The position numbers and the translations under genes are program-made. Below are positions 1 through 64,000 of a DNA stretch of 64,000 bases, piece by piece. Each line of letters opens with the position of its first letter. Within the stretch, counting starts at the first letter, position 1. Source of the DNA: Gammaproteobacteria bacterium. GTDB lineage: Bacteria > Pseudomonadota > Gammaproteobacteria > Pseudomonadales > Azotimanducaceae. The stretch is taken from NCBI GenBank assembly GCA_009840545.1, contig VXNM01000010.1, positions 62,001 to 126,000 of the forward strand. The letters are read 5' to 3'. The notes below the pieces were generated by a model. The model ran no database searches. It had not been told where the DNA came from and was given only the letters and a program-made list of their open reading frames with translations.

Positions 1-656
1 GCAACCGAACGGACGATTCCCAGGTCGTGCGTAATCAAGAGCATCGCCATGTTCATTTCCGTTTGCAGTTGCTTCAGCAACGCAAGTATCTGTGCCTGTA
101 TCGTCACATCCAAGGCGGTGGTAGGCTCGTCCGCAATTAGTAGCTTCGGCTCGTTGGCGAGTGCCATGGCAATCATCACTCGCTGGCGTTGGCCTCCGGA
201 GAGTTCGTGCGGATATGCACCCAATCGATTTTCCGCATCCTGCAATCCAACTAGCTTCAAGAGTTCAAGTGTTCGATCCAAAGCCTCTTTTCTGGACAGT
301 CCTTTGTGCACACGGAGGGCTTCTCCGATTTGCTTCGAAATCTTGTGCAACGGATTAAGCGAGGTCATGGGTTCCTGAAAGATCATGCTGACCTTTCCAC
401 CTCGAATATTGAGAAGAGTCTCCTGAGACGCGTTGATGACCTCTTCACCGTCAACAGTTACGCTTCCCGTCGGATGGCTGGCGAGAGGATAGGGAAGTAA
501 CTGAAGTACAGAGAGTGCGGTGACCGATTTTCCTGAACCGGATTCACCTACAAGTGCCACCGTTTCGCCTTGGTCTATATTGAACGAAACGCCTCGCACG
601 GCTTCTTCTTGACCGAAATTTACACTAAGGTCGTTTACCTCCAAGATACTTGGCAC
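1..656 (-). CDS. yejF: YejF-like oligopeptide ABC transporter ATP-binding protein (3' part outside window)
   Basis: This is the ATPase subunit of a peptide-type ABC importer; it hydrolyses ATP at the cytoplasmic face to drive peptide uptake. The minus-strand reading starts at a GTG (656-654) preceded by an AAGGAG ribosome site and runs open to the window edge, so only about 218 residues are seen. Walker A is GESGSGKS, the ABC signature is LSGGQRQRV and Walker B is LLIADEPTTALD. The stretches MIFQEPM-SLNPLH and NMAMLLITH resemble the first ATPase half of YejF, the fused double-ATPase of the YejABEF system. A single-domain OppD/DppD protein remains possible because the end is missing. It is divergent from fur across about 200 bp. 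Confidence 0.85.
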   Translation of the reverse strand, partial: MPSILEVNDLSVNFGQEEAVRGVSFNIDQGETVALVGESGSGKSVTALSVLQLLPYPLASHPTGSVTVDGEEVINASQETLLNIRGGKVSMIFQEPMTSLNPLHKISKQIGEALRVHKGLSRKEALDRTLELLKLVGLQDAENRLGAYPHELSGGQRQRVMIAMALANEPKLLIADEPTTALDVTIQAQILALLKQLQTEMNMAMLLITHDLGIVRSV

Positions 657-752
657 ATCTTCTCCTTAACAACCCGACACTCGATTCCAGTGCCTCTCGA
701 CCCGATGTCTATGCTAGCGGATACTAGTTCAGGATCAACCGTTCTTGCGCTC

Positions 753-774
753 AAATTGAAGTAAACTCCAATTT
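753..774. promoter_or_regulatory. 22-bp interrupted palindrome in the yejF-like/fur divergent region
   Basis: The arms AAATTG and CAATTT are perfect complements, with inner AGT/ACT also matching, so 18 of 22 positions are symmetric. It lies about 80 bp upstream of fur and 97 bp upstream of the ABC gene, a typical place for a dimeric repressor or activator operator. It does not match the classical Fur box. The bound protein is unknown. Confidence 0.35.
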
Positions 775-856
775 ACTCCCAAAAGAGACGCCGTGACGCG
801 GAAATTCCAATTAAACTATTCATATCGGACTTCGATACTAGCACGAGCCAAGTCAC

Positions 857-1264
857 ATGTCCAAGAAGGATCTTAGGAACGCTGGACTTAAGGTTACGAT
901 GCCACGCCTTCAAGTCCTGGAAGTACTCGAAAAAGCCGAACCGCACCACCTCTCCGCCGAGGATGTCTACCGTCAATTGCTGGAGTCAGGCGAGTCCATT
1001 GGTCTTGCCACGGTATATCGCGTGTTAACTCAATTCGAGTCAGCAGATATTGTCGACCGGCACAATTTTGCCGACGGTCGGGCCATCTACGAACTCAGGA
1101 CGGCGGAGCATCACGACCACATGATCGATGTATCCACTGGCCAAGTCCACGAATTCGTCGACCAAGAGATCGAGAACCTTCAGCGACAAATTGTCGAGTC
1201 ACGCGGGTTTGAACTTGTGGATCATGAACTCGTGCTCTACGTTCGAAAGAAAAAGGAACAGTAG
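857..1264 (+). CDS. fur: Ferric uptake regulator Fur (cysteine-free)
   Basis: Fe(II)-dependent transcriptional repressor of iron uptake genes, a cytoplasmic dimer. The 135 residues hold an N-terminal winged helix (residues 1-82, with GLKVTMPRLQVLEVLE and LATVYRVLTQFE) and the metal-binding dimerisation half (HHDHM at 85-89). In many Fur proteins the segment after HHDH carries a CxxC structural zinc site. Here it reads IDVSTG, and the whole protein has no cysteine. The ending VDHELVLYVRKKK resembles pseudomonad Fur proteins as I remember them, which also lack the full CxxC sites. The gene stands alone and converges on the AlkD-like gene with 32 bp between them. Confidence 0.95.
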   Translation: MSKKDLRNAGLKVTMPRLQVLEVLEKAEPHHLSAEDVYRQLLESGESIGLATVYRVLTQFESADIVDRHNFADGRAIYELRTAEHHDHMIDVSTGQVHEFVDQEIENLQRQIVESRGFELVDHELVLYVRKKKEQ

Positions 1265-1296
1265 GAAGTGGTCAATTCCCTGGGGGAAACTCGCCG

Positions 1297-2037
1297 CTAA
1301 GAGAGTTCCTTCTTGCGATGCCTCCATTGGCTACGTTCGTCTCTTGTTGCTCTCTCCAGTGCCCGAGTTAGAGCTGTTGCACTGATCGCCTTTAAGTTTG
1401 TACTTAGAAACTCGTCTACCTGGGCCTGATAGTCTTTACGAAATTCGCCCAAAACCCATCCCACTGCTTTCTGAACGTAGTAGCGGTCATCCTCGAGACA
1501 ACGTTTGAGATACGGGATTGCTCGATCAAACGGAATGTAAGTCGGATACTTGGGACTATTGCGGAGCAGACTAACGATGGACACTCGCTTGTACCACTCC
1601 TTGTCCGATCGGTTCCATTGATCTAAGTCATTCCAACAAACTGGGTCATTCGTTGCCAAATAGCAAGAGTAAATCGTGCAAAGTTCATCAGAGTGCGCCC
1701 AGTTTTCTACCCGTACTACCCAATTCCTCACAGTGAACCAGTTCTCTAAATTTACTGCACGTTTCAACTGATTCTTGCAGTAATCGAGAGCGCAGAACAT
1801 CACATCCCCATTTGTGGAATTCATCCAGAGGTCATTCCAGATGTGCAAAACCTGTTCGTCGTCACGATCGCTGAAGGAAAAACCAGCCGACACAATCTTG
1901 CGTCGCGCTGGAAATCGAACACCTACATATTCAAGACTTGATCGCCGATCCGATGCAATGTGAGCTCCAAGAATTGGTCTTCCAATCTTGGAAAGTGCTT
2001 CCCGAACTTCTTCGTGAAAAGCTGGATAGTCCATCAA
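1297..2037 (-). CDS. AlkD-like DNA alkylation repair protein
   Basis: A 246-residue all-helical protein resembling the AlkD/HEAT-like DNA glycosylase family, which excises positively charged alkylated bases without base flipping. Recognisable segments are NWVVRVENWAHSDELC around residues 103-118, a W-x-KR-x-S-I-V segment near 147-154, and KAVGWVLGEF near 190-199, which match the repeated helices of the family. The family's catalytic-site Trp/Asp residues are plausibly within the ENWAHSD segment, but I cannot align them with certainty. It is transcribed towards fur and ends 32 bp from it. Upstream is the PQQ dehydrogenase on the same strand, 77 bp away. Activity is not assured, because several AlkD relatives are non-catalytic. 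Confidence 0.75.
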   Translation of the reverse strand: MMDYPAFHEEVREALSKIGRPILGAHIASDRRSSLEYVGVRFPARRKIVSAGFSFSDRDDEQVLHIWNDLWMNSTNGDVMFCALDYCKNQLKRAVNLENWFTVRNWVVRVENWAHSDELCTIYSCYLATNDPVCWNDLDQWNRSDKEWYKRVSIVSLLRNSPKYPTYIPFDRAIPYLKRCLEDDRYYVQKAVGWVLGEFRKDYQAQVDEFLSTNLKAISATALTRALERATRDERSQWRHRKKELS

Positions 2038-2114
2038 GTCAGTGACTGTTTCGCGTTAGCTCTTGTTTCTCCCCAGCCCATCGTCGGACGGAGAACCATT
2101 AGCTTTGTAAGGAA

Positions 2115-4412
2115 TCACTCGGAAGATCCTAGCGAAAAAGCGACCAATCGGGTTGGTTCCCATGATCCTCCAGTCCCGATGACCAAGTACTGTTTTCCGC
2201 CGGACAAGTACGTGATTGGGGGAGCGTCAGTGAAAAATCCTGTAATTTTGTGACTCCAAAGAGTCTTTCCACTCGCCTTATCCATGGCTACCAGCTGATC
2301 GCCGTCGCTTCGAGAACCATAGAAAATTGCGGTAGGAGTTACGAGGAGTCCAGGCGCGGCTCCTATTTGGCCTAAGTCCGGAAGCTTCAATCCGCTCAGT
2401 AGAGGGTGATCCACGGGACCCCTTCCATTTGGAACGGTCCACTTGATGTCTCCTGTGTTCAGGTCATAGGCAGTAATGCTTGACCACGGAGGCTTGATAA
2501 ATGGAAGTCCTGGTTTGAACTCTGGCATCGTAAAAAAGCCTCCAAACTTGATTCCACGATTTCGTGTGTCTGGAATCGACACAATGAGTGTGGGCATTCT
2601 GCGGGAGGCTACGAACAGAGATTGGTCGATAGGATCGAGTGCAGCTCCTCCCCAGTTAGCTCCGCCGCCAATACCGGGCAGAATCAATGTCCCTTGGGTT
2701 GAAGGAGTGGAGTAGAGAGGTCCAATCTTAAACTTGCTGAGAGCAGCCATGGCTTGCTTTCTGATGTCGGGAGTGAAATCAATTACGTTGTCCTCGACGA
2801 GTCCCTGCATTTCAAAAGGCGGAGGCCAAGTTGGCCTGGGTTGAGTGGGAGAAGGCACTTCACCTTCTAAATCGCTCCCAGGTGCCTCCACGTCCTCAAT
2901 TTCCCAAATTGGCTCCCCGGTGACCCGATCAAATACAAAAAGATAGCCAGTCTTTGTGACTTGGGCCACGACCTTGACGGTCTTGCCGTCGCGATTGATG
3001 TCAGCCACCACCGGAGCAGCGGGATTGTCGTAGTCCCAAATGTCGTGACGCACGTTCTGAAAGTGCCAAACATACTCGCCTGTTGAGGCGTCAACGGCTA
3101 CGAGCGATGTACCAAACAGATTGTCGCCCGGTCGCGCGCCGCCGTAGAAGTGATTCGATGGTGCCGTGACGGGAAGATACACAAGATTGAGTTCGGGGTC
3201 GCAGCTGGTTGTAGACCATACGTTCGTATTTCCCATCCACTTCCAACTTTCGTTCCCCCAAGTTTCGTTTCCTTCTTCGCCCTCTTGGGGAACCGTCTTG
3301 AACACCCACTTCTGTTCGCCTGTCTTTACGTCGAAACCACGAACATCGCCCAAGGGTAGATTGCTGTTCCAAGGCGGCCTTACGCTCCAGGAATGAGAGC
3401 CGTCGTCAGGCTGACTTCCAATGACAACAACGTCTCCACAAACATTGGGCGCATGGCTCCACGCTATACGTCGAGGATCCAATGGCCGTCGCAACCCTTC
3501 TCGGAGATTGACCTTCCCCTTGTTGCCGAAGTCCTCGATGACCGAACCACTCTCAGCATCAAGCGCAATCAACCAGCCATCGCTTGTGGTCAAAAGTACT
3601 CGACCACCCGATTTGTCCTTATAGAATGCCAATCCTCGTGTTGTGAAACCAAACATGGCTGGACGTGGCCCTTCCCTCGTGCCTGGATCGTAGGTCCACA
3701 AAGTCTCTCCGGATTGCGCGTCGACTGCCTCCACAGCCGAATAGCGCGTTCGTATGAAGAGCCGGCCATCCACCATCAGCGGGGTTCCCTTAAACATGTC
3801 AGGAGCTTTAGCTGCGTTTCGCGCGTCTCTCACGCCTGTATCAGTTTCCGATTCCCAAACCCAAGCAATCTGAAGTTCGTCGAGGTTCTCAAGAGTGATC
3901 TGATTTAAAGGCGAATACTTGCGTGCGCCGATGTCCCCTCCATAGGCAGGCCATTCACCGAAGCTCGTTGTAAAGTCGAATGGACGTTCCGGGTCGATTA
4001 CTACCTCCACTTCGTTAATGGACTCCCCTTCGGGCTCCAATTCAGAATCGATGCTGTCCTCTTCTTCGCTAGCATCCTCGGAAGTCTCAACGATTTCCTC
4101 ACCTCTCGACTCTAACCATGCAACAACAATCTCGTCCACCTCCCGGCGTTCGCGTTCTTCGAGCAGCCATTGACCCCGTTCGTTCAGTGCTTCGCCACCT
4201 GACGCCGTTGCGTGGCAGAACGTACAGTCTTCTGCCCCATACTCCATGGCTTCAACGAAATACTCAGGCTGTGCAAGGACGACCCAATACCCGAATACGA
4301 AAACCGCAACCAAGCTCATCTTCAACACTCTAGTTGCCAAGCGAACCAAACTACGCTCCTTGTTCACTTGTGAGGCTTGCAAGCGATTTCCCAATAGTGT
4401 CTGTCTATGCAC
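2115..4412 (-). CDS. Membrane-anchored PQQ-dependent dehydrogenase with N-terminal haem c motif
   Basis: A periplasmic quinoprotein dehydrogenase of the membrane glucose/alcohol dehydrogenase type; its substrate cannot be read from sequence. The 765 residues comprise a single hydrophobic anchor (about 31-47), a short haem-attachment motif CTFCH at 63-67, a strongly acidic linker (about 105-140, many Glu/Asp), and a PQQ beta-propeller from about 150 to the end. The propeller begins with the family opening GEWPAYGGD-x4-KYSPL and contains RHDIWDYD near 455. Such enzymes feed electrons through haem c or quinone to the respiratory chain; the caa3 oxidase at 42-46 kb is a possible terminal acceptor. 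The GTG start overlaps the zapE stop by 8 bp and has an AAGGG ribosome site, so translation may be coupled. Confidence 0.85.
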   Translation of the reverse strand: MHRQTLLGNRLQASQVNKERSLVRLATRVLKMSLVAVFVFGYWVVLAQPEYFVEAMEYGAEDCTFCHATASGGEALNERGQWLLEERERREVDEIVVAWLESRGEEIVETSEDASEEEDSIDSELEPEGESINEVEVVIDPERPFDFTTSFGEWPAYGGDIGARKYSPLNQITLENLDELQIAWVWESETDTGVRDARNAAKAPDMFKGTPLMVDGRLFIRTRYSAVEAVDAQSGETLWTYDPGTREGPRPAMFGFTTRGLAFYKDKSGGRVLLTTSDGWLIALDAESGSVIEDFGNKGKVNLREGLRRPLDPRRIAWSHAPNVCGDVVVIGSQPDDGSHSWSVRPPWNSNLPLGDVRGFDVKTGEQKWVFKTVPQEGEEGNETWGNESWKWMGNTNVWSTTSCDPELNLVYLPVTAPSNHFYGGARPGDNLFGTSLVAVDASTGEYVWHFQNVRHDIWDYDNPAAPVVADINRDGKTVKVVAQVTKTGYLFVFDRVTGEPIWEIEDVEAPGSDLEGEVPSPTQPRPTWPPPFEMQGLVEDNVIDFTPDIRKQAMAALSKFKIGPLYSTPSTQGTLILPGIGGGANWGGAALDPIDQSLFVASRRMPTLIVSIPDTRNRGIKFGGFFTMPEFKPGLPFIKPPWSSITAYDLNTGDIKWTVPNGRGPVDHPLLSGLKLPDLGQIGAAPGLLVTPTAIFYGSRSDGDQLVAMDKASGKTLWSHKITGFFTDAPPITYLSGGKQYLVIGTGGSWEPTRLVAFSLGSSE

Positions 4413-5469
4413 GATGTGCCCTTGTCAAGTACTCCGTCGAGCTCATCTCGGCGATTCTGCTACTCGTCCGCTTGAACTCACTCGTATAGCGAGTACCAAT
4501 ATACAAACTCTCAATCGGTTTGTGCGCATGCAATACAAGATTTACATTTCGATCATAGAGCACATCTACTGCATTGATGAAACGTTTGGTGGCCTCTTCC
4601 TTGGTTTGCGTCAATATCGGAAGGTCGTAAATCACCACCGTATGGTGTATTCGTGCAATCTCAATGTAATCAGAAGCACTTCTCGGTCCCTCGCAAAGGT
4701 CCCCGAATCGGAAAGCAACGATTCCTTCTCCACGATATACACACTCAATGGGTCGTTTGTTCACCACTAGGGGATCGGATGTGAGGTTTGAAGAATCAAC
4801 GAGTGCGGCTCTATCGTCCTCAATCATTTGGCGAGTGGCTGATGTTCCAATCCGGTAGAGATCACGGTTCCGCAAAGCAATTAGCCGGTAATCGAGCTCG
4901 CCGTCCAGAGAAACGACGTCCATATGTTCTTCAATTAGTTCTATTGCTGGAATAAATCTACGCCGCTGCAAGCCGTTCTCGTAGAGCATCTTCGGAGCAA
5001 TGTTGGATGTGGTAACGAGAACGATACTCCGTTCGAATAGTGCATGAAGAAGTTCGCTCAGAATCATCGCATCACCAATGTCTGAGACGAAAAACTCATC
5101 CAGGCACACCACGTTTGCTTTGCGATGTATGCCTTCCGCCACTGCCTCGAGTGGATTAGAGCTTCCAGCTACTTCTGCAAGCTTTTCGTGAACGTCTTGC
5201 ATAAACCGGTGAAAGTGCCAACGCCGTTTTCTTGCAAGGGGCAAGCTCTCATAAAACCGATCCATGAGCATTGTTTTCCCGCGTCCCACACCACCCCATA
5301 TGTACAGTCCTCTCTGCAATAGTGCGCCACGACGAAGAACTCGTCCGAGCATGGCTCGAATCGAAGACTTGTCCTTCTGCGCTCTCTCCATTTCGAGAGA
5401 CAGTTTGTCCAGCCGATTGGCTAGAGCTTGCTGGAACACATCGAGCTTCAGTTTCGTGTCGGTGCTCAA
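4405..5469 (-). CDS. zapE: Cell division ATPase ZapE (AFG1 family)
   Basis: ZapE is a cytoplasmic AAA-type ATPase that associates with the Z-ring and FtsZ during division; mitochondrial homologues (AFG1/LACE1) act in protein quality control. The 354-residue product has Walker A WGGVGRGKT at 58-66, then a helix with HFHRFMQDVH, Walker B VVCLDEFFV with the family's DEF-V-DI segment, and a sensor-like TTSN. Length is close to the usual 350-380. The ATG start lies in a plausible position and the stop overlaps the start of the PQQ dehydrogenase gene by 8 bp. No second division gene is adjacent. Confidence 0.92.
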   Translation of the reverse strand: MSTDTKLKLDVFQQALANRLDKLSLEMERAQKDKSSIRAMLGRVLRRGALLQRGLYIWGGVGRGKTMLMDRFYESLPLARKRRWHFHRFMQDVHEKLAEVAGSSNPLEAVAEGIHRKANVVCLDEFFVSDIGDAMILSELLHALFERSIVLVTTSNIAPKMLYENGLQRRRFIPAIELIEEHMDVVSLDGELDYRLIALRNRDLYRIGTSATRQMIEDDRAALVDSSNLTSDPLVVNKRPIECVYRGEGIVAFRFGDLCEGPRSASDYIEIARIHHTVVIYDLPILTQTKEEATKRFINAVDVLYDRNVNLVLHAHKPIESLYIGTRYTSEFKRTSSRIAEMSSTEYLTRAHRA

Positions 5470-5630
5470 GTAGGATTTCGCAAAGGATTTTGAATGGCTG
5501 CTAAGAATAATTGACGACGAATGTGCTTTCAGATTTCATCACTGGGTCCTTAGAAGTGACCAACGCACAAAGATTTTCCCATGAGACGCAAAGTGGTTTG
5601 AGTTCTCAAGCGAGATCCTTACGTCTCGAT

Positions 5631-5653
5631 GATCCTGTCACCACAACAGGATC
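5631..5653 (-). terminator. Hairpin downstream of murA
   Basis: Perfect 8-bp inverted repeat GATCCTGT/ACAGGATC with a 7-nt loop, about 20 nt past the murA stop. There is no following U-run on either strand, so it may stop RNA decay or transcription only weakly. The rest of 5470-5672 shows no gene. Confidence 0.3.
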
Positions 5654-5672
5654 TCAATACTCCTCGTACGAC

Positions 5673-6938
5673 CTATCCTTGAACACGTCGAATGTCTGCG
5701 CCCAACCGCCCGAGCTTTTCTTCGATTCGTTCATAACCGCGATCAATGTGATAGATTCGATTTATTGCCGTTTCCCCCTCCGCCACAAGGGCACCTATCA
5801 ACAAGCTTGATGATGCACGGAGGTCCGTGGCCATAACGGGTGCACCACGAAGCTCAGCTACGCCTTTGACTAGTGCAGTCCTAGCATCCTTCAGACGGAC
5901 ATCTGCACCCAATCGCACCAACTCCTGAACATGCATGAACCGATTCTCAAAGATCGTCTCTGTAATCCGACTGTACCCATGTGAAACACAATTGAGAGCC
6001 ATAAACTGCGCCTGAAGGTCGGTCGGGACTCCTGGATAAGCCTCCGTACGAATGTTTGTCGCGCGAGAGGCCGTGGTGGTTGCATCCAAACTAATTGTCG
6101 ATTCGCTAACCTGAACTTGGTGACCAAATTCCTCCAACTTTGCCAATACTGCCACCAATATCTCGGGACAAGCATCGTGAATGCAAATGCGACCCTGCGT
6201 GGCAGCTGCCGCGATTAAGTAGGTTCCCACTTCGATTCGGTCCGGCTTCACGCGATAGGAGCAACCTCCAAGTTGACCACATCCGTTCACGGTGACTGTA
6301 TTCGTGCCCTCACCTACTATATCTGCCCCCATCTGTCGCAAACATGTAGCCAACTCGACTACTTCAGGCTCGAGAGCCGCGTTTTCGATCACTGTCGTAC
6401 CCCGAGCAAGTGTTGCAGCCATCAGAGCATTCTGAGTTCCTCCCACTGTAACGACGTCCATTTCAACATGTGCGCCTTCGAGACCCTTCTGACATGTTGC
6501 GATGACGTACCCGTTCGCAATGTTGATAGTGGCACCCATGAGCTCCAACGCTTTCAAATGCTGATCCACTGGTCGAGTTCCTATCGCGCACCCGCCGGGC
6601 AAAGAAACTTCGACACGACCATATCGAGCGAGCAATGGTCCCAAAACAAGAAAAGACGCTCTCATTTTTCGTACCAAGTCGTAGGGCGCTCTCAGGTTCG
6701 AAACGGAGTCGGTATCGACAGTTACGCCAAGTTTCTCATCCACACTTATCCTTGCTCCAAGATCGGCAAGCAATTCCAGCATGGTTGTGACATCTCGTAG
6801 ATGAGGAAGGTTGTCCAACTGCACTGGCTTGGACGCAAGCAAAGTGGCAGCGAGAATGGGAAGCGAAGAGTTCTTGGATCCGGAGGCTCTCGTCTCACCT
6901 TGAAGTGGAATACCGCCTCGAACTAACAATTTGTCCAA
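5673..6938 (-). CDS. murA: UDP-N-acetylglucosamine 1-carboxyvinyltransferase MurA
   Basis: Catalyses the first committed step of peptidoglycan synthesis, transfer of enolpyruvate from PEP to UDP-GlcNAc in the cytoplasm. The 421-residue length is typical. Visible are the substrate-binding Lys-Asn pair (K22-N23 in SGSKNS) and the catalytic loop LPGGCAIGTRP with Cys117, the residue alkylated by fosfomycin. Repeated inside-out alpha/beta segments of the EPSP-synthase fold run to the C-terminus. It follows ibaG on the same strand with 15 bp between them, as in E. coli. The mla phospholipid-transport genes that often precede ibaG are absent. Confidence 0.97.
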   Translation of the reverse strand: MDKLLVRGGIPLQGETRASGSKNSSLPILAATLLASKPVQLDNLPHLRDVTTMLELLADLGARISVDEKLGVTVDTDSVSNLRAPYDLVRKMRASFLVLGPLLARYGRVEVSLPGGCAIGTRPVDQHLKALELMGATINIANGYVIATCQKGLEGAHVEMDVVTVGGTQNALMAATLARGTTVIENAALEPEVVELATCLRQMGADIVGEGTNTVTVNGCGQLGGCSYRVKPDRIEVGTYLIAAAATQGRICIHDACPEILVAVLAKLEEFGHQVQVSESTISLDATTTASRATNIRTEAYPGVPTDLQAQFMALNCVSHGYSRITETIFENRFMHVQELVRLGADVRLKDARTALVKGVAELRGAPVMATDLRASSSLLIGALVAEGETAINRIYHIDRGYERIEEKLGRLGADIRRVQG

Positions 6939-6953
6939 GATTCTAGGTCGCCT

Positions 6954-7184
6954 TCATTGCGCTTTCGGGACGCTTGCAGCTATGGTCACAGCATGGAGTG
7001 AACCATTTCGAATGAGCTCGTTTAGACAGCTATATACCAGTCGTTGTCTTTCGACGGGCCGCAATCCATCAAACCGCTCCGACACCACTTTGACACTGGC
7101 GTGGTTTCCTTGCACCCCAACTTCGATTTCGGCACCTTCAAAGCCGTTTGTCAAGCGGTTCTCTATCTCAGTTTGCAAATCCAT
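6954..7184 (-). CDS. ibaG: BolA-family protein IbaG
   Basis: A small (76 residue) BolA-like protein. Family members bind monothiol glutaredoxins and iron-sulfur clusters, and IbaG is linked to acid stress and envelope synthesis. Visible are the class II KH-like pattern GAEIEVGVQGNHASVKVVS, the following RQRLVYSCLNELI helix, and the C-terminal SLHAVTI, whose His is the conserved cluster-ligand candidate. It is slightly shorter than E. coli IbaG (about 84). It sits directly upstream of murA with 15 bp spacing, its conserved location. The 251 bp to yrbG form a divergent promoter region. Confidence 0.9.
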   Translation of the reverse strand: MDLQTEIENRLTNGFEGAEIEVGVQGNHASVKVVSERFDGLRPVERQRLVYSCLNELIRNGSLHAVTIAASVPKAQ

Positions 7185-7435
7185 GGGACTTTCGTCAATA
7201 GTGGAGGATGTCTACGCAAACTATACCATGTAGGGATTCGATACTTGACGACATCGCCTTCTTTCATGGAAGATTGAGCTTGTCTTGCAAATCGATTGGC
7301 CATCTTCCCTACACATAGGTGGAGTCAGTCTCATCCTCTAACTCTCGCCGTGGCCGAGACTGAAATGCTTGAATTGCCACGTCTTGCCGTTCAGACTGAT
7401 TGGTAAAATCGCAATTTACCCCGAGACAAGATCGA

Positions 7436-8407
7436 ATGAGCGTGATTTGGCTGTGGGTTGTCTTGCTCGTTGTGGGATTTGTCGTGCTCGTCGTCAGTGC
7501 ATCCTACTTCGTGGACGCAGCCAAGATCTCTGCACACTACCTCGGGGTCTCAGAGCTCATCATTGGGCTTACCGCCGTGTCTATCGGCACGTCCGCTCCT
7601 GAAATCCTAGTTGCCATAATGGACTCTTATACGGAGAGCCCGGATGTCGCCATTGGCAACGCCATTGGTTCAAACATCGCCAACATTGGCTTGGTACTTG
7701 GTCTCACAGCCATTGTCGTACCACTACCGTTCGAAGAACGAGTGTTGCGTAGCGAGCTTCCAATGCTTCTCGTGGCGACCTGCATCACGGCATTCTGCCT
7801 CGCCAATCTCCGTGTTGGACCCATCGATGGACTAATTTTGCTTTCGTTCCTGGGTTATATTCTCTTTCGACTTGTTAGAGATACTAGAACTACCGGGGAA
7901 CTGCCCGAGGAGATTGAAAGTGAAGTCGAAGACCTAGAGCGAATGTCGCCCCTTCGGTCTTGGATTCAGTTGGCGATCGGCTTGATCTTCTTGTTGATCG
8001 CTGCAAAGGTTATCGTATCTTCCGCCGAGCACATTGCACGCACCATCGGCGTGAGCGAGATGATTATTGGACTGACCGTGGTAGCTGCTGGTACAAGTCT
8101 CCCTGAGCTAGCCGCCACAATGGCGGCTGCTTTGCGGCGTAGTCCCGAGATTGCTATCGGAAACATCGTGGGATCCAACATCCTCAATATTCTTGCCGTT
8201 CTCTCAGTGCCCGCATTACTAAACCCAAGCAACATAACGCCTATTGACTTCTGGAGAGACTTTGGGGTTATGTTCATTTTGACCATGTTGTTAGCACTAT
8301 TCGCAAACGGAATAGGAGCTAAGAAAATCATTACAAGAAGTGAGGGTGTCATTTTCTTGGCATCTTATTGCTGCTACATCCTGTTGCTTTATTGGCAGGA
8401 TCTATGA
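7436..8407 (+). CDS. yrbG: Calcium/sodium antiporter family protein YrbG
   Basis: An inner membrane cation/Ca exchanger of the CaCA superfamily with about ten membrane segments. The two inverted alpha-repeats are plain: TAVSIGTSAPEI with GNAIGSNIANIG in the first half, and TVVAAGTSLPEL with GNIVGSNILNI in the second. Starting at ATG 7436 gives 323 residues, matching the usual length. The longer reading from a TTG at 7400 adds a charged tail and is less likely. It opens the kdsC-lptCAB-rpoN operon and its stop overlaps the kdsC start by 4 bp (ATGA). kdsD, which lies between the two genes in E. coli, is missing here. Confidence 0.92.
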   Translation: MSVIWLWVVLLVVGFVVLVVSASYFVDAAKISAHYLGVSELIIGLTAVSIGTSAPEILVAIMDSYTESPDVAIGNAIGSNIANIGLVLGLTAIVVPLPFEERVLRSELPMLLVATCITAFCLANLRVGPIDGLILLSFLGYILFRLVRDTRTTGELPEEIESEVEDLERMSPLRSWIQLAIGLIFLLIAAKVIVSSAEHIARTIGVSEMIIGLTVVAAGTSLPELAATMAAALRRSPEIAIGNIVGSNILNILAVLSVPALLNPSNITPIDFWRDFGVMFILTMLLALFANGIGAKKIITRSEGVIFLASYCCYILLLYWQDL

Positions 8408-8919
8408 GCCAGTTCGACTCTCTGTCTGAAGAGCTACAAGACCGAGTTGCCAAGATACGTGCTCTGACTATCGACGTGGATGGTGTGCTTACCGATGGTC
8501 GGATTATTTACGACCAAGACGGACACAATTACCAATCGTTCGATATACACGATGGGTATGGAATCAAGGCCATACAACGCCTAGGCATCGAAATTGCAAT
8601 AATTTCTGGTAGGGCGTCGCAGGCGGTGCAGAGACGAGCTTCGGAACTGGGTATTGAAAATGTTTACCAAGCAAGTGCAGACAAGACAGTTGCACTGAAT
8701 GACTTCTGCACTCGTAAGTGCCTTAGCACTGAGCAGGTAGCCCATATCGGAGACGATGTTCCTGACATCTGTTTGTTTGAAATCGTGGGCGTCGCAGTTT
8801 GCGTGCCCAATGGGACCGAAATCGCGCGCAGGTCAGCAGATTTTGTTACTGCCAAGTCAGGCGGCGAAGGAGCTGTCAGAGAAGTTTGCGACTTGTTGCT
8901 CGAGGCAAATACCAGATGA
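8404..8919 (+). CDS. kdsC: 3-deoxy-D-manno-octulosonate-8-phosphate phosphatase KdsC
   Basis: HAD-family phosphatase that releases Kdo from Kdo-8-phosphate for lipid A-core synthesis; soluble tetramer. The 171-residue form starts at the ATG overlapping the yrbG stop. Motif I is TIDVDGVLTDG with nucleophile and acid Asp; motif II is the Ser in IISGRAS; motif III/IV is the Lys in ADK plus HIGDDVPDI. There is no cap domain, as expected for this subfamily. The 4-bp overlaps on both sides show a tightly coupled operon that makes Kdo and then exports LPS. Confidence 0.95.
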   Translation: MSQFDSLSEELQDRVAKIRALTIDVDGVLTDGRIIYDQDGHNYQSFDIHDGYGIKAIQRLGIEIAIISGRASQAVQRRASELGIENVYQASADKTVALNDFCTRKCLSTEQVAHIGDDVPDICLFEIVGVAVCVPNGTEIARRSADFVTAKSGGEGAVREVCDLLLEANTR

Positions 8920-9524
8920 AGCGAAGATTCATTGCTGCCGCAGTGATTGCCTTCATCGTAGGTGGCGGCGCATGGTTCCTATTGACGCGTATATCCTCCG
9001 AGGACGAACCATCGTCTGTTGAAAACCTGCAAGACGAACCAAACGTTCGTATTGGCAATGTGGAATTGCTCGAATACGGAGACGATGGTTCGGTCTTATA
9101 CAAGGCTGTCGCTTCGGCCATGGAACACTCTCAGCATTCAGATACCGTGACACTCAACAGTATTGATGTTCAAGTAGCGCTTGAAGGAGGGGCGAATTGG
9201 AGCTTAGCGGCGTCGGCGGCGATCATTCGAAACGCAACTTCTCAGCCTGAGACCGAAGAACGAGCCAGGATTGATCTAATTGGAGATGTTCATGTGGTGA
9301 ACGAGTCAGATCGGAAACCAATCTTGTCGTTGGTAGGTCGTGACCTCACCTATTACCCAAACGAGCGAATTCTCGAAAGCCAGCACCCTGTTACCATCCA
9401 AAGTGAGTCCGCTACGTTTAATGCAAACTCATTCGAATTCGACCTAAAGAGCAATGAGTTCCACCTCATAGGAAGCAAGACTAATCGTGTGGAAATTGAA
9501 TACGCCCCTATTACCGTTCAGTAG
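8916..9524 (+). CDS. lptC: LPS export protein LptC
   Basis: Bitopic inner-membrane protein that passes LPS from LptBFG to LptA across the periplasm. Starting at the ATG that overlaps the kdsC stop gives 202 residues: one N-terminal membrane helix (about 5-24, AAAVIAFIVGGGAWFLL) and a periplasmic beta-jellyroll. The segment DLTYYPNERILESQHPVTI near 145-163 matches the typical LptC strand pattern. An upstream in-frame extension lies inside kdsC and is not expected to be translated. The gene is between kdsC and lptA, the conserved order. Confidence 0.9.
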   Translation: MKRRFIAAAVIAFIVGGGAWFLLTRISSEDEPSSVENLQDEPNVRIGNVELLEYGDDGSVLYKAVASAMEHSQHSDTVTLNSIDVQVALEGGANWSLAASAAIIRNATSQPETEERARIDLIGDVHVVNESDRKPILSLVGRDLTYYPNERILESQHPVTIQSESATFNANSFEFDLKSNEFHLIGSKTNRVEIEYAPITVQ

Positions 9525-10029
9525 CAGTTGCTGCACAGTACTTTTCCTTCTGGCGGCTCTCTGCAGTGTCGTCAACGCAGACGATTCGAATGAACAGACT
9601 CTTCGAATTTCTGCAGACGACTTCCGAGGTTCAATCAATGGAGGCGCTGTTATCACTGGGAACGTGGAATTGACTCGTGGATCGCTGAAATTGCAGGCCG
9701 ACAACGTGACATTGCAAGTCGAAAATGACACGTTTCAAGGAATTGAAGCCAAAGGAAACCCTGTGCTTCTCGAAGTCTCTCTATCCACTGACGACAAACA
9801 ACGGATGGTCCATGCGAAGGCAGCATCTGTGGTTTACAGCATCACTGAAGATCAGATCGAGTTCGAAGGAGATGCCAAAGTCGAGAGTGAGGAAATCACG
9901 ATCACCGGGAACAAGATTCGGCTCGATGTCAGCAAGAACGAAATTGAGGCGGAGTCTCTCGATTCCGATAACCAGGTTGAAATCATCCTTCACAGCTTGG
10001 ATGCGGTCAAGAAACCTACAAACGAGTAG
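9487..10029 (+). CDS. lptA: LPS transport periplasmic protein LptA
   Basis: Periplasmic bridge protein whose beta-jellyrolls stack to carry LPS from LptC to LptD. The 180-residue reading starts at a GTG that overlaps lptC by 38 bp and begins with a signal peptide (hydrophobic core CCTVLFLLAALCSVV, likely cut near VNA-DD). The mature part shows the OstA-type repeat: RISADDFRGSINGGAVITG, then LQADNVTL, then IEFEGDAKVES and ITGNKIRLD. A TTG slightly downstream (9496) is an alternative start. lptB follows after 35 bp. Confidence 0.9.
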   Translation: MWKLNTPLLPFSSSCCTVLFLLAALCSVVNADDSNEQTLRISADDFRGSINGGAVITGNVELTRGSLKLQADNVTLQVENDTFQGIEAKGNPVLLEVSLSTDDKQRMVHAKAASVVYSITEDQIEFEGDAKVESEEITITGNKIRLDVSKNEIEAESLDSDNQVEIILHSLDAVKKPTNE

Positions 10030-10064
10030 CAATGTCAATTCGTGGATTGAGGTGATCAGACACT

Positions 10065-10790
10065 GTGAGCGAGTTAAGCGCTAGTCAAATATCCAAGAGG
10101 TACGGAAAGCGTCAGGTCGTTGAGAATGTGTCACTGACTGTGTCCACGGGCGAGGTTGTTGGCCTGCTGGGACCAAACGGGGCTGGAAAGACAACCTGTT
10201 TTTATTGCATCGTGGGCATCGTAAAAATGGATGCGGGATCGATAAGTATTGATGACTTTGATGCTTCCAACTCACCAATGCACGTTCGTGCACGTCGCGG
10301 GCTGGGTTACCTACCTCAGGAAGCAAGCGTGTTTCGCAGATTGAGCACCTACAAGAACATACTCGCAATCGTCGAACTTCAACGGGGTTTGAACCGAGAG
10401 GAACGGTCCGCGAGAACAAACGACCTGATGGAAGAATTTGGCCTTCAGAACGTCAGAGATACCTTGGGCGAACGTCTCTCTGGAGGAGAGCGGAGAAGGC
10501 TTGAAATCGCTAGAGCATTAGCATCGGAACCCAAGTTCATGCTACTGGATGAACCGTTTGCCGGAGTGGATCCAATCTCCGTCGCTGATATCAAGAACAA
10601 TGTGCGCCACTTGACGTCACGAGGTATCGGAGTGCTCATAACAGATCACAATGTTCGCGATACGCTAGATCTGTGCGACCGAGCGTACATCGTCAACGAA
10701 GGTCATGTGATTGCGGAGGGAGACACTGCCGCTATATTGGAAAACCCGGTGGTTCGTCGTTCGTACCTCGGAGAGGAATTCAAGCTATAA
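10065..10790 (+). CDS. lptB: LPS export ABC transporter ATP-binding protein LptB
   Basis: Cytoplasmic ATPase that powers LPS extraction by LptFG. The 241-residue product has Walker A GPNGAGKT at 36-43, a Q-loop LPQEASVF, the signature LSGGERRR, Walker [14 protein letters not shown] and switch His in ITDHNVRDT. The last two motifs ([17 protein letters not shown]) are diagnostic for LptB. The start is a GTG in the lptA-lptB spacer. rpoN follows after 15 bp, which is the near-universal gammaproteobacterial order. Confidence 0.97.
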
Positions 10791-10805
10791 CGACTAAGCT
10801 GCGGT

Positions 10806-12320
10806 ATGAAACAAACTCTCACATTCCAGCAGCGGCAACAGCTACGACTTTCACAACAACTCCAGCAGAACATCAGACTGATGCAACTCTCATCAGTCGA
10901 ACTAAGTCAAGAAATTCAGACTGCATGCGAGTCCAATGTCATGCTCGACTGGGCTGATGAGTCTTCCATTAACGACGAAGCCAGTTACGACGAACCTCTC
11001 GCAGAAGACTATACCGATGACCCTCATCAAGACAGCGAAGAGCTGTTAGACGAAGATGAAGCGTCTTCTGACCAAGGCGAACTTAACGAATTGCACGAAG
11101 CTCTCGACCATGATCCCGGCATTGATCTGGACGCAGTAGATAGTTCTAGTGAACAAGAGTGGTCCGATACCTACTTGACGGACCTCGCACCTTCCACAGG
11201 CAATTTGGATCGAATGGTGCTTCAAACCTACCGAACTTCGCTCACAGACCACCTGTTCGACCAACTAGAGCAGCTCGATATGTCCGGAAACGAACTCAAC
11301 TGGGCATTGAGAATTATCGAATCTCTAAGTCCGGATGGCTACCTGACAGATTCGCTACTGGACATTGCTCAGGACTCGAGTGCACACGAGATGGTAAGTG
11401 AAGAGCTACTTCTCTCCGTTCTCAAGAAAATTCAAGAGCTGCATCCTCCTGGAATTGGAGCTCGGAATCTGAGGGAGTGTCTACTAATTCAGCTTCTAGA
11501 TACTCACGCCATGGACCCCGTTGAGAAATTGGCATTCCAAGTGGTTGACGAGTGTTTCGACGAACTAACCAGCCGAGACTTCAGTTCGCTGGAGCGCATG
11601 ACAGGATCAAGCCGAGAGTCACTGAATGAGGCAATTTCTTTCATTCAGACTCTAAACCCGAGACCTGGAGCGGAATTTTGTGATGTGGAGGACAACTACA
11701 TAATTCCTGATGTATTCGTACGGCACATTGATGGCGAATGGGTTGTCGACATCAATGACGACGCAATACCCTCAGTGCGAATCAATTCGATCTACGCGCA
11801 AGCCGTGAGCGAAGCCACCTCTAAGGAGCAACGATCCTTTCTAAGAGCCCAACTTCGAGATGCTAAAGTTCTTCTTGACGGATTGAAGCACCGTTCGTCC
11901 ACGTTATTGAAGGCGGTTACAGCAATAGTCGAGGAACAACGAGCTTTCTTTGAGAAAGGAGAATCGTTCATGCGACCCTTGCTGAGATCTGATATTGCGT
12001 TGATGCTAGGCGTGCACGAATCCACAGTCTCCCGAATCACAATGCGCAAGTACATGTCATGTCCGCGCGGAGTTTTTGAACTCTCTTACTTCTTTTCAAG
12101 TCATGTTCACACCGTGCAAGGAAACGAAATATCCAGTCGAGCAATCAAAGCACTCATTAGGCAGTTCACTGACGAAGAAGATCCTTCAAAACCTCTATCT
12201 GACAGCAGCATCGTGACTTTGTTGCGAGACAAAGACATTCGAATCGCACGGCGTACGGTGGCAAAGTATCGCGAGTCATTGTCTATTCCGCCCTCCAAAG
12301 CACGACAAATATCTATCTAA
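10806..12320 (+). CDS. rpoN: RNA polymerase sigma-54 factor RpoN
   Basis: Alternative sigma factor that recognises -24/-12 promoters and needs AAA+ enhancer-binding proteins. The 504-residue protein has the glutamine-rich activator-response region I (residues 1-48), an acidic region II (about 50-115), the core-binding domain, a helix-turn-helix (about 395-415, HESTVSRIT) and the RpoN box ARRTVAKYR at 481-489. No enhancer-binding protein is in the window. It is followed by hpf after 79 bp, a spacer that could hold a second promoter. Confidence 0.97.
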   Translation: MKQTLTFQQRQQLRLSQQLQQNIRLMQLSSVELSQEIQTACESNVMLDWADESSINDEASYDEPLAEDYTDDPHQDSEELLDEDEASSDQGELNELHEALDHDPGIDLDAVDSSSEQEWSDTYLTDLAPSTGNLDRMVLQTYRTSLTDHLFDQLEQLDMSGNELNWALRIIESLSPDGYLTDSLLDIAQDSSAHEMVSEELLLSVLKKIQELHPPGIGARNLRECLLIQLLDTHAMDPVEKLAFQVVDECFDELTSRDFSSLERMTGSSRESLNEAISFIQTLNPRPGAEFCDVEDNYIIPDVFVRHIDGEWVVDINDDAIPSVRINSIYAQAVSEATSKEQRSFLRAQLRDAKVLLDGLKHRSSTLLKAVTAIVEEQRAFFEKGESFMRPLLRSDIALMLGVHESTVSRITMRKYMSCPRGVFELSYFFSSHVHTVQGNEISSRAIKALIRQFTDEEDPSKPLSDSSIVTLLRDKDIRIARRTVAKYRESLSIPPSKARQISI

Positions 12321-12399
12321 AGTGGCGACCAGGTCGTATTGGTCATATTTGACTGTAAGATATTTGTAAGAACTAAACGTAAAGATTAAGGGGACAAGG

Positions 12400-12708
12400 A
12401 TGCAACTCGACATCACTGGCAAACACGTCGATATCAACGAACGGCTTCGATCCAATATCAAGAAGAAGCTGTCTCGAATCGAACGCCACTACGATCAGAT
12501 TACAACTGTACGAATGATATTGTCAGTCGACAAGATACAGTATCGTGCTGAAGCCACCGTGCACGTAAACGGTAACGAGTTATTTGCCGATACACGGGCA
12601 CCAGATATCCTGTCAGCCATCGACTCTCTGGTGAACAAACTTGATCGACAGGTCATTAAGCACAAGGAAAAGTCCACTCGACATCGTGATCGCGCGGCAC
12701 ATCGCTAA
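12400..12708 (+). CDS. hpf: Ribosome hibernation promoting factor (short HPF)
   Basis: Binds the 30S decoding region and stabilises inactive ribosomes in stationary phase. The 102-residue length is the short HPF form, without the dimerising tail of long HPF. It starts MQLDITGKHVDI and shows the dsRNA-binding-like beta-alpha-beta-beta-beta-alpha pattern, with a basic end (IKHKEKSTRHRDRAAHR). An AAGG sits just before the ATG. It sits between rpoN and ptsN, its usual place. Confidence 0.93.
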   Translation: MQLDITGKHVDINERLRSNIKKKLSRIERHYDQITTVRMILSVDKIQYRAEATVHVNGNELFADTRAPDILSAIDSLVNKLDRQVIKHKEKSTRHRDRAAHR

Positions 12709-12722
12709 GCTAGACATCGAGA

Positions 12723-13208
12723 TTGCGAATACCGCAAGTGATAGATTTTGAACAAATCCTGAAACCCGAAACAGTCGAGATTATCGAAAAGTGTGAGTCG
12801 CGTAAGTCGATCCTTGAAATAGCTTCTTGCCTGCTCAGCCAAAACCAAGAGGAGTTGGATAGACGTGGTCTCCTAGAGAAATTCATCGAGCGGGAGGAAC
12901 TAGGAAGTACAGCTTTGGACGATAGTGAGATAGCGATTCCCCACTGTAGACACGAACGCTGCACAGCTCCCTCCGCTGCACTCCTACGAGTCAATACAGC
13001 AGTTCCCTTTGGACAAGAGGAACAAGTGAGGCTTATTGTTGCTCTCGTTGTACCAAAGGAAGCCTCGAAAGATCACCTGGACATTCTGAGAACCATAGCG
13101 TTGGTATGTAGCGCTTCCTCAAATCTCACCCAACTCCTGGCGGTTCAGTCTTCGTCGGACCTGTATTCGACATTCATTAGATGCGCACAAGAAGTGAGTG
13201 CGAAATGA
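12723..13208 (+). CDS. ptsN: PTS IIA-like nitrogen-regulatory protein PtsN (EIIA-Ntr)
   Basis: Phospho-carrier of the regulatory PTS-Ntr branch, which links nitrogen and potassium status to gene expression and envelope synthesis. The phosphorylatable His lies in IAIPHCRHE (His74 if counted from the TTG at 12723), preceded by the family segment REELGSTALDDSEIAIPH. From that TTG the product has 161 residues; a GTG at 12738 would give 156 and fits the E. coli N-terminus equally well. Its stop overlaps rapZ by 4 bp. The phosphate donor EI-Ntr (PtsP) is not in the window. Confidence 0.92.
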   Translation: MRIPQVIDFEQILKPETVEIIEKCESRKSILEIASCLLSQNQEELDRRGLLEKFIEREELGSTALDDSEIAIPHCRHERCTAPSAALLRVNTAVPFGQEEQVRLIVALVVPKEASKDHLDILRTIALVCSASSNLTQLLAVQSSSDLYSTFIRCAQEVSAK

Positions 13209-14068
13209 GGTTGTACATAATCACTGGAAGGTCGGGGTCCGGAAAGAGCACTGTCTTGCATGCTCTTGAAGATGAAGGATTCATGTGCATCGACAACTTC
13301 CCAGCCCGGCTGCTGGAGAAATTTGTCGAAGATACCTCAGAAGAGCAGACTACCCAGAACTTCGCCGTTTCAATCGATGCCCGAAGCCCTCCAACTGCAT
13401 TAGATCAACTACCAAGCATCTTGAAGTCTGTGGCACGAGACGACTTCACCCCTCGGGTAATCTACCTCGATGCTAGCGGTCCTGTTCTCGTCAAGCGATT
13501 CAGTGAGACCCGTCGGCGACACCCACTAGAGAAAACCGAAACGGATCTCCGGCAAGCAATCGACTTGGAGTCCAAGTTGCTACGTCATCTGGCTGAAATG
13601 GCAGACCTGAAAATTGACACTACGCAATGGTCAACCCACGACTTAGTGCTCATGACTAAGGAGAGACTCGTAGATGCGGAAGAGAGAAGCGTTTCCTTGT
13701 TGTTTCGATCCTTCGCTTACCGGAACGGAGTGCCAGTGGATGCCGATTTTGTCTTCGACCTCAGGTGTCTCCCAAACCCACATTGGGAAACTGGTTTGCG
13801 CGAGCTATCTGGATTGGACGCACCCGTCAAGGAGTTCTTCGCGCGGCATGAAATCGTCGATCAGATGCATGATCAGCTTGTGGGATTTCTGCACGAATGG
13901 TTGCCAGAATTTGAAAGACAGAACCGTGTCTACATGACGGTGGCTACGGGATGCACCGGTGGAAGACATCGCTCCGTCTACATGGCCGAACGCCTGGCTA
14001 ATGCGTTTCGCGACGCATATCCGAATGTTCTTGTTCGACATCGAGAGCAGCATGAGTCCCTCTCATGA
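13205..14068 (+). CDS. rapZ: RNase adapter protein RapZ
   Basis: RapZ senses glucosamine-6-phosphate and guides RNase E to GlmZ-type small RNAs, tuning GlmS and so envelope precursor supply. From the ATG overlapping ptsN it has 287 residues. Walker A is GRSGSGKS at 8-15, and the C-terminal regulatory domain carries VATGCTGGRHRSVYMAERL with the conserved Cys/His pocket. Upstream readings (from 13181) lie inside ptsN. Whether this organism has GlmY/GlmZ RNAs is unknown. Its stop overlaps ptsO by 4 bp. Confidence 0.95.
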   Translation: MRLYIITGRSGSGKSTVLHALEDEGFMCIDNFPARLLEKFVEDTSEEQTTQNFAVSIDARSPPTALDQLPSILKSVARDDFTPRVIYLDASGPVLVKRFSETRRRHPLEKTETDLRQAIDLESKLLRHLAEMADLKIDTTQWSTHDLVLMTKERLVDAEERSVSLLFRSFAYRNGVPVDADFVFDLRCLPNPHWETGLRELSGLDAPVKEFFARHEIVDQMHDQLVGFLHEWLPEFERQNRVYMTVATGCTGGRHRSVYMAERLANAFRDAYPNVLVRHREQHESLS

Positions 14069-14337
14069 CAACCGGCAAAGTCTTGATCGTCAACAAGCTT
14101 GGGCTGCACGCTCGAGCAGCTGCCAAGTTCATTCAGCTAGCCAAGTCGTTCCCGTGCGCTATCCAACTCGGTCGCTCTGAAGATTCCCTAGTCAATGGCA
14201 AAAGCATCATGAACATCATGACGCTGACTGCGGAGGAAGGTACCGAGCTCGTTCTGGTAACCGAAGGTGACGAAGCGGAACAGGCGTTTCTAGAATTGAC
14301 CGACTTGATCAAAGATCGCTTCGGAGAAGACGAATGA
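14065..14337 (+). CDS. ptsO: HPr-like phosphocarrier NPr (PtsO)
   Basis: Phosphocarrier protein that passes phosphate from EI-Ntr to PtsN. The 90 residues have the active-site KLGLHARAAA with His15 and the regulatory segment NGKSIMNIMTL with Ser47, typical of the HPr fold. It closes the yrbG-to-ptsO operon. The gene converges on pmbA with only 11 bp between the two stops, leaving no room for a classical terminator there. Confidence 0.95.
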   Translation: MTTGKVLIVNKLGLHARAAAKFIQLAKSFPCAIQLGRSEDSLVNGKSIMNIMTLTAEEGTELVLVTEGDEAEQAFLELTDLIKDRFGEDE

Positions 14338-14348
14338 CCTCCGTAGTT

Positions 14349-15728
14349 CTAGTTTGCGGCTACGGTCATGGACTCCACCAATAGAGAACCCGTCCGGATA
14401 CTGTTACGTAGATCTACATCGTCTCCAAATGCGACTAGTCGCATAAACATGTCGTCCAACTTTCCTGCGATGGTGAGTTCATCTACGGCGTGGGCAAATT
14501 CTCCGTCCACAATCCAATAGCCTGCCGCTCCTCTCGAGTAGTCTCCCGTGACAATATTTACGCCTTGACCCATCAACGATTGCACAAGTAGCCCGGTGCC
14601 CATTTGCTTAAGAATGTCTTCAATCGGTTGGAGATCCGCTTCCACGGTTAGATTGCACACACCTGAGGCATTGCCCGTCGTTGGCATGTCGAGATGCCGA
14701 CCCGAATAACTACTGAGAACATAGTTGCGCACCACACCGTCTTCAACGAAAGGCTTCTCGGTTGTTGCAACTCCTTCCGAGTCATATGATCGACTTCCGA
14801 GCGCACCCTTCAAGTGAGGATGTTCTCGCAAAGTCAATGCATCCGTAGCAATTTTCTTGTTCATCGAATCGAGCAAGTATGACGACTTCAAGTATTGCGC
14901 TCTACCTCCAAGACCACTTATTAGGTGTCCAATCACACCACTTGCTATTCCGCGATCGAAGAGCACGGGATACTCGCCAGTTGGTATTGGGCGGGGATCC
15001 AATTTCTTCAATGCTCGGTTGGCCGCAGTCTCCCCGACGCTAGTGGGAGAATCTAGTTCGGCTGCGTTTCGACTCGTCGAATACCAGTAGTCGCGCTGCA
15101 TTCCGTCGCTGTCTTTCGCAATCACGTCCGCCAGCATGTTGTATCGGGATTCGCGTTCCGCATGGATAAAGCCCAAACTATTTCCATATGCCGTGCAAGC
15201 CGAGGCAGCGCCGATACGAGAACTGTCGCACTTAAAGATCCTTGAGTCGACGCTCTCCGCCGAGGACTCCACAATTAATGCGCTCTCCTTCGCCTCATCG
15301 ACATCCATTGGGCGAGGATGGTAGAGATCCAAATCCGGAAATTCTGTCGCCAATCGATCAGGATCCGCCAATCCACTATAAGGATCAGGTTCGGTATATC
15401 GAGCGATGTTCACGGCAGCTTCCACCGATTCACGAATAGAGTCGTCGCTGATGTCGGTGGTTGAGGAGCTGCCTTTTTTGTTTCCAAGATATACGGTGAT
15501 TCCAAATCCGCGGTCCCGACTAAACTCCACGGTCTCTAGGTCGCCCGAACGAACGACAACGGACAAGCCAATGTCGTCTCCCGCGGCTACTTCTGCAGCC
15601 GTAGCTCCTTGTCGCTTAGCTTCGGCAAGGATTCTCTCTACAAAACCCTTGAGCGACTCTTCATCTTGTCTCGTATGTGGTTCTTGAAAGTCCACGCCAG
15701 GCTGAATTTCCCCCTTCGTCGTATTCAC
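14349..15728 (-). CDS. pmbA: TldE/PmbA, non-catalytic partner of the TldD/E metalloprotease
   Basis: Forms a heterodimer with TldD that degrades unfolded peptides and, in some bacteria, matures microcins or removes the CcdA antitoxin. The 459-residue product has the N-terminal family segment [22 protein letters not shown] and a C-terminal [18 protein letters not shown]. As expected for TldE there is no HExxxH. It overlaps tldD by 4 bp, so the two are co-translated. In E. coli tldD and pmbA are unlinked, so this pairing is a local arrangement. Confidence 0.95.
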
Positions 15729-17170
15729 GTCGAAGTTCCTCCTACAGTGATTTCGTCAACTTTCAGTGTGGGTTGACCCACGCCGACCGGAACTCCTTGT
15801 CCTTCCTTACCACAAACACCAACTCCGCGATCCAACTCAAGATCATTTCCTACCATTGATACCCGAGTCATGATTTCAGGACCATTACCAATAAGAGTTG
15901 CACCGCGAATTGGTGAGGATTTCTTGCCGTTTTCGATCAGATACGCTTCCGTCGCGGAAAACACAAACTGGCCAGATGTGATATCGACCTGTCCCCCTCC
16001 AAACGCGACTGCGTAGACACCAAAATCCACGCTCTTAATAATTTCTTCCGGATCGCTCTCTCCTGCCAACATAAATGTATTAGTCATACGAGGCATGGGT
16101 TGATGAGCATAGGACTCTCGACGTCCGTTTCCGGTGCTGGAAGTTCCCATCAGTGCGGAATTGAGCTTATCGTGCATGTAGCCCTTGAGCACTCCATCTT
16201 CGATCAGAACGGTCTTCTGCCCGGGAGTGCCCTCGTCATCCATCGACAAAGAACCGCGTCGATTGGGTATCGTCGCGTCGTCAACGATGGTGCACAATGG
16301 AGATGCCACTTGTTGACCAATTCGGTTGGAGAATGCGGACGTACCCTTGCGATTGAAGTCGCCCTCCAATCCATGTCCAACGGCTTCGTGCAACAGAACA
16401 CCGGGCCATCCCGGTCCCAGAACCACCTGCAAGGGACCAGCTGGTGCATCGATGGCATCCAGATTCACCAACGCTTGGCGTACAGCCTCGCGAGCGAAGT
16501 CCTCGGCATTTTCGCCTTCAAAGAGCCACTTTAGGTCGTGTCGACCACCCCCGCCGGACATTCCTTGCTCGCGACGGCCATTCTGTTCTGCGATCACAGA
16601 CACACTAAACCGTACTAGCGGGCGAACATCGCCGTTGCTAATTCCGTCACTTGAATATATGAAGACTGATTCATGCGTCGCGGCAATTCGAACGGAGACT
16701 TCCTTAACCCTCGGATCCAAGCTACGAGCGAAGCGGTCAATCCGTGACAGCAATGCCACTTTGTCGTCTTGTGAAACAGAAGTTATGGGATCCGAAGTTC
16801 CATAGAACATCGGTACATCTCGGGTCGCCTCGACATGAGCAACCTTACCGCTGCCTTGTCTTGCAATTGACTTTGCTGCGCTTGTGGTTTGCTCGAGAAC
16901 TTCAGGGCGTATGTCGTCGGCATATGCAAACCCGCTCTTCTCGCCGCTAATGGCTCGCGCACCGACGCCTCTGGATACTGAAAAGCCGGCATCTTTGACC
17001 ATGCCTTCCTCAAGCGCCCAGGATTCGTTGCGGAAACTCTGAAAGTACAGTTCTCCGCGATCGACTTGACGCGACATCATTCGCCCCATCAAGTCTTCTA
17101 ACTTGCTGTCCGTAATGTCGCTGGCATCCAACAATTGATTCTTTGGATTTGCCATTTGAGTGTCACTCAT
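15725..17170 (-). CDS. tldD: Metalloprotease TldD
   Basis: Zinc protease subunit of the TldD/TldE complex. The 481-residue protein contains HEAVGH at 261-266 followed by GLEGD, the metal-binding HExxxH motif of the family, and the C-terminal [17 protein letters not shown]. Its start overlaps the yhdP stop by 8 bp, as in the common yhdP-tldD pair, and it is followed by pmbA with a 4-bp overlap. It is likely expressed with the shape and envelope genes upstream. Confidence 0.96.
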
Positions 17171-20100
17171 TGTTTTCCTCTCCTTCTACAACCTCTCCGT
17201 TTTCCGGGTTGTTTTCGTTCTCGCTATCCAAGCTGTCTCGAAACAAGCCCACGAACTGAATATTGGGATCATCCAATGATCCCGTCACACGATACTTCAT
17301 GCTTGCCATTCGATCCAATTGTCCTTCAAATATCTTCTTACCTACTAATGCGCTGATGACAGCAACAGGATTTGCTGTGGCAATTCCAATCCACCAAGGC
17401 AAGCTACTCGACAGTGGCAAGGTTACTACAACCTCTATAGCAAGTGAGTCGTTGTTCAAGTCCATGGTTCCCGCAAGAAGAATGTCTGACCCAGTAGTCT
17501 TAATGTGCAATGGCTCGTCAATACGCAAGATCCCGTCTTCAGTTTGAACGTCAAACAAAATGCGATTGAAACTTGTCCCCTCACGAAACACGTCCTTGAA
17601 ATCCAGTTGCAGCCGTTGCAGTACTACTGCAAAATTCAATAGTCCGGCGATCCGTAGCGCTCCGCCCCCTGCATTGACGTCCAGGAATCTCCCTTCATCC
17701 AGATCTCCTTCTAGCGATCCCGTCGTGTCATAAAGTTCAAACATAAGAGGAGACCCTGGCCATTTGAGGTCCACCTCCGCAGTGAGCGCTTTGCTTTCGA
17801 CGTTAGGGTCGTAATCCCATTGTGGCAAGACATCATGAAGCTCATCGGTTCGAACTGTTCCTACAAATCTTGTAGTGTTGTCTACAGTGTTCCATGTAAT
17901 CCCGCCTGTTTCACTTCCTTCAATCCGAAGCCCCCTAACACTGCCATTGAGTTCCGAGACTCTCAACTCTTGCTCGTGAATATCGATGAACATGCTCCAG
18001 GACCCGAAGCTGGCCTGTTGTTGCTCTTGGTCGATCAGCGCAATGTCTTCGATTCTTAAGTTCATGGTTGGGATCCAATTCAAAATTTCTGGAGAAAACG
18101 GATCGCTCGTTCTGGATTCTTGCACTTCTAGTTGGATTCGATCTACTTCCACAAGAATTGGTTCTTGCCCTGACTTCGTCACGCTACCTTCCAATTCGTT
18201 GGACTTGACGGTCAGGTCAATCTCGGTTTCCGAATAGATTCCGTCCACTACTACATCTGAAAACGTGAGATCCTGCACCTCCACTCGATCTACCGTTAGT
18301 TCTTTCAGATTGACTTGCGCTGGCAAATTCAGCTCGTTTTCCCCACCAGGGGAGCTGAACCTAAACGAATCTAAGTTACCCGAAACGAGCAGTCCGACAT
18401 CTTCTGGACCGTACTCCAATGGTGGTACATTCAATCCAATGCTTCCGTGCAAGCCACCGTCCCCGCGCATACTAAACACGGAGGAAATCGCGCCAGACTC
18501 GAAGTGTACAAGTGGGACGTCTTCGAGTTCAATCCGAACTCTGGTAGGCTGTGTTGTTTCTGCTCTCTTGCCAATCGGTTCGGGTAGTTTGAACTCTATT
18601 CCGGCCAACGAACTCTCGACGACGATAAGAGAGGTATTCGACCCGTTCATTGAGAGTTCCATGTTCAAACGAAAATCAGACTCACCTTCGGCTACATCTT
18701 CAATCCATTCGCCTACATAGGGAACGACGTTGGTAGGTGTAAACCGACTTTCTAGTTGAACTCTCAGTGTGGAGTCGATGGCGGAAGAGTTCGAACTAAT
18801 CTCGATTGATCCTGCATTTCCAAAAAATGATCCCTCCAAATCACGACTTGATACATTGAACGGCGAAGAGTACAGAATGCTTCCGGACAGTTGTGCGATG
18901 TCGATGCTCGGCGAGTCCAAGGTCAGTGATGTATCGTCAAACGCCAACCTGACACCGACTAGCGGTTGGTCGTGGTCCCTTCGAAATTGCAAGGTGGATT
19001 CAACGTCCACCTGACCATCTGCGATGATCTGGCTGAGATCCAGTCTGGCCAATTCTGCTAATGGAGTACTTTGTACATAGTCCAGCAACAAGGCTGCAGG
19101 CGCATCAGCCACAAAATTTATAAGTACATCGCCATCATCGAGCGAAACGCTGACATCTCCTGAATTCACAAGTACGCCAGCCGTATGACAGGATTCCAAA
19201 TCGACGTCGAGTGAGTCTCTTGTCAACAACACTTTTCCTCTCACATCGTCCAAATGAGGCCATTCTTCATGGAATCGCGCAACTACTTGATCGAGATTGA
19301 CTCGCGCCTCAAAAACCCGGGAACTTTGTGGGTCATCTGACTGTTGGACGTTGTGGTAGACGGCTGCAATATCATGAAGAACTCCTTGCTCAATGTTGTC
19401 TCCCAACCACACCCGAATTGCAGCGTCTGTCCCACGTGGAACAAACTGCTGGAAGTTTGGGACAGCTAGCTCAATAGCCTCCGCGACGAGTCCAATCGAT
19501 GATCGACCTGTTTGGTAATCGGTAGAGAAACCCAAAATCCCCGAAATCTCTTGTCCATCGTAAGAGGCACCGGCAATGGCTAGACGGACTCCAATATGGT
19601 TCCTGCTCAATCCAAGGAGCATTGATCCGTCGATGTCCGAAAAAGACCGGGACTGTTCAAACCACTGAGGAAACTCAACAGCTAAACTCGTTGAGAGCGG
19701 CATCAGAAGAAGATCGCGGTTTCGTCCAAAAATCTCTAACTGCGGAATGTCGACGCCGGGAATTGCGTTGTAGGGGTGGGTTTTGAGGTCAGTCGCAGTG
19801 GCTTGTAGAACAAGATCATTGGAGTCATGCCGCAACTGCAAGTCTTGTAGTTCACCTTCGAGTTGGAGTCCCGTAATCCATGCGACTCCAGGATGCGCGG
19901 GGTCTCCAAATCCTCTAACCAACGAGACTAGATCCTTTGTATTTATGCGTTCGGCCCAAGCGTGATTCAATCGAGGAGAACCATGGCTTGTAAATTTCAA
20001 GCTGGAAAGTTCTGTGCCCTCTACGCCACTCGCGAACGAAGCATCTTCTAGAACGCCATGAATTTCATCCTTAATCAAATTCAAAACGAGTTTGCCCCTT

Positions 20101-20894
20101 AGTGAGGCCGAAGATGAAGGTTGATTTCCCGTGTGAATCTCGATGTCACAAAGACCTTTTCCAAGTCCGTTTCGTAACCTAACATCAAGACTTACGTTCA
20201 ACTCCAAGTCTTGAACGTAGGGAGCATTCCAAGCTCGAGGAACAAATTCAAACTGATGTGCGCTTACATGTAACGTCTCGATAGTGTCGGAAAACAAAAA
20301 TGATGTCTTTCGATTGGAATAGTGAAGAACTAATCCGCAATCTTCACACGATCCCTCGGTCTTTAAGTCGATTCGAACATTCTTCTGTGCTCCCACTGTT
20401 TGGGACTGCACCCTACCTTCAATGGTTTGAGTAGAGCCGTGTGCCGATGTGCTAGTTGTAAAGCTGAAATCAAGGTTTCGCGAATGAAGAAGAACGTCAA
20501 AAGCACCTAGACCTGCCACCACTGAACCCGGATTAGAGGTGGGGAGTTCGAGTTCCCCGAAGTTCAGCTCAAACTGAACATGGGATGCCGATAAGTTTGA
20601 AAGCGAGAACTGATTTCTCCACAACGAAAGAATGACATCGAGCTCGAGCTCTACGTCTTGGGCGAAGAGACCCGCTGCTTCGACCTTGTCGAAAGTAATA
20701 ACTGGGTTTAGTCCTGACCAACGAATCCCAATGCCCTCAACACTCAATCCGTGTGCTACGAGATATTCATTGATCCCCTCATCATGGTTTGGTACATACC
20801 AAGCGAGGATTCGTCCCAAGACACACATCAATGCAAACACAGCCGTTAACGTTGTAACCGTGAGAAAAAACACGCTGCGAAGACTAAATTTCAA
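17163..20894 (-). CDS. yhdP: AsmA-like inner-membrane phospholipid transporter YhdP
   Basis: Very large bridge-like envelope protein (1243 residues) of the AsmA/repeating-beta-groove group; YhdP, TamB and YdbH together move phospholipids to the outer membrane. It has one N-terminal membrane helix (about 10-30, [19 protein letters not shown]), a long beta-rich periplasmic body, and near the end the family segment with [10 protein letters not shown] and [20 protein letters not shown]. The tail is acidic ([10 protein letters not shown]). It sits between mreD and tldD; rng and maf, which often lie here, are missing. The 111 bp to mreD contain nothing I can name. Confidence 0.92.
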
Positions 20895-21005
20895 AACTCC
20901 CCTCGACGGTTCGGTTCGACGTCCTGAACTATTGGATTCTTGATCTTCAAGTGACCCTCACACTTGACCCAAGACAAGAGACAGGGACTCAATGAATAGG
21001 CCTGC

Positions 21006-21518
21006 TTATGAGAAAGAGACGTCTGTGTCTTCGACGTAAATCCATCTGTCGAGAATGACCGCGACAACGAACCAGAAAGCCAGTGACGCAACAATTGACC
21101 ACGGCATCAAAACGATCAAACCTTGCACGGGATACTCCACAAACTGCATGACTATTAGACGCACAATCTCGGCAAATATCACCACCCCAAGCAGACCTAA
21201 AAGCTGATAGCCAACAATTGGTCGATTCGAACGGCGTGGAAGGTTTAGTCCGACCAGCACGACCACACACAAGATTAAGCCGTTCAATCCGAACGGTTCC
21301 GCATACAGAACATCGAACAGAAATCCAAACAACCAGGCCACCAATACCGAAAAATTGGTAGGCAAATTGGTAGCCCAGTAATAGCAGACCAACAACGCGA
21401 AGTTTGGTGTGAAATAGGTCAAGACATCAGGCGCGAAGTGAGGTAGATCAACCATCGTCAAAACCAGCGCAACGACGAGCGAAATTGAGAATCCGACGTT
21501 ATTCCTCGGCAACTTCAC
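21006..21518 (-). CDS. mreD: Rod shape-determining protein MreD
   Basis: Integral inner-membrane part of the Rod complex. I chose the GTG at 21518 because a GGAG ribosome site lies 7 nt before it; this gives 170 residues starting MKLPRNNVGF, close to the usual 160-170. A longer reading to 21590 lies inside mreC. About five hydrophobic helices are visible, with the family hallmark GFLFDVLYAEPFGLNGL near the middle. It overlaps the mreC end by 20 bp. Confidence 0.9.
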   Translation of the reverse strand: MKLPRNNVGFSISLVVALVLTMVDLPHFAPDVLTYFTPNFALLVCYYWATNLPTNFSVLVAWLFGFLFDVLYAEPFGLNGLILCVVVLVGLNLPRRSNRPIVGYQLLGLLGVVIFAEIVRLIVMQFVEYPVQGLIVLMPWSIVASLAFWFVVAVILDRWIYVEDTDVSFS

Positions 21519-22344
21519 TAGTTGCTCCACCCACGACAACTTGCAGCCAAGTGCGACGATGCATCGCAGCAAGTGGCTCCACGAGTACACGCATTTCTAC
21601 ACCAGATGCTTCTGGTTCTATCGAGGTCACAACGCCTACAGGATACCCGCGCGGATAGACACCACCTAAGCCCGATGCAACAAGTAGGTCACCATTCTCA
21701 ATGTCAGCAGTTACTTCTGCGTGTTCCAAGACAAGCTCGGACGAGTTCCCCACCCCCGTGATTACGGCATGTGTACCTGACCGTTCTACAAGAACTGGAA
21801 CTGCAATCCTGCGATCTGTTATGAGAATCACTCGGCTGGTCGATGGCAATGATTCAACCACTTGGCCATAAATTCCGGTACTGTCCAAAACAGCCATACC
21901 GTCCTGCACACCATGCGTCCTACCGCGATTAATCAATATTTCATTCCGACCTGGCACAGCAATGAGTGCACTCAATTCAGCGGTCACTAAAGTCAGGTGT
22001 GGGCTGCGCTGCACTAGCGCCAACGCGTGCCTTAATTCCGAATTCTCTCTAGCTAAAGAGTCATAGCGACGATTCTTGACTACAGCATCCTGGTACTCAC
22101 GTTCTCGTTCCCGCTGCAAGTCCAAGAGTTCTTGGCGGTCTTGGATGTACGAGGATGAGTACGACATCCAACGTCCCGGCGCATTTACGCCACCATAGAG
22201 ACCGTTAGTTACCCAAGTCATCAATTGTCGAGGCACGCCAAGGAACTGCCCGCTCAGGTCCGTCACTACCAACGCGATGGATACGAGGATGAGCAAGACA
22301 AAGGTTGTTGGCGTACTAAAACGCTTTCTCGCGTCTGTGGCCAA
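21499..22344 (-). CDS. mreC: Rod shape-determining protein MreC
   Basis: Periplasmic, membrane-anchored scaffold that links MreB filaments to PBP2/RodA. The 281 residues start with a short cytoplasmic tail, a membrane helix (about 14-34, TFVLLILVSIALVVTDL) and a coiled coil (about 65-105, heptads through LLDLQREREREYQDAV). A beta-barrel domain follows with INRGRTHGVQDGMAVLDSTG and VYPRGYPVGVV. It lies between mreB (98 bp) and mreD (overlap). Confidence 0.95.
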   Translation of the reverse strand: MATDARKRFSTPTTFVLLILVSIALVVTDLSGQFLGVPRQLMTWVTNGLYGGVNAPGRWMSYSSSYIQDRQELLDLQREREREYQDAVVKNRRYDSLARENSELRHALALVQRSPHLTLVTAELSALIAVPGRNEILINRGRTHGVQDGMAVLDSTGIYGQVVESLPSTSRVILITDRRIAVPVLVERSGTHAVITGVGNSSELVLEHAEVTADIENGDLLVASGLGGVYPRGYPVGVVTSIEPEASGVEMRVLVEPLAAMHRRTWLQVVVGGATSEVAEE

Positions 22345-22442
22345 TCTAGATCACACGGTTAGGTGAGTTCTTTGTGCTCAGAGGCTGCAGCACTCATTGG
22401 TCAAGTTGGGGTCTACCAATTTGCAAAAAGCTGGAGCTCACA

Positions 22443-23468
22443 TCACGGGTTGAGCGTGAGTAGTTCTATGTGGTCTGAGTCTAAGATCTTGCCGCATCCC
22501 TCCGCGACACAAGTGAGCGGCTTTTCAGCCACCATTACGGGTAACCCAGTCTCTTGTTGCAACAGTTCATCAAGACCATGAAGGAGAGCTCCACCTCCAG
22601 TCAGCATGATTCCACTTTCCGCAATGTCGGCGGAAAGTTCCGGAGGGCATCGTTGTAATGCCGCACGGACTGCTTCCATGACCTGCTGCGTTGCGACGTG
22701 CAGAGCTTCGATCATGTGATCACTGTTGAGCACGAATCTACGAGGAACTCCCGCTGACAAGTGATGACCCGTCACTGTCATTTCCTTTACTTCATTTACA
22801 GAAACGGCAGTTCCGATTTTCTTCTTGATTAGTTCTGCGGTGGATTCACCAATTACACATCCTTCTTTCTGGCGAACATAAAGCATCACAGCATTATCAA
22901 ACGCATCGCCACCGACACGAATGCTCTCAGACACAACGACGCCGCCCAAGGCCATGATTGCAATATCCGTAGTTCCTCCCCCTATATCGACAACCATGGA
23001 GCCTCTTGCGTCTTGGATGTTCAGATTCGCGCCGACGGCGGCGGCCAATGGCTCTTCGATGAGAAACACCTCTCGTGCGCCGGCAGATTCGACCGAGTCG
23101 CGAATCGCTCGCTGTTCAACCTGTGTCGACCTGCATGGAATACACACTAGAACTCGTGGACTGCCAGCAAAAAATTTCCCTCCAATTGCCCGGCCGATAA
23201 AGTAGCGAAGCATCTTGCTTGTTACAGTGAAATCCGCGATTTGACCGTCCTTCATTGGACGAATTACGTCAATTTCCTTCGGAGTTTTGCCCAGCATCGA
23301 CTTAGCGTTAGTGCCCACAGCAGCAACTTGCTTGTCGCCTGGACGAATAGCCACAACTGAGGGCTCGTTTAGGACAATGCCTTGGTTCTTAATAAAGATC
23401 AAGGTGTTCGCCGTGCCCAAGTCGATGGACATGTCCGGGGAAAAGAGGCCGCGTATTGCTCTCAACAT
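22443..23468 (-). CDS. mreB: Rod shape-determining actin homologue MreB
   Basis: Actin-like ATPase forming short membrane filaments that orient lateral cell wall synthesis. The 341 residues show phosphate-1 [12 protein letters not shown], phosphate-2 [12 protein letters not shown] and the adenosine motif [13 protein letters not shown]. The N-terminal [10 protein letters not shown] is a typical amphipathic membrane anchor. It heads the mreBCD-yhdP-tldD-pmbA run. A -10-like TACAAT on the minus strand at 23516-23511, about 45 bp before the start, is the best promoter candidate. Confidence 0.97.
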
Positions 23469-23943
23469 CTACATGTCTCTTAAATGTAAGGGAATTCCAA
23501 GTATCGACGGATTGTAGCACTACAACTGTGAGCTTGCAGCAATTCCAATCAAATCGGGATCACTACTGAATATACCGCTCAACTCGCCCCGTAGTGGGAG
23601 GAATTTCCGGTTAAATCGAAGAAAGTGTATAAGCAAAAAACCATGTCTTCAAGAGCTAGGGAGCGTTCCTGTTATTGTGGAGCAAAGAGAGAGAAAACTC
23701 TGCAACTCGCCGTCTTCAGGCTTTATTCGAGTGTACAAATCACTATTGAAACGGAAGGTGCTCTTAATACTTGTGCCATAGCACTAGAAATACACTCAAA
23801 GAATAGAATACGCGCACTCGAAACGCGGTTGTCAACTGAGTGTTGTTCGCCAGTTCACAGGCAGCATACACTGCAAGTGAGGCATCGCGAACCAGATAGA
23901 GTAACGAGACCATCATCCAGTTTTCCCCTGTAGTTTGTACACC
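23469..23943. other. Divergent intergenic region mreB/gatC (475 bp)
   Basis: No convincing gene is present. The only frame of any length on the plus strand (23625-23933, 102 codons) has low-complexity, basic content unlike its neighbours. The region must hold the promoters of both mreB and gatCAB. A TATAAG (about 23628) reads toward gatC but lacks a clear -35. I see no riboswitch or RNA gene that I can name. Confidence 0.5.
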
Positions 23944-24228
23944 ATGGACGACGCAACACTCGCAAGACTTGGACACCTGAGTCGAATTCTCTTGAAAGAC
24001 GAGGAACAGGCCGCTTTGCTTCAAGATTTACGCACTATATTGCGATTCGTCGACGAAATAAAGTCCGTGCCAACGAAAGACGTGGAGCCGTTGGCGCATC
24101 CTCTCGATACTGTACAAGCCTTGCGCAATGACTCTGTAATCGATGACATAGAACGAGACAAGTACCAACAAGTCGCGTCACAGACCGTGGATGGGTTCTA
24201 CGTCGTCCCCAAAGTCATCGACTCCTAA
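23944..24228 (+). CDS. gatC: Aspartyl/glutamyl-tRNA amidotransferase subunit C
   Basis: Small subunit that stabilises GatAB, which converts Glu-tRNA(Gln) or Asp-tRNA(Asn) to the amidated form. Starting at ATG 23944 it has 94 residues, with the family pattern ATLARLGHLSRILL at the start and DVEPLAHPLDTVQALRND in the middle. A TTG nine bases upstream is an alternative start. The stop TAA overlaps the gatA ATG by one base (TAATG). Confidence 0.93.
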   Translation: MDDATLARLGHLSRILLKDEEQAALLQDLRTILRFVDEIKSVPTKDVEPLAHPLDTVQALRNDSVIDDIERDKYQQVASQTVDGFYVVPKVIDS

Positions 24229-25670
24229 TGGACACTATCCAATCAATCAAGCAATTGTGCGATCTAATGGACACACGACAAGCTAGCTCGTATGAAATCA
24301 CGAGTGAGTACTTGGCTCGCATCCGTCGCATCGATAAGCAACTCAATAGTTTTGTCTCCTTGCACGAAGAAGCGGCATTACGTGCCGCTAGATTGGCTGA
24401 TAAGAACAGAGCTTGTGGGCGAATAAAGCCTTTGACGGGCATTCCAATAGGTCACAAGGACGTTTTTTGTGTCAAGGGAGAGAGGACTTCCTGTTGTTCG
24501 CGAATGCTTGAGTCTTTCGTAGCTCCTTACAGCGCAACAATCGTTCAAAACCTTGAGGATGCCGGTGCGGTCAGTCTGGGCAAGACTAACATGGATGAAT
24601 TCGCAATGGGCTCGTCCAATGAGACAAGCATTTTCGGTCCTGCCCGAAATCCTTGGAACTTAGACCGTGTACCTGGCGGCTCTTCGGGCGGTTCGGCCGC
24701 CGCTGTGGCTGCCTGCATTGCTCCAGCGTGCACGGGGTCAGACACTGGAGGTTCTATTCGCCAACCCGCCTCTTTTTGCGGAGTGACAGGATTTAAGCCT
24801 ACATATGGAGTCAACTCGCGTTTTGGAATGGTTGCATTCGCATCGAGTCTTGATCATCCGGGAACTCTTACACGTAGTGTGGAAGATGCCCGAATAATGT
24901 TTGACGCAATGTCGGGCCAAGACCTCCTCGATTCTACGAGTTCACGAGCACCGGCCTCATCCAACACGTCAGCTGCTACGCGAATGACACTTGGCTACCC
25001 TACTTCATTGTTCTCTGATTTGCCTTTTTCGATTACTAACGCTCTCGAAGAGGCTCGAAAGATCCTGGAAGGTCAAGGGAACACCATCATTGAGATTGAT
25101 CTTCCGCATTTCGACAACGCAGTTGCCGCCTACTATGTAATTTCATGTGCCGAGGCATCCGCAAACCTCGCTCGCTATGACGGAATCCGTTACGGGCATC
25201 GAAGCATGCATGGTTCAACATTCGACTCACTATGCGAGCACTCACGGAGCGAAGGCTTTGGACAAGAAGTCAAACGCCGAATACTTACCGGGACCTTCGT
25301 ACTCTCTGTGGGACACTACGACGCTTACTATGTCAAAGCACAGAAAGTTCGAAGGTTGATTCGAGACGACTATCTTCGAGCATTCGAGAAAGTCGATCTC
25401 ATACTCTCACCCGCATCTCCGACGACGGCATTTCGGCTGCACGCCTTGGATCGAGAACCAACGGAAATGTACAAACAAGATCAATTTACCGTTCCTGTAA
25501 ATATGGCTGGGCTACCTGCAATGAGCATTCCATGCGGCTTCGCGGAAGAACTGCCAGTTGGTTTTCAAATGATCGGTCCACACTTTGGCGAGTCAAGACT
25601 ATTCTCCCTCGGCGTGCAGTTTCAGACCCTCACCGACTGGCATCTTAAAGCTCCTAACGTTCTCGCATGA
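24228..25670 (+). CDS. gatA: Aspartyl/glutamyl-tRNA amidotransferase subunit A
   Basis: Amidase-signature glutaminase that supplies ammonia to GatB. The 480 residues contain the catalytic Lys77 in GIPIGHKDVF, the Gly/Ser-rich segment PGGSSGGSAAAVAA and the Ser-cisSer-Lys triad region GSDTGGSIRQPA. GatCAB in gammaproteobacteria usually serves asparagine (and sometimes glutamine) tRNA charging; the tRNA synthetases are not in the window. It overlaps gatB by 4 bp. Confidence 0.97.
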   Translation: MDTIQSIKQLCDLMDTRQASSYEITSEYLARIRRIDKQLNSFVSLHEEAALRAARLADKNRACGRIKPLTGIPIGHKDVFCVKGERTSCCSRMLESFVAPYSATIVQNLEDAGAVSLGKTNMDEFAMGSSNETSIFGPARNPWNLDRVPGGSSGGSAAAVAACIAPACTGSDTGGSIRQPASFCGVTGFKPTYGVNSRFGMVAFASSLDHPGTLTRSVEDARIMFDAMSGQDLLDSTSSRAPASSNTSAATRMTLGYPTSLFSDLPFSITNALEEARKILEGQGNTIIEIDLPHFDNAVAAYYVISCAEASANLARYDGIRYGHRSMHGSTFDSLCEHSRSEGFGQEVKRRILTGTFVLSVGHYDAYYVKAQKVRRLIRDDYLRAFEKVDLILSPASPTTAFRLHALDREPTEMYKQDQFTVPVNMAGLPAMSIPCGFAEELPVGFQMIGPHFGESRLFSLGVQFQTLTDWHLKAPNVLA

Positions 25671-27112
25671 ACTTCTCATCGAAATGGGAACCTGTGATTG
25701 GATTGGAGATTCATGTCCAACTGAACACTCAGTCCAAATTGTTTTCCACATCTCCCGCACAGGTAAACTCTGATCCGAATGTACATGCCAACATCGTCGA
25801 TCTCGCAATCCCCGGAACGCTTCCCGTACTCAATAGAAAAGCTTTGCACAAAGCAATCATGTTCGGAGTCGCAATATCTGCACGTATTTCGAAAACGTGT
25901 AGATTCGAGCGCAAGAGCTACTTCTATCCGGACTTGCCCAAGGGGTATCAAATTACACAACTGTCGGACCCGATTGTCGGAAAGGGATCAATAGATGTCC
26001 TTACGGAAGGCAAGAGTGCAAAGACGGTTGGGATTACACGAGCTCATTTAGAAGAAGATGCTGGAAAATCGGTGCATGATCGGATTGCGAACACGACGGC
26101 AATCGACCTGAACCGCGCAGGTACTCCGCTCTTAGAAGTAGTTACGGAGCCCCACCTAAATTCACCCTCTGAAGCCGCCTCATGCTTTCGCCAACTCCAC
26201 ACACTAGTTACTTGGTTGGGAATATGTGACGGAAACCTTAATGAAGGGTCCATGCGTTGCGACGCAAACGTCTCCGTACGCCAACGTGGAGACAAAGCCC
26301 TGGGAAATCGCACGGAAATCAAGAATGTCAACTCGTTTCGGTTTGTCGAGCGTGCACTCCACTATGAAATCGAGCGGCACATTGCGCTACTTGAACAGGG
26401 TGAGAGCGTGGAACGAGAAACTCGGCTATATGATGTGGAGCGGGACGAAACTCGTCGCATGCGCGGAAAGGAATACTCGGACGACTATAGGTACTTTCCC
26501 GATCCTGACTTGCTACCCGTCGCTGTCTCAGAGGATTTGGTAGAGTCCATTCGTCGATCGATGCCCGAACTACCACACGTTCGTCGAGAACGCTATGTAA
26601 GCCAATTGGAATTGGACCATGGCATCGCGGCACTCCTCACGCGGGACCGAGAAACATCAGAATACTTCGAGAGAGCTAATAGAGTTACAGGCAACGCCCG
26701 ACTCGTTGCGAATTGGATCTTGGGAAATGTTGGTTCGATATTGAATCGAGACGAATTAACTATCGAAGAGTTTCCCTTAAGTCCAGAAGCACTCGGAAAA
26801 ATCCTCAGCCATGTAGACGACGATGAGTTGTCGGACGCCATGGCCAAGCAAGTATTCGATCAAGTTCTAGCGCACGGTAATTCTGTAAACGAAGCCCTAG
26901 ATAGAGTGCGACAGACACAGATTTCTGGCAGCGGAGAATTGCGAAAAATAGTACAGACCGTATTAGACAACCACCCAAATCAAGTAAAACAACTGTCTGA
27001 GGGCAAATCCAAGGTCTTGGGATTTCTCATCGGTCAAGCGATAAAGATGTCTCAAGGAAAGGCAGATCCCAAACAGTTGAGCGAGATTTTCCGGGAGCTC
27101 ACTTCGTCCTAG
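25667..27112 (+). CDS. gatB: Aspartyl/glutamyl-tRNA amidotransferase subunit B
   Basis: Kinase and amidotransferase subunit that activates the misacylated aminoacyl-tRNA. The 481 residues begin with WEPVIGLEIHVQLNTQSKLF, contain the FYPDLPKGYQITQ signature and NEGSMRCDANVSVR, and end in a YqeY-like tail (about 405-475) that binds tRNA. It forms an operon with gatC and gatA. The reductase gene follows after 21 bp and is probably co-transcribed. Confidence 0.97.
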   Translation: MNFSSKWEPVIGLEIHVQLNTQSKLFSTSPAQVNSDPNVHANIVDLAIPGTLPVLNRKALHKAIMFGVAISARISKTCRFERKSYFYPDLPKGYQITQLSDPIVGKGSIDVLTEGKSAKTVGITRAHLEEDAGKSVHDRIANTTAIDLNRAGTPLLEVVTEPHLNSPSEAASCFRQLHTLVTWLGICDGNLNEGSMRCDANVSVRQRGDKALGNRTEIKNVNSFRFVERALHYEIERHIALLEQGESVERETRLYDVERDETRRMRGKEYSDDYRYFPDPDLLPVAVSEDLVESIRRSMPELPHVRRERYVSQLELDHGIAALLTRDRETSEYFERANRVTGNARLVANWILGNVGSILNRDELTIEEFPLSPEALGKILSHVDDDELSDAMAKQVFDQVLAHGNSVNEALDRVRQTQISGSGELRKIVQTVLDNHPNQVKQLSEGKSKVLGFLIGQAIKMSQGKADPKQLSEIFRELTSS

Positions 27113-27133
27113 TCCAGCAATCTGGAATGACAA

Positions 27134-28171
27134 ATGAAAGAAAAAGTTGACGCCGTAATAGTTGGTGCCGGGCCCTGCGGATTGTTCCAAGTCTTCGAGC
27201 TTGGTCTCCTAGGCATGACTGCGCATGTTGTGGATGCCCTTCCCAACATCGGCGGACAGTGCTTCGAACTGTACCCTGACAAACCCATTTACGACATACC
27301 AGGTATTCCCGTTTGTTCCGCAATGGAACTCGTGGATCGATTGCTTGAGCAGATCAAGCCTTTCGATCCTGTCTTTCATCTCGACCAGCAAGTAACAGAG
27401 CTCAGCCCCACAGAGAACAACCGATTCAATGTAAGAACTGGCAAAGATGTTGAATTTGATTCAGCTGCTGTTGTTATTGCTGGGGGAGTTGGTTCATTTC
27501 AGCCACGTGCCTTGAGAATCCAAGGAGTCGAACGCTTTGTGGACAAGCAGGTTTTCTATCGAGTCCAAGATGTGACACTCTTTCGGGATAGGGATGTAGT
27601 CGTACTTGGCGGAGGAGACTCGGCTCTCGACTGGGCAGTTGAATTGGTCGAGGATGTTCGTTCATTGACTCTTGTTCATCGGAGTAAGGATTTTCGTGCG
27701 GCAGAAGCAACAGTAGAGAGAATGAAGCAATATGTCGCCGACGACAAGATGCGATTTATGGTCGGTAACGCCACGGATCTCACAGTCAACGACAACCGCA
27801 TGACCGAAGTCCACATCACACAACCTAACCGCGAGGTGGAACGTTTGTCCGCGGAATATCTCCTAGTCTTCTTCGGATTGTCTCCTCGTCTTGGCCCGAT
27901 AGCAACTTGGGATTTGGGACTACAACGCAACCAAGTGATCACAGACACGGAAAAATTCGAGACTAACATTCCAGGCATTTACGCTATAGGAGATATCGCC
28001 GTGTATCCAGGAAAGAAAAAGCTGATTCTTTCGGGTTTTCACGAAGCTGCATTGGCAGCATTCGCAATTAAGGAGCGGCTCAACCCGGGCGAGAAAGTCC
28101 ACCTTCAATATACGACTACAAGTACTCTCCTGCAAGAGAGGCTCGGTGTTAGTAACGCGGAGCGCAATTAG
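27134..28171 (+). CDS. Ferredoxin-NADP reductase, thioredoxin-reductase-like type
   Basis: A 345-residue flavoprotein that exchanges electrons between NADPH and ferredoxin or flavodoxin. Two Rossmann motifs are seen: FAD-binding VGAGPCGLFQVFELG (about 11-25) and NADP-binding VVLGGGDSALDWAV (about 155-168). The segment NIGGQCFELYPDKPIYDIPG is diagnostic for this FNR group. There is no CxxC redox pair in the NADP domain, which separates it from true thioredoxin reductases. Near the end are IYAIGDIAVYPGK, the FAD-closing motif, and a C-terminal extension. It follows gatB and converges on the CRTAC1-type gene. Confidence 0.88.
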   Translation: MKEKVDAVIVGAGPCGLFQVFELGLLGMTAHVVDALPNIGGQCFELYPDKPIYDIPGIPVCSAMELVDRLLEQIKPFDPVFHLDQQVTELSPTENNRFNVRTGKDVEFDSAAVVIAGGVGSFQPRALRIQGVERFVDKQVFYRVQDVTLFRDRDVVVLGGGDSALDWAVELVEDVRSLTLVHRSKDFRAAEATVERMKQYVADDKMRFMVGNATDLTVNDNRMTEVHITQPNREVERLSAEYLLVFFGLSPRLGPIATWDLGLQRNQVITDTEKFETNIPGIYAIGDIAVYPGKKKLILSGFHEAALAAFAIKERLNPGEKVHLQYTTTSTLLQERLGVSNAERN

Positions 28172-28223
28172 GTTATCGGAAGACCACTCATTAGAGGGTT
28201 ATTTCCCAAGTAAAGGTTGAGAA

Positions 28224-28240
28224 TTGGGTTCGCCACCCAA
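28224..28240. terminator. Small hairpin between convergent genes
   Basis: TTGGGT and ACCCAA form a 6-bp stem with a 5-nt loop in the 96-bp gap between the convergent reductase and CRTAC1-type genes. A second weak dyad, GTTG/CAAC, follows directly. No U-run is present, so it is only a possible end site for either transcript. Confidence 0.25.
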
Positions 28241-28267
28241 AGTTGGGCACAACCCGACTTAGCTAGG

Positions 28268-29962
28268 TCAATCCGTTTCTTGTTGGATTACGACAAATTG
28301 ATTGGCTTCAAAGTCTCCTAAGGACTCAGACTGTCCGTCAGGCCAACGAACTTCCAAGTCTGTTATGGCTTCGTGATTACCAAGCCCAATGTGTACACGC
28401 GCATCGCTGGATGACATGAAACTCCCATCCCTAGAAACCATCTCGTAACGACTTTCGCCCGCGACACTGTACTTGAGGGTTGTGCCCAGCGCGGAACTGC
28501 CATTTCCATTTCTAAGGTCTAGTGACAGCCAATTTCCGCTGATTTTGATGTTGTTGAGCAACAGGTATGGCGGTGCATCTCGGTTCACAACAACCAGGTC
28601 CAGTCCACCATCGTTGTCTATGTCTCCCACAGCACAACCTCGACTTGTGTGGATTAGCTGACTCGCCCTCAAATTTCCCAGAGGTACTTCGACAAATGAA
28701 CCTTCTTCTTGCCCAGCAAAAAGCAGGTTTTGTTCAGCATAAATGTCTCCAGTACGCAAGTCGCTCGGGTAGACACCTCCATTGGCGACATAGAGGTCAG
28801 TCTTTCTGTCATTGTCAAAGTCTTCGAGAACAACACCCCAACGTGTATACCTGCTAGTTGCGGTGTTCAATCCAGTTTTGCTTGTGACGTCGGAAAAGTA
28901 GGTACCCTCATTTCGAAAGAAGGTGTCGGTTTCACCGACGAGATTCACAACAAGCAAGTCGAAGTCGCCGTCGTGGTCGTAATCTTTGGTTGCGACTCCC
29001 ATCCCTGCCTTGACCAGTCCATAACCATCCGCTGCTACGCCGTACGACTCTGCGGCATTTACGAACCTGAGATTTCCTCGGTTAATCCACAGTTCATTGG
29101 GAGTACGATCATTCGCCACGTAGAAGTCCATCAGCCCATCTGAGTTGAAGTCCGCACTGACCACACCAAAGCTGTGTCCAGATTCCTTGTTGATTCCGCT
29201 CTCTTCAGAGTAGTCGGTGAAGGTCCCATCACCGTTGTTTCGATAGAGACGATTGGTCGCAGGTGACGCGTAACGTTCTGGCGGACAGTAGGAACGAATG
29301 CCACCTTCGTAGCACTCAACTTCTGAGTTGATGTTCCAGTTCACGTAGTTGGCAACGAACAAGTCAAGATTTCCGTCTCGGTCGAAGTCTTGAAATGTTG
29401 CAGAGGAACTGAAAGACGGGTCATCAACGCCGGCCTCTACAGATACGTCCTCAAATGAACCCGTTCCATCGTTGGCCAGCAGCACATTTGGACCCACATT
29501 GGTGACATACAAATCAACGTCTCCATCATTGTCATAGTCTCCAGCCGCAATACCCATCCCATAGCCTGAATCTCCTGCACCGTTAGAACTCGATGCCTTC
29601 GCAAATCGACCGTTCTGCTGATTGAAGTAAAGTTCGTTTTGCCATTGGTCTGCTTCGTCTTCGTACAAGCTCCCACTTTGAACTAGGTAGATGTCGATCC
29701 ATCCGTCTCCGTTCAGATCAGCCAATGCAACACCGCTGCCATTGATCTCGGGAAGTAGTGGTACGGAGCGAAAACCGGAGCTATGCACAAAAGTTATTCC
29801 TCGATCGGTTGACTCTTCGCTAAACCAGGAACTCTCTTGTGGGTCTCGATCTATACGATCAGCTGAACATGCACCAAGTACCATCCCTATCCAAAGAACG
29901 ATAGTCGTTTTTCGTACAAATTGTTTGACCCTTAGAGATCCTAGTAGGGGAGTTTTCTCCAC
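28268..29962 (-). CDS. CRTAC1-type lipoprotein: seven-bladed FG-GAP propeller + ASPIC/UnbV domain (copy B)
   Basis: A 564-residue exported lipoprotein: signal peptide with lipobox LGAC (Cys32), then a calcium-type beta-propeller, then an ASPIC/UnbV domain (about 485-562). Seven DxDxDGxxD-like loops occur at 82-90, 142-150, 192-200, 271-279, 327-335, 381-389 and 447-455, one per expected blade; the sixth reads DFDNDRKTD and has lost its glycine. A conserved pair Cys217/Cys226 (ending CPP) probably makes a disulfide. Propellers of this kind bind ligands or partners through Ca-stabilised blades; the substrate is unknown. It is paralogous to the gene at 31525-33207 and lies 79 bp downstream of its TPR partner. 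Confidence 0.85.
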   Translation of the reverse strand: MEKTPLLGSLRVKQFVRKTTIVLWIGMVLGACSADRIDRDPQESSWFSEESTDRGITFVHSSGFRSVPLLPEINGSGVALADLNGDGWIDIYLVQSGSLYEDEADQWQNELYFNQQNGRFAKASSSNGAGDSGYGMGIAAGDYDNDGDVDLYVTNVGPNVLLANDGTGSFEDVSVEAGVDDPSFSSSATFQDFDRDGNLDLFVANYVNWNINSEVECYEGGIRSYCPPERYASPATNRLYRNNGDGTFTDYSEESGINKESGHSFGVVSADFNSDGLMDFYVANDRTPNELWINRGNLRFVNAAESYGVAADGYGLVKAGMGVATKDYDHDGDFDLLVVNLVGETDTFFRNEGTYFSDVTSKTGLNTATSRYTRWGVVLEDFDNDRKTDLYVANGGVYPSDLRTGDIYAEQNLLFAGQEEGSFVEVPLGNLRASQLIHTSRGCAVGDIDNDGGLDLVVVNRDAPPYLLLNNIKISGNWLSLDLRNGNGSSALGTTLKYSVAGESRYEMVSRDGSFMSSSDARVHIGLGNHEAITDLEVRWPDGQSESLGDFEANQFVVIQQETD

Positions 29963-30041
29963 CAGCTACAACCCTCCTTCAGGGGAAATACCGATGGAGA
30001 TGAGAAGCAGGCAGTGCTGCATTACGAGCTTGGAGTATCGG

Positions 30042-31553
30042 TTACTCCGAATTGGCAAGAACCTCGTCACGGTACTTGAGCACTTGAGCGAAGTTTTCTG
30101 GTGGAATCGCCAATTGTTGAGTCCAGAGCAACGCAGCGTCCAATTCGTCGAACTGACGGGCTTCGATATACACATAACACAGTCTCTCATGTGCAGCGAT
30201 GTGACGTGGATTGAGTTCTATCGTACGTTTCAGGTGTCTTGCAGCTTCATCCCATTGTTGTCGATAGCCTTCGATGGTTCCGAGATGCAGATGCGCCTCT
30301 GCAATTGCGCTCGACCCAATATCCAACACAGCGTTGAATGCAGAAATCGCTTCGTCAAAACGCTGTTGTTGCATTAAGACAATTCCTAGTCTCAAGTGTG
30401 CTTCTGAGTCAGATTCGTTAAGTTCGACACTCTTGCGTAACAACCCTTCAGCGGTGTCGAGGTTGCCTGTAAGGCTGACCAAGTCCCCCAATTGCGTGTA
30501 GTAAGGCTGATGCTCGGGACTAGATTCGATGCCTATTTGCAACGTCTCCATTGCCATCGTGGTTTCTCCTTGTGCCGAGTATGCCCATGCCAATGTACTG
30601 ACCAAGGAAGGTCGATCTCCGTATTGGGTACGCAAAGACAAGAGCTCCCGAAGGGACTCTTCGACTCTATTAGCCTGTAGCAGCCTTTGGGCTCGAGCCA
30701 ATCGTCCACCGAATCCGCGTATATGTTTCTCTCGACGAATGACAATTGGATCTGGCCAATTCAATGCGGCCTCTTGCTTGCTTAATGCTCTAGCGACATT
30801 GGCTTCATTGGAACGTCCTAAGTCGTTATATGCGGTTGCCAGCAGTCTAAAGATTTCAGGATGCAACGTCTTGACTCGAAGAGGTTCCAACAAGTCGATG
30901 CTCTCCTGCGAGTTACCGCTCATTAACTTGACACGTGCCTTGCCCACAATGGAGTAGAAGCTCTGGTCAATGGAGTAAGCCCTTTCGAATGCCAATTCCG
31001 CGTCGTCAAATCTATCCAACCTCAGCAGCCATGTGCCTAACCACAGCCACGCCGCAGAATAGTCCGGATCGATAGTCAATGCGACTTCGATCATTCCGAC
31101 AGCCTCTTCATATTCGCCTATCTTGGCATTCTGATGCGCAACAAAATACGGCCACATGAACTCATAGGGGTCCAGCAAGTGTGCCTGTTCATAAACGGGT
31201 ATTGATTGACGCGACCAGTTGTTCACGTCGTACGTCATGGCAAGCCGGCCACGTTCAGAACCCGAGGTTGGGTATTGGATTACTTGATTGTGTCGAACAG
31301 TTATGTAGTCGGCTAGACCTTCATCAATGTCCTTCAAGTCAGGAAGTACTGGTTCTTCTGCAACAGGAAACTCGACTAAGTCAGAATCTGGCTGCGTTGA
31401 GCACGAGGTAGAAGCAAGAGCCGCAAGGATCAACGCGATGATTACTCTCCCTACCTGTTTTTCCGCATGACTGCCGTGTGTACAGCCACCATTTACCGCC
31501 TTAGTCAAACCAATACGATCCAATTCATCTGGTCCATTTGGACGGGGACCCAT
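30042..31553 (-). CDS. Exported TPR protein (copy B)
   Basis: A 503-residue tetratricopeptide-repeat protein. After a long basic N-tail comes a hydrophobic export segment (VIIALILAALASTSC), so it is probably a lipoprotein, though the lipobox (STSC) is weak. Around ten TPR-like helix pairs follow. Between the repeat blocks lies an unusual non-TPR segment with WPDPI and IRGFGGRLARAQRLL, shared with the other TPR protein at 33204-34631. The ATG overlaps the end of the preceding CRTAC1-type gene by 29 bp. An internal TTG at 31508 is an alternative start. I expect it to act in the periplasm or at the outer membrane as a protein-interaction scaffold for its CRTAC1 neighbour. Confidence 0.8.
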   Translation of the reverse strand: MGPRPNGPDELDRIGLTKAVNGGCTHGSHAEKQVGRVIIALILAALASTSCSTQPDSDLVEFPVAEEPVLPDLKDIDEGLADYITVRHNQVIQYPTSGSERGRLAMTYDVNNWSRQSIPVYEQAHLLDPYEFMWPYFVAHQNAKIGEYEEAVGMIEVALTIDPDYSAAWLWLGTWLLRLDRFDDAELAFERAYSIDQSFYSIVGKARVKLMSGNSQESIDLLEPLRVKTLHPEIFRLLATAYNDLGRSNEANVARALSKQEAALNWPDPIVIRREKHIRGFGGRLARAQRLLQANRVEESLRELLSLRTQYGDRPSLVSTLAWAYSAQGETTMAMETLQIGIESSPEHQPYYTQLGDLVSLTGNLDTAEGLLRKSVELNESDSEAHLRLGIVLMQQQRFDEAISAFNAVLDIGSSAIAEAHLHLGTIEGYRQQWDEAARHLKRTIELNPRHIAAHERLCYVYIEARQFDELDAALLWTQQLAIPPENFAQVLKYRDEVLANSE

Positions 31554-33207
31554 CGCCCATTCTCAAGGTAACAAAACTCCCACTATTGAAATCTCCGAAC
31601 TCTTCGATTTCTCCCGTCGGCCACAACACTCTCACATCCTCTACACTAGCAGCCGACCCGAGTCCGAAGTGCACCCGAGGGTCGTTGGACGACAGATAGC
31701 TACCTTCCGGCTGAACTGATCCGTAAACACGATGACCATCACGAATAAGGGTAATAACGGCTCCAATTGCATCGCTTCCATGTTGGTTCAACAGCGAGAA
31801 TGCAATCCAATTGCCGCGATTGGCAAATCGATTCATCAGAACGTAAGCCCTCGCGTCTCGATTTACAACCACGAGGTCCAAGCCTCCATCGTTGTCCAAG
31901 TCTCCAATTCCCACACCCCTGCTTGTGTGAACAAGCGACTCCAAAGTGCCACCCTGTGGCTCTACCTCTTCGAATCGTCCATCAGGTAATCCCCGGAACA
32001 AAGTGTTTGGTTCGGCGTAAATGTCTTCGGCACCTAGATCTACTGGACTCACTCCTCCGTTCGCTTCATAAAGATCCAACTGTCCATCGTTATCGAAATC
32101 AGCCATTACAACTCCAAATCTCGTATATCTGCGACTTGGAGCACTCAGTCCAATCTCACTAGTGGAGTCGGTGAAGTGAGTCCCCTCATTGCGAAAAAAT
32201 GAATCCGACTCTCCCGTTAGATTCACGACCAAAATGTCGAAGTCTCCGTCTTGATCAGGGTCGGACGACACGACGCCCATTCCTGCCTTCGCGGTTCCAA
32301 ATCCATCAACTCCAGAACCACGAGTCATCGATTCGTCCACGAACCGCAAGTCTCCGCGATTCATCCATAGCTGATTGACTGTGAGGTCGTTGGCAACAAA
32401 AACGTCGATATAGCCGTTGTGATCGAAATCAGCACCGACTACGCCGAAACCATTTCCGAACGACGCATTGATGCCGGCTTGACGCGTTATATCCGTAAAG
32501 CTTCCGCCCCCATCGTTCCGATACATGCGATCTATCGCTGGAGCTTGATAGTTAATCGGTGGACAATATGTCAATACTCCGCTTCCAAAGCAATCCAGTT
32601 CGATCTCCAATTTCCAGTGCAAGTAATTTGCGTGATAGAGATCGAGGTCACCGTCACGATCCAGGTCGAGAAATGCAGCGGAAGTTCCCCATTGAGTGTC
32701 GCCTAGACCTGACTCGTTCGTCACATCTGCGAACAGACCCGCTCCGTTGTTTCTGAACATCTTGTTCTCACCAACGTTCGTCACAAATATGTCGTTGTCT
32801 CCGTCGTTGTCATAGTCCCCCGCGGCTACACCCATCCCGTATCCGCGGTCAGCCAATCCGTTCGCATTCCCGCGCATTTCGAATTGCCCTTCTCCCAAGT
32901 TCAGAAATAGCTGATTAGGCTGAGCATCTTCCTCAAGAAGAGAACCACTTTGAACGAAGTAAATATCCAACCATCCGTCTCCATTGACATCTGTCAACGC
33001 CACTCCACTGCCTGTGATTTCGGGCAGTAGGTGCTTTTCGCGGTGTCCGGATTGGTGAATGAAGTCGACCCCTCTACGCTTGGATTCCTCCACAAACCAG
33101 AATTCCTGCATTGGTTCGTTTCCAGATCGATCCACAGGAGCTTCGCAGCCTGCAAATAACGTACAGACGCATACCAACGAGATGAAGACTGTGTCAGTAC
33201 TTTTCAT
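31525..33207 (-). CDS. CRTAC1-type lipoprotein: seven-bladed FG-GAP propeller + ASPIC/UnbV domain (copy A)
   Basis: A 560-residue paralogue of the protein at 28268-29962. The lipobox is FAGC with Cys21. Calcium-type loops occur at 73-81, 131-139, 181-189, 260-268, 316-324, 370-378 and 436-444, giving seven blades. The Cys206/Cys215 pair ending CPP is retained. The C-terminal ASPIC/UnbV domain (about 475-550) has DPRVHFGLG and VRVLWPTGE. It starts at an ATG that overlaps the TPR stop by 4 bp, so the TPR and propeller proteins are made in step. Function is unknown; the family is common in marine and soil bacteria and is usually annotated only by domain. Confidence 0.85.
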   Translation of the reverse strand: MKSTDTVFISLVCVCTLFAGCEAPVDRSGNEPMQEFWFVEESKRRGVDFIHQSGHREKHLLPEITGSGVALTDVNGDGWLDIYFVQSGSLLEEDAQPNQLFLNLGEGQFEMRGNANGLADRGYGMGVAAGDYDNDGDNDIFVTNVGENKMFRNNGAGLFADVTNESGLGDTQWGTSAAFLDLDRDGDLDLYHANYLHWKLEIELDCFGSGVLTYCPPINYQAPAIDRMYRNDGGGSFTDITRQAGINASFGNGFGVVGADFDHNGYIDVFVANDLTVNQLWMNRGDLRFVDESMTRGSGVDGFGTAKAGMGVVSSDPDQDGDFDILVVNLTGESDSFFRNEGTHFTDSTSEIGLSAPSRRYTRFGVVMADFDNDGQLDLYEANGGVSPVDLGAEDIYAEPNTLFRGLPDGRFEEVEPQGGTLESLVHTSRGVGIGDLDNDGGLDLVVVNRDARAYVLMNRFANRGNWIAFSLLNQHGSDAIGAVITLIRDGHRVYGSVQPEGSYLSSNDPRVHFGLGSAASVEDVRVLWPTGEIEEFGDFNSGSFVTLRMGDGSPSKWTR

Positions 33208-34631
33208 GGCACGTCAGAATCTACTTGGTTTCTGTTTTGTTCGATTAGCTCGTCGGCTTGTTGTAGCAATTCAGGGTCTACACCAAGTCTGCGAGCCCAG
33301 TTTAGAGTAGCTTCCGCTCGGTCGATCTCACCTTTTTCTATTAGTGCATGTGCGAGGTAAAGGTGTCCATTCTCGTTTCCCGGGTCGAGTTCCACTACCT
33401 GTGAAAACTCATCGATGGCTTCAGCCCATTGCTTCCGGAAACCATAAATTGTGCCAATGCGCAATCGAATCACCGCTACATCGCTGAAACCGAAGTCTAT
33501 CGCTTTCTCAAATGCAGCGATTGCTTCGTCAAATCGTTCCATACGCATCAACACGGACCCTAGTCGTTCGTAAGCCTCAGGATTGTGCTCGTTGATTTCA
33601 GTGCTGCGAGTAAGGAGCATGAAAGCATCCTCGTTCTGTCCTCCTCTATACATCAAATCCCCTAGTTGCACATAGAACCTAAATTGATTGGGCATCATTT
33701 CAATGCCCCGCTGGAGAATGTCTTTTGCCTTTTCGGGTTGTTGAGTCTTTTCGTAGGCGACAGCAAAACTGCTTATCAGAGCTTCGTCATTTGGTCTTAT
33801 CTCCTCCAGTCGCTCCAGTTCCCGTAGTGCATCTTCATAGCGTTCAGCCTTTAGAAGACTCTGCGCATAGACCATACGACGTCCGAACCCCCGTACATAC
33901 TTGTTGGGTCTCTGTCTGATCGGGTCCAACCAGAGCATTGGGAATACTTTCTTGCTCAAAGCTCGAGCAACCTCGGCTTCCTCGTTCATATCTAGTCTGG
34001 CGTAGGCTGTGGAGAGCAACCTCCAGATCTGTGGGTGCGGAAGAGTTTCCGCATAGGGAACCAAGATGGCTACGGCTTCCTCGAACTCCTCCCTGCGCAA
34101 ATGTACTTGTGCTATGCCTTCGGCGGAGGGAGATCCCGCACCGAGTGCAGCAGCGTCTTCGAAGGCATCCATCGCTTCATCAAGAAGGTCTTGATGAAGC
34201 GACCAATTTCCTCGATGCAAATGTGCTGGAACATACTCAGAATCAATTTCGATTGCATGTGCTATTTTCTCGAGGGCTCGGTCTATGTCCCCTTTTTGTT
34301 GGTCAATGAGTGCACCGAAGTACCACCATGCAAATTCACGAGTGTCAAGAGTCGATGCTTGTTCGTACATGACCCTCGCTGCATCAGGAAAGTGATTCAC
34401 ATCGTAGATCATGCCCAGCCTACCTCGTAGCGATGACGAGTGGGGAGCAGCGGCTATGAGTTCAAGAGTTTCGGATATGGTTTCAGCTAATTCTGTGTCA
34501 ATTTGGGATGTGTCGATGGCATAAGCCTGTTCCACGATTTCCGAATTCTGAATCTGATTGCTACACGAAGAGATTTGGAAAAGGGCGGTCAGCCACAAAC
34601 AAAGCAAAGAAGATGAACCCAGTCTATTCAA
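33204..34631 (-). CDS. TPR lipoprotein (copy A)
   Basis: First gene of the duplicated module, about 475 residues. I chose the TTG at 34631 because GAAGG lies 5 nt before it, giving MNRLGSSSLL and a compact signal peptide ending ISSC, a lipobox. An in-frame TTG at 34646 is the longer alternative. Many TPR units follow (for example AHLHRGNWSLHQDLLDEAMD, AYERLGSVLMRMERFDEAI). The mid-protein non-TPR segment has WLDPI and YVRGFGRRMVYAQSLL, matching copy B. It ends with a 4-bp overlap onto the CRTAC1 gene. Its upstream side is a strong terminator for the receptor gene, so its promoter must lie in the roughly 50 bp between, or it depends on readthrough. Confidence 0.82.
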   Translation of the reverse strand: MNRLGSSSLLCLWLTALFQISSCSNQIQNSEIVEQAYAIDTSQIDTELAETISETLELIAAAPHSSSLRGRLGMIYDVNHFPDAARVMYEQASTLDTREFAWWYFGALIDQQKGDIDRALEKIAHAIEIDSEYVPAHLHRGNWSLHQDLLDEAMDAFEDAAALGAGSPSAEGIAQVHLRREEFEEAVAILVPYAETLPHPQIWRLLSTAYARLDMNEEAEVARALSKKVFPMLWLDPIRQRPNKYVRGFGRRMVYAQSLLKAERYEDALRELERLEEIRPNDEALISSFAVAYEKTQQPEKAKDILQRGIEMMPNQFRFYVQLGDLMYRGGQNEDAFMLLTRSTEINEHNPEAYERLGSVLMRMERFDEAIAAFEKAIDFGFSDVAVIRLRIGTIYGFRKQWAEAIDEFSQVVELDPGNENGHLYLAHALIEKGEIDRAEATLNWARRLGVDPELLQQADELIEQNRNQVDSDVP

Positions 34632-34688
34632 AACAGCCTTCGCCAAAACGGTTAAGGTGACCCATGGTTATTTCCATCTACACAGAAT

Positions 34689-34722
34689 AAAAAAATCCGG
34701 CACCGAAAGTTTCGGTGCCGGA
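34689..34722 (-). terminator. Rho-independent terminator of the TonB receptor gene
   Basis: On the minus strand a 13-bp inverted repeat (arms 34722-34710 and 34708-34696, core CCGGCACCGAAA) is followed directly by a run of seven T. It begins 40 nt past the receptor stop codon. This is the clearest intrinsic terminator in the window. It separates the receptor from the TPR/CRTAC1 genes, or lowers their readthrough. Confidence 0.9.
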
Positions 34723-34761
34723 CTTTTAAGTTGTCAGTCTAGTGACTGAACTGATCTAACG

Positions 34762-37700
34762 TTACATGCTCATAGAGATTCGTGCGAATCCCAACCGACC
34801 CATGCCGTTGTCCACATATGCTTCAAAACCAACCCCTGAAGGAATTGGTGTTGGGTAGTGGTCAAGAAGGTTTCGGATCGAAACATTGACGGAGAACGAA
34901 GACATTCCCAGGAAACCGGTACGGCTGTACGTATAGCTAAAGTCCCAATACGCCCCCGAAGGAATTTTGCAGTAGGGGTTTCTATCCTGATCTATGCAGG
35001 CTTGAGATTCGTCCCATACGAAATTTGGAATCTCGTCGGTATCGTCAACATTGAACACAGGCATTCCGTTAAATTCGTTGTTGTTCCAACCATTAGGATC
35101 CGTCAGGTATTCGGTCTCGGAGCACAAGTCTCCATTGTTACGGGTGTAAGTTCCGTCAGGTCGCGAGCGGCACTTGGTCCACTCCATAATCTCATCATAG
35201 GCCGCACTGACATCTGTCAGCGAGTCGTGCCAACGGACACTCAGTTGAGCAGTATGCGGTCCTGAGAACCAACGCAATCCGAGATTGACTCGATACTCCG
35301 GTGTTGGAGGCAGCGGAGTTGCAAGATCGGACCCAGCCCAGAACGCGACTGCATTCCTGTTACCAACACCGTCGACATTGAGACCCGCATATCCGTGACC
35401 GGAACCGGCCCCGAATCTGGTCAAGCTAAGTTCAAGCATTCGTGTAACCGAGAACGAAGCATTGAAATTCCCGTAGTTTCCGCCGATGAAGGGAATCGCT
35501 TCGCTATCAAAGCTATACCCACCTTGAGCTATGAGCGTCCTAGTTCGATATTCACCTTGATTGATCCAAGCATTCGAAGCCTGTACAAGCCGTCCGTTTT
35601 CACGAACGATCACCCCACCTGAAAGGGCAGTCTCTTGTCCAAGCCATTCCTCAACAGCTGCAAGACGACATTGCTGTTCGGATAACGGCGTTTGCGCAAC
35701 GTAGTCTAGCGGTGTACGAGGAATATTCGGATACTGGTCGATCGGATACTTGTTTTGATTGTCGTAGTCAATCAACGTATCAATGCCACATCGATCCTTG
35801 ATGAATTGCTCGAATCCGGCTTCGTTTTGATTAACGACGGCTGTCGCACTGATTCGTTCCGCACGTCCGTTAAACGCTACGTCTGTGTAGTCGATATCCA
35901 TTCTGAAGTCGTCGTCAAACATACGGAATGTAAAACCGGTATTCCATAGTTCGGAAACCTCAGCAGAAAGGTTTCTATTTGCAGAATTCGGTATCACCAA
36001 CACATTGGGAACACCACCACCAGGTCCAACTCCTGAGCATTGCGGCAACTCCGGAAGTCCATCGCATACATAGTCACGAATTGTTTCCTCCGATGAGTTT
36101 TCGCCGTCCGTCACGTTAAACAGCTGGAACATTCCAGGAAGCACAAAACCCTCTGTTCGACTAAAACGCATGGACAGGTTGCTGTTTGGCGTATAGCTCA
36201 TAGCGAACTTAGGAATCGTGACATCAAAGTTTGCCACTTCACCCGTAGCCGACAGAGAACCTCTTCCCGTGAATTCCGCGTAACGGATGGCAGTCTGAAC
36301 TTCCATCTCGCCCCAACGTGGGCTCGAAATCAGCGGCCAACGAAACTCGGTAAATACAGCATCAGTTTGCTCTTCCGTGTATTGGAAACTCACAATCGAG
36401 GAGCCCAATGACGCGGCACCAACTTGATTGGGTCGATATTCCTCTGACTCAATTCGGTGGTGCATACCAATTGCAAACCCTACGGGCGCATTGTTGTACG
36501 GAAGATTGAACAAGTTTGAGTTTGATGCAATCAAGTCAATTAGCACAAATCCAACAAGTCGCTGATCGGCACGTGGAATAATGCCGGCGTTTCGGGTTTC
36601 TAGCGTCGTATTCCAAGCCGGATCATCCTTATCCCGCCACTGTGGCAACAATTCCCCTGTTTCGGGATCCGAGTCCAACCAGCTTGTACTGAATGGATTG
36701 AAACATTGTTGACCGTCTCGACCCCCAGAACATCTGAACGAATTGACCGCCCAGTGCCAAATCGGCTCAAGCCAGTCGTTTTCGCGCTTGTTGAGTGCCC
36801 AAACCCAGTCGGCATTGATGTACCACTCGGTATCCGGAATCTCAATCGTCGTCCCGAGGCGCAGACGCATGTCATTCAATTGTGCTCGATGATCGAAGCT
36901 CATATCGCCATTCAGCCATGGATAGCTCTCATGCACGTATGGCTGTTTCGGATGCGCCGCCAACTGAGAGAGTCTTGCGTCCTCAAACAAGCGCACACCT
37001 ATGGTTCCATGCGAATCTGGGTCGAATCTGTCAGGAATTCCATCACCGTCCACATCGCTGTTCAGCGGTAGCAGAATTACTCGATTTTGCGCACTATGCT
37101 GTGCCGTTCGGTCGTTGAGTTCCCAATCTTCTGCGACACCGTCGCCGTCAACGTCACGATCGGGTAATCCGTCGCCATTTGAATCCTGAGCGTAGACGAG
37201 CCATTCACCCGCCTCTTGCAGATAGTCGTACTTTCCATTTCCGTTGGCATCGATATATGACAATTCTGTTTCGTCATGTATATCGATAGTTCTTTCCACA
37301 TCGTCAGACGTATCGTCTGGCGTTCCGTTATCGTCTATGTAAGTGAACCATCTGCCGTTAGTGAATTCGTCACATCCTGGCAAGTTAGGCAGCAGATCGC
37401 ACGTATTCGATCCATCTGCGAATGCCCGAAAGGGGTTCCCGGGATTGGATCCAATTGCAAATGGAATGAACGGACTAAGGTTGTCCTGACCAGCTGCTTG
37501 ACCCCATTCGTCGATTCCAAACCAGTCGTTTTGTCGCCCACGGCTCTCAAGCCGACTGATGGTGACCTCGCCGTGGAATGAAACGTAGTCGTTAAATCTG
37601 TGCTCAAAGAACGCCATGCCTTGCTCCCGATCTTGGGGAGTTTGCATGTCTTGAAAGTCTGTGGTAACACGACGACAGTCGTATTCCGATCCGTGGCTTC

Positions 37701-39006
37701 CTTGTTCGTCGCCGATTGTTCTGGTCTCGCGGCCCCAGACGTTTCCTGTTAGATATTCGTTCAGGAAGTTGCCCGGTTTGGTCGTATCGGTATAGCCGAG
37801 ACCTCCTGCCTCTGAGACCGACCCGGCTGCAAATCGCACTCCGTCAAGGCTGTTGTGGCCGGCACCAAAGTCATAGCCGCATCCAGGATCGACCTTGCGC
37901 AGCACCTTCAATCTGCCTTGTGTGTCCTGAATCGTTGTGCCAGCGTATCCAAACTCCTCAACGTCTGGAACTCCGTCGCCGTCGAAGTCGTCTACTTGCA
38001 AACGAATTGGTTCGCCCGCCGGATAGAGATACCAGGGATGCGAACTAGCAAGGAATCCAGGAGGAGGCGTACTGTTTGGAAACTGTGCCCATCCTGAAGG
38101 TGTCCAAGGGACAATTTCGCCACTCTCGTCGCGGAATGGAACTCGCCAATCACCCGGATTGCTTGATCCTGTCTCGCTCCAAGTTGGAAGAAGCTGACCC
38201 GTCCATCCGGCCGAAGAAATGATGAATTGAGGTCGTTCTGTAGCGGCCATTCGGTCTACGTCCCGAATTGCCATAGCAAAAATCGCACTAGATTTCTCGC
38301 TCTGTGCGCCCGCTAGCAATTCAAACGACTTGGACGGAGCACCGCCTTCGATTGCTTGTTGCGTCGAGTAATTGGCTCGGAACCCGTCAAAATTCTTTTG
38401 TGGAATTACGTTAACAACTCCAGATACGGCTTCAGATCCATAGATCGCTGACGCTCCGTCAAGTACGGTTTCAACCCGACCAATAGCAATTCCCGGGTAC
38501 AACGAATTTACATCGGAACCGGAACGACGTGTTCCAGGTCCATAGCCTTGAACGTTGGCGGGAACTCGGTGTGAATCCATCATCGTCATGGTGGCACGAG
38601 TGCCAAGCCCACGAATATTGGCCCAGACTTCAACGCCTCGTTGTACCGACTGGTCGTCTGCACGTCCAGTTGGGTGTTCAAACGGAGCGGCATTGGCGTT
38701 TACTCCTATCTGGTATGTCTGATCGAAGATGATGTCTCCCAAGTCAGGCGTACCAGCAAGTGAAATGTCCAGTTCGGTGATGATGTCCATTGGAGAAGGA
38801 GTATCGAAGTTGTCACGGCGAATCGCTGTTCCCGTTACGAGAAGATTCTCCATCGAGCCTTCGTCGTCTGCCTCAGCTTCTTCAGCTTCCGCAGCATCAA
38901 CATCCTCCTCTTCGTCGCTCTCCTCTTCCTGCGCCATAGCAGACGCCGTCCATAAAAGAGCGGCTGAAGCCAGAATCGCAGCCAGCGATCCTAATCGTAG
39001 TCGCAT
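34762..39006 (-). CDS. Giant TonB-dependent outer-membrane receptor with Ca-type loops
   Basis: A 1414-residue TonB-dependent receptor, much longer than the usual 700-1000, that should import an unknown substrate across the outer membrane. It has a signal peptide (likely cut after AMA, residue 25), a very acidic stretch (27-49), a TonB-box-like NLLVTGTAIRR (54-64) and a plug domain with IRGLGTRAT, RVETVLDGASAIYGSEAVSGVVNV. The barrel then carries large insertions. Five DxDGDG-like loops occur at 340-348, 586-594, 608-616, 618-625 and 651-659; they resemble thrombospondin-3/EF-hand calcium sites and are probably extracellular. The protein ends in ARISMSM; most barrels end in Phe or Trp. An AGGGGG ribosome site precedes the ATG. 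Confidence 0.93.
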   Translation of the reverse strand: MRLRLGSLAAILASAALLWTASAMAQEEESDEEEDVDAAEAEEAEADDEGSMENLLVTGTAIRRDNFDTPSPMDIITELDISLAGTPDLGDIIFDQTYQIGVNANAAPFEHPTGRADDQSVQRGVEVWANIRGLGTRATMTMMDSHRVPANVQGYGPGTRRSGSDVNSLYPGIAIGRVETVLDGASAIYGSEAVSGVVNVIPQKNFDGFRANYSTQQAIEGGAPSKSFELLAGAQSEKSSAIFAMAIRDVDRMAATERPQFIISSAGWTGQLLPTWSETGSSNPGDWRVPFRDESGEIVPWTPSGWAQFPNSTPPPGFLASSHPWYLYPAGEPIRLQVDDFDGDGVPDVEEFGYAGTTIQDTQGRLKVLRKVDPGCGYDFGAGHNSLDGVRFAAGSVSEAGGLGYTDTTKPGNFLNEYLTGNVWGRETRTIGDEQGSHGSEYDCRRVTTDFQDMQTPQDREQGMAFFEHRFNDYVSFHGEVTISRLESRGRQNDWFGIDEWGQAAGQDNLSPFIPFAIGSNPGNPFRAFADGSNTCDLLPNLPGCDEFTNGRWFTYIDDNGTPDDTSDDVERTIDIHDETELSYIDANGNGKYDYLQEAGEWLVYAQDSNGDGLPDRDVDGDGVAEDWELNDRTAQHSAQNRVILLPLNSDVDGDGIPDRFDPDSHGTIGVRLFEDARLSQLAAHPKQPYVHESYPWLNGDMSFDHRAQLNDMRLRLGTTIEIPDTEWYINADWVWALNKRENDWLEPIWHWAVNSFRCSGGRDGQQCFNPFSTSWLDSDPETGELLPQWRDKDDPAWNTTLETRNAGIIPRADQRLVGFVLIDLIASNSNLFNLPYNNAPVGFAIGMHHRIESEEYRPNQVGAASLGSSIVSFQYTEEQTDAVFTEFRWPLISSPRWGEMEVQTAIRYAEFTGRGSLSATGEVANFDVTIPKFAMSYTPNSNLSMRFSRTEGFVLPGMFQLFNVTDGENSSEETIRDYVCDGLPELPQCSGVGPGGGVPNVLVIPNSANRNLSAEVSELWNTGFTFRMFDDDFRMDIDYTDVAFNGRAERISATAVVNQNEAGFEQFIKDRCGIDTLIDYDNQNKYPIDQYPNIPRTPLDYVAQTPLSEQQCRLAAVEEWLGQETALSGGVIVRENGRLVQASNAWINQGEYRTRTLIAQGGYSFDSEAIPFIGGNYGNFNASFSVTRMLELSLTRFGAGSGHGYAGLNVDGVGNRNAVAFWAGSDLATPLPPTPEYRVNLGLRWFSGPHTAQLSVRWHDSLTDVSAAYDEIMEWTKCRSRPDGTYTRNNGDLCSETEYLTDPNGWNNNEFNGMPVFNVDDTDEIPNFVWDESQACIDQDRNPYCKIPSGAYWDFSYTYSRTGFLGMSSFSVNVSIRNLLDHYPTPIPSGVGFEAYVDNGMGRLGFARISMSM

Positions 39007-39432
39007 ATGTACCCCCTGTTTCTATCCCTTAGGGCTAAGGTTTCGAAAAGACCAAAGTCTTGTCAAATCGACAAGCACCTATTCAGTTCTTTAGACTTCA
39101 TGTGCATTAATAAAACTTTCTAGGCTAATTGTCAACTGTTAGGCGAAAATTCACCTAAGCGATGTGTATGCAGCTATCTGGTTTGGAACAGTCGCAATCG
39201 GGTCTGTTCGTACTTAATTTGCACATCCAAGCTGACTCAAAACTATACTGTCGCTGTCGAATGGGAGCCGGTGAGAATCTGTATTCTGATGCGGAGAAAA
39301 CAGCAAAAACGAGCAAATCGTGGAGAAATATCGTAGTCATAATGAACCAACGATGGATAGGGAACCGCAAATTTACTGATCTACCTGTCGGTGAATTCAC
39401 AGCAACCACCACATGTACAAGGTTCTAGTTGA
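39007..39432. other. Divergent region between the TonB receptor and the phosphodiesterase gene (426 bp)
   Basis: No convincing coding frame; an 88-codon plus-strand frame (39162-39428) has Cys/Gln-rich content unlike real neighbours. On the minus strand a TTGACA (39066-39061) is a possible receptor -35, but no good -10 follows at 17 bp. The receptor side holds three dyads (listed separately). The remaining part upstream of the phosphodiesterase gene shows nothing I can name. Confidence 0.5.
39027..39075 (-). promoter_or_regulatory. Three adjacent dyads in the receptor leader
   Basis: Perfect dyads are CTTGTC/GACAAG (39059-39075, 5-nt centre), AGAC/GTCT (39049-39060) and CCTTAG/CTAAGG (39027-39040, 2-nt centre), the last ending 20 nt from the ATG. 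The outermost overlaps the TTGACA, so a repressor could occlude the promoter. The innermost could act as an operator or fold in the mRNA near the ribosome site. Confidence 0.35.
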
Positions 39433-39918
39433 ATGAGAATTGGCGTCGTAAGCGATACTCATAATCAATCCCGCAACGTCTCCGAGATCATTCGCATCTT
39501 CAACGAAGAAGAAGTCGACCATGTAGTACACACGGGAGACATCACCACAGCAAAGACGCTCGAACTGTTTTCTAGACTGAATGCTCCGCTCTCGGGAGTC
39601 TTTGGAAACAACGACGTGGAAGTCGACTCTCTGAAGAGTGTTGCTTCTCTGTACAACTTTCAATTTCAGCAACCCCCTTTGTACCTAGACTTCAATGACC
39701 GGCGCCTAGTCGTGGTGCACGACCCAAGAGAATTGAACAGCTCGCTAACTCGAAACGTTGATGTTGCCTTGCACGGGCACACTCACCGTCTCCATGTCGA
39801 GCAAAGGGACGGATTCACGATTTTCAACCCAGGAGAGTGCGCTGGTCACATGAAGGGCTTAAATGCTGTCGGCATAGTTGATCTTGCGTTAATCCGCACG
39901 AGCTTGTTGAAGTTCTAA
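39433..39918 (+). CDS. YfcE/MJ0936-family metallophosphodiesterase
   Basis: A small (161 residue) calcineurin-like phosphoesterase, cytoplasmic, needing two metal ions. All family motifs are present: SDTHN (8-12), HTGDI, VFGNNDVE, VVHDP and the LHGHTHRLHVE near 113-123. The usual first motif is D-x-H, seen as DTH. YfcE relatives cleave bis-p-nitrophenyl phosphate in vitro, and the natural substrate is unknown. It stands alone, divergent from the receptor and convergent with the DUF1499 gene. Confidence 0.9.
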   Translation: MRIGVVSDTHNQSRNVSEIIRIFNEEEVDHVVHTGDITTAKTLELFSRLNAPLSGVFGNNDVEVDSLKSVASLYNFQFQQPPLYLDFNDRRLVVVHDPRELNSSLTRNVDVALHGHTHRLHVEQRDGFTIFNPGECAGHMKGLNAVGIVDLALIRTSLLKF

Positions 39919-39988
39919 TTCAAGCGTGGATTTGTGTAGACACCGACCAAGCCACTATCAAATCCGTGTATGACATCGATTTTCCACG

Positions 39989-40768
39989 CTAGGAATCTAT
40001 ATCACCTTCTCCGTCCTTAACCTTTTCTGCAAAGTTTTGCAGAAACACTCCAATTCGTCTTGCGTTGGTTCCCATGTCCGCTACTCCAACTCGAGAAGCT
40101 GAACGTATATCAACGATTGATCCACGATTCTTGGAACTAGGGCGCACTCGTACAACTATGTCGTCCTTGAATCCGTACCAAAAAGTGGTAGCGACAGCTT
40201 CAAAAACAGAGTCTTCTTCATCTTGAAACACAATTTCCCACTTCATTTCCAATGCCACATCCAACGCAAGGCTAAATGCCGAATTGACTGTTATCTCCTC
40301 GTTTATGTAAGGCTTAATGTCTGGATAAGCTGCTTGCTGAGCTTCCGCTATTCCTTCGTTGTATGCAAGAGGATTCGACGCTGGACCTCGAATCTCGACT
40401 GCATTTTTGAAGACCGGAGGATCTTCAACGTCCGTTGATATGTCGTATAGCAATGGATACTGAAGAGCTTGGAGGAAAAGCACTAAGACGAGAGCAGATA
40501 CGGCGAATCCCATCGTTTCACCTACGAGAAGACGAATGTGGATTTTTGCAGGTCGAACCGACATGGGTCCTAGGCCTCTTGCAAAGACAACGACATGCCC
40601 AACAAGCCCAGCGAAGAATGCGAGGGCTCCGAAAACCACACCTAATCCCAGGCACAAGAAGCCAAACTGAAACCCTGTCCAACCTAGTCGGGTACCAACC
40701 AATCCAAGGATTGGTACAACAATGGCTAGTATTCCTAAAATTTCGACGACTCGTGGCCAGATCTTCAC
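39989..40768 (-). CDS. DUF1499 membrane protein
   Basis: A 259-residue inner-membrane protein of unknown function. Three hydrophobic segments (about 9-28, 35-62 and 84-104) precede a soluble DUF1499 domain (about 130-255). Its signature segments are WEIVFQDEEDSVFEAVATT, FWYGFKDDIVVRVRP and SIVDIRSASRVGVADMGTNA, which are strongly conserved in the family. The function of the family is unknown to me. It converges with the phosphodiesterase gene (70 bp apart) and is divergent from the YrbL-like gene (145 bp). Confidence 0.88.
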   Translation of the reverse strand: MKIWPRVVEILGILAIVVPILGLVGTRLGWTGFQFGFLCLGLGVVFGALAFFAGLVGHVVVFARGLGPMSVRPAKIHIRLLVGETMGFAVSALVLVLFLQALQYPLLYDISTDVEDPPVFKNAVEIRGPASNPLAYNEGIAEAQQAAYPDIKPYINEEITVNSAFSLALDVALEMKWEIVFQDEEDSVFEAVATTFWYGFKDDIVVRVRPSSKNRGSIVDIRSASRVGVADMGTNARRIGVFLQNFAEKVKDGEGDIDS

Positions 40769-40913
40769 AATGGATTCTCAGGTTAAAGGAAGTAATGTAG
40801 CACCGCAGAGTTCAATTGCACCTACTTTCGGCGGGATGGTCACTACTATTTCATGCGATGCGATTCAAGCACTATGTCTGTTCATTTAGACAGCGTAGCT
40901 CAAGGCTCTCCTG

Positions 40914-41552
40914 TTGATGACTAGTGGACCAATCGAACTCCGCAATCGAGAACCGTTTGCGATTGGCGGAACCCGTTTGTGCTACTTGGACCCCACTGAC
41001 GAGAGTCGCTGCATTAAAGTGCTGCGTTCGGATCGAACACCAAATGAGAGACGCAGACTTGCCACGGGACTGCGGAAATTTCGGAGTCTGAGACACTGGG
41101 ACGATCAGCTAAAGGAGCGCCTGGCGTATCAGGAATTGATCTCGCGGCACGGAGACTCAGTATGGGATCACATCCCTGAGTTCTACGAAGCCGTCGAGAC
41201 AGACTTAGGGATCGGAATCGTTACCAAAGTGTTTCGCAATTACGACGGAGCTTTCCCTCTCAATCTGGACCAGCAGATTCCGCTCGGAATCGACACACCG
41301 CTCCAAGTTGCAATCGACGAGTTCAAGTATTGGCTCCGTTCCGAGTTGGTATTGACTCGAAATCTCCTACCTCACAACATCATCGCTGTCCGGGATGTGG
41401 CTGACTGTTGCAGATTGGTAATCGTGGACGGCTTGGGTAACAGCGAATGGATACCGATCGCAAGCTGGTTCAAGGCGGTTGCACGTCTCAAGATCGAACG
41501 CAAAATTTCCAGATTTGATGAGCGCATCCAACTTTTGCGAACGGACATTTGA
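40914..41552 (+). CDS. YrbL-like kinase-fold protein
   Basis: A 212-residue protein resembling the YrbL (PhoP regulatory network) family, which has a reduced protein-kinase-like fold. It opens with PFAIGGTRLCYLDPTDESRCIKVLR, where the Lys is the likely nucleotide-binding residue, and then LKERLAYQELISR. The later RNLLPHNIIAVRD holds an HN pair and resembles a kinase catalytic loop. Activity is uncertain. The next gene, a methyltransferase, starts 2 bp after its stop, so the pair is co-translated; YrbL-like genes are often near envelope polysaccharide genes. Confidence 0.78.
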   Translation: MMTSGPIELRNREPFAIGGTRLCYLDPTDESRCIKVLRSDRTPNERRRLATGLRKFRSLRHWDDQLKERLAYQELISRHGDSVWDHIPEFYEAVETDLGIGIVTKVFRNYDGAFPLNLDQQIPLGIDTPLQVAIDEFKYWLRSELVLTRNLLPHNIIAVRDVADCCRLVIVDGLGNSEWIPIASWFKAVARLKIERKISRFDERIQLLRTDI

Positions 41553-41554
41553 CG

Positions 41555-42289
41555 ATGCGCATTCTCCAAGGACTTGAGCTTCGTGTGCGGCAGTTACGTC
41601 GAAAGCTCTCGCCGCTGATCTATGCGGGCAACAACGTCTACTGCCCGTTCTGTGATCGAAACTATCGTTCGTTTAGAGCAGCAGGAAGACGCAAGTTCAA
41701 ACGTCTCAATGCTGTGTGTCCGGTGTGCGGGTCCCGCGAGCGGGATCGACTCATGCATTACTTTCTGGAAACACGCTCTGACCTGTACCTGCCAAATGGG
41801 AAGCTACTTCACATCGCGCCGGAGCCTTGTTTGGGTCCCGCAATTAGGAAGTTTGGGAAAGGGACTTATCTGTCCTGTGATCTTTTCAGGCGAGATGTGG
41901 ACACACAGCTCAACATTGAACAAATGCCATTCTCCGATGCTTCCTTCGACATTGTCTTTTGTAGCCACGTACTGCCGGAAGTGGAACACGACCTATTAGC
42001 GATCCGGGAAATCCATCGTGTCCTACACCCTCGAGGCTGGGCACTCGTAAGCGTTCCATTTCAGGGGACAAACACAGTTCAGGTTCAACCTGGAGACGGG
42101 AATGAAGCTCCTCCAGAGTTCTTTAGGATCTACGGAACTAACTTTTCTCAGGTCTTAACAGATGAGGGGTTTTGTGTAGAAACGATCCAATTGGATGACG
42201 TGCTCAATAGAGAGCAACAAGCAAGGATGCGAGTCAACCAACAGACCGCAAGCGCGATTTACGTACTCAAAAAATCAAAGCGAGCATAG
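41555..42289 (+). CDS. SAM-dependent methyltransferase with N-terminal zinc ribbon
   Basis: About 244 residues from the ATG at 41555. A zinc-ribbon-like part has two CxxC pairs (Cys30/33 and Cys55/58, YCPFC and CPVCG). The class I methyltransferase core follows, with LLHIAPEPCLG as a modified SAM loop, then MPFSDASFDIVFCSHVLPEV and VLHPRGWALVSVPF, typical of type-11 enzymes. The substrate is unknown; similar proteins sit in glycan-modification clusters. It is the partner of the YrbL-like gene and converges tightly on the cytochrome oxidase operon (4 bp between stops). Confidence 0.85.
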   Translation: MRILQGLELRVRQLRRKLSPLIYAGNNVYCPFCDRNYRSFRAAGRRKFKRLNAVCPVCGSRERDRLMHYFLETRSDLYLPNGKLLHIAPEPCLGPAIRKFGKGTYLSCDLFRRDVDTQLNIEQMPFSDASFDIVFCSHVLPEVEHDLLAIREIHRVLHPRGWALVSVPFQGTNTVQVQPGDGNEAPPEFFRIYGTNFSQVLTDEGFCVETIQLDDVLNREQQARMRVNQQTASAIYVLKKSKRA

Positions 42290-42293
42290 TTCG

Positions 42294-42647
42294 TTAGTGG
42301 CGGTGCGTTGGTGGCGGCTTGGGTTCAGGAGCAATCGGTTCGCCCATATATTCCACCCGAGTTGCCCACGCGTAGTCTGCTTCAATCGCCATTAACGTCA
42401 TAAGAACCATCAACGCGAGTGGTGGAAGAAGAATTGCAAATATTAGGGCGTATCGTTCCCACTGCATGTGCATGAACACAGCGACAATGGCTGCAGCTTT
42501 CAAAATCATAAAAAGCAAGATAACGCTCGTCCGAATGACTCCGTCATCCATGTAATCGCTAGCGTAAGAAATTGCGCTAAATACAAAGAGCAATGCCCAT
42601 ACAAGCAAGTAAATCTTGATGGGATGTTGTTGTCCCTCAGTCGCCAT
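42294..42647 (-). CDS. Cytochrome c oxidase subunit IV (CtaF/CyoD-like)
   Basis: A 117-residue protein with three hydrophobic segments (about 9-29, 36-58 and 68-92), the prokaryotic subunit IV pattern, including MILKAAAIVAVFMHMQWE. It is the last gene of the oxidase operon, 17 bp after subunit III, and stabilises the complex in the inner membrane. The proline-rich tail PEPKPPPTHRH is probably exposed. Confidence 0.88.
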   Translation of the reverse strand: MATEGQQHPIKIYLLVWALLFVFSAISYASDYMDDGVIRTSVILLFMILKAAAIVAVFMHMQWERYALIFAILLPPLALMVLMTLMAIEADYAWATRVEYMGEPIAPEPKPPPTHRH

Positions 42648-42664
42648 AGTCGAATCTCAACCGT

Positions 42665-43378
42665 CTACCAGAGATAAAAGAGCGCAAAGATGAAGACCCA
42701 TACCAAGTCTACAAAGTGCCAGTAGAGTCCCGTGATCTCAACAATCTCGAAATTGGTCTTGTCGTAGTGCCCCCTTCCGACACGATAGGCGATGATTGCG
42801 AGGTAAATGACACCAGCGGATACGTGAAGTCCGTGAAATCCTGTGACCATGAAGAAGAACGATCCGAACTGAGCCGCCCCCATGGGGTTATTCCAAGGCG
42901 CAACCTCTTCTTCAAAAATTAGCTTCGACCACTCGTATCCCTGCATCGCCACAAACGTGAACCCCAGCAGCGCTGTGGCCGACATGAGTAAGACTACGCC
43001 CTTCTTGTTACGTTGATAGCCCATATTGACAGCCATCGCCATGGTTCCGCTGGAGGAAATCAAGACAAAGGTCATGATTGCAATCAACAGCAAAGGTACA
43101 GGAATGGGACTCTCCAGGAACTGCCAGCCAAAGAGCTCATTCGGTATTGCAAGCGCAAAAACCTCGCTGGGATTTGGCCATGGGTCCGTGACGGTCATGC
43201 GAACCGTCATATAACTAACAAGGAAGCAAGTAAAGATAAAGGTATCCGAAACGAGGAATATCCACATCATGGCTTTGCCCCAAGGCACTCCCTTGAAGGT
43301 GGTTACGTCGGAGGACCAGTCTCTAGCGGTACTAGTAAGAATGCTTTCCGTAGTACTTGGTGCCGTGGCGTCGGTCAT
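42665..43378 (-). CDS. Cytochrome c oxidase subunit III
   Basis: Inner-membrane subunit that stabilises the catalytic core and proton uptake. The 237 residues have about five to six hydrophobic helices. The family elements FFMVTGFHGLHVSAGVIYL and ITGLYWHFVDLVWVFIFALF (with the WHFVD motif) place it firmly. It follows subunit I by 48 bp and is followed by subunit IV after 17 bp. Confidence 0.95.
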   Translation of the reverse strand: MTDATAPSTTESILTSTARDWSSDVTTFKGVPWGKAMMWIFLVSDTFIFTCFLVSYMTVRMTVTDPWPNPSEVFALAIPNELFGWQFLESPIPVPLLLIAIMTFVLISSSGTMAMAVNMGYQRNKKGVVLLMSATALLGFTFVAMQGYEWSKLIFEEEVAPWNNPMGAAQFGSFFFMVTGFHGLHVSAGVIYLAIIAYRVGRGHYDKTNFEIVEITGLYWHFVDLVWVFIFALFYLW

Positions 43379-43426
43379 GGTTTACTTGCGCTTCCTTTGC
43401 TCGATCTCGCCTAGCTGTTAAGGCTT

Positions 43427-45184
43427 CTAGGCTGATTCCTTTCTCGGTACGTCCTGGGGGATGTGATCGGTGTCGTGACCGGGTACTCCAAAGTCGTATG
43501 CCCATCGATGCACAGTGGGTAGTCTTTCATCCCAATTTCCATGGGAGGGTGGCGTTTGTGGTGTTCTCCACTCCAAACTGTTTGCTCCCCAAGGATTGTC
43601 GCTGGCCTTTTTTCCCTTGAAATAACTATGGACCAAGTTGTAGATGAACAACATCTGGGCGGCTCCCACTATCAGGGCAGCAATGGTGATGAAAATGTTC
43701 AAGTGATGGGCCGATACCGGATACCAGTCGGGGAAATGTCCACCCAGTGCCGTTTCGTAGTAACGTCGAGGTACGCCCACGAACCCAAGATAGTGCATTG
43801 GGAAATAAATCACATATGTTCCGACAAAAGTGAAGTAGAAGTGAATCTTTCCTACCGTGTCATTCAACATGCGACCGGTGAGCTTGGGATACCAGTGATA
43901 GATTCCGCCAAAAATTGCCAGAATGGGTGACACTCCCATCACCATATGGAAATGGGCAACGACAAAATAGGTGTCCGACAGCGGGATATCAATGATCACG
44001 TTCCCTAAGAACAGGCCAGTGATTCCTCCCATGATGAAAGTCAGCACAAAGGACAACGCGAAGAGCATGGGAACTGTGAGCTTGATATTGGCTCGCCACA
44101 GCGTGAGAGTCCAGTTATAGACCTTTATGGCCGTTGGTACCGCAATAATCAAGGTTGTCGTCGCAAAGAAGAAACCGAAAGCCGGATGCATTCCTGCAAC
44201 GTACATGTGATGCGCCCATACGATTAACGAAAGTATTCCGATCGCTACGATTGCCCAGACCATCATTCGATAACCAAAGATGTTCTTGCGGGCGTGAACG
44301 GAAATTAGGTCGGAGACAACGCCAAAGGCTGGAAGGGCAACGATATAGACCTCGGGATGCCCAAAGAACCAGAAGAGGTGTTGGAACAGCAAGGGCTGAC
44401 CACCCGAATACTCAAGCTTCTGTCCCAATGAAACGATGGCTGGCATGAAAAAGCTTGTTCCAATCAAACGGTCAAGCAGCATCATCACCGCACTCACGAA
44501 TAACGCAGGAAAAGCGATTAGTCCCAAGAACGTAGCTATGAAAATCCCCCATACCGTCAAAGGCATCCGCATTAACGTCATGCCACGAGTCCGGGCTTGG
44601 AGAATTGTTGTGATGTAGTTCAATCCGCCCATAGTGAAAGCCACGATAAATATGGCCAACGATGCCAGCATGAGCACAATTCCCCAATCTGCTCCGGGCG
44701 TACCGGCTGTGATCGTCTGTGGCGGATAGAGCGTCCAGCCTGCGCCAGTCGCCTGAATATCTGTAAACAGCATGAGCGGATAGACGACAAGCAAGACTAG
44801 AACAGAAATCAGGTAAACCCAATAGCTGAGCATGTTCACGAACGGGAACACCATGTCGCGCGCGCCGCACATGAGGGGCACGCAGAAGTTGCCAAACGCG
44901 CCAAGTAGAAACGCAGTTAACAAATAGATAACCATGATCATGCCGTGCATGGTTATCGACGATAGATACTCGTCCGCTCCAAATCCTTCCAGAAAACCTG
45001 GAAACGCTATTTGAATGCGCATGAGCCAAGAGAGAACCAGCGCAACCAGTCCCACTGCCATGGCGGTGATTCCATACTGCACCGCGATCACTTTGTGATC
45101 TTGGCTAAAAACGTACTTACCCAACCACGTTTTCGGATGGTGCAGCGGTACAGTCTCCTGATAGGGAATTTCTGCTGTAGCCAT
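43427..45184 (-). CDS. Cytochrome c oxidase subunit I (A1 type)
   Basis: Catalytic subunit holding haem a and the haem a3/CuB centre. The 585-residue protein has about 12 helices. Ligands: His80 (TMHGMIM), His276 with Glu278 in GHPEVY, His325-His326, and His411/His413 in AHFHMVMG. The D-channel Asp110 and K-channel Lys354 (AIKVYNW) are both kept, so it should pump protons. The usual GAPDM is GARDM here. A soluble C-terminal tail with DNPWGANSLEWRTPQTPP is typical of bacterial oxidases. It is the second gene of the operon. Confidence 0.97.
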   Translation of the reverse strand: MATAEIPYQETVPLHHPKTWLGKYVFSQDHKVIAVQYGITAMAVGLVALVLSWLMRIQIAFPGFLEGFGADEYLSSITMHGMIMVIYLLTAFLLGAFGNFCVPLMCGARDMVFPFVNMLSYWVYLISVLVLLVVYPLMLFTDIQATGAGWTLYPPQTITAGTPGADWGIVLMLASLAIFIVAFTMGGLNYITTILQARTRGMTLMRMPLTVWGIFIATFLGLIAFPALFVSAVMMLLDRLIGTSFFMPAIVSLGQKLEYSGGQPLLFQHLFWFFGHPEVYIVALPAFGVVSDLISVHARKNIFGYRMMVWAIVAIGILSLIVWAHHMYVAGMHPAFGFFFATTTLIIAVPTAIKVYNWTLTLWRANIKLTVPMLFALSFVLTFIMGGITGLFLGNVIIDIPLSDTYFVVAHFHMVMGVSPILAIFGGIYHWYPKLTGRMLNDTVGKIHFYFTFVGTYVIYFPMHYLGFVGVPRRYYETALGGHFPDWYPVSAHHLNIFITIAALIVGAAQMLFIYNLVHSYFKGKKASDNPWGANSLEWRTPQTPPSHGNWDERLPTVHRWAYDFGVPGHDTDHIPQDVPRKESA

Positions 45185-45287
45185 TGTTTCTGTTTGTTAC
45201 CTCGAATTCACGATTGCCACGTTTCGAACTCTACGTCGCAATCCCATTCACTCATCTATGAAAAACTGCTCTTCGCACCGGTCAGAG

Positions 45288-46415
45288 TTACTCAACGCTC
45301 TCAACCTGCTCTGAAGACTCTTCCTGAACTTGGGACTTAAGAAAGTCTATAACCGCAGCGACCTCTTCATCAGTTAGTTCGGCCGCGACCATCTCTGGCC
45401 CGTATCCTTCCCGGATCTTCACATCAGGTTCTGCTATCGATTCTCGTACGTATTCCTCGTCTACAACCAAAGAGGTGCCGTCTTCCATTTGAACTGTAGA
45501 GCCCCAAAGATTCGTCCACGTTGGTCCAACCATTCTCGACCCATCAAGAGAATGGCACGCAAAGCAGCCATTCGACTCGGCAATTGATCGTCCCTGAAGG
45601 GCCTGAGGACTTAGGGGAACTGCACCCGCTTTCATTTCAGCCCACGTTAGCTGGGCACCGAGCCAAGTTTCGTATTCGTCCAACGAGACTACGTGCATTT
45701 CTCCACGCATCGTATGGTGTCCCCGACCGCATAATTCAGCGCACAAGACGTCAAACTCCCCCAATAAGGTCGGTTGGAACCAGAAGTAAGTGACCATACC
45801 GGGAACAGAATCCATTTTCGCACGAATTTCTGGAACCCAGAAGTCGTGAAGCACATCCTTGGACCTCAATAGCACCTTAACCTTGCGGTCAATGGGTATC
45901 TTCACGGTTTGAGAAGTGATGATGATGTCGTCCTCAGCGTACGGGTCTCCGTCCTTGATTCCCATGGGATTCTCAAACGTAATGTACTTGTTGTGTGCGA
46001 AACCGAATATTCCGTCCTCTCCCGGCAACCGATAACTCCACTTCCATTGTTCGCTGTTTACTTCAAGCTCTGTGGCGTCAGGCGGAACTCTAACGTATTG
46101 ATCCCACGCAACCAATCCCGGTGCGAGCATTACTACCACGCCTATAGTCGTAATGATTGTTAGGCGCGCTTCAAGTTTTGGGTTTTCGGGTTCGTACTCC
46201 GCCAGCCGTCCTGGAACATACCGATACTTGTAGACCCACCAGACCATGTAGAGACCCAGTATTACGAAAGCAACACCACAGATCACGAATGTCACGAGAA
46301 CCGTGAAGTCGATCAATGCCCAGTTGGAACCAAGTTCCAAAAAAGTCCACGGCGACATGAAATTGAAAATGACCGTACCAAGGACGACCATAAACAAAAT
46401 TGCGGCTATGAGCAT
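45288..46415 (-). CDS. Cytochrome c oxidase subunit II with fused cytochrome c (caa3 type)
   Basis: Electron-input subunit. The 375 residues show two membrane helices (about 36-60 and 86-104), a cupredoxin domain with CuA ligands His190, Cys225, Cys229, His233 and Met236 (CAELCGRGHHTM), and a fused cytochrome c domain with CFACH at 284-288 and a likely axial Met near 342. The fusion defines a caa3-type oxidase, which takes electrons directly from soluble or membrane donors. It heads the subunit II-I-III-IV operon. A GGAAGGAAG ribosome site precedes the ATG. No assembly genes (Cox11/CtaG, haem A synthase) are adjacent. Confidence 0.96.
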   Translation of the reverse strand: MLIAAILFMVVLGTVIFNFMSPWTFLELGSNWALIDFTVLVTFVICGVAFVILGLYMVWWVYKYRYVPGRLAEYEPENPKLEARLTIITTIGVVVMLAPGLVAWDQYVRVPPDATELEVNSEQWKWSYRLPGEDGIFGFAHNKYITFENPMGIKDGDPYAEDDIIITSQTVKIPIDRKVKVLLRSKDVLHDFWVPEIRAKMDSVPGMVTYFWFQPTLLGEFDVLCAELCGRGHHTMRGEMHVVSLDEYETWLGAQLTWAEMKAGAVPLSPQALQGRSIAESNGCFACHSLDGSRMVGPTWTNLWGSTVQMEDGTSLVVDEEYVRESIAEPDVKIREGYGPEMVAAELTDEEVAAVIDFLKSQVQEESSEQVESVE

Positions 46416-46586
46416 TCGGTTTTACTTCCTTCCAGTTCGAGAGTGAGTCGCCAGTCTGCTATGAAGAGTCAAAATCTCATTAACGCGATGCCACAAAGTT
46501 GACTGACACGCGCGACTTGACAATTTTACCAATTAGCCTAGTTCTGCCCATCGCAAATTCGAACGGTGTGGAAGCTATTGCTTCAA

Positions 46587-47705
46587 CTAGTTCGAAGGAA
46601 AATACTGTTCGGCGGGATGGTGTACCTCTCCCACTGCCTCAGCCACCGCGGCATGAGTAACCGTACCTTTATATACGTTCAATCCTTGAAGGAGGTGAGG
46701 ATCGCTAGACATTGCATTGGACAGTCCTTTGTTTGCAAGCGCCATCGTGAACGGCAGCGTCGCATTATTGAGTGCAAACGTTGATGTACGAGCGACCGCT
46801 CCTGGCATGTTTGCCACACAGTAGTGGACCACATCGTGAACTACAAAAGTAGGATCCGAGTGAGTAGTAGGTTGGGAGGTCTCAAAGCATCCCCCTTGGT
46901 CGATGGCAACATCCACGAGCACGCTTCCTCGGTACATATCCCGAACCATTTCCTCAGATACGAGCTTGGGAGCGCGTTCTCCAGGTACAAGTACAGCTCC
47001 AATGACGAGGTCAGATGTAGCGACGTTCTTATGAACAGCATCCACTGTTGAGAAAACTGTGTTGAGCGCTGGACCAAAGAAGAGGTCCAACTCTGCCAAT
47101 CGACGTAAGTTAATGTCAAGCAACGTGACGTCTGCCTCCATCCCCAAGGCAACCCTGGCAGCATTCATACCGACGACGCCACCTCCGAGCACGGTCACCT
47201 TGGCTGGAGGGGTTCCCGGCACTCCGCCCAGCAGCGATCCTCTCCCTCCTTGTGCTATCTCCAGTGCGTGCGCTCCGGCCTGAACGGACATCCGTCCAGC
47301 AACTTCGCTCATTGGAGCTAGCAAAGGCAAGCGACTATTGTTGTCGGTAACCGTTTCGTACGCTATCGCTGTGCACTGGCTGTCCACAAGCTCTTTGGTA
47401 AGAACTGGATTCGGTGCCAAGTGGAGATACGTGAACAGAATTTGATCGGGACGCAAACACTTAATTTCCCCCGGTTGAGGTTCTTTCACCTTGACGATCA
47501 TGTCGCAGTCAAATACCTCGTCGATATCCTTGGCAATAGTGGCTCCCGCCTCACGATAGTCCGAATCGAGCATGCCTAGGAGCAAGCCCGCATCACTTTC
47601 CACGACAATTTCGTGATCATGGCGTGCTAACTCTCGAACGCTTGTTGGGGTCAAACCGACGCGACACTCGTCAGTCTTAATTTCTCTAGGAACGCCGATA
47701 CGCAT
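46587..47705 (-). CDS. ald: Alanine dehydrogenase
   Basis: NAD-dependent oxidative deamination of L-alanine to pyruvate and ammonia, or the reverse. Starting at the ATG at 47705 ([20 protein letters not shown]) it has 372 residues, the family length; a longer upstream reading adds a basic tail with no homology and is rejected. The central NAD domain shows [20 protein letters not shown], and TYLHLAPNP and [14 protein letters not shown] are family hallmarks. It lies upstream of the oxidase operon on the same strand (171 bp) and is divergent from the ChpA-like gene. Confidence 0.95.
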
Positions 47706-47857
47706 AGTTAAAGAATGGATCGCAAGTAGTAATGGGAAGCGATCAATGCGACGTTGGTAGTCCAGTTGATCGGCTATAAATTGTAACCAGCGACTCCTTC
47801 TGTTCGTATTAATTTGATTCATTCGTAGTTGCAATTCACAACTACCACTTGCATTGC

Positions 47858-49774
47858 ATGATCGACTCTATCGGCCCTATCAATTTCGACGAATCGAACG
47901 TGATCGATTCGATTGCGTTTGGGCTTGCGACGCTCGAGAGACATGGAGATCGAACTCGAGAAATTGAACGACTCGCACAACAAATTTCATTGGTGCGCAA
48001 CGAAATTGAAGGTCCATTGGGAGATCTGCTGTGGGCGACCGAGAACTTGCTGTCATCTGTCCGCACCGGCACTTTGAGCGACCAAGAAGGCTTACGCCAA
48101 GTGCTACAAGATCTTGCACAATTCTTACACTCCGCGTCCAAGGCTGAAGATCCTTCTCCTTTCAATATTGAAGAGGTGGATGAATTACTTGAGAGACTAG
48201 ATTTTCTCGCCTCCGGAGGCACCGATCGGGAGGTCCCCAAGAGAGATCGAAGTGGCGATACTCCAACGATTGATTTCACAAGGTTCAACTTCCCCATCGA
48301 GAGCTCCCCAGATGTTGAGGATCCGGTACTTACCAGCTTGCTGGAACGAGTGAGAAGTACAGGACACCTGCTTAGTGCCAATCTGGAGACCAGCAACGAC
48401 CGACGATCCCGGGATCTCATTGAACGAAACCTTCAACAGCTCCGCTCGATTGATGCTCGAATCAATGAGCAATCCTTGGTTAGGGTCGATGAACTTGTCA
48501 GGCAACTAACTGATTCGATCAAGTCTGATTCAGAATTGCAGACCGACCGTGCTCGAATTGAAATCAAACAAGACTCGACCTGCAATGACCATGTCTACAA
48601 GAGTCTTGCCAACTTCTTGGTTCCAATCATCAAAGCGCTGATGAAGACTTTTACAGCGACCGCTGACAGCGGGCTCGAAGCGTCTTTCGAATTACAGACT
48701 GTGTCCAAGTCGGACGAAATGGCTTTTTCTTTTCGATTGAAAGGAATCAAGTCCAAACTTGCAGATCGGATGGAATCGACCCTTAGGTCACTAGCTTTAG
48801 CAGATTCTTCCGAGAGAGTGACTCATGAAGGGTTCTCACAACAAGACTCTGCATCATCCCCGATGATTCAGTCTGCACTTCTCACATACGCCCAATCGAT
48901 TCGGTCTATTGGAGGTTTACTTTTCGTTGAAAGGGATGAACGGGGAGAGTTTGAGATCAAGGCGACAGTGGGCAAAAACACGCGTTTAGCTAAAGTGGTC
49001 CCCGTAACAATCGATTCAGATCGCTACGGGATCGAAGCGTACCTAGTTCAAGCTGTAGTTCCAGCCAATAATGCAACCTGTGACATCTATCGAAACTTGG
49101 TTGTGCACGCCAAGCATTCGTACGAATATCGCACGCTTGGAGCGACTAGAAAGCTCGACAAAGTAAGTTCAACTGACTTGGGACTGATGGTCTTGATGGA
49201 CTATAACTCTTGGAAAGTAGCTGTTCACGTTGACAAAGTACACGAAATAGAGACTTTGGCTTTGAGCCGTTCAAGTTCAAATATAGAGTTTGGCAACACA
49301 ATGTCGCTTCCTCCAAACAACTTGTTGCAGCTCGACTTGCAGTCCGACCTGTCAAACGAAACATTCAACTCTCCCAACAAGACTCCCACATCCCAATCGC
49401 GCCACAGCTTGTACCACGGCGATGTGTCCGCAAGTCTTGCGGACAGGCTCAACATAGCCACAAGAGGATCGAACATCGAGTGCAAATTCGTTCATGGAAT
49501 CTTTGAGACAATTCGTGCTATACAGGAACGCAAACCGCGTTTCTTGGTACTTCAGGACTCGAACAACGGGTCGAATTGGCTCGATCAGCTACGACTGATG
49601 CAACGATATAACGATCTATCGAGTACTCAAATAATGATTGCTACAACCGACGGCGAGTCTCATAAATTACGATTCGGATCAGAGTTCTCGAAGTTGAAAT
49701 GGATTCCGATGGACATTCAGGTCCCGGATTTGGTTGATCTGCTAACTAATAGCCTAGGTTCTGAAGAATTCTAG
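47858..49774 (+). CDS. Orphan ChpA/CheA-like protein with degenerate kinase domain
   Basis: A 638-residue protein that I place as a relative of the C-terminal half of ChpA/CheA chemotaxis kinases. Regions (counted from the upstream TTG at 47849): helical 1-200; a histidine-kinase-ATPase-like region 205-385 ending in YAQSIRSIGGLLFVERDE; a CheW-like part 385-505 with YEYRTLGATRKL and GLMVLMDYNSWKVAVHVDK; and a receiver-like part 515-636 with VLQDSNN (Asp570) and IMIATTDG. The N-box position reads VPIIKALMKTF instead of HLLRNAVDHG, no G-boxes or phospho-accepting His domain are seen, and the receiver Lys is missing. It is likely a non-catalytic scaffold. No chemotaxis genes are nearby. Confidence 0.6.
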   Translation: MIDSIGPINFDESNVIDSIAFGLATLERHGDRTREIERLAQQISLVRNEIEGPLGDLLWATENLLSSVRTGTLSDQEGLRQVLQDLAQFLHSASKAEDPSPFNIEEVDELLERLDFLASGGTDREVPKRDRSGDTPTIDFTRFNFPIESSPDVEDPVLTSLLERVRSTGHLLSANLETSNDRRSRDLIERNLQQLRSIDARINEQSLVRVDELVRQLTDSIKSDSELQTDRARIEIKQDSTCNDHVYKSLANFLVPIIKALMKTFTATADSGLEASFELQTVSKSDEMAFSFRLKGIKSKLADRMESTLRSLALADSSERVTHEGFSQQDSASSPMIQSALLTYAQSIRSIGGLLFVERDERGEFEIKATVGKNTRLAKVVPVTIDSDRYGIEAYLVQAVVPANNATCDIYRNLVVHAKHSYEYRTLGATRKLDKVSSTDLGLMVLMDYNSWKVAVHVDKVHEIETLALSRSSSNIEFGNTMSLPPNNLLQLDLQSDLSNETFNSPNKTPTSQSRHSLYHGDVSASLADRLNIATRGSNIECKFVHGIFETIRAIQERKPRFLVLQDSNNGSNWLDQLRLMQRYNDLSSTQIMIATTDGESHKLRFGSEFSKLKWIPMDIQVPDLVDLLTNSLGSEEF

Positions 49775-50579
49775 AAGTAGCTCGTGCTCGATTGAGAGTG
49801 TAGAAGTGAAATCCTGGACAGTCGTTGTCGAGTAGTCGCTGACACAGATTCCGAACAACGGTGCAGCCAAAGTCTTCGAGTGACTCTTGATCGTCCTTAT
49901 ACTCAAACATCTTGCTCTCGATCCACCTCGGAATCTCTGCACCGCAATTTCTGGAAAACCGCACTAAGCGCTCGCAGTTTGTAATCGGCATAACACCTGG
50001 AATGATCGGCACATCGATTCGACGAGCTCTGCACTCTTCAACAAAGTAAAAGTAAGCATCGGGGTTGTAAAAGTATTGGGTGAAGCATGCATCCGCGCCG
50101 GCGTCAACCTTTGCGCGGAGAAACTCTATGTCCTTGGTGGGGTTAGGAGCGTCGGGATGCGTTTCCGGATAGGCTGCTACAAAAATCTCAAATTCGTCTC
50201 CAAAATCCGTACGAACCAGTCCCACGAGTTCGGCCGCGTGGTGGCCCGTCTGAGCGACGGTCCCTGATGGAGCGTCTCCCCGAAGCAGTACGAGTCCAGA
50301 AACTCCCAGTTCCCGATAATCTCTGAGTTGTTCTACCAAATGCTCACGGGGCGAGTCGCCCCAAGATAGATGAGGTACAGTGGTGCATCCATTCGAAATT
50401 AGCCCCGCAACAGTCTCTTTGGTTCTAGTCTTGGTCGAACCTCCTGCCCCATAGGTGACAGAAAAGAACTCAGGCCCAAACCGTTGCAGAGTCTCCGCGG
50501 CTTTTGCTAAATTCGTCTGTCCAATTGCAGTGGCAGGAGGAAAAAACTCAAAGCTTAAATGGAAATTTGCAGCAGACAT
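49746..50579 (-). CDS. metF: 5,10-methylenetetrahydrofolate reductase MetF
   Basis: FAD enzyme that makes 5-methyl-THF for methionine synthesis. The 277 residues begin with SFEFFPP and contain FFSVTYGAGGSTKTRT, DAGADACFTQYFYNPDAYF and PIIPGVMPI, the standard barrel motifs. It lies 6 bp after metK, forming a methionine/SAM unit. Its 3' end overlaps the 3' end of the convergent ChpA-like gene by 29 bp. Confidence 0.96.
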   Translation of the reverse strand: MSAANFHLSFEFFPPATAIGQTNLAKAAETLQRFGPEFFSVTYGAGGSTKTRTKETVAGLISNGCTTVPHLSWGDSPREHLVEQLRDYRELGVSGLVLLRGDAPSGTVAQTGHHAAELVGLVRTDFGDEFEIFVAAYPETHPDAPNPTKDIEFLRAKVDAGADACFTQYFYNPDAYFYFVEECRARRIDVPIIPGVMPITNCERLVRFSRNCGAEIPRWIESKMFEYKDDQESLEDFGCTVVRNLCQRLLDNDCPGFHFYTLNRARATSRILQNLGY

Positions 50580-50585
50580 CTGGCA

Positions 50586-51743
50586 TCAACGGTTCGACTC
50601 GGTTTGGAGTAGATCCCTACGGTCCACCTTCTCCCAAGAAAATTCCTCCAATTCGCGACCAAAATGACCGTATGAAGCGGTGGCTTCGTAAATTGGTCTC
50701 TTGAGGTCCAACATATCGATGATTCCTTTAGGACGGAAGTCGAAATGTTCGGTCAGCAGATCCACGATCTTGTCATCAGGTATGCCATTCGTCTCAAAGG
50801 TATTCAGTGAAATCGAAGTTGGTTCTGCACGACCAATTGCATAGCTGACTTGAATTTCACATCTTCGGGCAAGTCCGGCAGCTACAACGTTCTTCGCTGC
50901 ATACCGACCCGCGTAGGAAGCAGATCGGTCGACTTTAGAAGGATCCTTGCCAGAAAACGCTCCACCTCCATGGTGTGCCATGCCACCGTATGTGTCCACG
51001 ATGATCTTTCTTCCCGTTAGTCCACAATCGGCTGCCGGTCCACCCATCTCGAATTTACCCGTTGGATTGATATAGCACTTTGTCTCATCCGAGAAAAAGT
51101 TCTCGGGCAATGTGGGTCGAATAATTTCCTCTATGACCGCTTCGCGAATTTCCGCTTGGCTAACGTCTGGACGATGCTGCGTCGATAGAACGACCGTATC
51201 GATCGAAGCGGGTGTGCCGTTGGAATATCGAAATGTTAGTTGGCATTTTGCATCTGGTCGCAAGAAAGGAAGAGACTGTCTTCGGAGTTCTGCATGCTTC
51301 ATCATGAGTCGATGAGCGAAGGTGATCGGAGCTGGCATGAACACATCGGTTTCGTCGGACGCATAGCCGAACATCATTCCCTGGTCACCTGCTCCCTGCT
51401 CATGACCTTCTTTCTCGTCCACACCAATGGCAATGTCTTCAGACTGCTGACCCAACACATTTACGATTTCACAAGAGTCCGGATCCATACCGGTAGCCTC
51501 GTCGATATAGCCCGTCCGACGTACGACGTCTCGAGCTATGGACTCCACGTCGACATCCGCCGTTGTTCGCTTCTCACCAGCGATTACGATCGTGCCAGCC
51601 TTGACTAGCGTTTCACATGCAAGGCGGGACTCGGGATCCTGTTCTAGAATCGCATCCAGAATTGCATCGGATATTCGATCTGCGAGTTTGTCCGGATGTC
51701 CTTCCGAAACGGATTCGGATGTGAATATGGCGTATTCAGACAT
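50586..51743 (-). CDS. metK: S-adenosylmethionine synthetase MetK
   Basis: Makes SAM from methionine and ATP. The 385-residue length is typical; motifs are SVSEGHPDK near the N-terminus, [12 protein letters not shown] and [22 protein letters not shown] ribosome site precedes the ATG. It is first in the metK-metF operon. The 166 bp upstream, shared with tkt, show no SAM-riboswitch fold that I can recognise. Confidence 0.97.
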
Positions 51744-51909
51744 GTTTTCTCCACTGAATAGCGGAGTATTCTAAGTTTCCGAAGTAATTGGGGGCTTTCA
51801 ATGGTTATTCGAACTCTCGTCGCGATGTGAGAAATGAGGCGACTCGAGTTCAGTTTGCATTTGTTAGTTCAAACTACAAAATGACTACAGATTTCAATCC
51901 GAGTCCGTT

Positions 51910-53898
51910 ATGACCACAGCCAAAGAACGCTCCAATGCGATTCGTGCACTCGCGATGGATGCCGTGGAACAAGCGAACTCGGGACATCCAGGCGCTCCGA
52001 TGGGTCTCGCTGACGTCGCTCAAGTACTGTGGCTTGAAAATCTCAAGTACAACCCAAGAAATCCGAAATGGTTCGACCGAGACCGCTTCGTTCTTTCCAA
52101 CGGACACGCTTCGATGTTGTTGTACGCAGTGCTCCACTTGACGGGCTATGACGTCTCGATTAACGATATCAAACGCTTTCGTCAATTGCATTCAAAAACT
52201 GCAGGACACCCCGAATACGGTGAATGCCCGGGTGTTGAAACAACGACTGGACCATTAGGACAGGGGCTCGCAAATGCAGTAGGAATGGCTCTCGCTGAAG
52301 CGCTTTTGGCGAAGCAATTCAACCAGCCTGGATTCGAAATTGTCAATCACCGCACTTGGGTAATCGTTGGAGATGGCTGCTTGATGGAAGGAATTTCGCA
52401 TGAAGCAGCTTCCCTGGCTGGAACTCTGAAATTGGGGAAACTCACGGCGATTTACGACGATAACGGAATATCAATCGACGGAGAGACGAAGTACTGGTTC
52501 ACCGAAGACGTCTCCGCACGGTTTCGGGCATATGGATGGGAGGTCATTTCCGATGTGGACGGTCACGACATCGCAGCAATTCGCAATGCGTTGCAGTCAG
52601 CCCGACAATCTTCCAACCAACCAACTCTCATCGCATGCAAGACCACCATTGGCTACGGTGCGCCTACGAAAGGCGGAACCGCAAGCACCCACGGATCTCC
52701 ACTTGGCGCTGAGGAAGTAGATGCCGCGCGCAAGTGCCTAGACTGGGAGTGGGAACCTTTCGAAGTTCCGAAAGAAATTCGATCCTCATGGGACAGACAA
52801 GCCGCGGGCAAAGCCAACGAACTGGACTGGAAAACGTTGTTCGAGGAATATGCTGAGAAGTACGCCGAACTCGCTGAAGAGTTTTTGCGACGAATGAACG
52901 GCATACTCCCGCGAGGTCTTGAGAGTGCGTTCGATGAATTCATTCAAGAAACTCAAGCCAATATTCAGTCTTTGGAGACGCGCAAGGCATCAGGTGCATG
53001 CCTCAATTTCCTCGGACCAAGACTAGAGGAACTCATCGGCGGTTCGGCCGATCTCACAGGATCCAACAACACTCAGTGGGACGGTGCAGGTTGGCTATGG
53101 GAGGACGGCAGATACTTGAACTTCGGGGTTCGCGAATTTGGTATGACGGCAATAGCCAATGGAATGGCTCTGCACGGAGGCTTCATTCCCTATACAGGGA
53201 CATTTCTAGTGTTCATGGAATATGCGAGAAATGCTGTCCGCCTCGCCGCTCTCATGGGTCTGCGTCAAATTCTTGTCTACACCCACGACTCGGTTGGTTT
53301 GGGAGAAGACGGTCCAACGCATCAGCCTGTTGAACAACTTACAAACCTTCGAACTACTCCCAACATGTCTGTTTGGCGTCCGTGTGACAGCGTGGAGACA
53401 GCAGTCGCTTGGAAACATGCCCTTTATCGCGCTCACGGCCCAACGGCGATAGTCCTCACTCGTCAGAAAACTCAACCCCAAGCTCGCTCGGACAAACTGG
53501 TGGAATTGGTGGCACGCGGAGGTTATGTCTTGCATTCTGAGTGCAGTTCACTCGAAGTCGTCGTAATTGCCACTGGCTCTGAAGTGGAACTGGCCGTTGA
53601 AGCAGTCGCGAGACTCGGAGAACTGGCCAATGGAGTTCGCATTGTCTCCATGCCCAGCGTGGATACTTTTCTTGAACAAGACACCGAATATCGCCAGTCG
53701 GTTCTACCACCCCAAGTACGACAGCGCGTGTCCGTTGAGGCAGGACACACTGACTACTGGAGCAAGTTCGTTGGACTTGACGGCGTGACAGTGGGAATTA
53801 ATCGATTTGGTGTCTCGGCTCCTGGTCACGTGGCAATGGACGCACTAGGAATGAACGTGGAGTCGGTAATAGATGCCATACGCTCCGTAATGGACTGA
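51910..53898 (+). CDS. tkt: Transketolase
   Basis: Thiamine-diphosphate enzyme of the non-oxidative pentose phosphate path. The 662 residues carry SNGHASMLLYA, GPLGQGLANAVGMA, the ThDP motif GDGCLMEGISHEA, and the later DSVGLGEDGPTHQPVEQL and TRQK. pgk follows 3 bp after the stop. gap, which often lies between them, is absent here. rpiA at 57.5 kb supplies the same pathway. Confidence 0.96.
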   Translation: MTTAKERSNAIRALAMDAVEQANSGHPGAPMGLADVAQVLWLENLKYNPRNPKWFDRDRFVLSNGHASMLLYAVLHLTGYDVSINDIKRFRQLHSKTAGHPEYGECPGVETTTGPLGQGLANAVGMALAEALLAKQFNQPGFEIVNHRTWVIVGDGCLMEGISHEAASLAGTLKLGKLTAIYDDNGISIDGETKYWFTEDVSARFRAYGWEVISDVDGHDIAAIRNALQSARQSSNQPTLIACKTTIGYGAPTKGGTASTHGSPLGAEEVDAARKCLDWEWEPFEVPKEIRSSWDRQAAGKANELDWKTLFEEYAEKYAELAEEFLRRMNGILPRGLESAFDEFIQETQANIQSLETRKASGACLNFLGPRLEELIGGSADLTGSNNTQWDGAGWLWEDGRYLNFGVREFGMTAIANGMALHGGFIPYTGTFLVFMEYARNAVRLAALMGLRQILVYTHDSVGLGEDGPTHQPVEQLTNLRTTPNMSVWRPCDSVETAVAWKHALYRAHGPTAIVLTRQKTQPQARSDKLVELVARGGYVLHSECSSLEVVVIATGSEVELAVEAVARLGELANGVRIVSMPSVDTFLEQDTEYRQSVLPPQVRQRVSVEAGHTDYWSKFVGLDGVTVGINRFGVSAPGHVAMDALGMNVESVIDAIRSVMD

Positions 53899-53901
53899 TG
53901 C

Positions 53902-55098
53902 GTGAACGTGCATACGCTTGACGGCATCGATATCGCAGGCAAGCGCGTTGCGATCCGAGTCGATCTAAATGTTCCGCTAAACGGCAATGAAGTTGCGAAC
54001 GACGAGAGAATACGGGCTATCTTGCCAACCTTGACGTTGTGTAGGAAACGAGGTGCTGAAGTTGTCCTGTTGTCTCATTTGGGCAGACCAAAAGGTCGAC
54101 CAGATGCAAGATACTCGTTACAACCTGTCGCCGACTACCTTGCACAACTCCTCAACCGTCCGGTCGCTTTTGTCTCCAACTGGCGGTCGACTTTCCTGAA
54201 TACAAAGCCCTACGATGGAGTTCGACCGGGATCGGTCGCGATGTTGGAGAACGTTCGCTTTGAGAAAGGTGAGGAACTCAACGATCCCAATCTCGGCGGG
54301 GAATTCGCGTCGATAGGAGAGGTTTATGTGATGGATGCGTTTGGTACAGCGCACCGCGCTCACGCATCGACATGTGCGGCGATCGATTTCGCCAAGACAG
54401 CTTGTGCGGGTCCATTGCTCCTCAATGAGATTGACTCAATAGAAAGAGCAGTAAGCAATCCTAAGCGTCCACTTGTTGCAGTCATCGGTGGTTCTAAAGT
54501 CTCCGGCAAACTACAAGTGCTTCATCGCTTGGCGGACATAGCTGACACCATTCTCGTTGGTGGCGGAATGGCCAATACTTTTTTGCTTGCCCATGATCTC
54601 CACGTTGGAAATTCTCTGGTCGAACCCGATTTGGTTGGAGAGGCTCGGTCTATATCCTCCGCTACGAATGTTCCATTGCCAACTGATGTCATGGCATGCA
54701 AGGAACTTGCTTCTTCAAGCATTGCTACGTTGAGACGAATCAAGGAGGTTCAAAACGACGACATCATTGCTGACATTGGTCCAATTACAGCTCGTAAATT
54801 TGCCTCACTGATACGAGACGCTGGCACTGTGCTATGGAATGGTCCAATGGGCGTGTTTGAATTTGATCAATTTGGAGAAGGTACTAGGGTCGTCTCCGAA
54901 GCGATCGCTGACACGCGCGCAGAAACTGTGGCTGGCGGCGGCGACACAATTGCAGCAATCGATCGAAACGGATTGCGAGGAGAGATTGACTATGTCTCCA
55001 CAGGAGGGGGTGCGTTTCTGCACTTGATTGAAGGAAAGGAATTGCCCGCACTGGGAGCTCTGAAGAACCACGCAGCTCGAATTCAAGCCACGAGTTAA
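53902..55098 (+). CDS. pgk: Phosphoglycerate kinase
   Basis: Glycolytic/gluconeogenic kinase converting 1,3-bisphosphoglycerate to 3-phosphoglycerate. The 398-residue protein starts at a GTG. It has RVDLNVPL, LLSHLGRPKGR, ENVRFEKGEE and the hinge-side GGGDTIAAI with YVSTGGGAFL near the end. Translation is probably coupled to tkt (3-bp gap). The FAD-linked dehydrogenase follows after 43 bp. Confidence 0.96.
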   Translation: MNVHTLDGIDIAGKRVAIRVDLNVPLNGNEVANDERIRAILPTLTLCRKRGAEVVLLSHLGRPKGRPDARYSLQPVADYLAQLLNRPVAFVSNWRSTFLNTKPYDGVRPGSVAMLENVRFEKGEELNDPNLGGEFASIGEVYVMDAFGTAHRAHASTCAAIDFAKTACAGPLLLNEIDSIERAVSNPKRPLVAVIGGSKVSGKLQVLHRLADIADTILVGGGMANTFLLAHDLHVGNSLVEPDLVGEARSISSATNVPLPTDVMACKELASSSIATLRRIKEVQNDDIIADIGPITARKFASLIRDAGTVLWNGPMGVFEFDQFGEGTRVVSEAIADTRAETVAGGGDTIAAIDRNGLRGEIDYVSTGGGAFLHLIEGKELPALGALKNHAARIQATS

Positions 55099-55141
55099 CA
55101 ACGATTAGGCTAGCTCAAAGAAACAGTCGGTTCAGCTAGAC

Positions 55142-56578
55142 ATGACCCTTTCAGGAAAAGTCTCGAAAACTAAAAGAGACCAAGATCAGTTCGTAAGACA
55201 TACAGAGACGTTTTTATCACAAGAACAGATCAAACTCGCGCGAGATGATCTGGACTATTGGGGACGAGACTGGACGCGCTCGTTTGAAGTAGCGCCTTTG
55301 GCGATAGCCTTCCCAACAAGCACAGAGCAAGTAGTTGAACTTGTTCAATTAGCAAACGCAGAAGGCTATAGGCTGGTTCCATCGGGAGGGAGAACAGGAC
55401 TGTCAGGCGGTTGCGTAGCATCTAATCACGAAGTTGTAGTTTCGTTCGATCGGATGAACCGAATTCTAGGATTCAACTCGGTTGACCGGTTGGTTCTTTG
55501 CCAGGCTGGCGTAGTAACCGCACAACTTCAGCAATTCGCTGTTGAACAAGGATTGTTCTACCCCGTTGACTTTGCCTCATCAGGATCTAGTCAGATTGGT
55601 GGAAACATAGCAACGAATGCGGGTGGAATTCGCGTGATCCGCTATGGACTGACTCGGGACTGGGTGGCAGGTCTAAAGGTCGTTACAGGCAATGGCGATG
55701 TAGTGGTCGCAAACCAAGGACTGATCAAGAACGCAACTGGGTACGACCTACGGCATCTTTTCATTGGGTCCGAAGGAACTCTAGGGCTCATCGTCGAAGC
55801 TGAAATGCAACTACGTGCACCACCAGAACCACATCGTGTAATGGTTGTTTGTGTTACTTCTCTGAACGACCTCTTGTCAATACTTCAGTGTTTTCAACAT
55901 TCACTACAACTGTCCGCTTTTGAGTTTTTCTCGGATTTCGCCATGTCTAAAGTACTCAATCATAGAGGGCTCGACCGACCTTTTTCCACCGTGACGAAGT
56001 ACTACGCTTTGCTGGAGTATGACGAATCCGACGCCGATGTGGCTACTCAGGCGTTTTCCGAATGTGTGAAAAACGGTTGGATTGTCGACGGTGTTCTCAG
56101 CCATTCCACGTTGCAGTCTGAGAGGTTATGGGAACTGCGCGACGGAATCACCGAGAGCATCGCGGCAGACTCACCATACAAGAACGACATCTCCGTCAGA
56201 ATTTCTGAAGTTCCCGGTTTCTTGGATGATGTCGGAAGTGTTGTGGAGAAGCACTATCCAGACCTAGAAGTCTGTTGGTTCGGTCACATTGGAGACGGAA
56301 ATCTTCACCTCAATATATTGAAACCGCCAGACTTGGAAATTTCGGAGTTTCAGGATCGATGCAGAGCGATCAACCCGTTGCTATTCGAACTAATACAGAA
56401 ACGAGGCGGGAGCATTTCAGCAGAACACGGTGTCGGCTTACTCAAACGAGACTATCTGAGGTTTAGCCGGAGTAAAGGTGAAATCGAAAGAATGAAAGCA
56501 ATAAAAGATGCATTTGATCCCAATGGCATCATGAACCCCGGAAAAATTTTCGCACCAAATGGCGACGAGTCAGCTTAA
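55142..56578 (+). CDS. FAD-linked 2-hydroxyacid dehydrogenase (GlcD/D-2-hydroxyglutarate dehydrogenase type)
   Basis: A 478-residue flavoprotein of the VAO/PCMH family oxidising a D-2-hydroxyacid (lactate, glycolate or 2-hydroxyglutarate). FAD-binding segments are PSGGRTGLSGGCV (about 79-91) and GGNIATNAGGIRVIRYGLTR. Metal/substrate-site features are WFGHIGDGNLHLNI and the C-terminal SAEHGVGLLKRDYL. The set fits D-2-hydroxyglutarate or D-lactate dehydrogenases, and the exact substrate is undecided. It follows pgk and could share its transcript. No FeS or GlcE/GlcF partners are adjacent. Confidence 0.87.
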   Translation: MTLSGKVSKTKRDQDQFVRHTETFLSQEQIKLARDDLDYWGRDWTRSFEVAPLAIAFPTSTEQVVELVQLANAEGYRLVPSGGRTGLSGGCVASNHEVVVSFDRMNRILGFNSVDRLVLCQAGVVTAQLQQFAVEQGLFYPVDFASSGSSQIGGNIATNAGGIRVIRYGLTRDWVAGLKVVTGNGDVVVANQGLIKNATGYDLRHLFIGSEGTLGLIVEAEMQLRAPPEPHRVMVVCVTSLNDLLSILQCFQHSLQLSAFEFFSDFAMSKVLNHRGLDRPFSTVTKYYALLEYDESDADVATQAFSECVKNGWIVDGVLSHSTLQSERLWELRDGITESIAADSPYKNDISVRISEVPGFLDDVGSVVEKHYPDLEVCWFGHIGDGNLHLNILKPPDLEISEFQDRCRAINPLLFELIQKRGGSISAEHGVGLLKRDYLRFSRSKGEIERMKAIKDAFDPNGIMNPGKIFAPNGDESA

Positions 56579-56692
56579 GTTCTCACCCGACTGCACCTTA
56601 AGATGGCCCCACACGTCAGGTGCAAACATCTTCTACCATTAACTCAGTGATCAATAGCTTGTTCTGGGTCGATCGTTGGATCGCAGCATCTT

Positions 56693-56986
56693 CTAAACAA
56701 TGGTTTTCTTGAACCTGGAGAAGGTAAGGTAGCCAACCCACAGTCCGACAAACAAGCTCACTACTGCCTTGACAGGCTCTGCAAGGGATGTCACGTAAAA
56801 CGCCACCATGGCTGAATGTGCAAGTGACTCAGGCTCAGCATTCCGCCACAACATCCACAAAGTATGAGCGACAAATGTAACAACGGCTGAAGTAAGCCAC
56901 CACATGACTAGACCTGACAACAGAACGATCCCGACTTGGCGATAACTCATCCTTCCGAGAATCCTTAGGTCTTCTGCAAGTGTCAT
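56693..56986 (-). CDS. Small inner-membrane protein of unknown function
   Basis: A 97-residue frame with two clear hydrophobic segments (about 17-42, IVLLSGLVMWWLTSAVVTFVA, and 62-88) and a basic C-terminus, so probably two membrane helices. I do not recognise the family. It lies between the convergent dehydrogenase (114 bp) and the rpiA side. The plausible protein composition supports a real gene; homologues are needed to confirm it. Confidence 0.6.
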   Translation of the reverse strand: MTLAEDLRILGRMSYRQVGIVLLSGLVMWWLTSAVVTFVAHTLWMLWRNAEPESLAHSAMVAFYVTSLAEPVKAVVSLFVGLWVGYLTFSRFKKTIV

Positions 56987-57209
56987 TGTTTATTCTCCGG
57001 TAGAGCAAACTTTCATGCAAGTATGCTACCCCAGTGTTGATACCTCGCAGATCTACGAAACTTGCGGATGCTGTCTTAGTCTGGATAGATCCTGGAGAGG
57101 TCGAATAGCCTATGCGACAGTCGAGTTGATCGTCTGCGTTTGATTGGTTCTTCAATCCAGGATTCTCGAATTCGCTTGTCCTGCTTTGAAGCACAGTGAA
57201 ACAACATGC
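56987..57209. other. Intergenic stretch with no convincing gene
   Basis: Only overlapping frames of atypical content are present on the minus strand. I see no terminator, repeat or RNA gene. It may hold the promoter for the small membrane protein. Confidence 0.4.
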
Positions 57210-57461
57210 CTAGATCGTCATGAACTCGTTACCTTGAGGCGCGGAGTCAAAGAAGGAAGAAGCGTATCCTTCGGTTTGTAGTGAGACGACTAGCCGAATT
57301 CTCTTGTCGGGCACTTCTTCGAAACATTCAAGACTGACCCCGATCGGACCAGGTGACGCCGGTAAGTTACGCTCATCATTTGGACTCGAAACTAGCTTCG
57401 AAACAATGAACCCAAATCGGAATCGAAGTTCACATTGTGGTTTCAATCCTCCGTGGCTCAT
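57210..57461 (-). CDS. Possible small hypothetical protein downstream of rpiA
   Basis: An 83-residue frame with alternating hydrophobic beta-like pattern (LRFRFGFIVSKLV, GVSLECFEEV, IRLVVSLQT) and no membrane segment. The same frame extends upstream, open, as SSKFIGWVDVTPS before the ATG, also protein-like, to a stop inside the rpiA end, but has no standard start there. The 23-bp distance from rpiA suits a co-transcribed gene. No ribosome site is evident and I do not recognise the family. Confidence 0.35.
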   Translation of the reverse strand: MSHGGLKPQCELRFRFGFIVSKLVSSPNDERNLPASPGPIGVSLECFEEVPDKRIRLVVSLQTEGYASSFFDSAPQGNEFMTI

Positions 57462-57484
57462 CGAAGGTGTTACGTCAACCCAAC

Positions 57485-58159
57485 CTATAAACTTGCTACT
57501 GATCCGTCCCGTTTAGCAATCAGGACAAGATCTGGTCTGTGTGCGACAAATAGTCCGACGGTTACCACTCCGGGCAGGTTATTTATTGTTTGTTCAAGAC
57601 ATCCCGGATCGTCGATTGTGAGCCCGCCCACATCCACAATTATGTTGCCATTTTCGGTTAGCCCCGTGCGCACGTGTGGGTCGCCTCCTATGGATCGTGC
57701 AAATTGCTTGACTACGGTTCGAGCCGATGGAATAACTTCGATTGGCAATGGAAACGCTCCCAATCGATCTACAAGCTTCGATTCATCCACAATACAGACA
57801 AAGTGCTTGGACATTGAAGTCACAATCTTTTCTTGGGTGAGTGCGCCGCCGCCGCCTTTGATAAGTGCTCGTGACCCATCGACTTCGTCTGCGCCATCGA
57901 CATAAACGTCGGCACTACAGACCTTGTGCGTTTCAAGGACTGTGATACCGTGATCTTTCAGCCTCGATGTACTGGCAATTGAGCTCGAAATAGTCGCCTT
58001 AAAGGAGTCCTTGATCTCCACAAGCATGTCGATGAAGAAATTGACAGTGCTGCCCGTTCCGACACCAACGACTGATTCTGGATTGATGTCTTCAGTTACA
58101 TGATCTAGTGCAGCACGAGCCACCCGTCGCTTCAACTCGTCTTGATCGGGTTCAGTCAA
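57485..58159 (-). CDS. rpiA: Ribose-5-phosphate isomerase A
   Basis: Interconverts ribose-5-P and ribulose-5-P. The 224-residue protein has VVGVGTGSTVNFFID, DVYVDGADEVDGSRALIKGGGGAL (read in parts: DGADE and KGGGGAL) and ESKLVDRLG with the catalytic-site Lys/Asp/Glu features of RpiA. Its ATG overlaps the def stop by 8 bp, so it belongs to the zapB-zapA-6S-fau-def-rpiA series on this strand. Confidence 0.96.
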   Translation of the reverse strand: MTEPDQDELKRRVARAALDHVTEDINPESVVGVGTGSTVNFFIDMLVEIKDSFKATISSSIASTSRLKDHGITVLETHKVCSADVYVDGADEVDGSRALIKGGGGALTQEKIVTSMSKHFVCIVDESKLVDRLGAFPLPIEVIPSARTVVKQFARSIGGDPHVRTGLTENGNIIVDVGGLTIDDPGCLEQTINNLPGVVTVGLFVAHRPDLVLIAKRDGSVASL

Positions 58160-58700
58160 CAGTATTCCCCAATTTTGCCAATCGCTCGAATTCTTCTTCG
58201 AACAGGAGTTGCTTCATATCCGCTATTCGATCGACATAGAGGACTCCATCCAAATGGTCGAACTCATGCTGGATCACTGTCGCTTGAAAACCTGAGAATT
58301 CCTGAGAATGCTCTCCGAGTTCCAGGTCTTTGTAGTCGACTCGAACGCACTGCGGTCTCTCGACCCAACCTCGCAAACCAGGTACCGATAGACATCCTTC
58401 CCAAAATCCCGCGCAAGGAGAATCGAGAATGGATACCGTGGGATTTACAAATACTGTCAATGACAACGACTCCAGATCCCCGTATCTGGAGCCTTCACTT
58501 GGAATTTCAATCAATGCCAAGCGTACGCTTTCGTTGACTTGTGGCGCTGCTAGACCAATACCTCCGTAGTCGTGCAATGTATCGGTCATGTCGCTCACGA
58601 GTCGCGCAATTTCGTCACTAAGAATTTCGGAGTCGGACAGGGGGCGAGCTACTTTACGAAGTGTCGGGTGACCCATGCGAATGATCTTGCGTACAGCCAA
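58152..58700 (-). CDS. def: Peptide deformylase
   Basis: Iron/zinc enzyme removing the formyl group from nascent proteins. From the TTG at 58700, preceded by GGAG, the product has 182 residues starting MAVRKIIRMGHPTLRKVA, the usual N-terminus. Motif 1 is GIGLAAPQV, motif 2 EGCLSVPG (metal Cys) and motif 3 QHEFDHLDG (metal His pair and Glu). A longer reading to 58784 lies inside fau and is rejected. fau ends one base upstream of the start. Confidence 0.95.
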   Translation of the reverse strand: MAVRKIIRMGHPTLRKVARPLSDSEILSDEIARLVSDMTDTLHDYGGIGLAAPQVNESVRLALIEIPSEGSRYGDLESLSLTVFVNPTVSILDSPCAGFWEGCLSVPGLRGWVERPQCVRVDYKDLELGEHSQEFSGFQATVIQHEFDHLDGVLYVDRIADMKQLLFEEEFERLAKLGNTVD

Positions 58701-58701
58701 T

Positions 58702-59238
58702 TCAATTCTCCCGTAGGACTTTTCCGGCAGCTGCACTAAACAACCGCCATTGTTGTTCCGTGACAACAGCATCCAATGAAACATCTGTCAGCTTCGTGGA
58801 GAACTCGTCATTCAACTGAAACTCGTGTGCAATTCCCAGAGTCATGGGCCGACTCTCCGGCTCCAGCATCCGATCATAGTGACCACCTCCACGTCCTAGG
58901 CGATTGCCCGTTGTCGAGAAAGCGACTAACGGAAGCAACATCAAATCGATAGAGCTCAGATGAACGCTCTCAATGCGATCCGGTTCCAGAATGTCGAACG
59001 CGCCACGAACGAACTGCTGTTGGGGTGTCAGACGTGCGAACCGCATTTCTCCCTTTCGGAAATGGGGCACTGCTACGGTGATCCCATTCTCATGAAACCA
59101 ACTGAATGCTCTGGATAGATCAATTTCACCATCGTTGGCCATATACCCAGCTACGCAGCTGAAGTTACCGATGTCTAATCGATTCCTAAGATTCTCTGTG
59201 AGTCGTGCAGAGTGCTCACGCAGCAAATACGGCGACAT
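58702..59238 (-). CDS. fau: 5-formyltetrahydrofolate cyclo-ligase (Fau/YgfA)
   Basis: Converts 5-formyl-THF to methenyl-THF. The first ATG (59238) gives 178 residues with MANDGEID, LVAFSTTGNRLGRGGGHYD (the conserved G-x-R-x-G-x-GGG-x-YD site) and GIAHEFQL. In the same frame, eight residues just upstream read QIRSARRT, which match the basic N-terminal motif of the family (IRQRRR in E. coli as I recall it). No ATG/GTG/TTG exists there; ATA 59259 or ATT 59271 are the only candidates. It lies directly downstream of 6S RNA, the conserved order. Confidence 0.93.
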   Translation of the reverse strand: MSPYLLREHSARLTENLRNRLDIGNFSCVAGYMANDGEIDLSRAFSWFHENGITVAVPHFRKGEMRFARLTPQQQFVRGAFDILEPDRIESVHLSSIDLMLLPLVAFSTTGNRLGRGGGHYDRMLEPESRPMTLGIAHEFQLNDEFSTKLTDVSLDAVVTEQQWRLFSAAAGKVLREN

Positions 59239-59309
59239 GGTTCTTCGAGCCGATCGTATCTGCGTTCGAATCTGATCGTTGAGATTGGTGATTGCGTCGA
59301 TCGCTCAAT

Positions 59310-59503
59310 ACCAAGGGGTGTGCTTCCGGGATGCAGTGAGCGGTCAGACCCTGAACCGTTGTGGTTCAAGGCGGTGACCCGGGAAAGGCATTAGGCTTCC
59401 GGCACGTTAGTCCGCCGGCCTGCACACCAACAATTCACCAGTGTCTCCTAAATTTCTTCTAACGGTTCGGGACGAAAACCAACTCGCAGACACCCCGGAG
59501 ACT
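59310..59503 (-). ncRNA. ssrS: 6S RNA (ssrS)
   Basis: Regulatory RNA that mimics an open promoter and sequesters sigma-70 RNA polymerase in stationary phase. About 194 nt on the minus strand between zapA and fau, its conserved location. The terminal stem is GGGGUGU (59496-59490) with ACACCCC (59321-59315). The 3' half has CCUUGAACC followed by GGUUCAGGG, as in E. coli 6S. The 5' part includes GGCGGACU and CCGGAAGCCU, like the CCGUCCGAGAAGCCUU segment there. Ends are estimated from the promoter and stem. Confidence 0.85.
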
Positions 59504-59509
59504 GTTGGA

Positions 59510-59515
59510 ATTATA
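59510..59515 (-). promoter_or_regulatory. -10 box of the 6S RNA promoter
   Basis: A perfect TATAAT on the minus strand, with the A at 59503 seven bases downstream as probable start. No strong -35 is seen at 17 bp. Confidence 0.6.
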
Positions 59516-59627
59516 GAAAGGTACAGAGGAAACGAGCATCTATATCGGTGCACTGTGCACGGGAAAGTACTGTCTCGGTTAGCACAACTCGCAGGTTTAC
59601 GGGTTGGGACACTGGATAAGAGACTAA

Positions 59628-59927
59628 CTAAAAGAGCTCTTTGGAATTCTCCAGCACACGGTTCTTAAGTCGATCCACGCGTTGTGTCAATTCGTCGAGC
59701 TCTTCTTGTTGTCGGGCAATAGTCCCGATGAGATTAACCGCTACAGCGATAGCGAGTTTTTCGTTGCTGAATACGTCAGTCACAAGTGACTCGCGCATGT
59801 CTTTCATGTAGTCGTTCAAAGTTCGTGCCGACTGTTGCAACGACTCGACGTCTTCTGGCATGCACTGTAGTCGATATTGCTTCTGAAGTATTTGGACGTT
59901 CACTTCAACGGGAGATATATCCGTCAT
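59628..59927 (-). CDS. zapA: Cell division protein ZapA
   Basis: FtsZ-ring cross-linking protein. The 99 residues have the N-terminal globular part (MTDISPVEVNVQILQKQYRL split: VEVNVQILQKQYRLQC), DVESLQQSARTLNDYMKDMR, and a C-terminal coiled coil ending in RQQEELDELTQRV. Its ATG overlaps the stop of the ZapB-like gene (TAATG). 6S RNA lies about 125 bp downstream, with its own -10. Confidence 0.92.
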   Translation of the reverse strand: MTDISPVEVNVQILQKQYRLQCMPEDVESLQQSARTLNDYMKDMRESLVTDVFSNEKLAIAVAVNLIGTIARQQEELDELTQRVDRLKNRVLENSKELF

Positions 59928-60136
59928 TAGGCGTTTGCCTGCATGGACTGTAGTTTATGAATAGTTTGATCTATACAATTTTCGACACTTTCAAACTTCT
60001 TGAACAAGCGTCGACGCTCTTCCATCCACTGTTCGTGCGTCTTTATGAGCCGCGAATTCTGTTCCTGTAGTCTCTTGCAACGTTGAATAAGTTCATCGAC
60101 CACAGACTCCAAGTCTGAAAGTGCTTCGGTTGACAT
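59927..60136 (-). CDS. ZapB-like coiled-coil protein (TIGR02449 type)
   Basis: A 69-residue, almost wholly coiled-coil protein (heptads through VVDELIQRCKRLQEQNSRL). Short proteins of this type precede zapA in many gammaproteobacteria. It likely bridges ZapA to other Z-ring parts, as ZapB does, but this is inferred from shape and position. It is divergent from ygfB across 84 bp. Confidence 0.8.
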   Translation of the reverse strand: MSTEALSDLESVVDELIQRCKRLQEQNSRLIKTHEQWMEERRRLFKKFESVENCIDQTIHKLQSMQANA

Positions 60137-60220
60137 AAGGCGGACAAATTCGGTGGGACGACACGCATTTTAATGGAACGATGAGCAATTCAGGACGCTG
60201 GACAAACCCCTTCAAGTGTC

Positions 60221-60715
60221 ATGGATGACCTAACCGAACTCTTGGTTCTCACATCCATAGCATTGCCTGAATGGGAATTGCATGGTCTGGTTGTAGGTGT
60301 CGTTGTGGCGATGAGGGAAGAGGATCCAATTTCGGCAGCTCGTATTGTTGAAGACTTACGCCCGGGACTGTGCACACAGTCTCATTTGAGTGAATTGTGC
60401 GGCACCGTGTTCAAGCAGATCAGTGCGGAAGACTTTTCGTTCCATCCACTCTTGCCCGATGACGAAGAGCACATCGAAGTTCGTCTCCAAGCACTTGGGG
60501 AATGGGTCACAGCATTCCTTGAAGGCTTCAACAGTTTGGAACATGCAAGAGACGGGGAAATCGAAGAAGCGCTCTCCGACTTTGGAGAGATATCCAAAGT
60601 GGATCCAAACGTGGAAAATACCCCCGACACAGAATCGTCCTACATCGATGTCGTAGAGTTTGTGCGCGTTGGCACAATGTTGATCCACGGCATCGTGCAA
60701 CAAGGCAAAAGTTAA
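60221..60715 (+). CDS. ygfB: UPF0149 family protein YgfB
   Basis: A 164-residue all-helical protein of the UPF0149 family. Recognisable are ELHGLVVGVVVA near the start, PDDEEHIEVRLQALGEWVTAFLEGF (in parts) and the acidic EEALSDFGEISKVD. In Pseudomonas YgfB relatives affect beta-lactamase regulation; here the function is unknown. Its TAA overlaps the pepP ATG by one base, opening the ygfB-pepP-ubiH-gcvT operon. Confidence 0.92.
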   Translation: MDDLTELLVLTSIALPEWELHGLVVGVVVAMREEDPISAARIVEDLRPGLCTQSHLSELCGTVFKQISAEDFSFHPLLPDDEEHIEVRLQALGEWVTAFLEGFNSLEHARDGEIEEALSDFGEISKVDPNVENTPDTESSYIDVVEFVRVGTMLIHGIVQQGKS

Positions 60716-62028
60716 TGGACAAGCTCGAGTACTCTCATAGAAGGGACCGGCTCATGGCCGCAATCGGTCCCAATAGCGTCGCAATCGTTGCGGGAGCAAA
60801 AGAGCTACGGCGCAATGGCGACACGCACTTTCCTTTTCGACAGGAAAGTGACTTCTTTTACCTAACCGGATTCGCTGAGCCCAACGCCGTTCTGGTCTTG
60901 GCACCCTGTGCGGAAAAAGCCGAAGCTACGATCTTCCTGAATCCAAAAGATCCGAGCGCCGAACAGTGGACGGGAATTCGCCTAGGAGTTGATGCCGCAC
61001 CAGAACGATTGGGTATTGATCAAGCGTTTGACGTGGCCAGCATGGATGAAGAACTACCAAAGCTCATTGAAGGACGGCGAGCACTACATGCGCTCTTTGG
61101 CTTTGATGGCGACTTTGATCAGAGGATATTTTCTTGGATCAACAAAGTAAAGTCTCAGCGCCGCCCTCATCCTGGGGAATTCGTCAATCTCGCACAGTCG
61201 CTGCACGAGCTTAGAGTAATCAAGTCTCCCTTGGAGCAGGATCAGATGCAACGAGCCGCGGACATCACTGCGAAAGCCCACATCCGAGCGATGACTTCAT
61301 GTGAACCAGGTAAGAGCGAATGGAATCTCGAAGGAGAGCTACTTGCTGAGTTCATGACTAACGGTGCTCGATTTTCTGCCTATCCCAGTATCGTCGCGAG
61401 TGGCGAGAACGCGTGCATCATGCATTACATAGAAAACGATGCAACTCTCAACGACGGGGATCTCGTACTCATCGATGCTGGGTGCGAACTCGATCATTAC
61501 GCCTCCGATGTAACTCGAACATTCCCAGTGAACGGCAAGTTCTCGCCGGAGCAACACGACTTGTATCAATTGTGTCTAGAAGCCCAAAAAGCAGCGATCG
61601 CATCGGTGTCACCGGACCGAAGATTTAGCGATCCGCATGAAGCAGCCAGACGGGTACTAACCCAAGGATTGATAGACCTCGACATCATCGATTGCGAATC
61701 GGTAGATGACGCAATCGAAGCAGGAAAGGAAAAGAAATTTCTCGTCCACCGCTGCTCTCACTGGCTGGGATTGGACGTTCACGACGTGGGAATGTTCGAG
61801 GACAACGGAAAGTCTCGCGTACTTGAACCAGGAATGGTTCTGACAGTCGAACCGGGCATTTACATTCCATCCAACGAGCAAATGCAAGAAGTGGCTTCCA
61901 AGTGGCGAGGAATAGGCGTTCGAATCGAAGACGATGTGTTAGTAACTGAAGACGGCAATCGTGTCCTATCCGCGAAAGCACCGAAGGAACTTGGCGATAT
62001 CGAGTCACTGATGGCTAATGGACTTTGA
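60715..62028 (+). CDS. pepP: Xaa-Pro aminopeptidase PepP
   Basis: Mn-dependent metallopeptidase removing N-terminal residues before proline. The 437-residue protein has the N-terminal domain with FPFRQESDFFYLTGF and the pita-bread domain with metal ligands in VLIDAGCELDHYASDVTRTF (two Asp), HWLGLDVHD, LEPGMVLTVEPGIYI and the final GVRIEDDVLV (Glu). Length fits. It overlaps ubiH by 11 bp. Confidence 0.96.
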   Translation: MDKLEYSHRRDRLMAAIGPNSVAIVAGAKELRRNGDTHFPFRQESDFFYLTGFAEPNAVLVLAPCAEKAEATIFLNPKDPSAEQWTGIRLGVDAAPERLGIDQAFDVASMDEELPKLIEGRRALHALFGFDGDFDQRIFSWINKVKSQRRPHPGEFVNLAQSLHELRVIKSPLEQDQMQRAADITAKAHIRAMTSCEPGKSEWNLEGELLAEFMTNGARFSAYPSIVASGENACIMHYIENDATLNDGDLVLIDAGCELDHYASDVTRTFPVNGKFSPEQHDLYQLCLEAQKAAIASVSPDRRFSDPHEAARRVLTQGLIDLDIIDCESVDDAIEAGKEKKFLVHRCSHWLGLDVHDVGMFEDNGKSRVLEPGMVLTVEPGIYIPSNEQMQEVASKWRGIGVRIEDDVLVTEDGNRVLSAKAPKELGDIESLMANGL

Positions 62029-63181
62029 TGTCATCGTAAGTGGTGCAGGTTTGACAGGGTCCGCTACCGCCTTGGCCTTGCACCAAAAGGGATTTCGCGT
62101 TGCTTTGATTAAAGCCTCCGATCCCGCAACATCGGAGGGACGATTTGGACATGACCTCCGTACGCTTGCACTCTCACCGGTAAACGTTAATTGGTTCAAG
62201 ACTCTCGACTTCGAAGACTCCATCTTCCGTTATCCCGTCGAACGAATGCAAGTGTGGGAACACGACGGATCGGGTCTTGTCACATTCGACGCTCACACGG
62301 TCGGTCTCACAAGTCTGGCATCAATCTTTGAACACAGTCCGCTAATCGAGGCTTGTAGAACCAAGATTCAGAACGATGTCGAGGTGTTCGACCACACACA
62401 AATCGTCGAATTGGACAGCACAAATAAGTCCGTACAGCTGAGCAAAGGACTATCGATCAGCTGCAAGCTCCTTTGTATAGCCGAGGGCCCAAATAGTCTT
62501 ACCCGAGAGATTGCTGGATCGGCTTGGGAATCACAAGAACTAGGTCACTCTGCATTGGTTACATTGGCAAGAACAGAACACGGACACAGAAATACTGCGT
62601 GGCAAAAATTTGGTGATGGAATACTTGCGTTTCTACCCTTCGAAGGCAATCTAGTCTCGGTTATATGGAGCCTGGACAATGCGCGATGTCAACAATTGCT
62701 CTCTTTCAAAGACGACGAGTTTGCAAAACTACTCACAGAAACAAGTGAACGCGTCTGCGGAAAAATAGTCGAAATCGACGAACGAAAGGCTTTTTCGCTC
62801 AAACAATCATTGGCAAGTACGTTCTGTCCCAAGTCCTGGGTAGTTGTCATTGGTGACGCTGCTCATACTTTGCACCCACTTTCGGGACAAGGCGTGAATC
62901 TGGGATTGGAAGACGCGAGAACTCTTGTCAATTACCTCGGAAACGAATCAATGGGGTTCTTTAATCCTACATCGCTCACAAGGTTTGCGCACAAACGACG
63001 GCTCAAAGCTCGGCAGATGCTTCTCGCCATGGCGTTCTTCTTGAACGCTTGGTCATGGAAGCGACCCGGTTCCCGCTGGGTTCGGAACGTAGGAATCAGA
63101 GCGTTCAACAGAGTGGGCTTCATCAAGCACCAAGTAATGCGTGAAGCCGTTGGATTCGGAGCACTAGGAAGCCTGGATTGA
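62018..63181 (+). CDS. ubiH: UbiH/UbiI-family ubiquinone-biosynthesis hydroxylase
   Basis: FAD monooxygenase acting on ubiquinone precursors at the inner membrane. The 387 residues have the FAD motif VSGAGLTGSATALALHQKG, the middle segment LCIAEGPNS (DG-type), and the second FAD motif GDAAHTLHPLSGQGVNLGLEDA. In E. coli two such genes, ubiH and ubiI, follow pepP; here only one is present and gcvT follows directly. Which ring position it hydroxylates cannot be told. Confidence 0.85.
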   Translation: MDFDVIVSGAGLTGSATALALHQKGFRVALIKASDPATSEGRFGHDLRTLALSPVNVNWFKTLDFEDSIFRYPVERMQVWEHDGSGLVTFDAHTVGLTSLASIFEHSPLIEACRTKIQNDVEVFDHTQIVELDSTNKSVQLSKGLSISCKLLCIAEGPNSLTREIAGSAWESQELGHSALVTLARTEHGHRNTAWQKFGDGILAFLPFEGNLVSVIWSLDNARCQQLLSFKDDEFAKLLTETSERVCGKIVEIDERKAFSLKQSLASTFCPKSWVVVIGDAAHTLHPLSGQGVNLGLEDARTLVNYLGNESMGFFNPTSLTRFAHKRRLKARQMLLAMAFFLNAWSWKRPGSRWVRNVGIRAFNRVGFIKHQVMREAVGFGALGSLD

Positions 63182-64000
63182 AGACACATCTTTACAGTAG
63201 CCATGTCGAGCTCGGCGCAAAGATGGTTGACTTTTTCGGATGGCAAATGCCGCTGCATTACGGCTCTCAAATTGAAGAACATCATTCAGTGCGCCAAGCA
63301 GCAGGAATGTTTGATGTCTCGCATATGCTTCCTGTCGACTTCAACGGTGAGGATAGCCAACGATTCCTTCAATTGATGTTGGCCAGTGATGTCGAAAAGA
63401 AATTGAATCAAAACGGGCGGGCGACTTATACCGTCATGCTCAACGAAAACGGTGGAATCATCGACGACCTCATCGTGTATAGACTTGCTGACCAAACCTA
63501 TCGTGCAATTTTCAATGCTGGTACAGCAACGGCAGATTTGGAATGGATTCAATCCAAGGCTGTTTCACAGTTCAGTGTCGACATTTCTCCTAGGCATGAC
63601 TTGAACATACTTGCAATACAAGGTCCCGACGCCCTGACAAAGTCATCCAATGTCTTCGGAACCACTCCCCCGGAGGAACTGAAACCTTTTCGATGCATTG
63701 AGTCTAATGGCTTTTTCGTAGGTAGAACTGGCTATACGGGCGAAGATGGCATTGAAGTTTTGTGCGGAACAGAGCAAGCTAAATTGCTCTGGGAATCATT
63801 GCACGATATGGGTGTTCGCCCTTGTGGATTGGGCGCGCGAGACACATTGCGACTGGAAGCTGGACTGAATCTCAATGGGCAAGATATGAACCCGGACATC
63901 TCTCCACTGGCAAGCGCATTGGGATGGGTAGTAGATTGGGACCCGGAGGAGAGACAGTTCATCGGTCGACAAGCATTGACACAGGAGCGAACTCGAGGTC
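63178..64000 (+). CDS. gcvT: Glycine cleavage system T protein (3' part outside window)
   Basis: Aminomethyltransferase of glycine cleavage. A TTG overlapping the ubiH stop by 4 bp starts the frame (LKTHLYSSHVELGAKMVDFF), which matches the E. coli N-terminus in register. Visible are MPLHYGSQIEEHHSVRQAAG, MFDVSHM, GIIDDLIVYR and RTGYTGEDGIE, about 274 residues, then the window ends. The gcvT-gcvH-gcvP set is probably beyond the edge. Confidence 0.93.
   Translation, partial: MKTHLYSSHVELGAKMVDFFGWQMPLHYGSQIEEHHSVRQAAGMFDVSHMLPVDFNGEDSQRFLQLMLASDVEKKLNQNGRATYTVMLNENGGIIDDLIVYRLADQTYRAIFNAGTATADLEWIQSKAVSQFSVDISPRHDLNILAIQGPDALTKSSNVFGTTPPEELKPFRCIESNGFFVGRTGYTGEDGIEVLCGTEQAKLLWESLHDMGVRPCGLGARDTLRLEAGLNLNGQDMNPDISPLASALGWVVDWDPEERQFIGRQALTQERTRG

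Follow-up and report, generated by a model that had tools for sequence, protein, structure and literature searches.

A giant TonB-dependent receptor linked to TPR-CRTAC1 lipoprotein pairs: a candidate lipoprotein-assisted importer

Why should a giant TonB-dependent receptor (TBDR) be encoded ahead of two tandem pairs of TPR and CRTAC1-family proteins, and could the five products work as one outer-membrane unit? The locus that raises this question occupies positions 28268-39006 of the window, the whole stretch of 64,000 nucleotides analysed here. The initial annotation knew of no assigned role for bacterial CRTAC1 proteins. In the open-access literature searched, we likewise found no function assigned to bacterial members of the family, nothing on CRTAC1 together with a TBDR, and no publication on the trio of receptor, TPR and CRTAC1 proteins. 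With a constant receptor and a TPR protein as partners, this orphan family becomes a complex that can be tested.

The locus and its proteins

Five open reading frames, all on the minus strand, encode the receptor (34762..39006, 1414 aa), TPR1 (33204..34646, 480 aa from an uncertain TTG start), CRTAC1-1 (31525..33207, 560 aa), TPR2 (30042..31553, at most 503 aa, its start being uncertain) and CRTAC1-2 (28268..29962, 564 aa). These frames and their Pfam domains bear out the initial description of a receptor followed by a TPR-CRTAC1-TPR-CRTAC1 tandem on one strand. The same five-gene order recurs in G003 and G014, two other members of the genus, whose receptor orthologs are 88-94% identical. The terminator that had been placed after the receptor was recovered as a minus-strand, terminator-like hairpin between receptor and TPR1 (34691..34727), with a 17-pair stem and a T tail; because the full scan gave 9 such sites against a shuffle mean of 10.5, and hence no excess, this call rests on its own stem length. 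The two gene overlaps proposed earlier fared unequally. The 4-bp overlap of the TPR1 stop with the CRTAC1-1 start (33204..33207, minus strand) stands; the 29-bp overlap of CRTAC1-1 with TPR2 is uncertain, since it presupposes an ATG at 31553 and would be abolished by an in-frame TTG at 31508, and the corresponding genes in ortholog L049 are spaced 28 bp without overlap. A 79-bp gap separates TPR2 from CRTAC1-2.

In the receptor, a long acidic N-terminal stretch precedes the Plug domain (PF07715, 30 bits against a cut-off of 23.9; residues 67-197, 38416..38808, minus strand), and no barrel model matched at E 1e-3. A TonB-box-like stretch just ahead of the Plug (residues 53-59, 38830..38850, minus strand) was picked out by eye. 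Pfam matches and alignment indicate that both elements are retained in giant receptors. Six calcium-type Dx[DN]x[DN]G motifs were counted in residues 340-664 (37015..37989, minus strand). This stretch is kept in an alignment of giant receptors. The motif counts were compared between 27 rows of giant receptors, 25 of them distinct (L220/L081 and L221/L049 being duplicates), and 21 rows of "ordinary" receptors, from which we removed L243, a truncated giant receptor with six motifs.

Both TPR proteins match Pfam TPR families, and the predicted structure of TPR1 is a superhelix (pLDDT 90.9). FG-GAP_3 and UnbV_ASPIC score above their cut-offs in both CRTAC1 proteins, which places them in the CRTAC1 family. 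CRTAC1-1 matches the solved animal CRTAC1 9etn with an E value of 5.8e-20, and the predicted model of a relative matches the same structure at a TMt of 0.72, pointing to a propeller fold. The resemblance to animal CRTAC1 extends over the FG-GAP propeller and the C-terminal UnbV/ASPIC-type domain; the animal protein has no TPR partner or receptor, and the lipid anchor, for its part, is bacterial. Dx[DN]x[DN]G motifs number seven in CRTAC1-1 and six in CRTAC1-2. A lipobox cysteine is invariant in 15/15 aligned CRTAC1 and 14/14 aligned TPR sequences and, as it follows a signal peptide assessed by eye, the TPR and CRTAC1 proteins are predicted to be outer-membrane lipoproteins. A search for Slam (PF04575), as a route of lipoprotein export, matched none of five genomes, and none of 14 controls either, and hence carries no weight either way.

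The two copies of the pair have drifted well apart, TPR2 being 38% identical to TPR1 and CRTAC1-2 51% identical to CRTAC1-1. The duplication is older than the split of the three related species, each of which has kept both copies. In the earlier suggestion that the tandem copies diverged for two ligands, the divergence fits old and separately conserved copies; the two ligands do not follow from them.

Linkage of receptor and pair in the host family

The association of the receptor with TPR and CRTAC1 genes is not due to chance. Starting from the receptor, we examined 29 loci, 21 of which (from 19 genomes and 4 genera) were informative in having 4 kb or more of sequence downstream; a CRTAC1 gene lies within 5 kb downstream in 21/21 and a TPR gene in 20/21. 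In three genomes, 5/5 giant receptors lie within 8 kb of a CRTAC1 (UnbV) gene, versus 4/115 other TBDRs identified as Plug proteins (p=6.6e-7). The window's own genome has 28 Plug matches, and the giant receptor alone is near CRTAC1. Among 18 genomes of the genus, a close TPR-CRTAC1 pair is present in 9/9 with the receptor and in 1/9 without it. These counts lend strong support, within the host family, to the conserved co-localisation at the core of the initial annotation. The tie is restricted to that family: it was found in 22/150 family genomes and in 1/299 genomes of the phylum, that one being the window's own. No hydrolase or transport gene that might give a clue to the substrate, and no glycan enzyme, recurs across genera beside the giant receptors; the want of a substrate-hinting gene counts against an importer.

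A candidate importer and its alternatives

We put at roughly 0.5 the probability that the locus encodes a lipoprotein-assisted TonB importer, working as one outer-membrane unit in a SusCD- or BtuBG-like manner. The analysis shows the conserved linkage, the TPR-CRTAC1 pairing, the folds, the conserved lipobox cysteine and the age of the duplication; surface location, physical contact, lid action and substrate are inferred. One could envision that the giant receptor, energised by TonB, takes in a substrate that is probably large. The lipid-anchored CRTAC1 propeller would capture this substrate and may also close the barrel like a cap, in the way BtuG does on BtuB, while the TPR superhelix would hold propeller, receptor or substrate together, like the TPR-based SusD with SusC. 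Docking would take place outside the cell, on a platform made of the receptor's calcium-type loops. As the lipoprotein pair underwent duplication in the lineage to which the window's species belongs, we propose that one receptor is served there by two separately conserved pairs.

A precedent for a propeller lid comes from vitamin B12 import in Bacteroides, where the surface lipoprotein BtuG, a seven-bladed beta-propeller, caps the TonB-dependent barrel of BtuB (PMC10404256). The likeness lies in a propeller lipoprotein beside a TBDR and is drawn from genes and fold matches. BtuB differs in having PF00593, and the part of that report used here describes no TPR partner, whereas TPR lipoproteins are present at this locus. 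With SusCD, RagAB and the levan and dextran utilisomes, in which several lipoproteins sit on a TonB-dependent receptor, a second precedent (PMC7618045), the shared elements are, in the portions of the reports drawn upon, a TBDR, a TPR-containing lipoprotein lid and further lipoproteins on one barrel (PMC7618045, PMC11817032, PMC2954216); the utilisomes differ from this locus, where glycan enzymes do not recur across genera. The SusD-like role first suggested for the lipoproteins survives as an analogy. Membership in the SusC/SusD family was rejected on sequence: SusD-family Pfam domains are absent from 20/20 families for TPR2 and from the 25 of 26 listed for TPR1, and the SusC/RagA model TIGR04056 gives the giant receptor 17.8 bits against a cut-off of 368.25. 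No SusD chain is among the listed structural matches of TPR1, though further matches may include one. As an importer, the trio would carry lipoprotein-assisted TonB transport past the Bacteroidota systems compared here. It is tempting, though speculative, to see in it an importer class outside Bacteroidota, in which one giant calcium-loop receptor would be served by CRTAC1 propellers and TPR superhelices together and, with two diverged pairs in the window's lineage, would form a four-lipoprotein utilisome from parts unrelated to SusD, the CRTAC1-TPR pair being a widespread ligand-capture cassette joined to different receptors by lineage.

The pair might instead serve the envelope generally, as a scaffold or an aid to assembly in the manner of PilF/PilW or LbcA, helping here to build or hold the giant receptor and capturing no substrate. 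We think this unlikely. PilF/PilW and LbcA are indeed among the structural matches of TPR1, but at the level of a fold common to many unrelated TPR proteins. The pair is widespread and frequently lacks a nearby TBDR: under strict labels, 66/80 distant loci have none within three genes, so that uptake may not be what it basically does, an observation that also counts against the importer. However, of the 115 other TBDRs in the three genomes, 111 lack a CRTAC1 gene within 8 kb, a pattern that would be strange for a helper of receptors in general.

Less likely still, the pair would have a separate envelope function, its link to the receptor being a lineage-specific, co-regulated neighbourhood with no joint mechanism. 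The hairpin splitting receptor from pair, and genome G004, which carries TPR-CRTAC1 pairs but no giant receptor, favour this account and count against the importer. It also draws on the weak receptor link outside the family, where TBDR labels fall on 17/381 near genes versus 6/297 far ones under strict labelling (p=0.09) and on 20/381 versus 6/297 under loose labelling (p=0.04), genes sharing a locus being non-independent in these counts. Against it stands the retention of CRTAC1 downstream of all 21 informative receptors across four genera.

About equally improbable is a calcium-dependent surface complex for recognition or adhesion to cells or matrix, with the receptor as anchor instead of importer. 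CRTAC1 in animals is a protein of extracellular-matrix type, and calcium-type motifs occur in both CRTAC1 and the receptor; an anchor, however, would have no need of the Plug and TonB-box-like stretch that giant receptors retain. A TonB-dependent surface-signalling receptor with the lipoproteins as ligand sensors, for which the acidic N-terminal stretch might speak, is very improbable given that the receptor's Pfam matches include no signalling domain and that no sigma or anti-sigma gene was seen by eye among families recurring beside giant receptors.

The pair, its co-divergence and its wider distribution

Adjacency, overlapping genes and fusions make the TPR-CRTAC1 pair a cross-phylum unit. 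Distances among TPR and CRTAC1 proteins correlate at r=0.92, a value reached by none of 5000 swaps of partners within genomes (maximum 0.81); linkage alone would also be expected to produce such co-divergence. Natural CRTAC1/TPR fusion proteins exist elsewhere. The model of one such fusion was dropped as interface evidence, the mutual orientation of its domains not being confident, which also counts against the importer; given the low confidence of its linker (around residues 592-657) and a pTM of 0.67, we claim no docking. In Acidobacteriota, the evidence is at most suggestive of a tie between the pair and other TBDRs (p=0.09 under strict labels).

CRTAC1-family relatives are numerous in bacteria, at least 425 being found in one scan, and their settings vary. 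A CRTAC1-family gene lies next to hydrazine-synthase-like genes in a conserved bacterial cluster, for which the part of the report used here mentions no TonB receptor or TPR partner (PMC12758564). The notion that CRTAC1 always accompanies TPR and TBDR proved wrong in the window's own genome, where five UnbV genes lie outside the locus. Three of these are of another architecture, in frames of ~1260 aa that resemble a fusion of CRTAC1 with a haloperoxidase-like domain, the latter checked against Pfam in relative L057 only.

The five-gene cluster and its receptor linkage

All five open reading frames of the initial annotation are present on the minus strand and have Pfam matches. The 1414-aa TonB-dependent receptor (TBDR; 34762-39006, Plug domain PF07715), hereafter with its relatives the giant receptor, is followed by TPR1 (33204-34646), CRTAC1-1 (31525-33207), TPR2 (30042-31553) and CRTAC1-2 (28268-29962); TPR1 and TPR2 match TPR families, and both CRTAC1 genes match FG-GAP_3 and UnbV_ASPIC. 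Of the two overlaps described inside the modules, the 4-bp one is sound, but the 29-bp one hinges on the choice of start and is missing in the ortholog at locus L049. The gap between receptor and TPR1 holds a 17-pair hairpin followed by T's. Around the cluster lie YhdP, TldD/PmbA, MreC, RapZ and sigma-54 genes, a set that points to a gammaproteobacterial host. Away from it are a PQQ-type alcohol dehydrogenase propeller protein (PF01011; 2115-4412) and a sodium/calcium exchanger family gene (7400-8407).

The linkage search started from the receptor alignment, so that loci were not picked by CRTAC1. Receptor matches at E<=1e-60 were found in 22 of 150 genomes of the Azotimanducaceae (6 of 37 genera) and, at 1e-40, in 3 of 10 further chosen genomes; a phylum draw of 299 genomes gave a match in the window's own genome only. 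We examined 29 giant-receptor loci, leaving out the matches in genomes G090 and G160 and on contigs G069:C72 and G092:C147. Eight with less than 4 kb after the receptor were set aside: continuations of L216 and L092 in other pieces (L059, L089) show TPR and CRTAC1, L232 shows TPR, L239 shows CRTAC1, and L229, L236, L240 and L243 show neither downstream. In the 21 informative loci with at least 4 kb (19 genomes, 4 genera), CRTAC1 lay within 5 kb downstream of the receptor in all 21 and a TPR gene did so in 20; within the family the proposed co-occurrence is strongly supported. The TPR-CRTAC1 pair of L241 sits upstream of the receptor, and the TPR of L227 is a weak match 4.7 kb off. A UnbV gene was found within 8 kb of 5/5 giant receptors, versus 4/115 other Plug matches (genomes G000, the window's own, G113 and G074; Fisher p=6.6e-7). 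Among 18 genomes of the window's genus, a comparison in which G001, G004 and G012 are less than 90% complete, a closely related pair occurs in 9/9 with the giant receptor and in 1/9 (G004) without it. The linkage of the receptor to TPR and CRTAC1 is real and specific within the family.

Two genomes of the window's genus, G003 and G014, have the identical receptor-TPR-CRTAC1-TPR-CRTAC1 order. Plain synteny around the cluster is also common to these two and the window's own genome. Orthologs pair up according to their place in the cluster. The first copies of G003 and G014 share 78% and 69% identity with CRTAC1-1 and their second copies 74% and 62% with CRTAC1-2, and CRTAC1-1 and CRTAC1-2 are 51% identical to each other; the corresponding values are 72/58% for TPR1, 72/55% for TPR2 and 38% between them. 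In both trees (SH-aLRT support, a quick method) the three first and three second copies form separate clades, each with support 100, which are sisters with support 97 (CRTAC1) and 99 (TPR). This topology and the position-wise orthology place a single duplication before the split of the three species, each of which kept both pairs. CRTAC1 has 43 positions, and TPR 44, that are fixed inside each copy yet unlike between copies. Such sites fit the divergence of the tandem copies that the initial annotation had suggested, but do not demonstrate the two ligands it attached to it.

The TPR-CRTAC1 pair beyond the host family

For named genomes we used the best 80 of 425 CRTAC1 relatives, 41 acidobacterial and 19 planctomycetal as judged from record titles. 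In 53 of these best 80 loci, CRTAC1 has a TPR gene no more than three genes away. Counted by position, TPR stands at -1 in 27/76 and at +1 in 21/70, every other position scoring 0 to 8. Same-strand adjacent pairs overlap in 33/56 cases, versus 74/267 background pairs, counts that rest on mechanical ORF starts. Single proteins contain both regions in L154, L146 (weak TPR match), L198, L193, L184 and L214. The host genus has a TPR/FG-GAP protein of ~1090 aa, which is also encoded next to giant receptors (Pfam-checked in L093 and L225; weak matches in L224, L233, L234 and L235). Another locus of the window's own genome encodes a 1084-aa relative of these natural fusions (L040:8774-12028). TPR and CRTAC1 distance matrices correlate at r=0.92 over 40 modules of the family; the maximum was 0.24 over 2000 free shuffles and 0.81 over 5000 swaps of partners within each of the 13 multi-module genomes. 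We read this value as showing faithful co-inheritance, not contact, because linked genes have a common history. The pairing is real and wide.

Other receptors border the pair as well: a conventional TBDR in L111 and, on the opposite strand, in L117, and Oar-like PF25183 receptors in acidobacterial loci (8 proteins scanned, 7 from named loci). By strict labels, with receptor profiles that may overlook some TBDRs, CRTAC1 has both a TPR and a TBDR gene no more than three genes away in 12 of the best 80 of 425 loci, and these 12 are all acidobacterial by title (L187 confirmed in taxonomy); 2 have a TBDR without TPR, and 66 have no TBDR in that range. Enrichment of TBDRs in near versus far genes of these 80 is not clear (p=0.09 with strict labels, p=0.04 with looser ones). 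We regard the receptor link outside the family as suggestive, and the pair is older and wider than its link to the giant receptor.

A candidate lipoprotein-assisted importer

In lipoproteins, whether or not the residue after the lipobox cysteine is Asp bears on outer-membrane sorting. The cysteine is invariant in the aligned sequences (15/15 CRTAC1, 14/14 TPR), and the next residue in the window's proteins is Glu or Ser, never Asp; lipoproteins of both kinds are for this reason likely sorted to the outer membrane. The nearest working analogies come from BtuB-BtuG, in which a seven-bladed propeller lipoprotein is described as capping a TonB-dependent barrel (PMC10404256), and from SusCD utilisomes, where one barrel is described as bearing several lipoproteins (PMC7618045). 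With the likely location, these analogies lead us to favor a lipoprotein-assisted TonB importer, in which receptor, TPR and CRTAC1 lipoproteins would together take up a substrate, driven by TonB. The hairpin before TPR1 may set the ratio of receptor to lipoproteins. This mechanism is a reasoned analogy; literature searches for combinations of CRTAC1, UnbV, TPR and TonB receptor found no description of the trio.

The TPR1 model is a continuous TPR superhelix (pLDDT 90.9, pTM 0.81). Its top structural matches are OGT-type TPRs, with PilF and PilW among shorter ones, a predicted likeness that we claim for the repeat fold only. CRTAC1-1 matches the solved CRTAC1 structure 9etn in sequence. The modeled L154 CRTAC1-TPR fusion joins a TPR arm to a propeller with a C-terminal beta domain, the latter two together matching 9etn (TMt 0.72); the mutual orientation of propeller part and arm is not confident (pTM 0.67). 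Dx[DN]x[DN]G motifs number seven in CRTAC1-1 and six in CRTAC1-2. Giant receptors have 3-7 (27 rows, 25 distinct genes), whereas 20 ordinary receptors have 0-1, one "ordinary" row that was a truncated giant receptor having been dropped. Calcium binding by motifs of this type is described for propeller blades and for thrombospondin (PMC3123361), and we infer that CRTAC1 proteins and giant receptors would bind calcium too.

Recurring neighbors and other CRTAC1 clusters

A secreted protein of ~260 aa occupies the receptor/TPR interval in 10 loci of two genera; four scanned members had no Pfam family above cut-off. The group, L224:7780-8559 and nine homologs, has invariant cysteines. The window's own genome has a relative (G000:C5:616882-617655) that lies ~2 kb away from a further TBDR, whose Plug is at C5:614560, and the protein is possibly a general TBDR companion. 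A Sel1-like secreted protein of ~250 aa clusters with giant receptors in 8 loci; examples are L096:9222-11603, L235:3466-4254 (Sel1 match below the curated cut-off) and L243:6909-7682. Enzymes next to giant receptors recur only within single genera. Four loci encode a relative of S9 peptidases, which a Pfam check bore out in L224 and L235, and four loci of the window's genus encode a questin-oxidase-like protein, borne out in the same way in L097; two more groups recur in 3 loci each. These recurring neighbors point to no substrate.

Near the L097 cluster, L097:12436-15546 holds, by eye, putative coenzyme F420 biosynthesis genes (CofC, CofD and CofE types) and a putative F420-dependent NADP reductase. 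CRTAC1 propellers also lie inside ~1260-aa proteins, in L037, L038 and L039 of the window's own genome and in L047 and L057; their C-terminal half resembles a vanadium-haloperoxidase domain (PF22778 above cut-off in L057), and they form tandem arrays in L047 and L056-L057. A second type of CRTAC1 cluster in the genus (L061, L066, L082, L087, L093) contains a TPR/FG-GAP protein, a TPR protein, CRTAC1, a 914-922-aa protein, another CRTAC1 and a 904-911-aa TBDR. The family of the 914-922-aa protein matches cytochrome c554 and TPR (Pfam-checked in L079).
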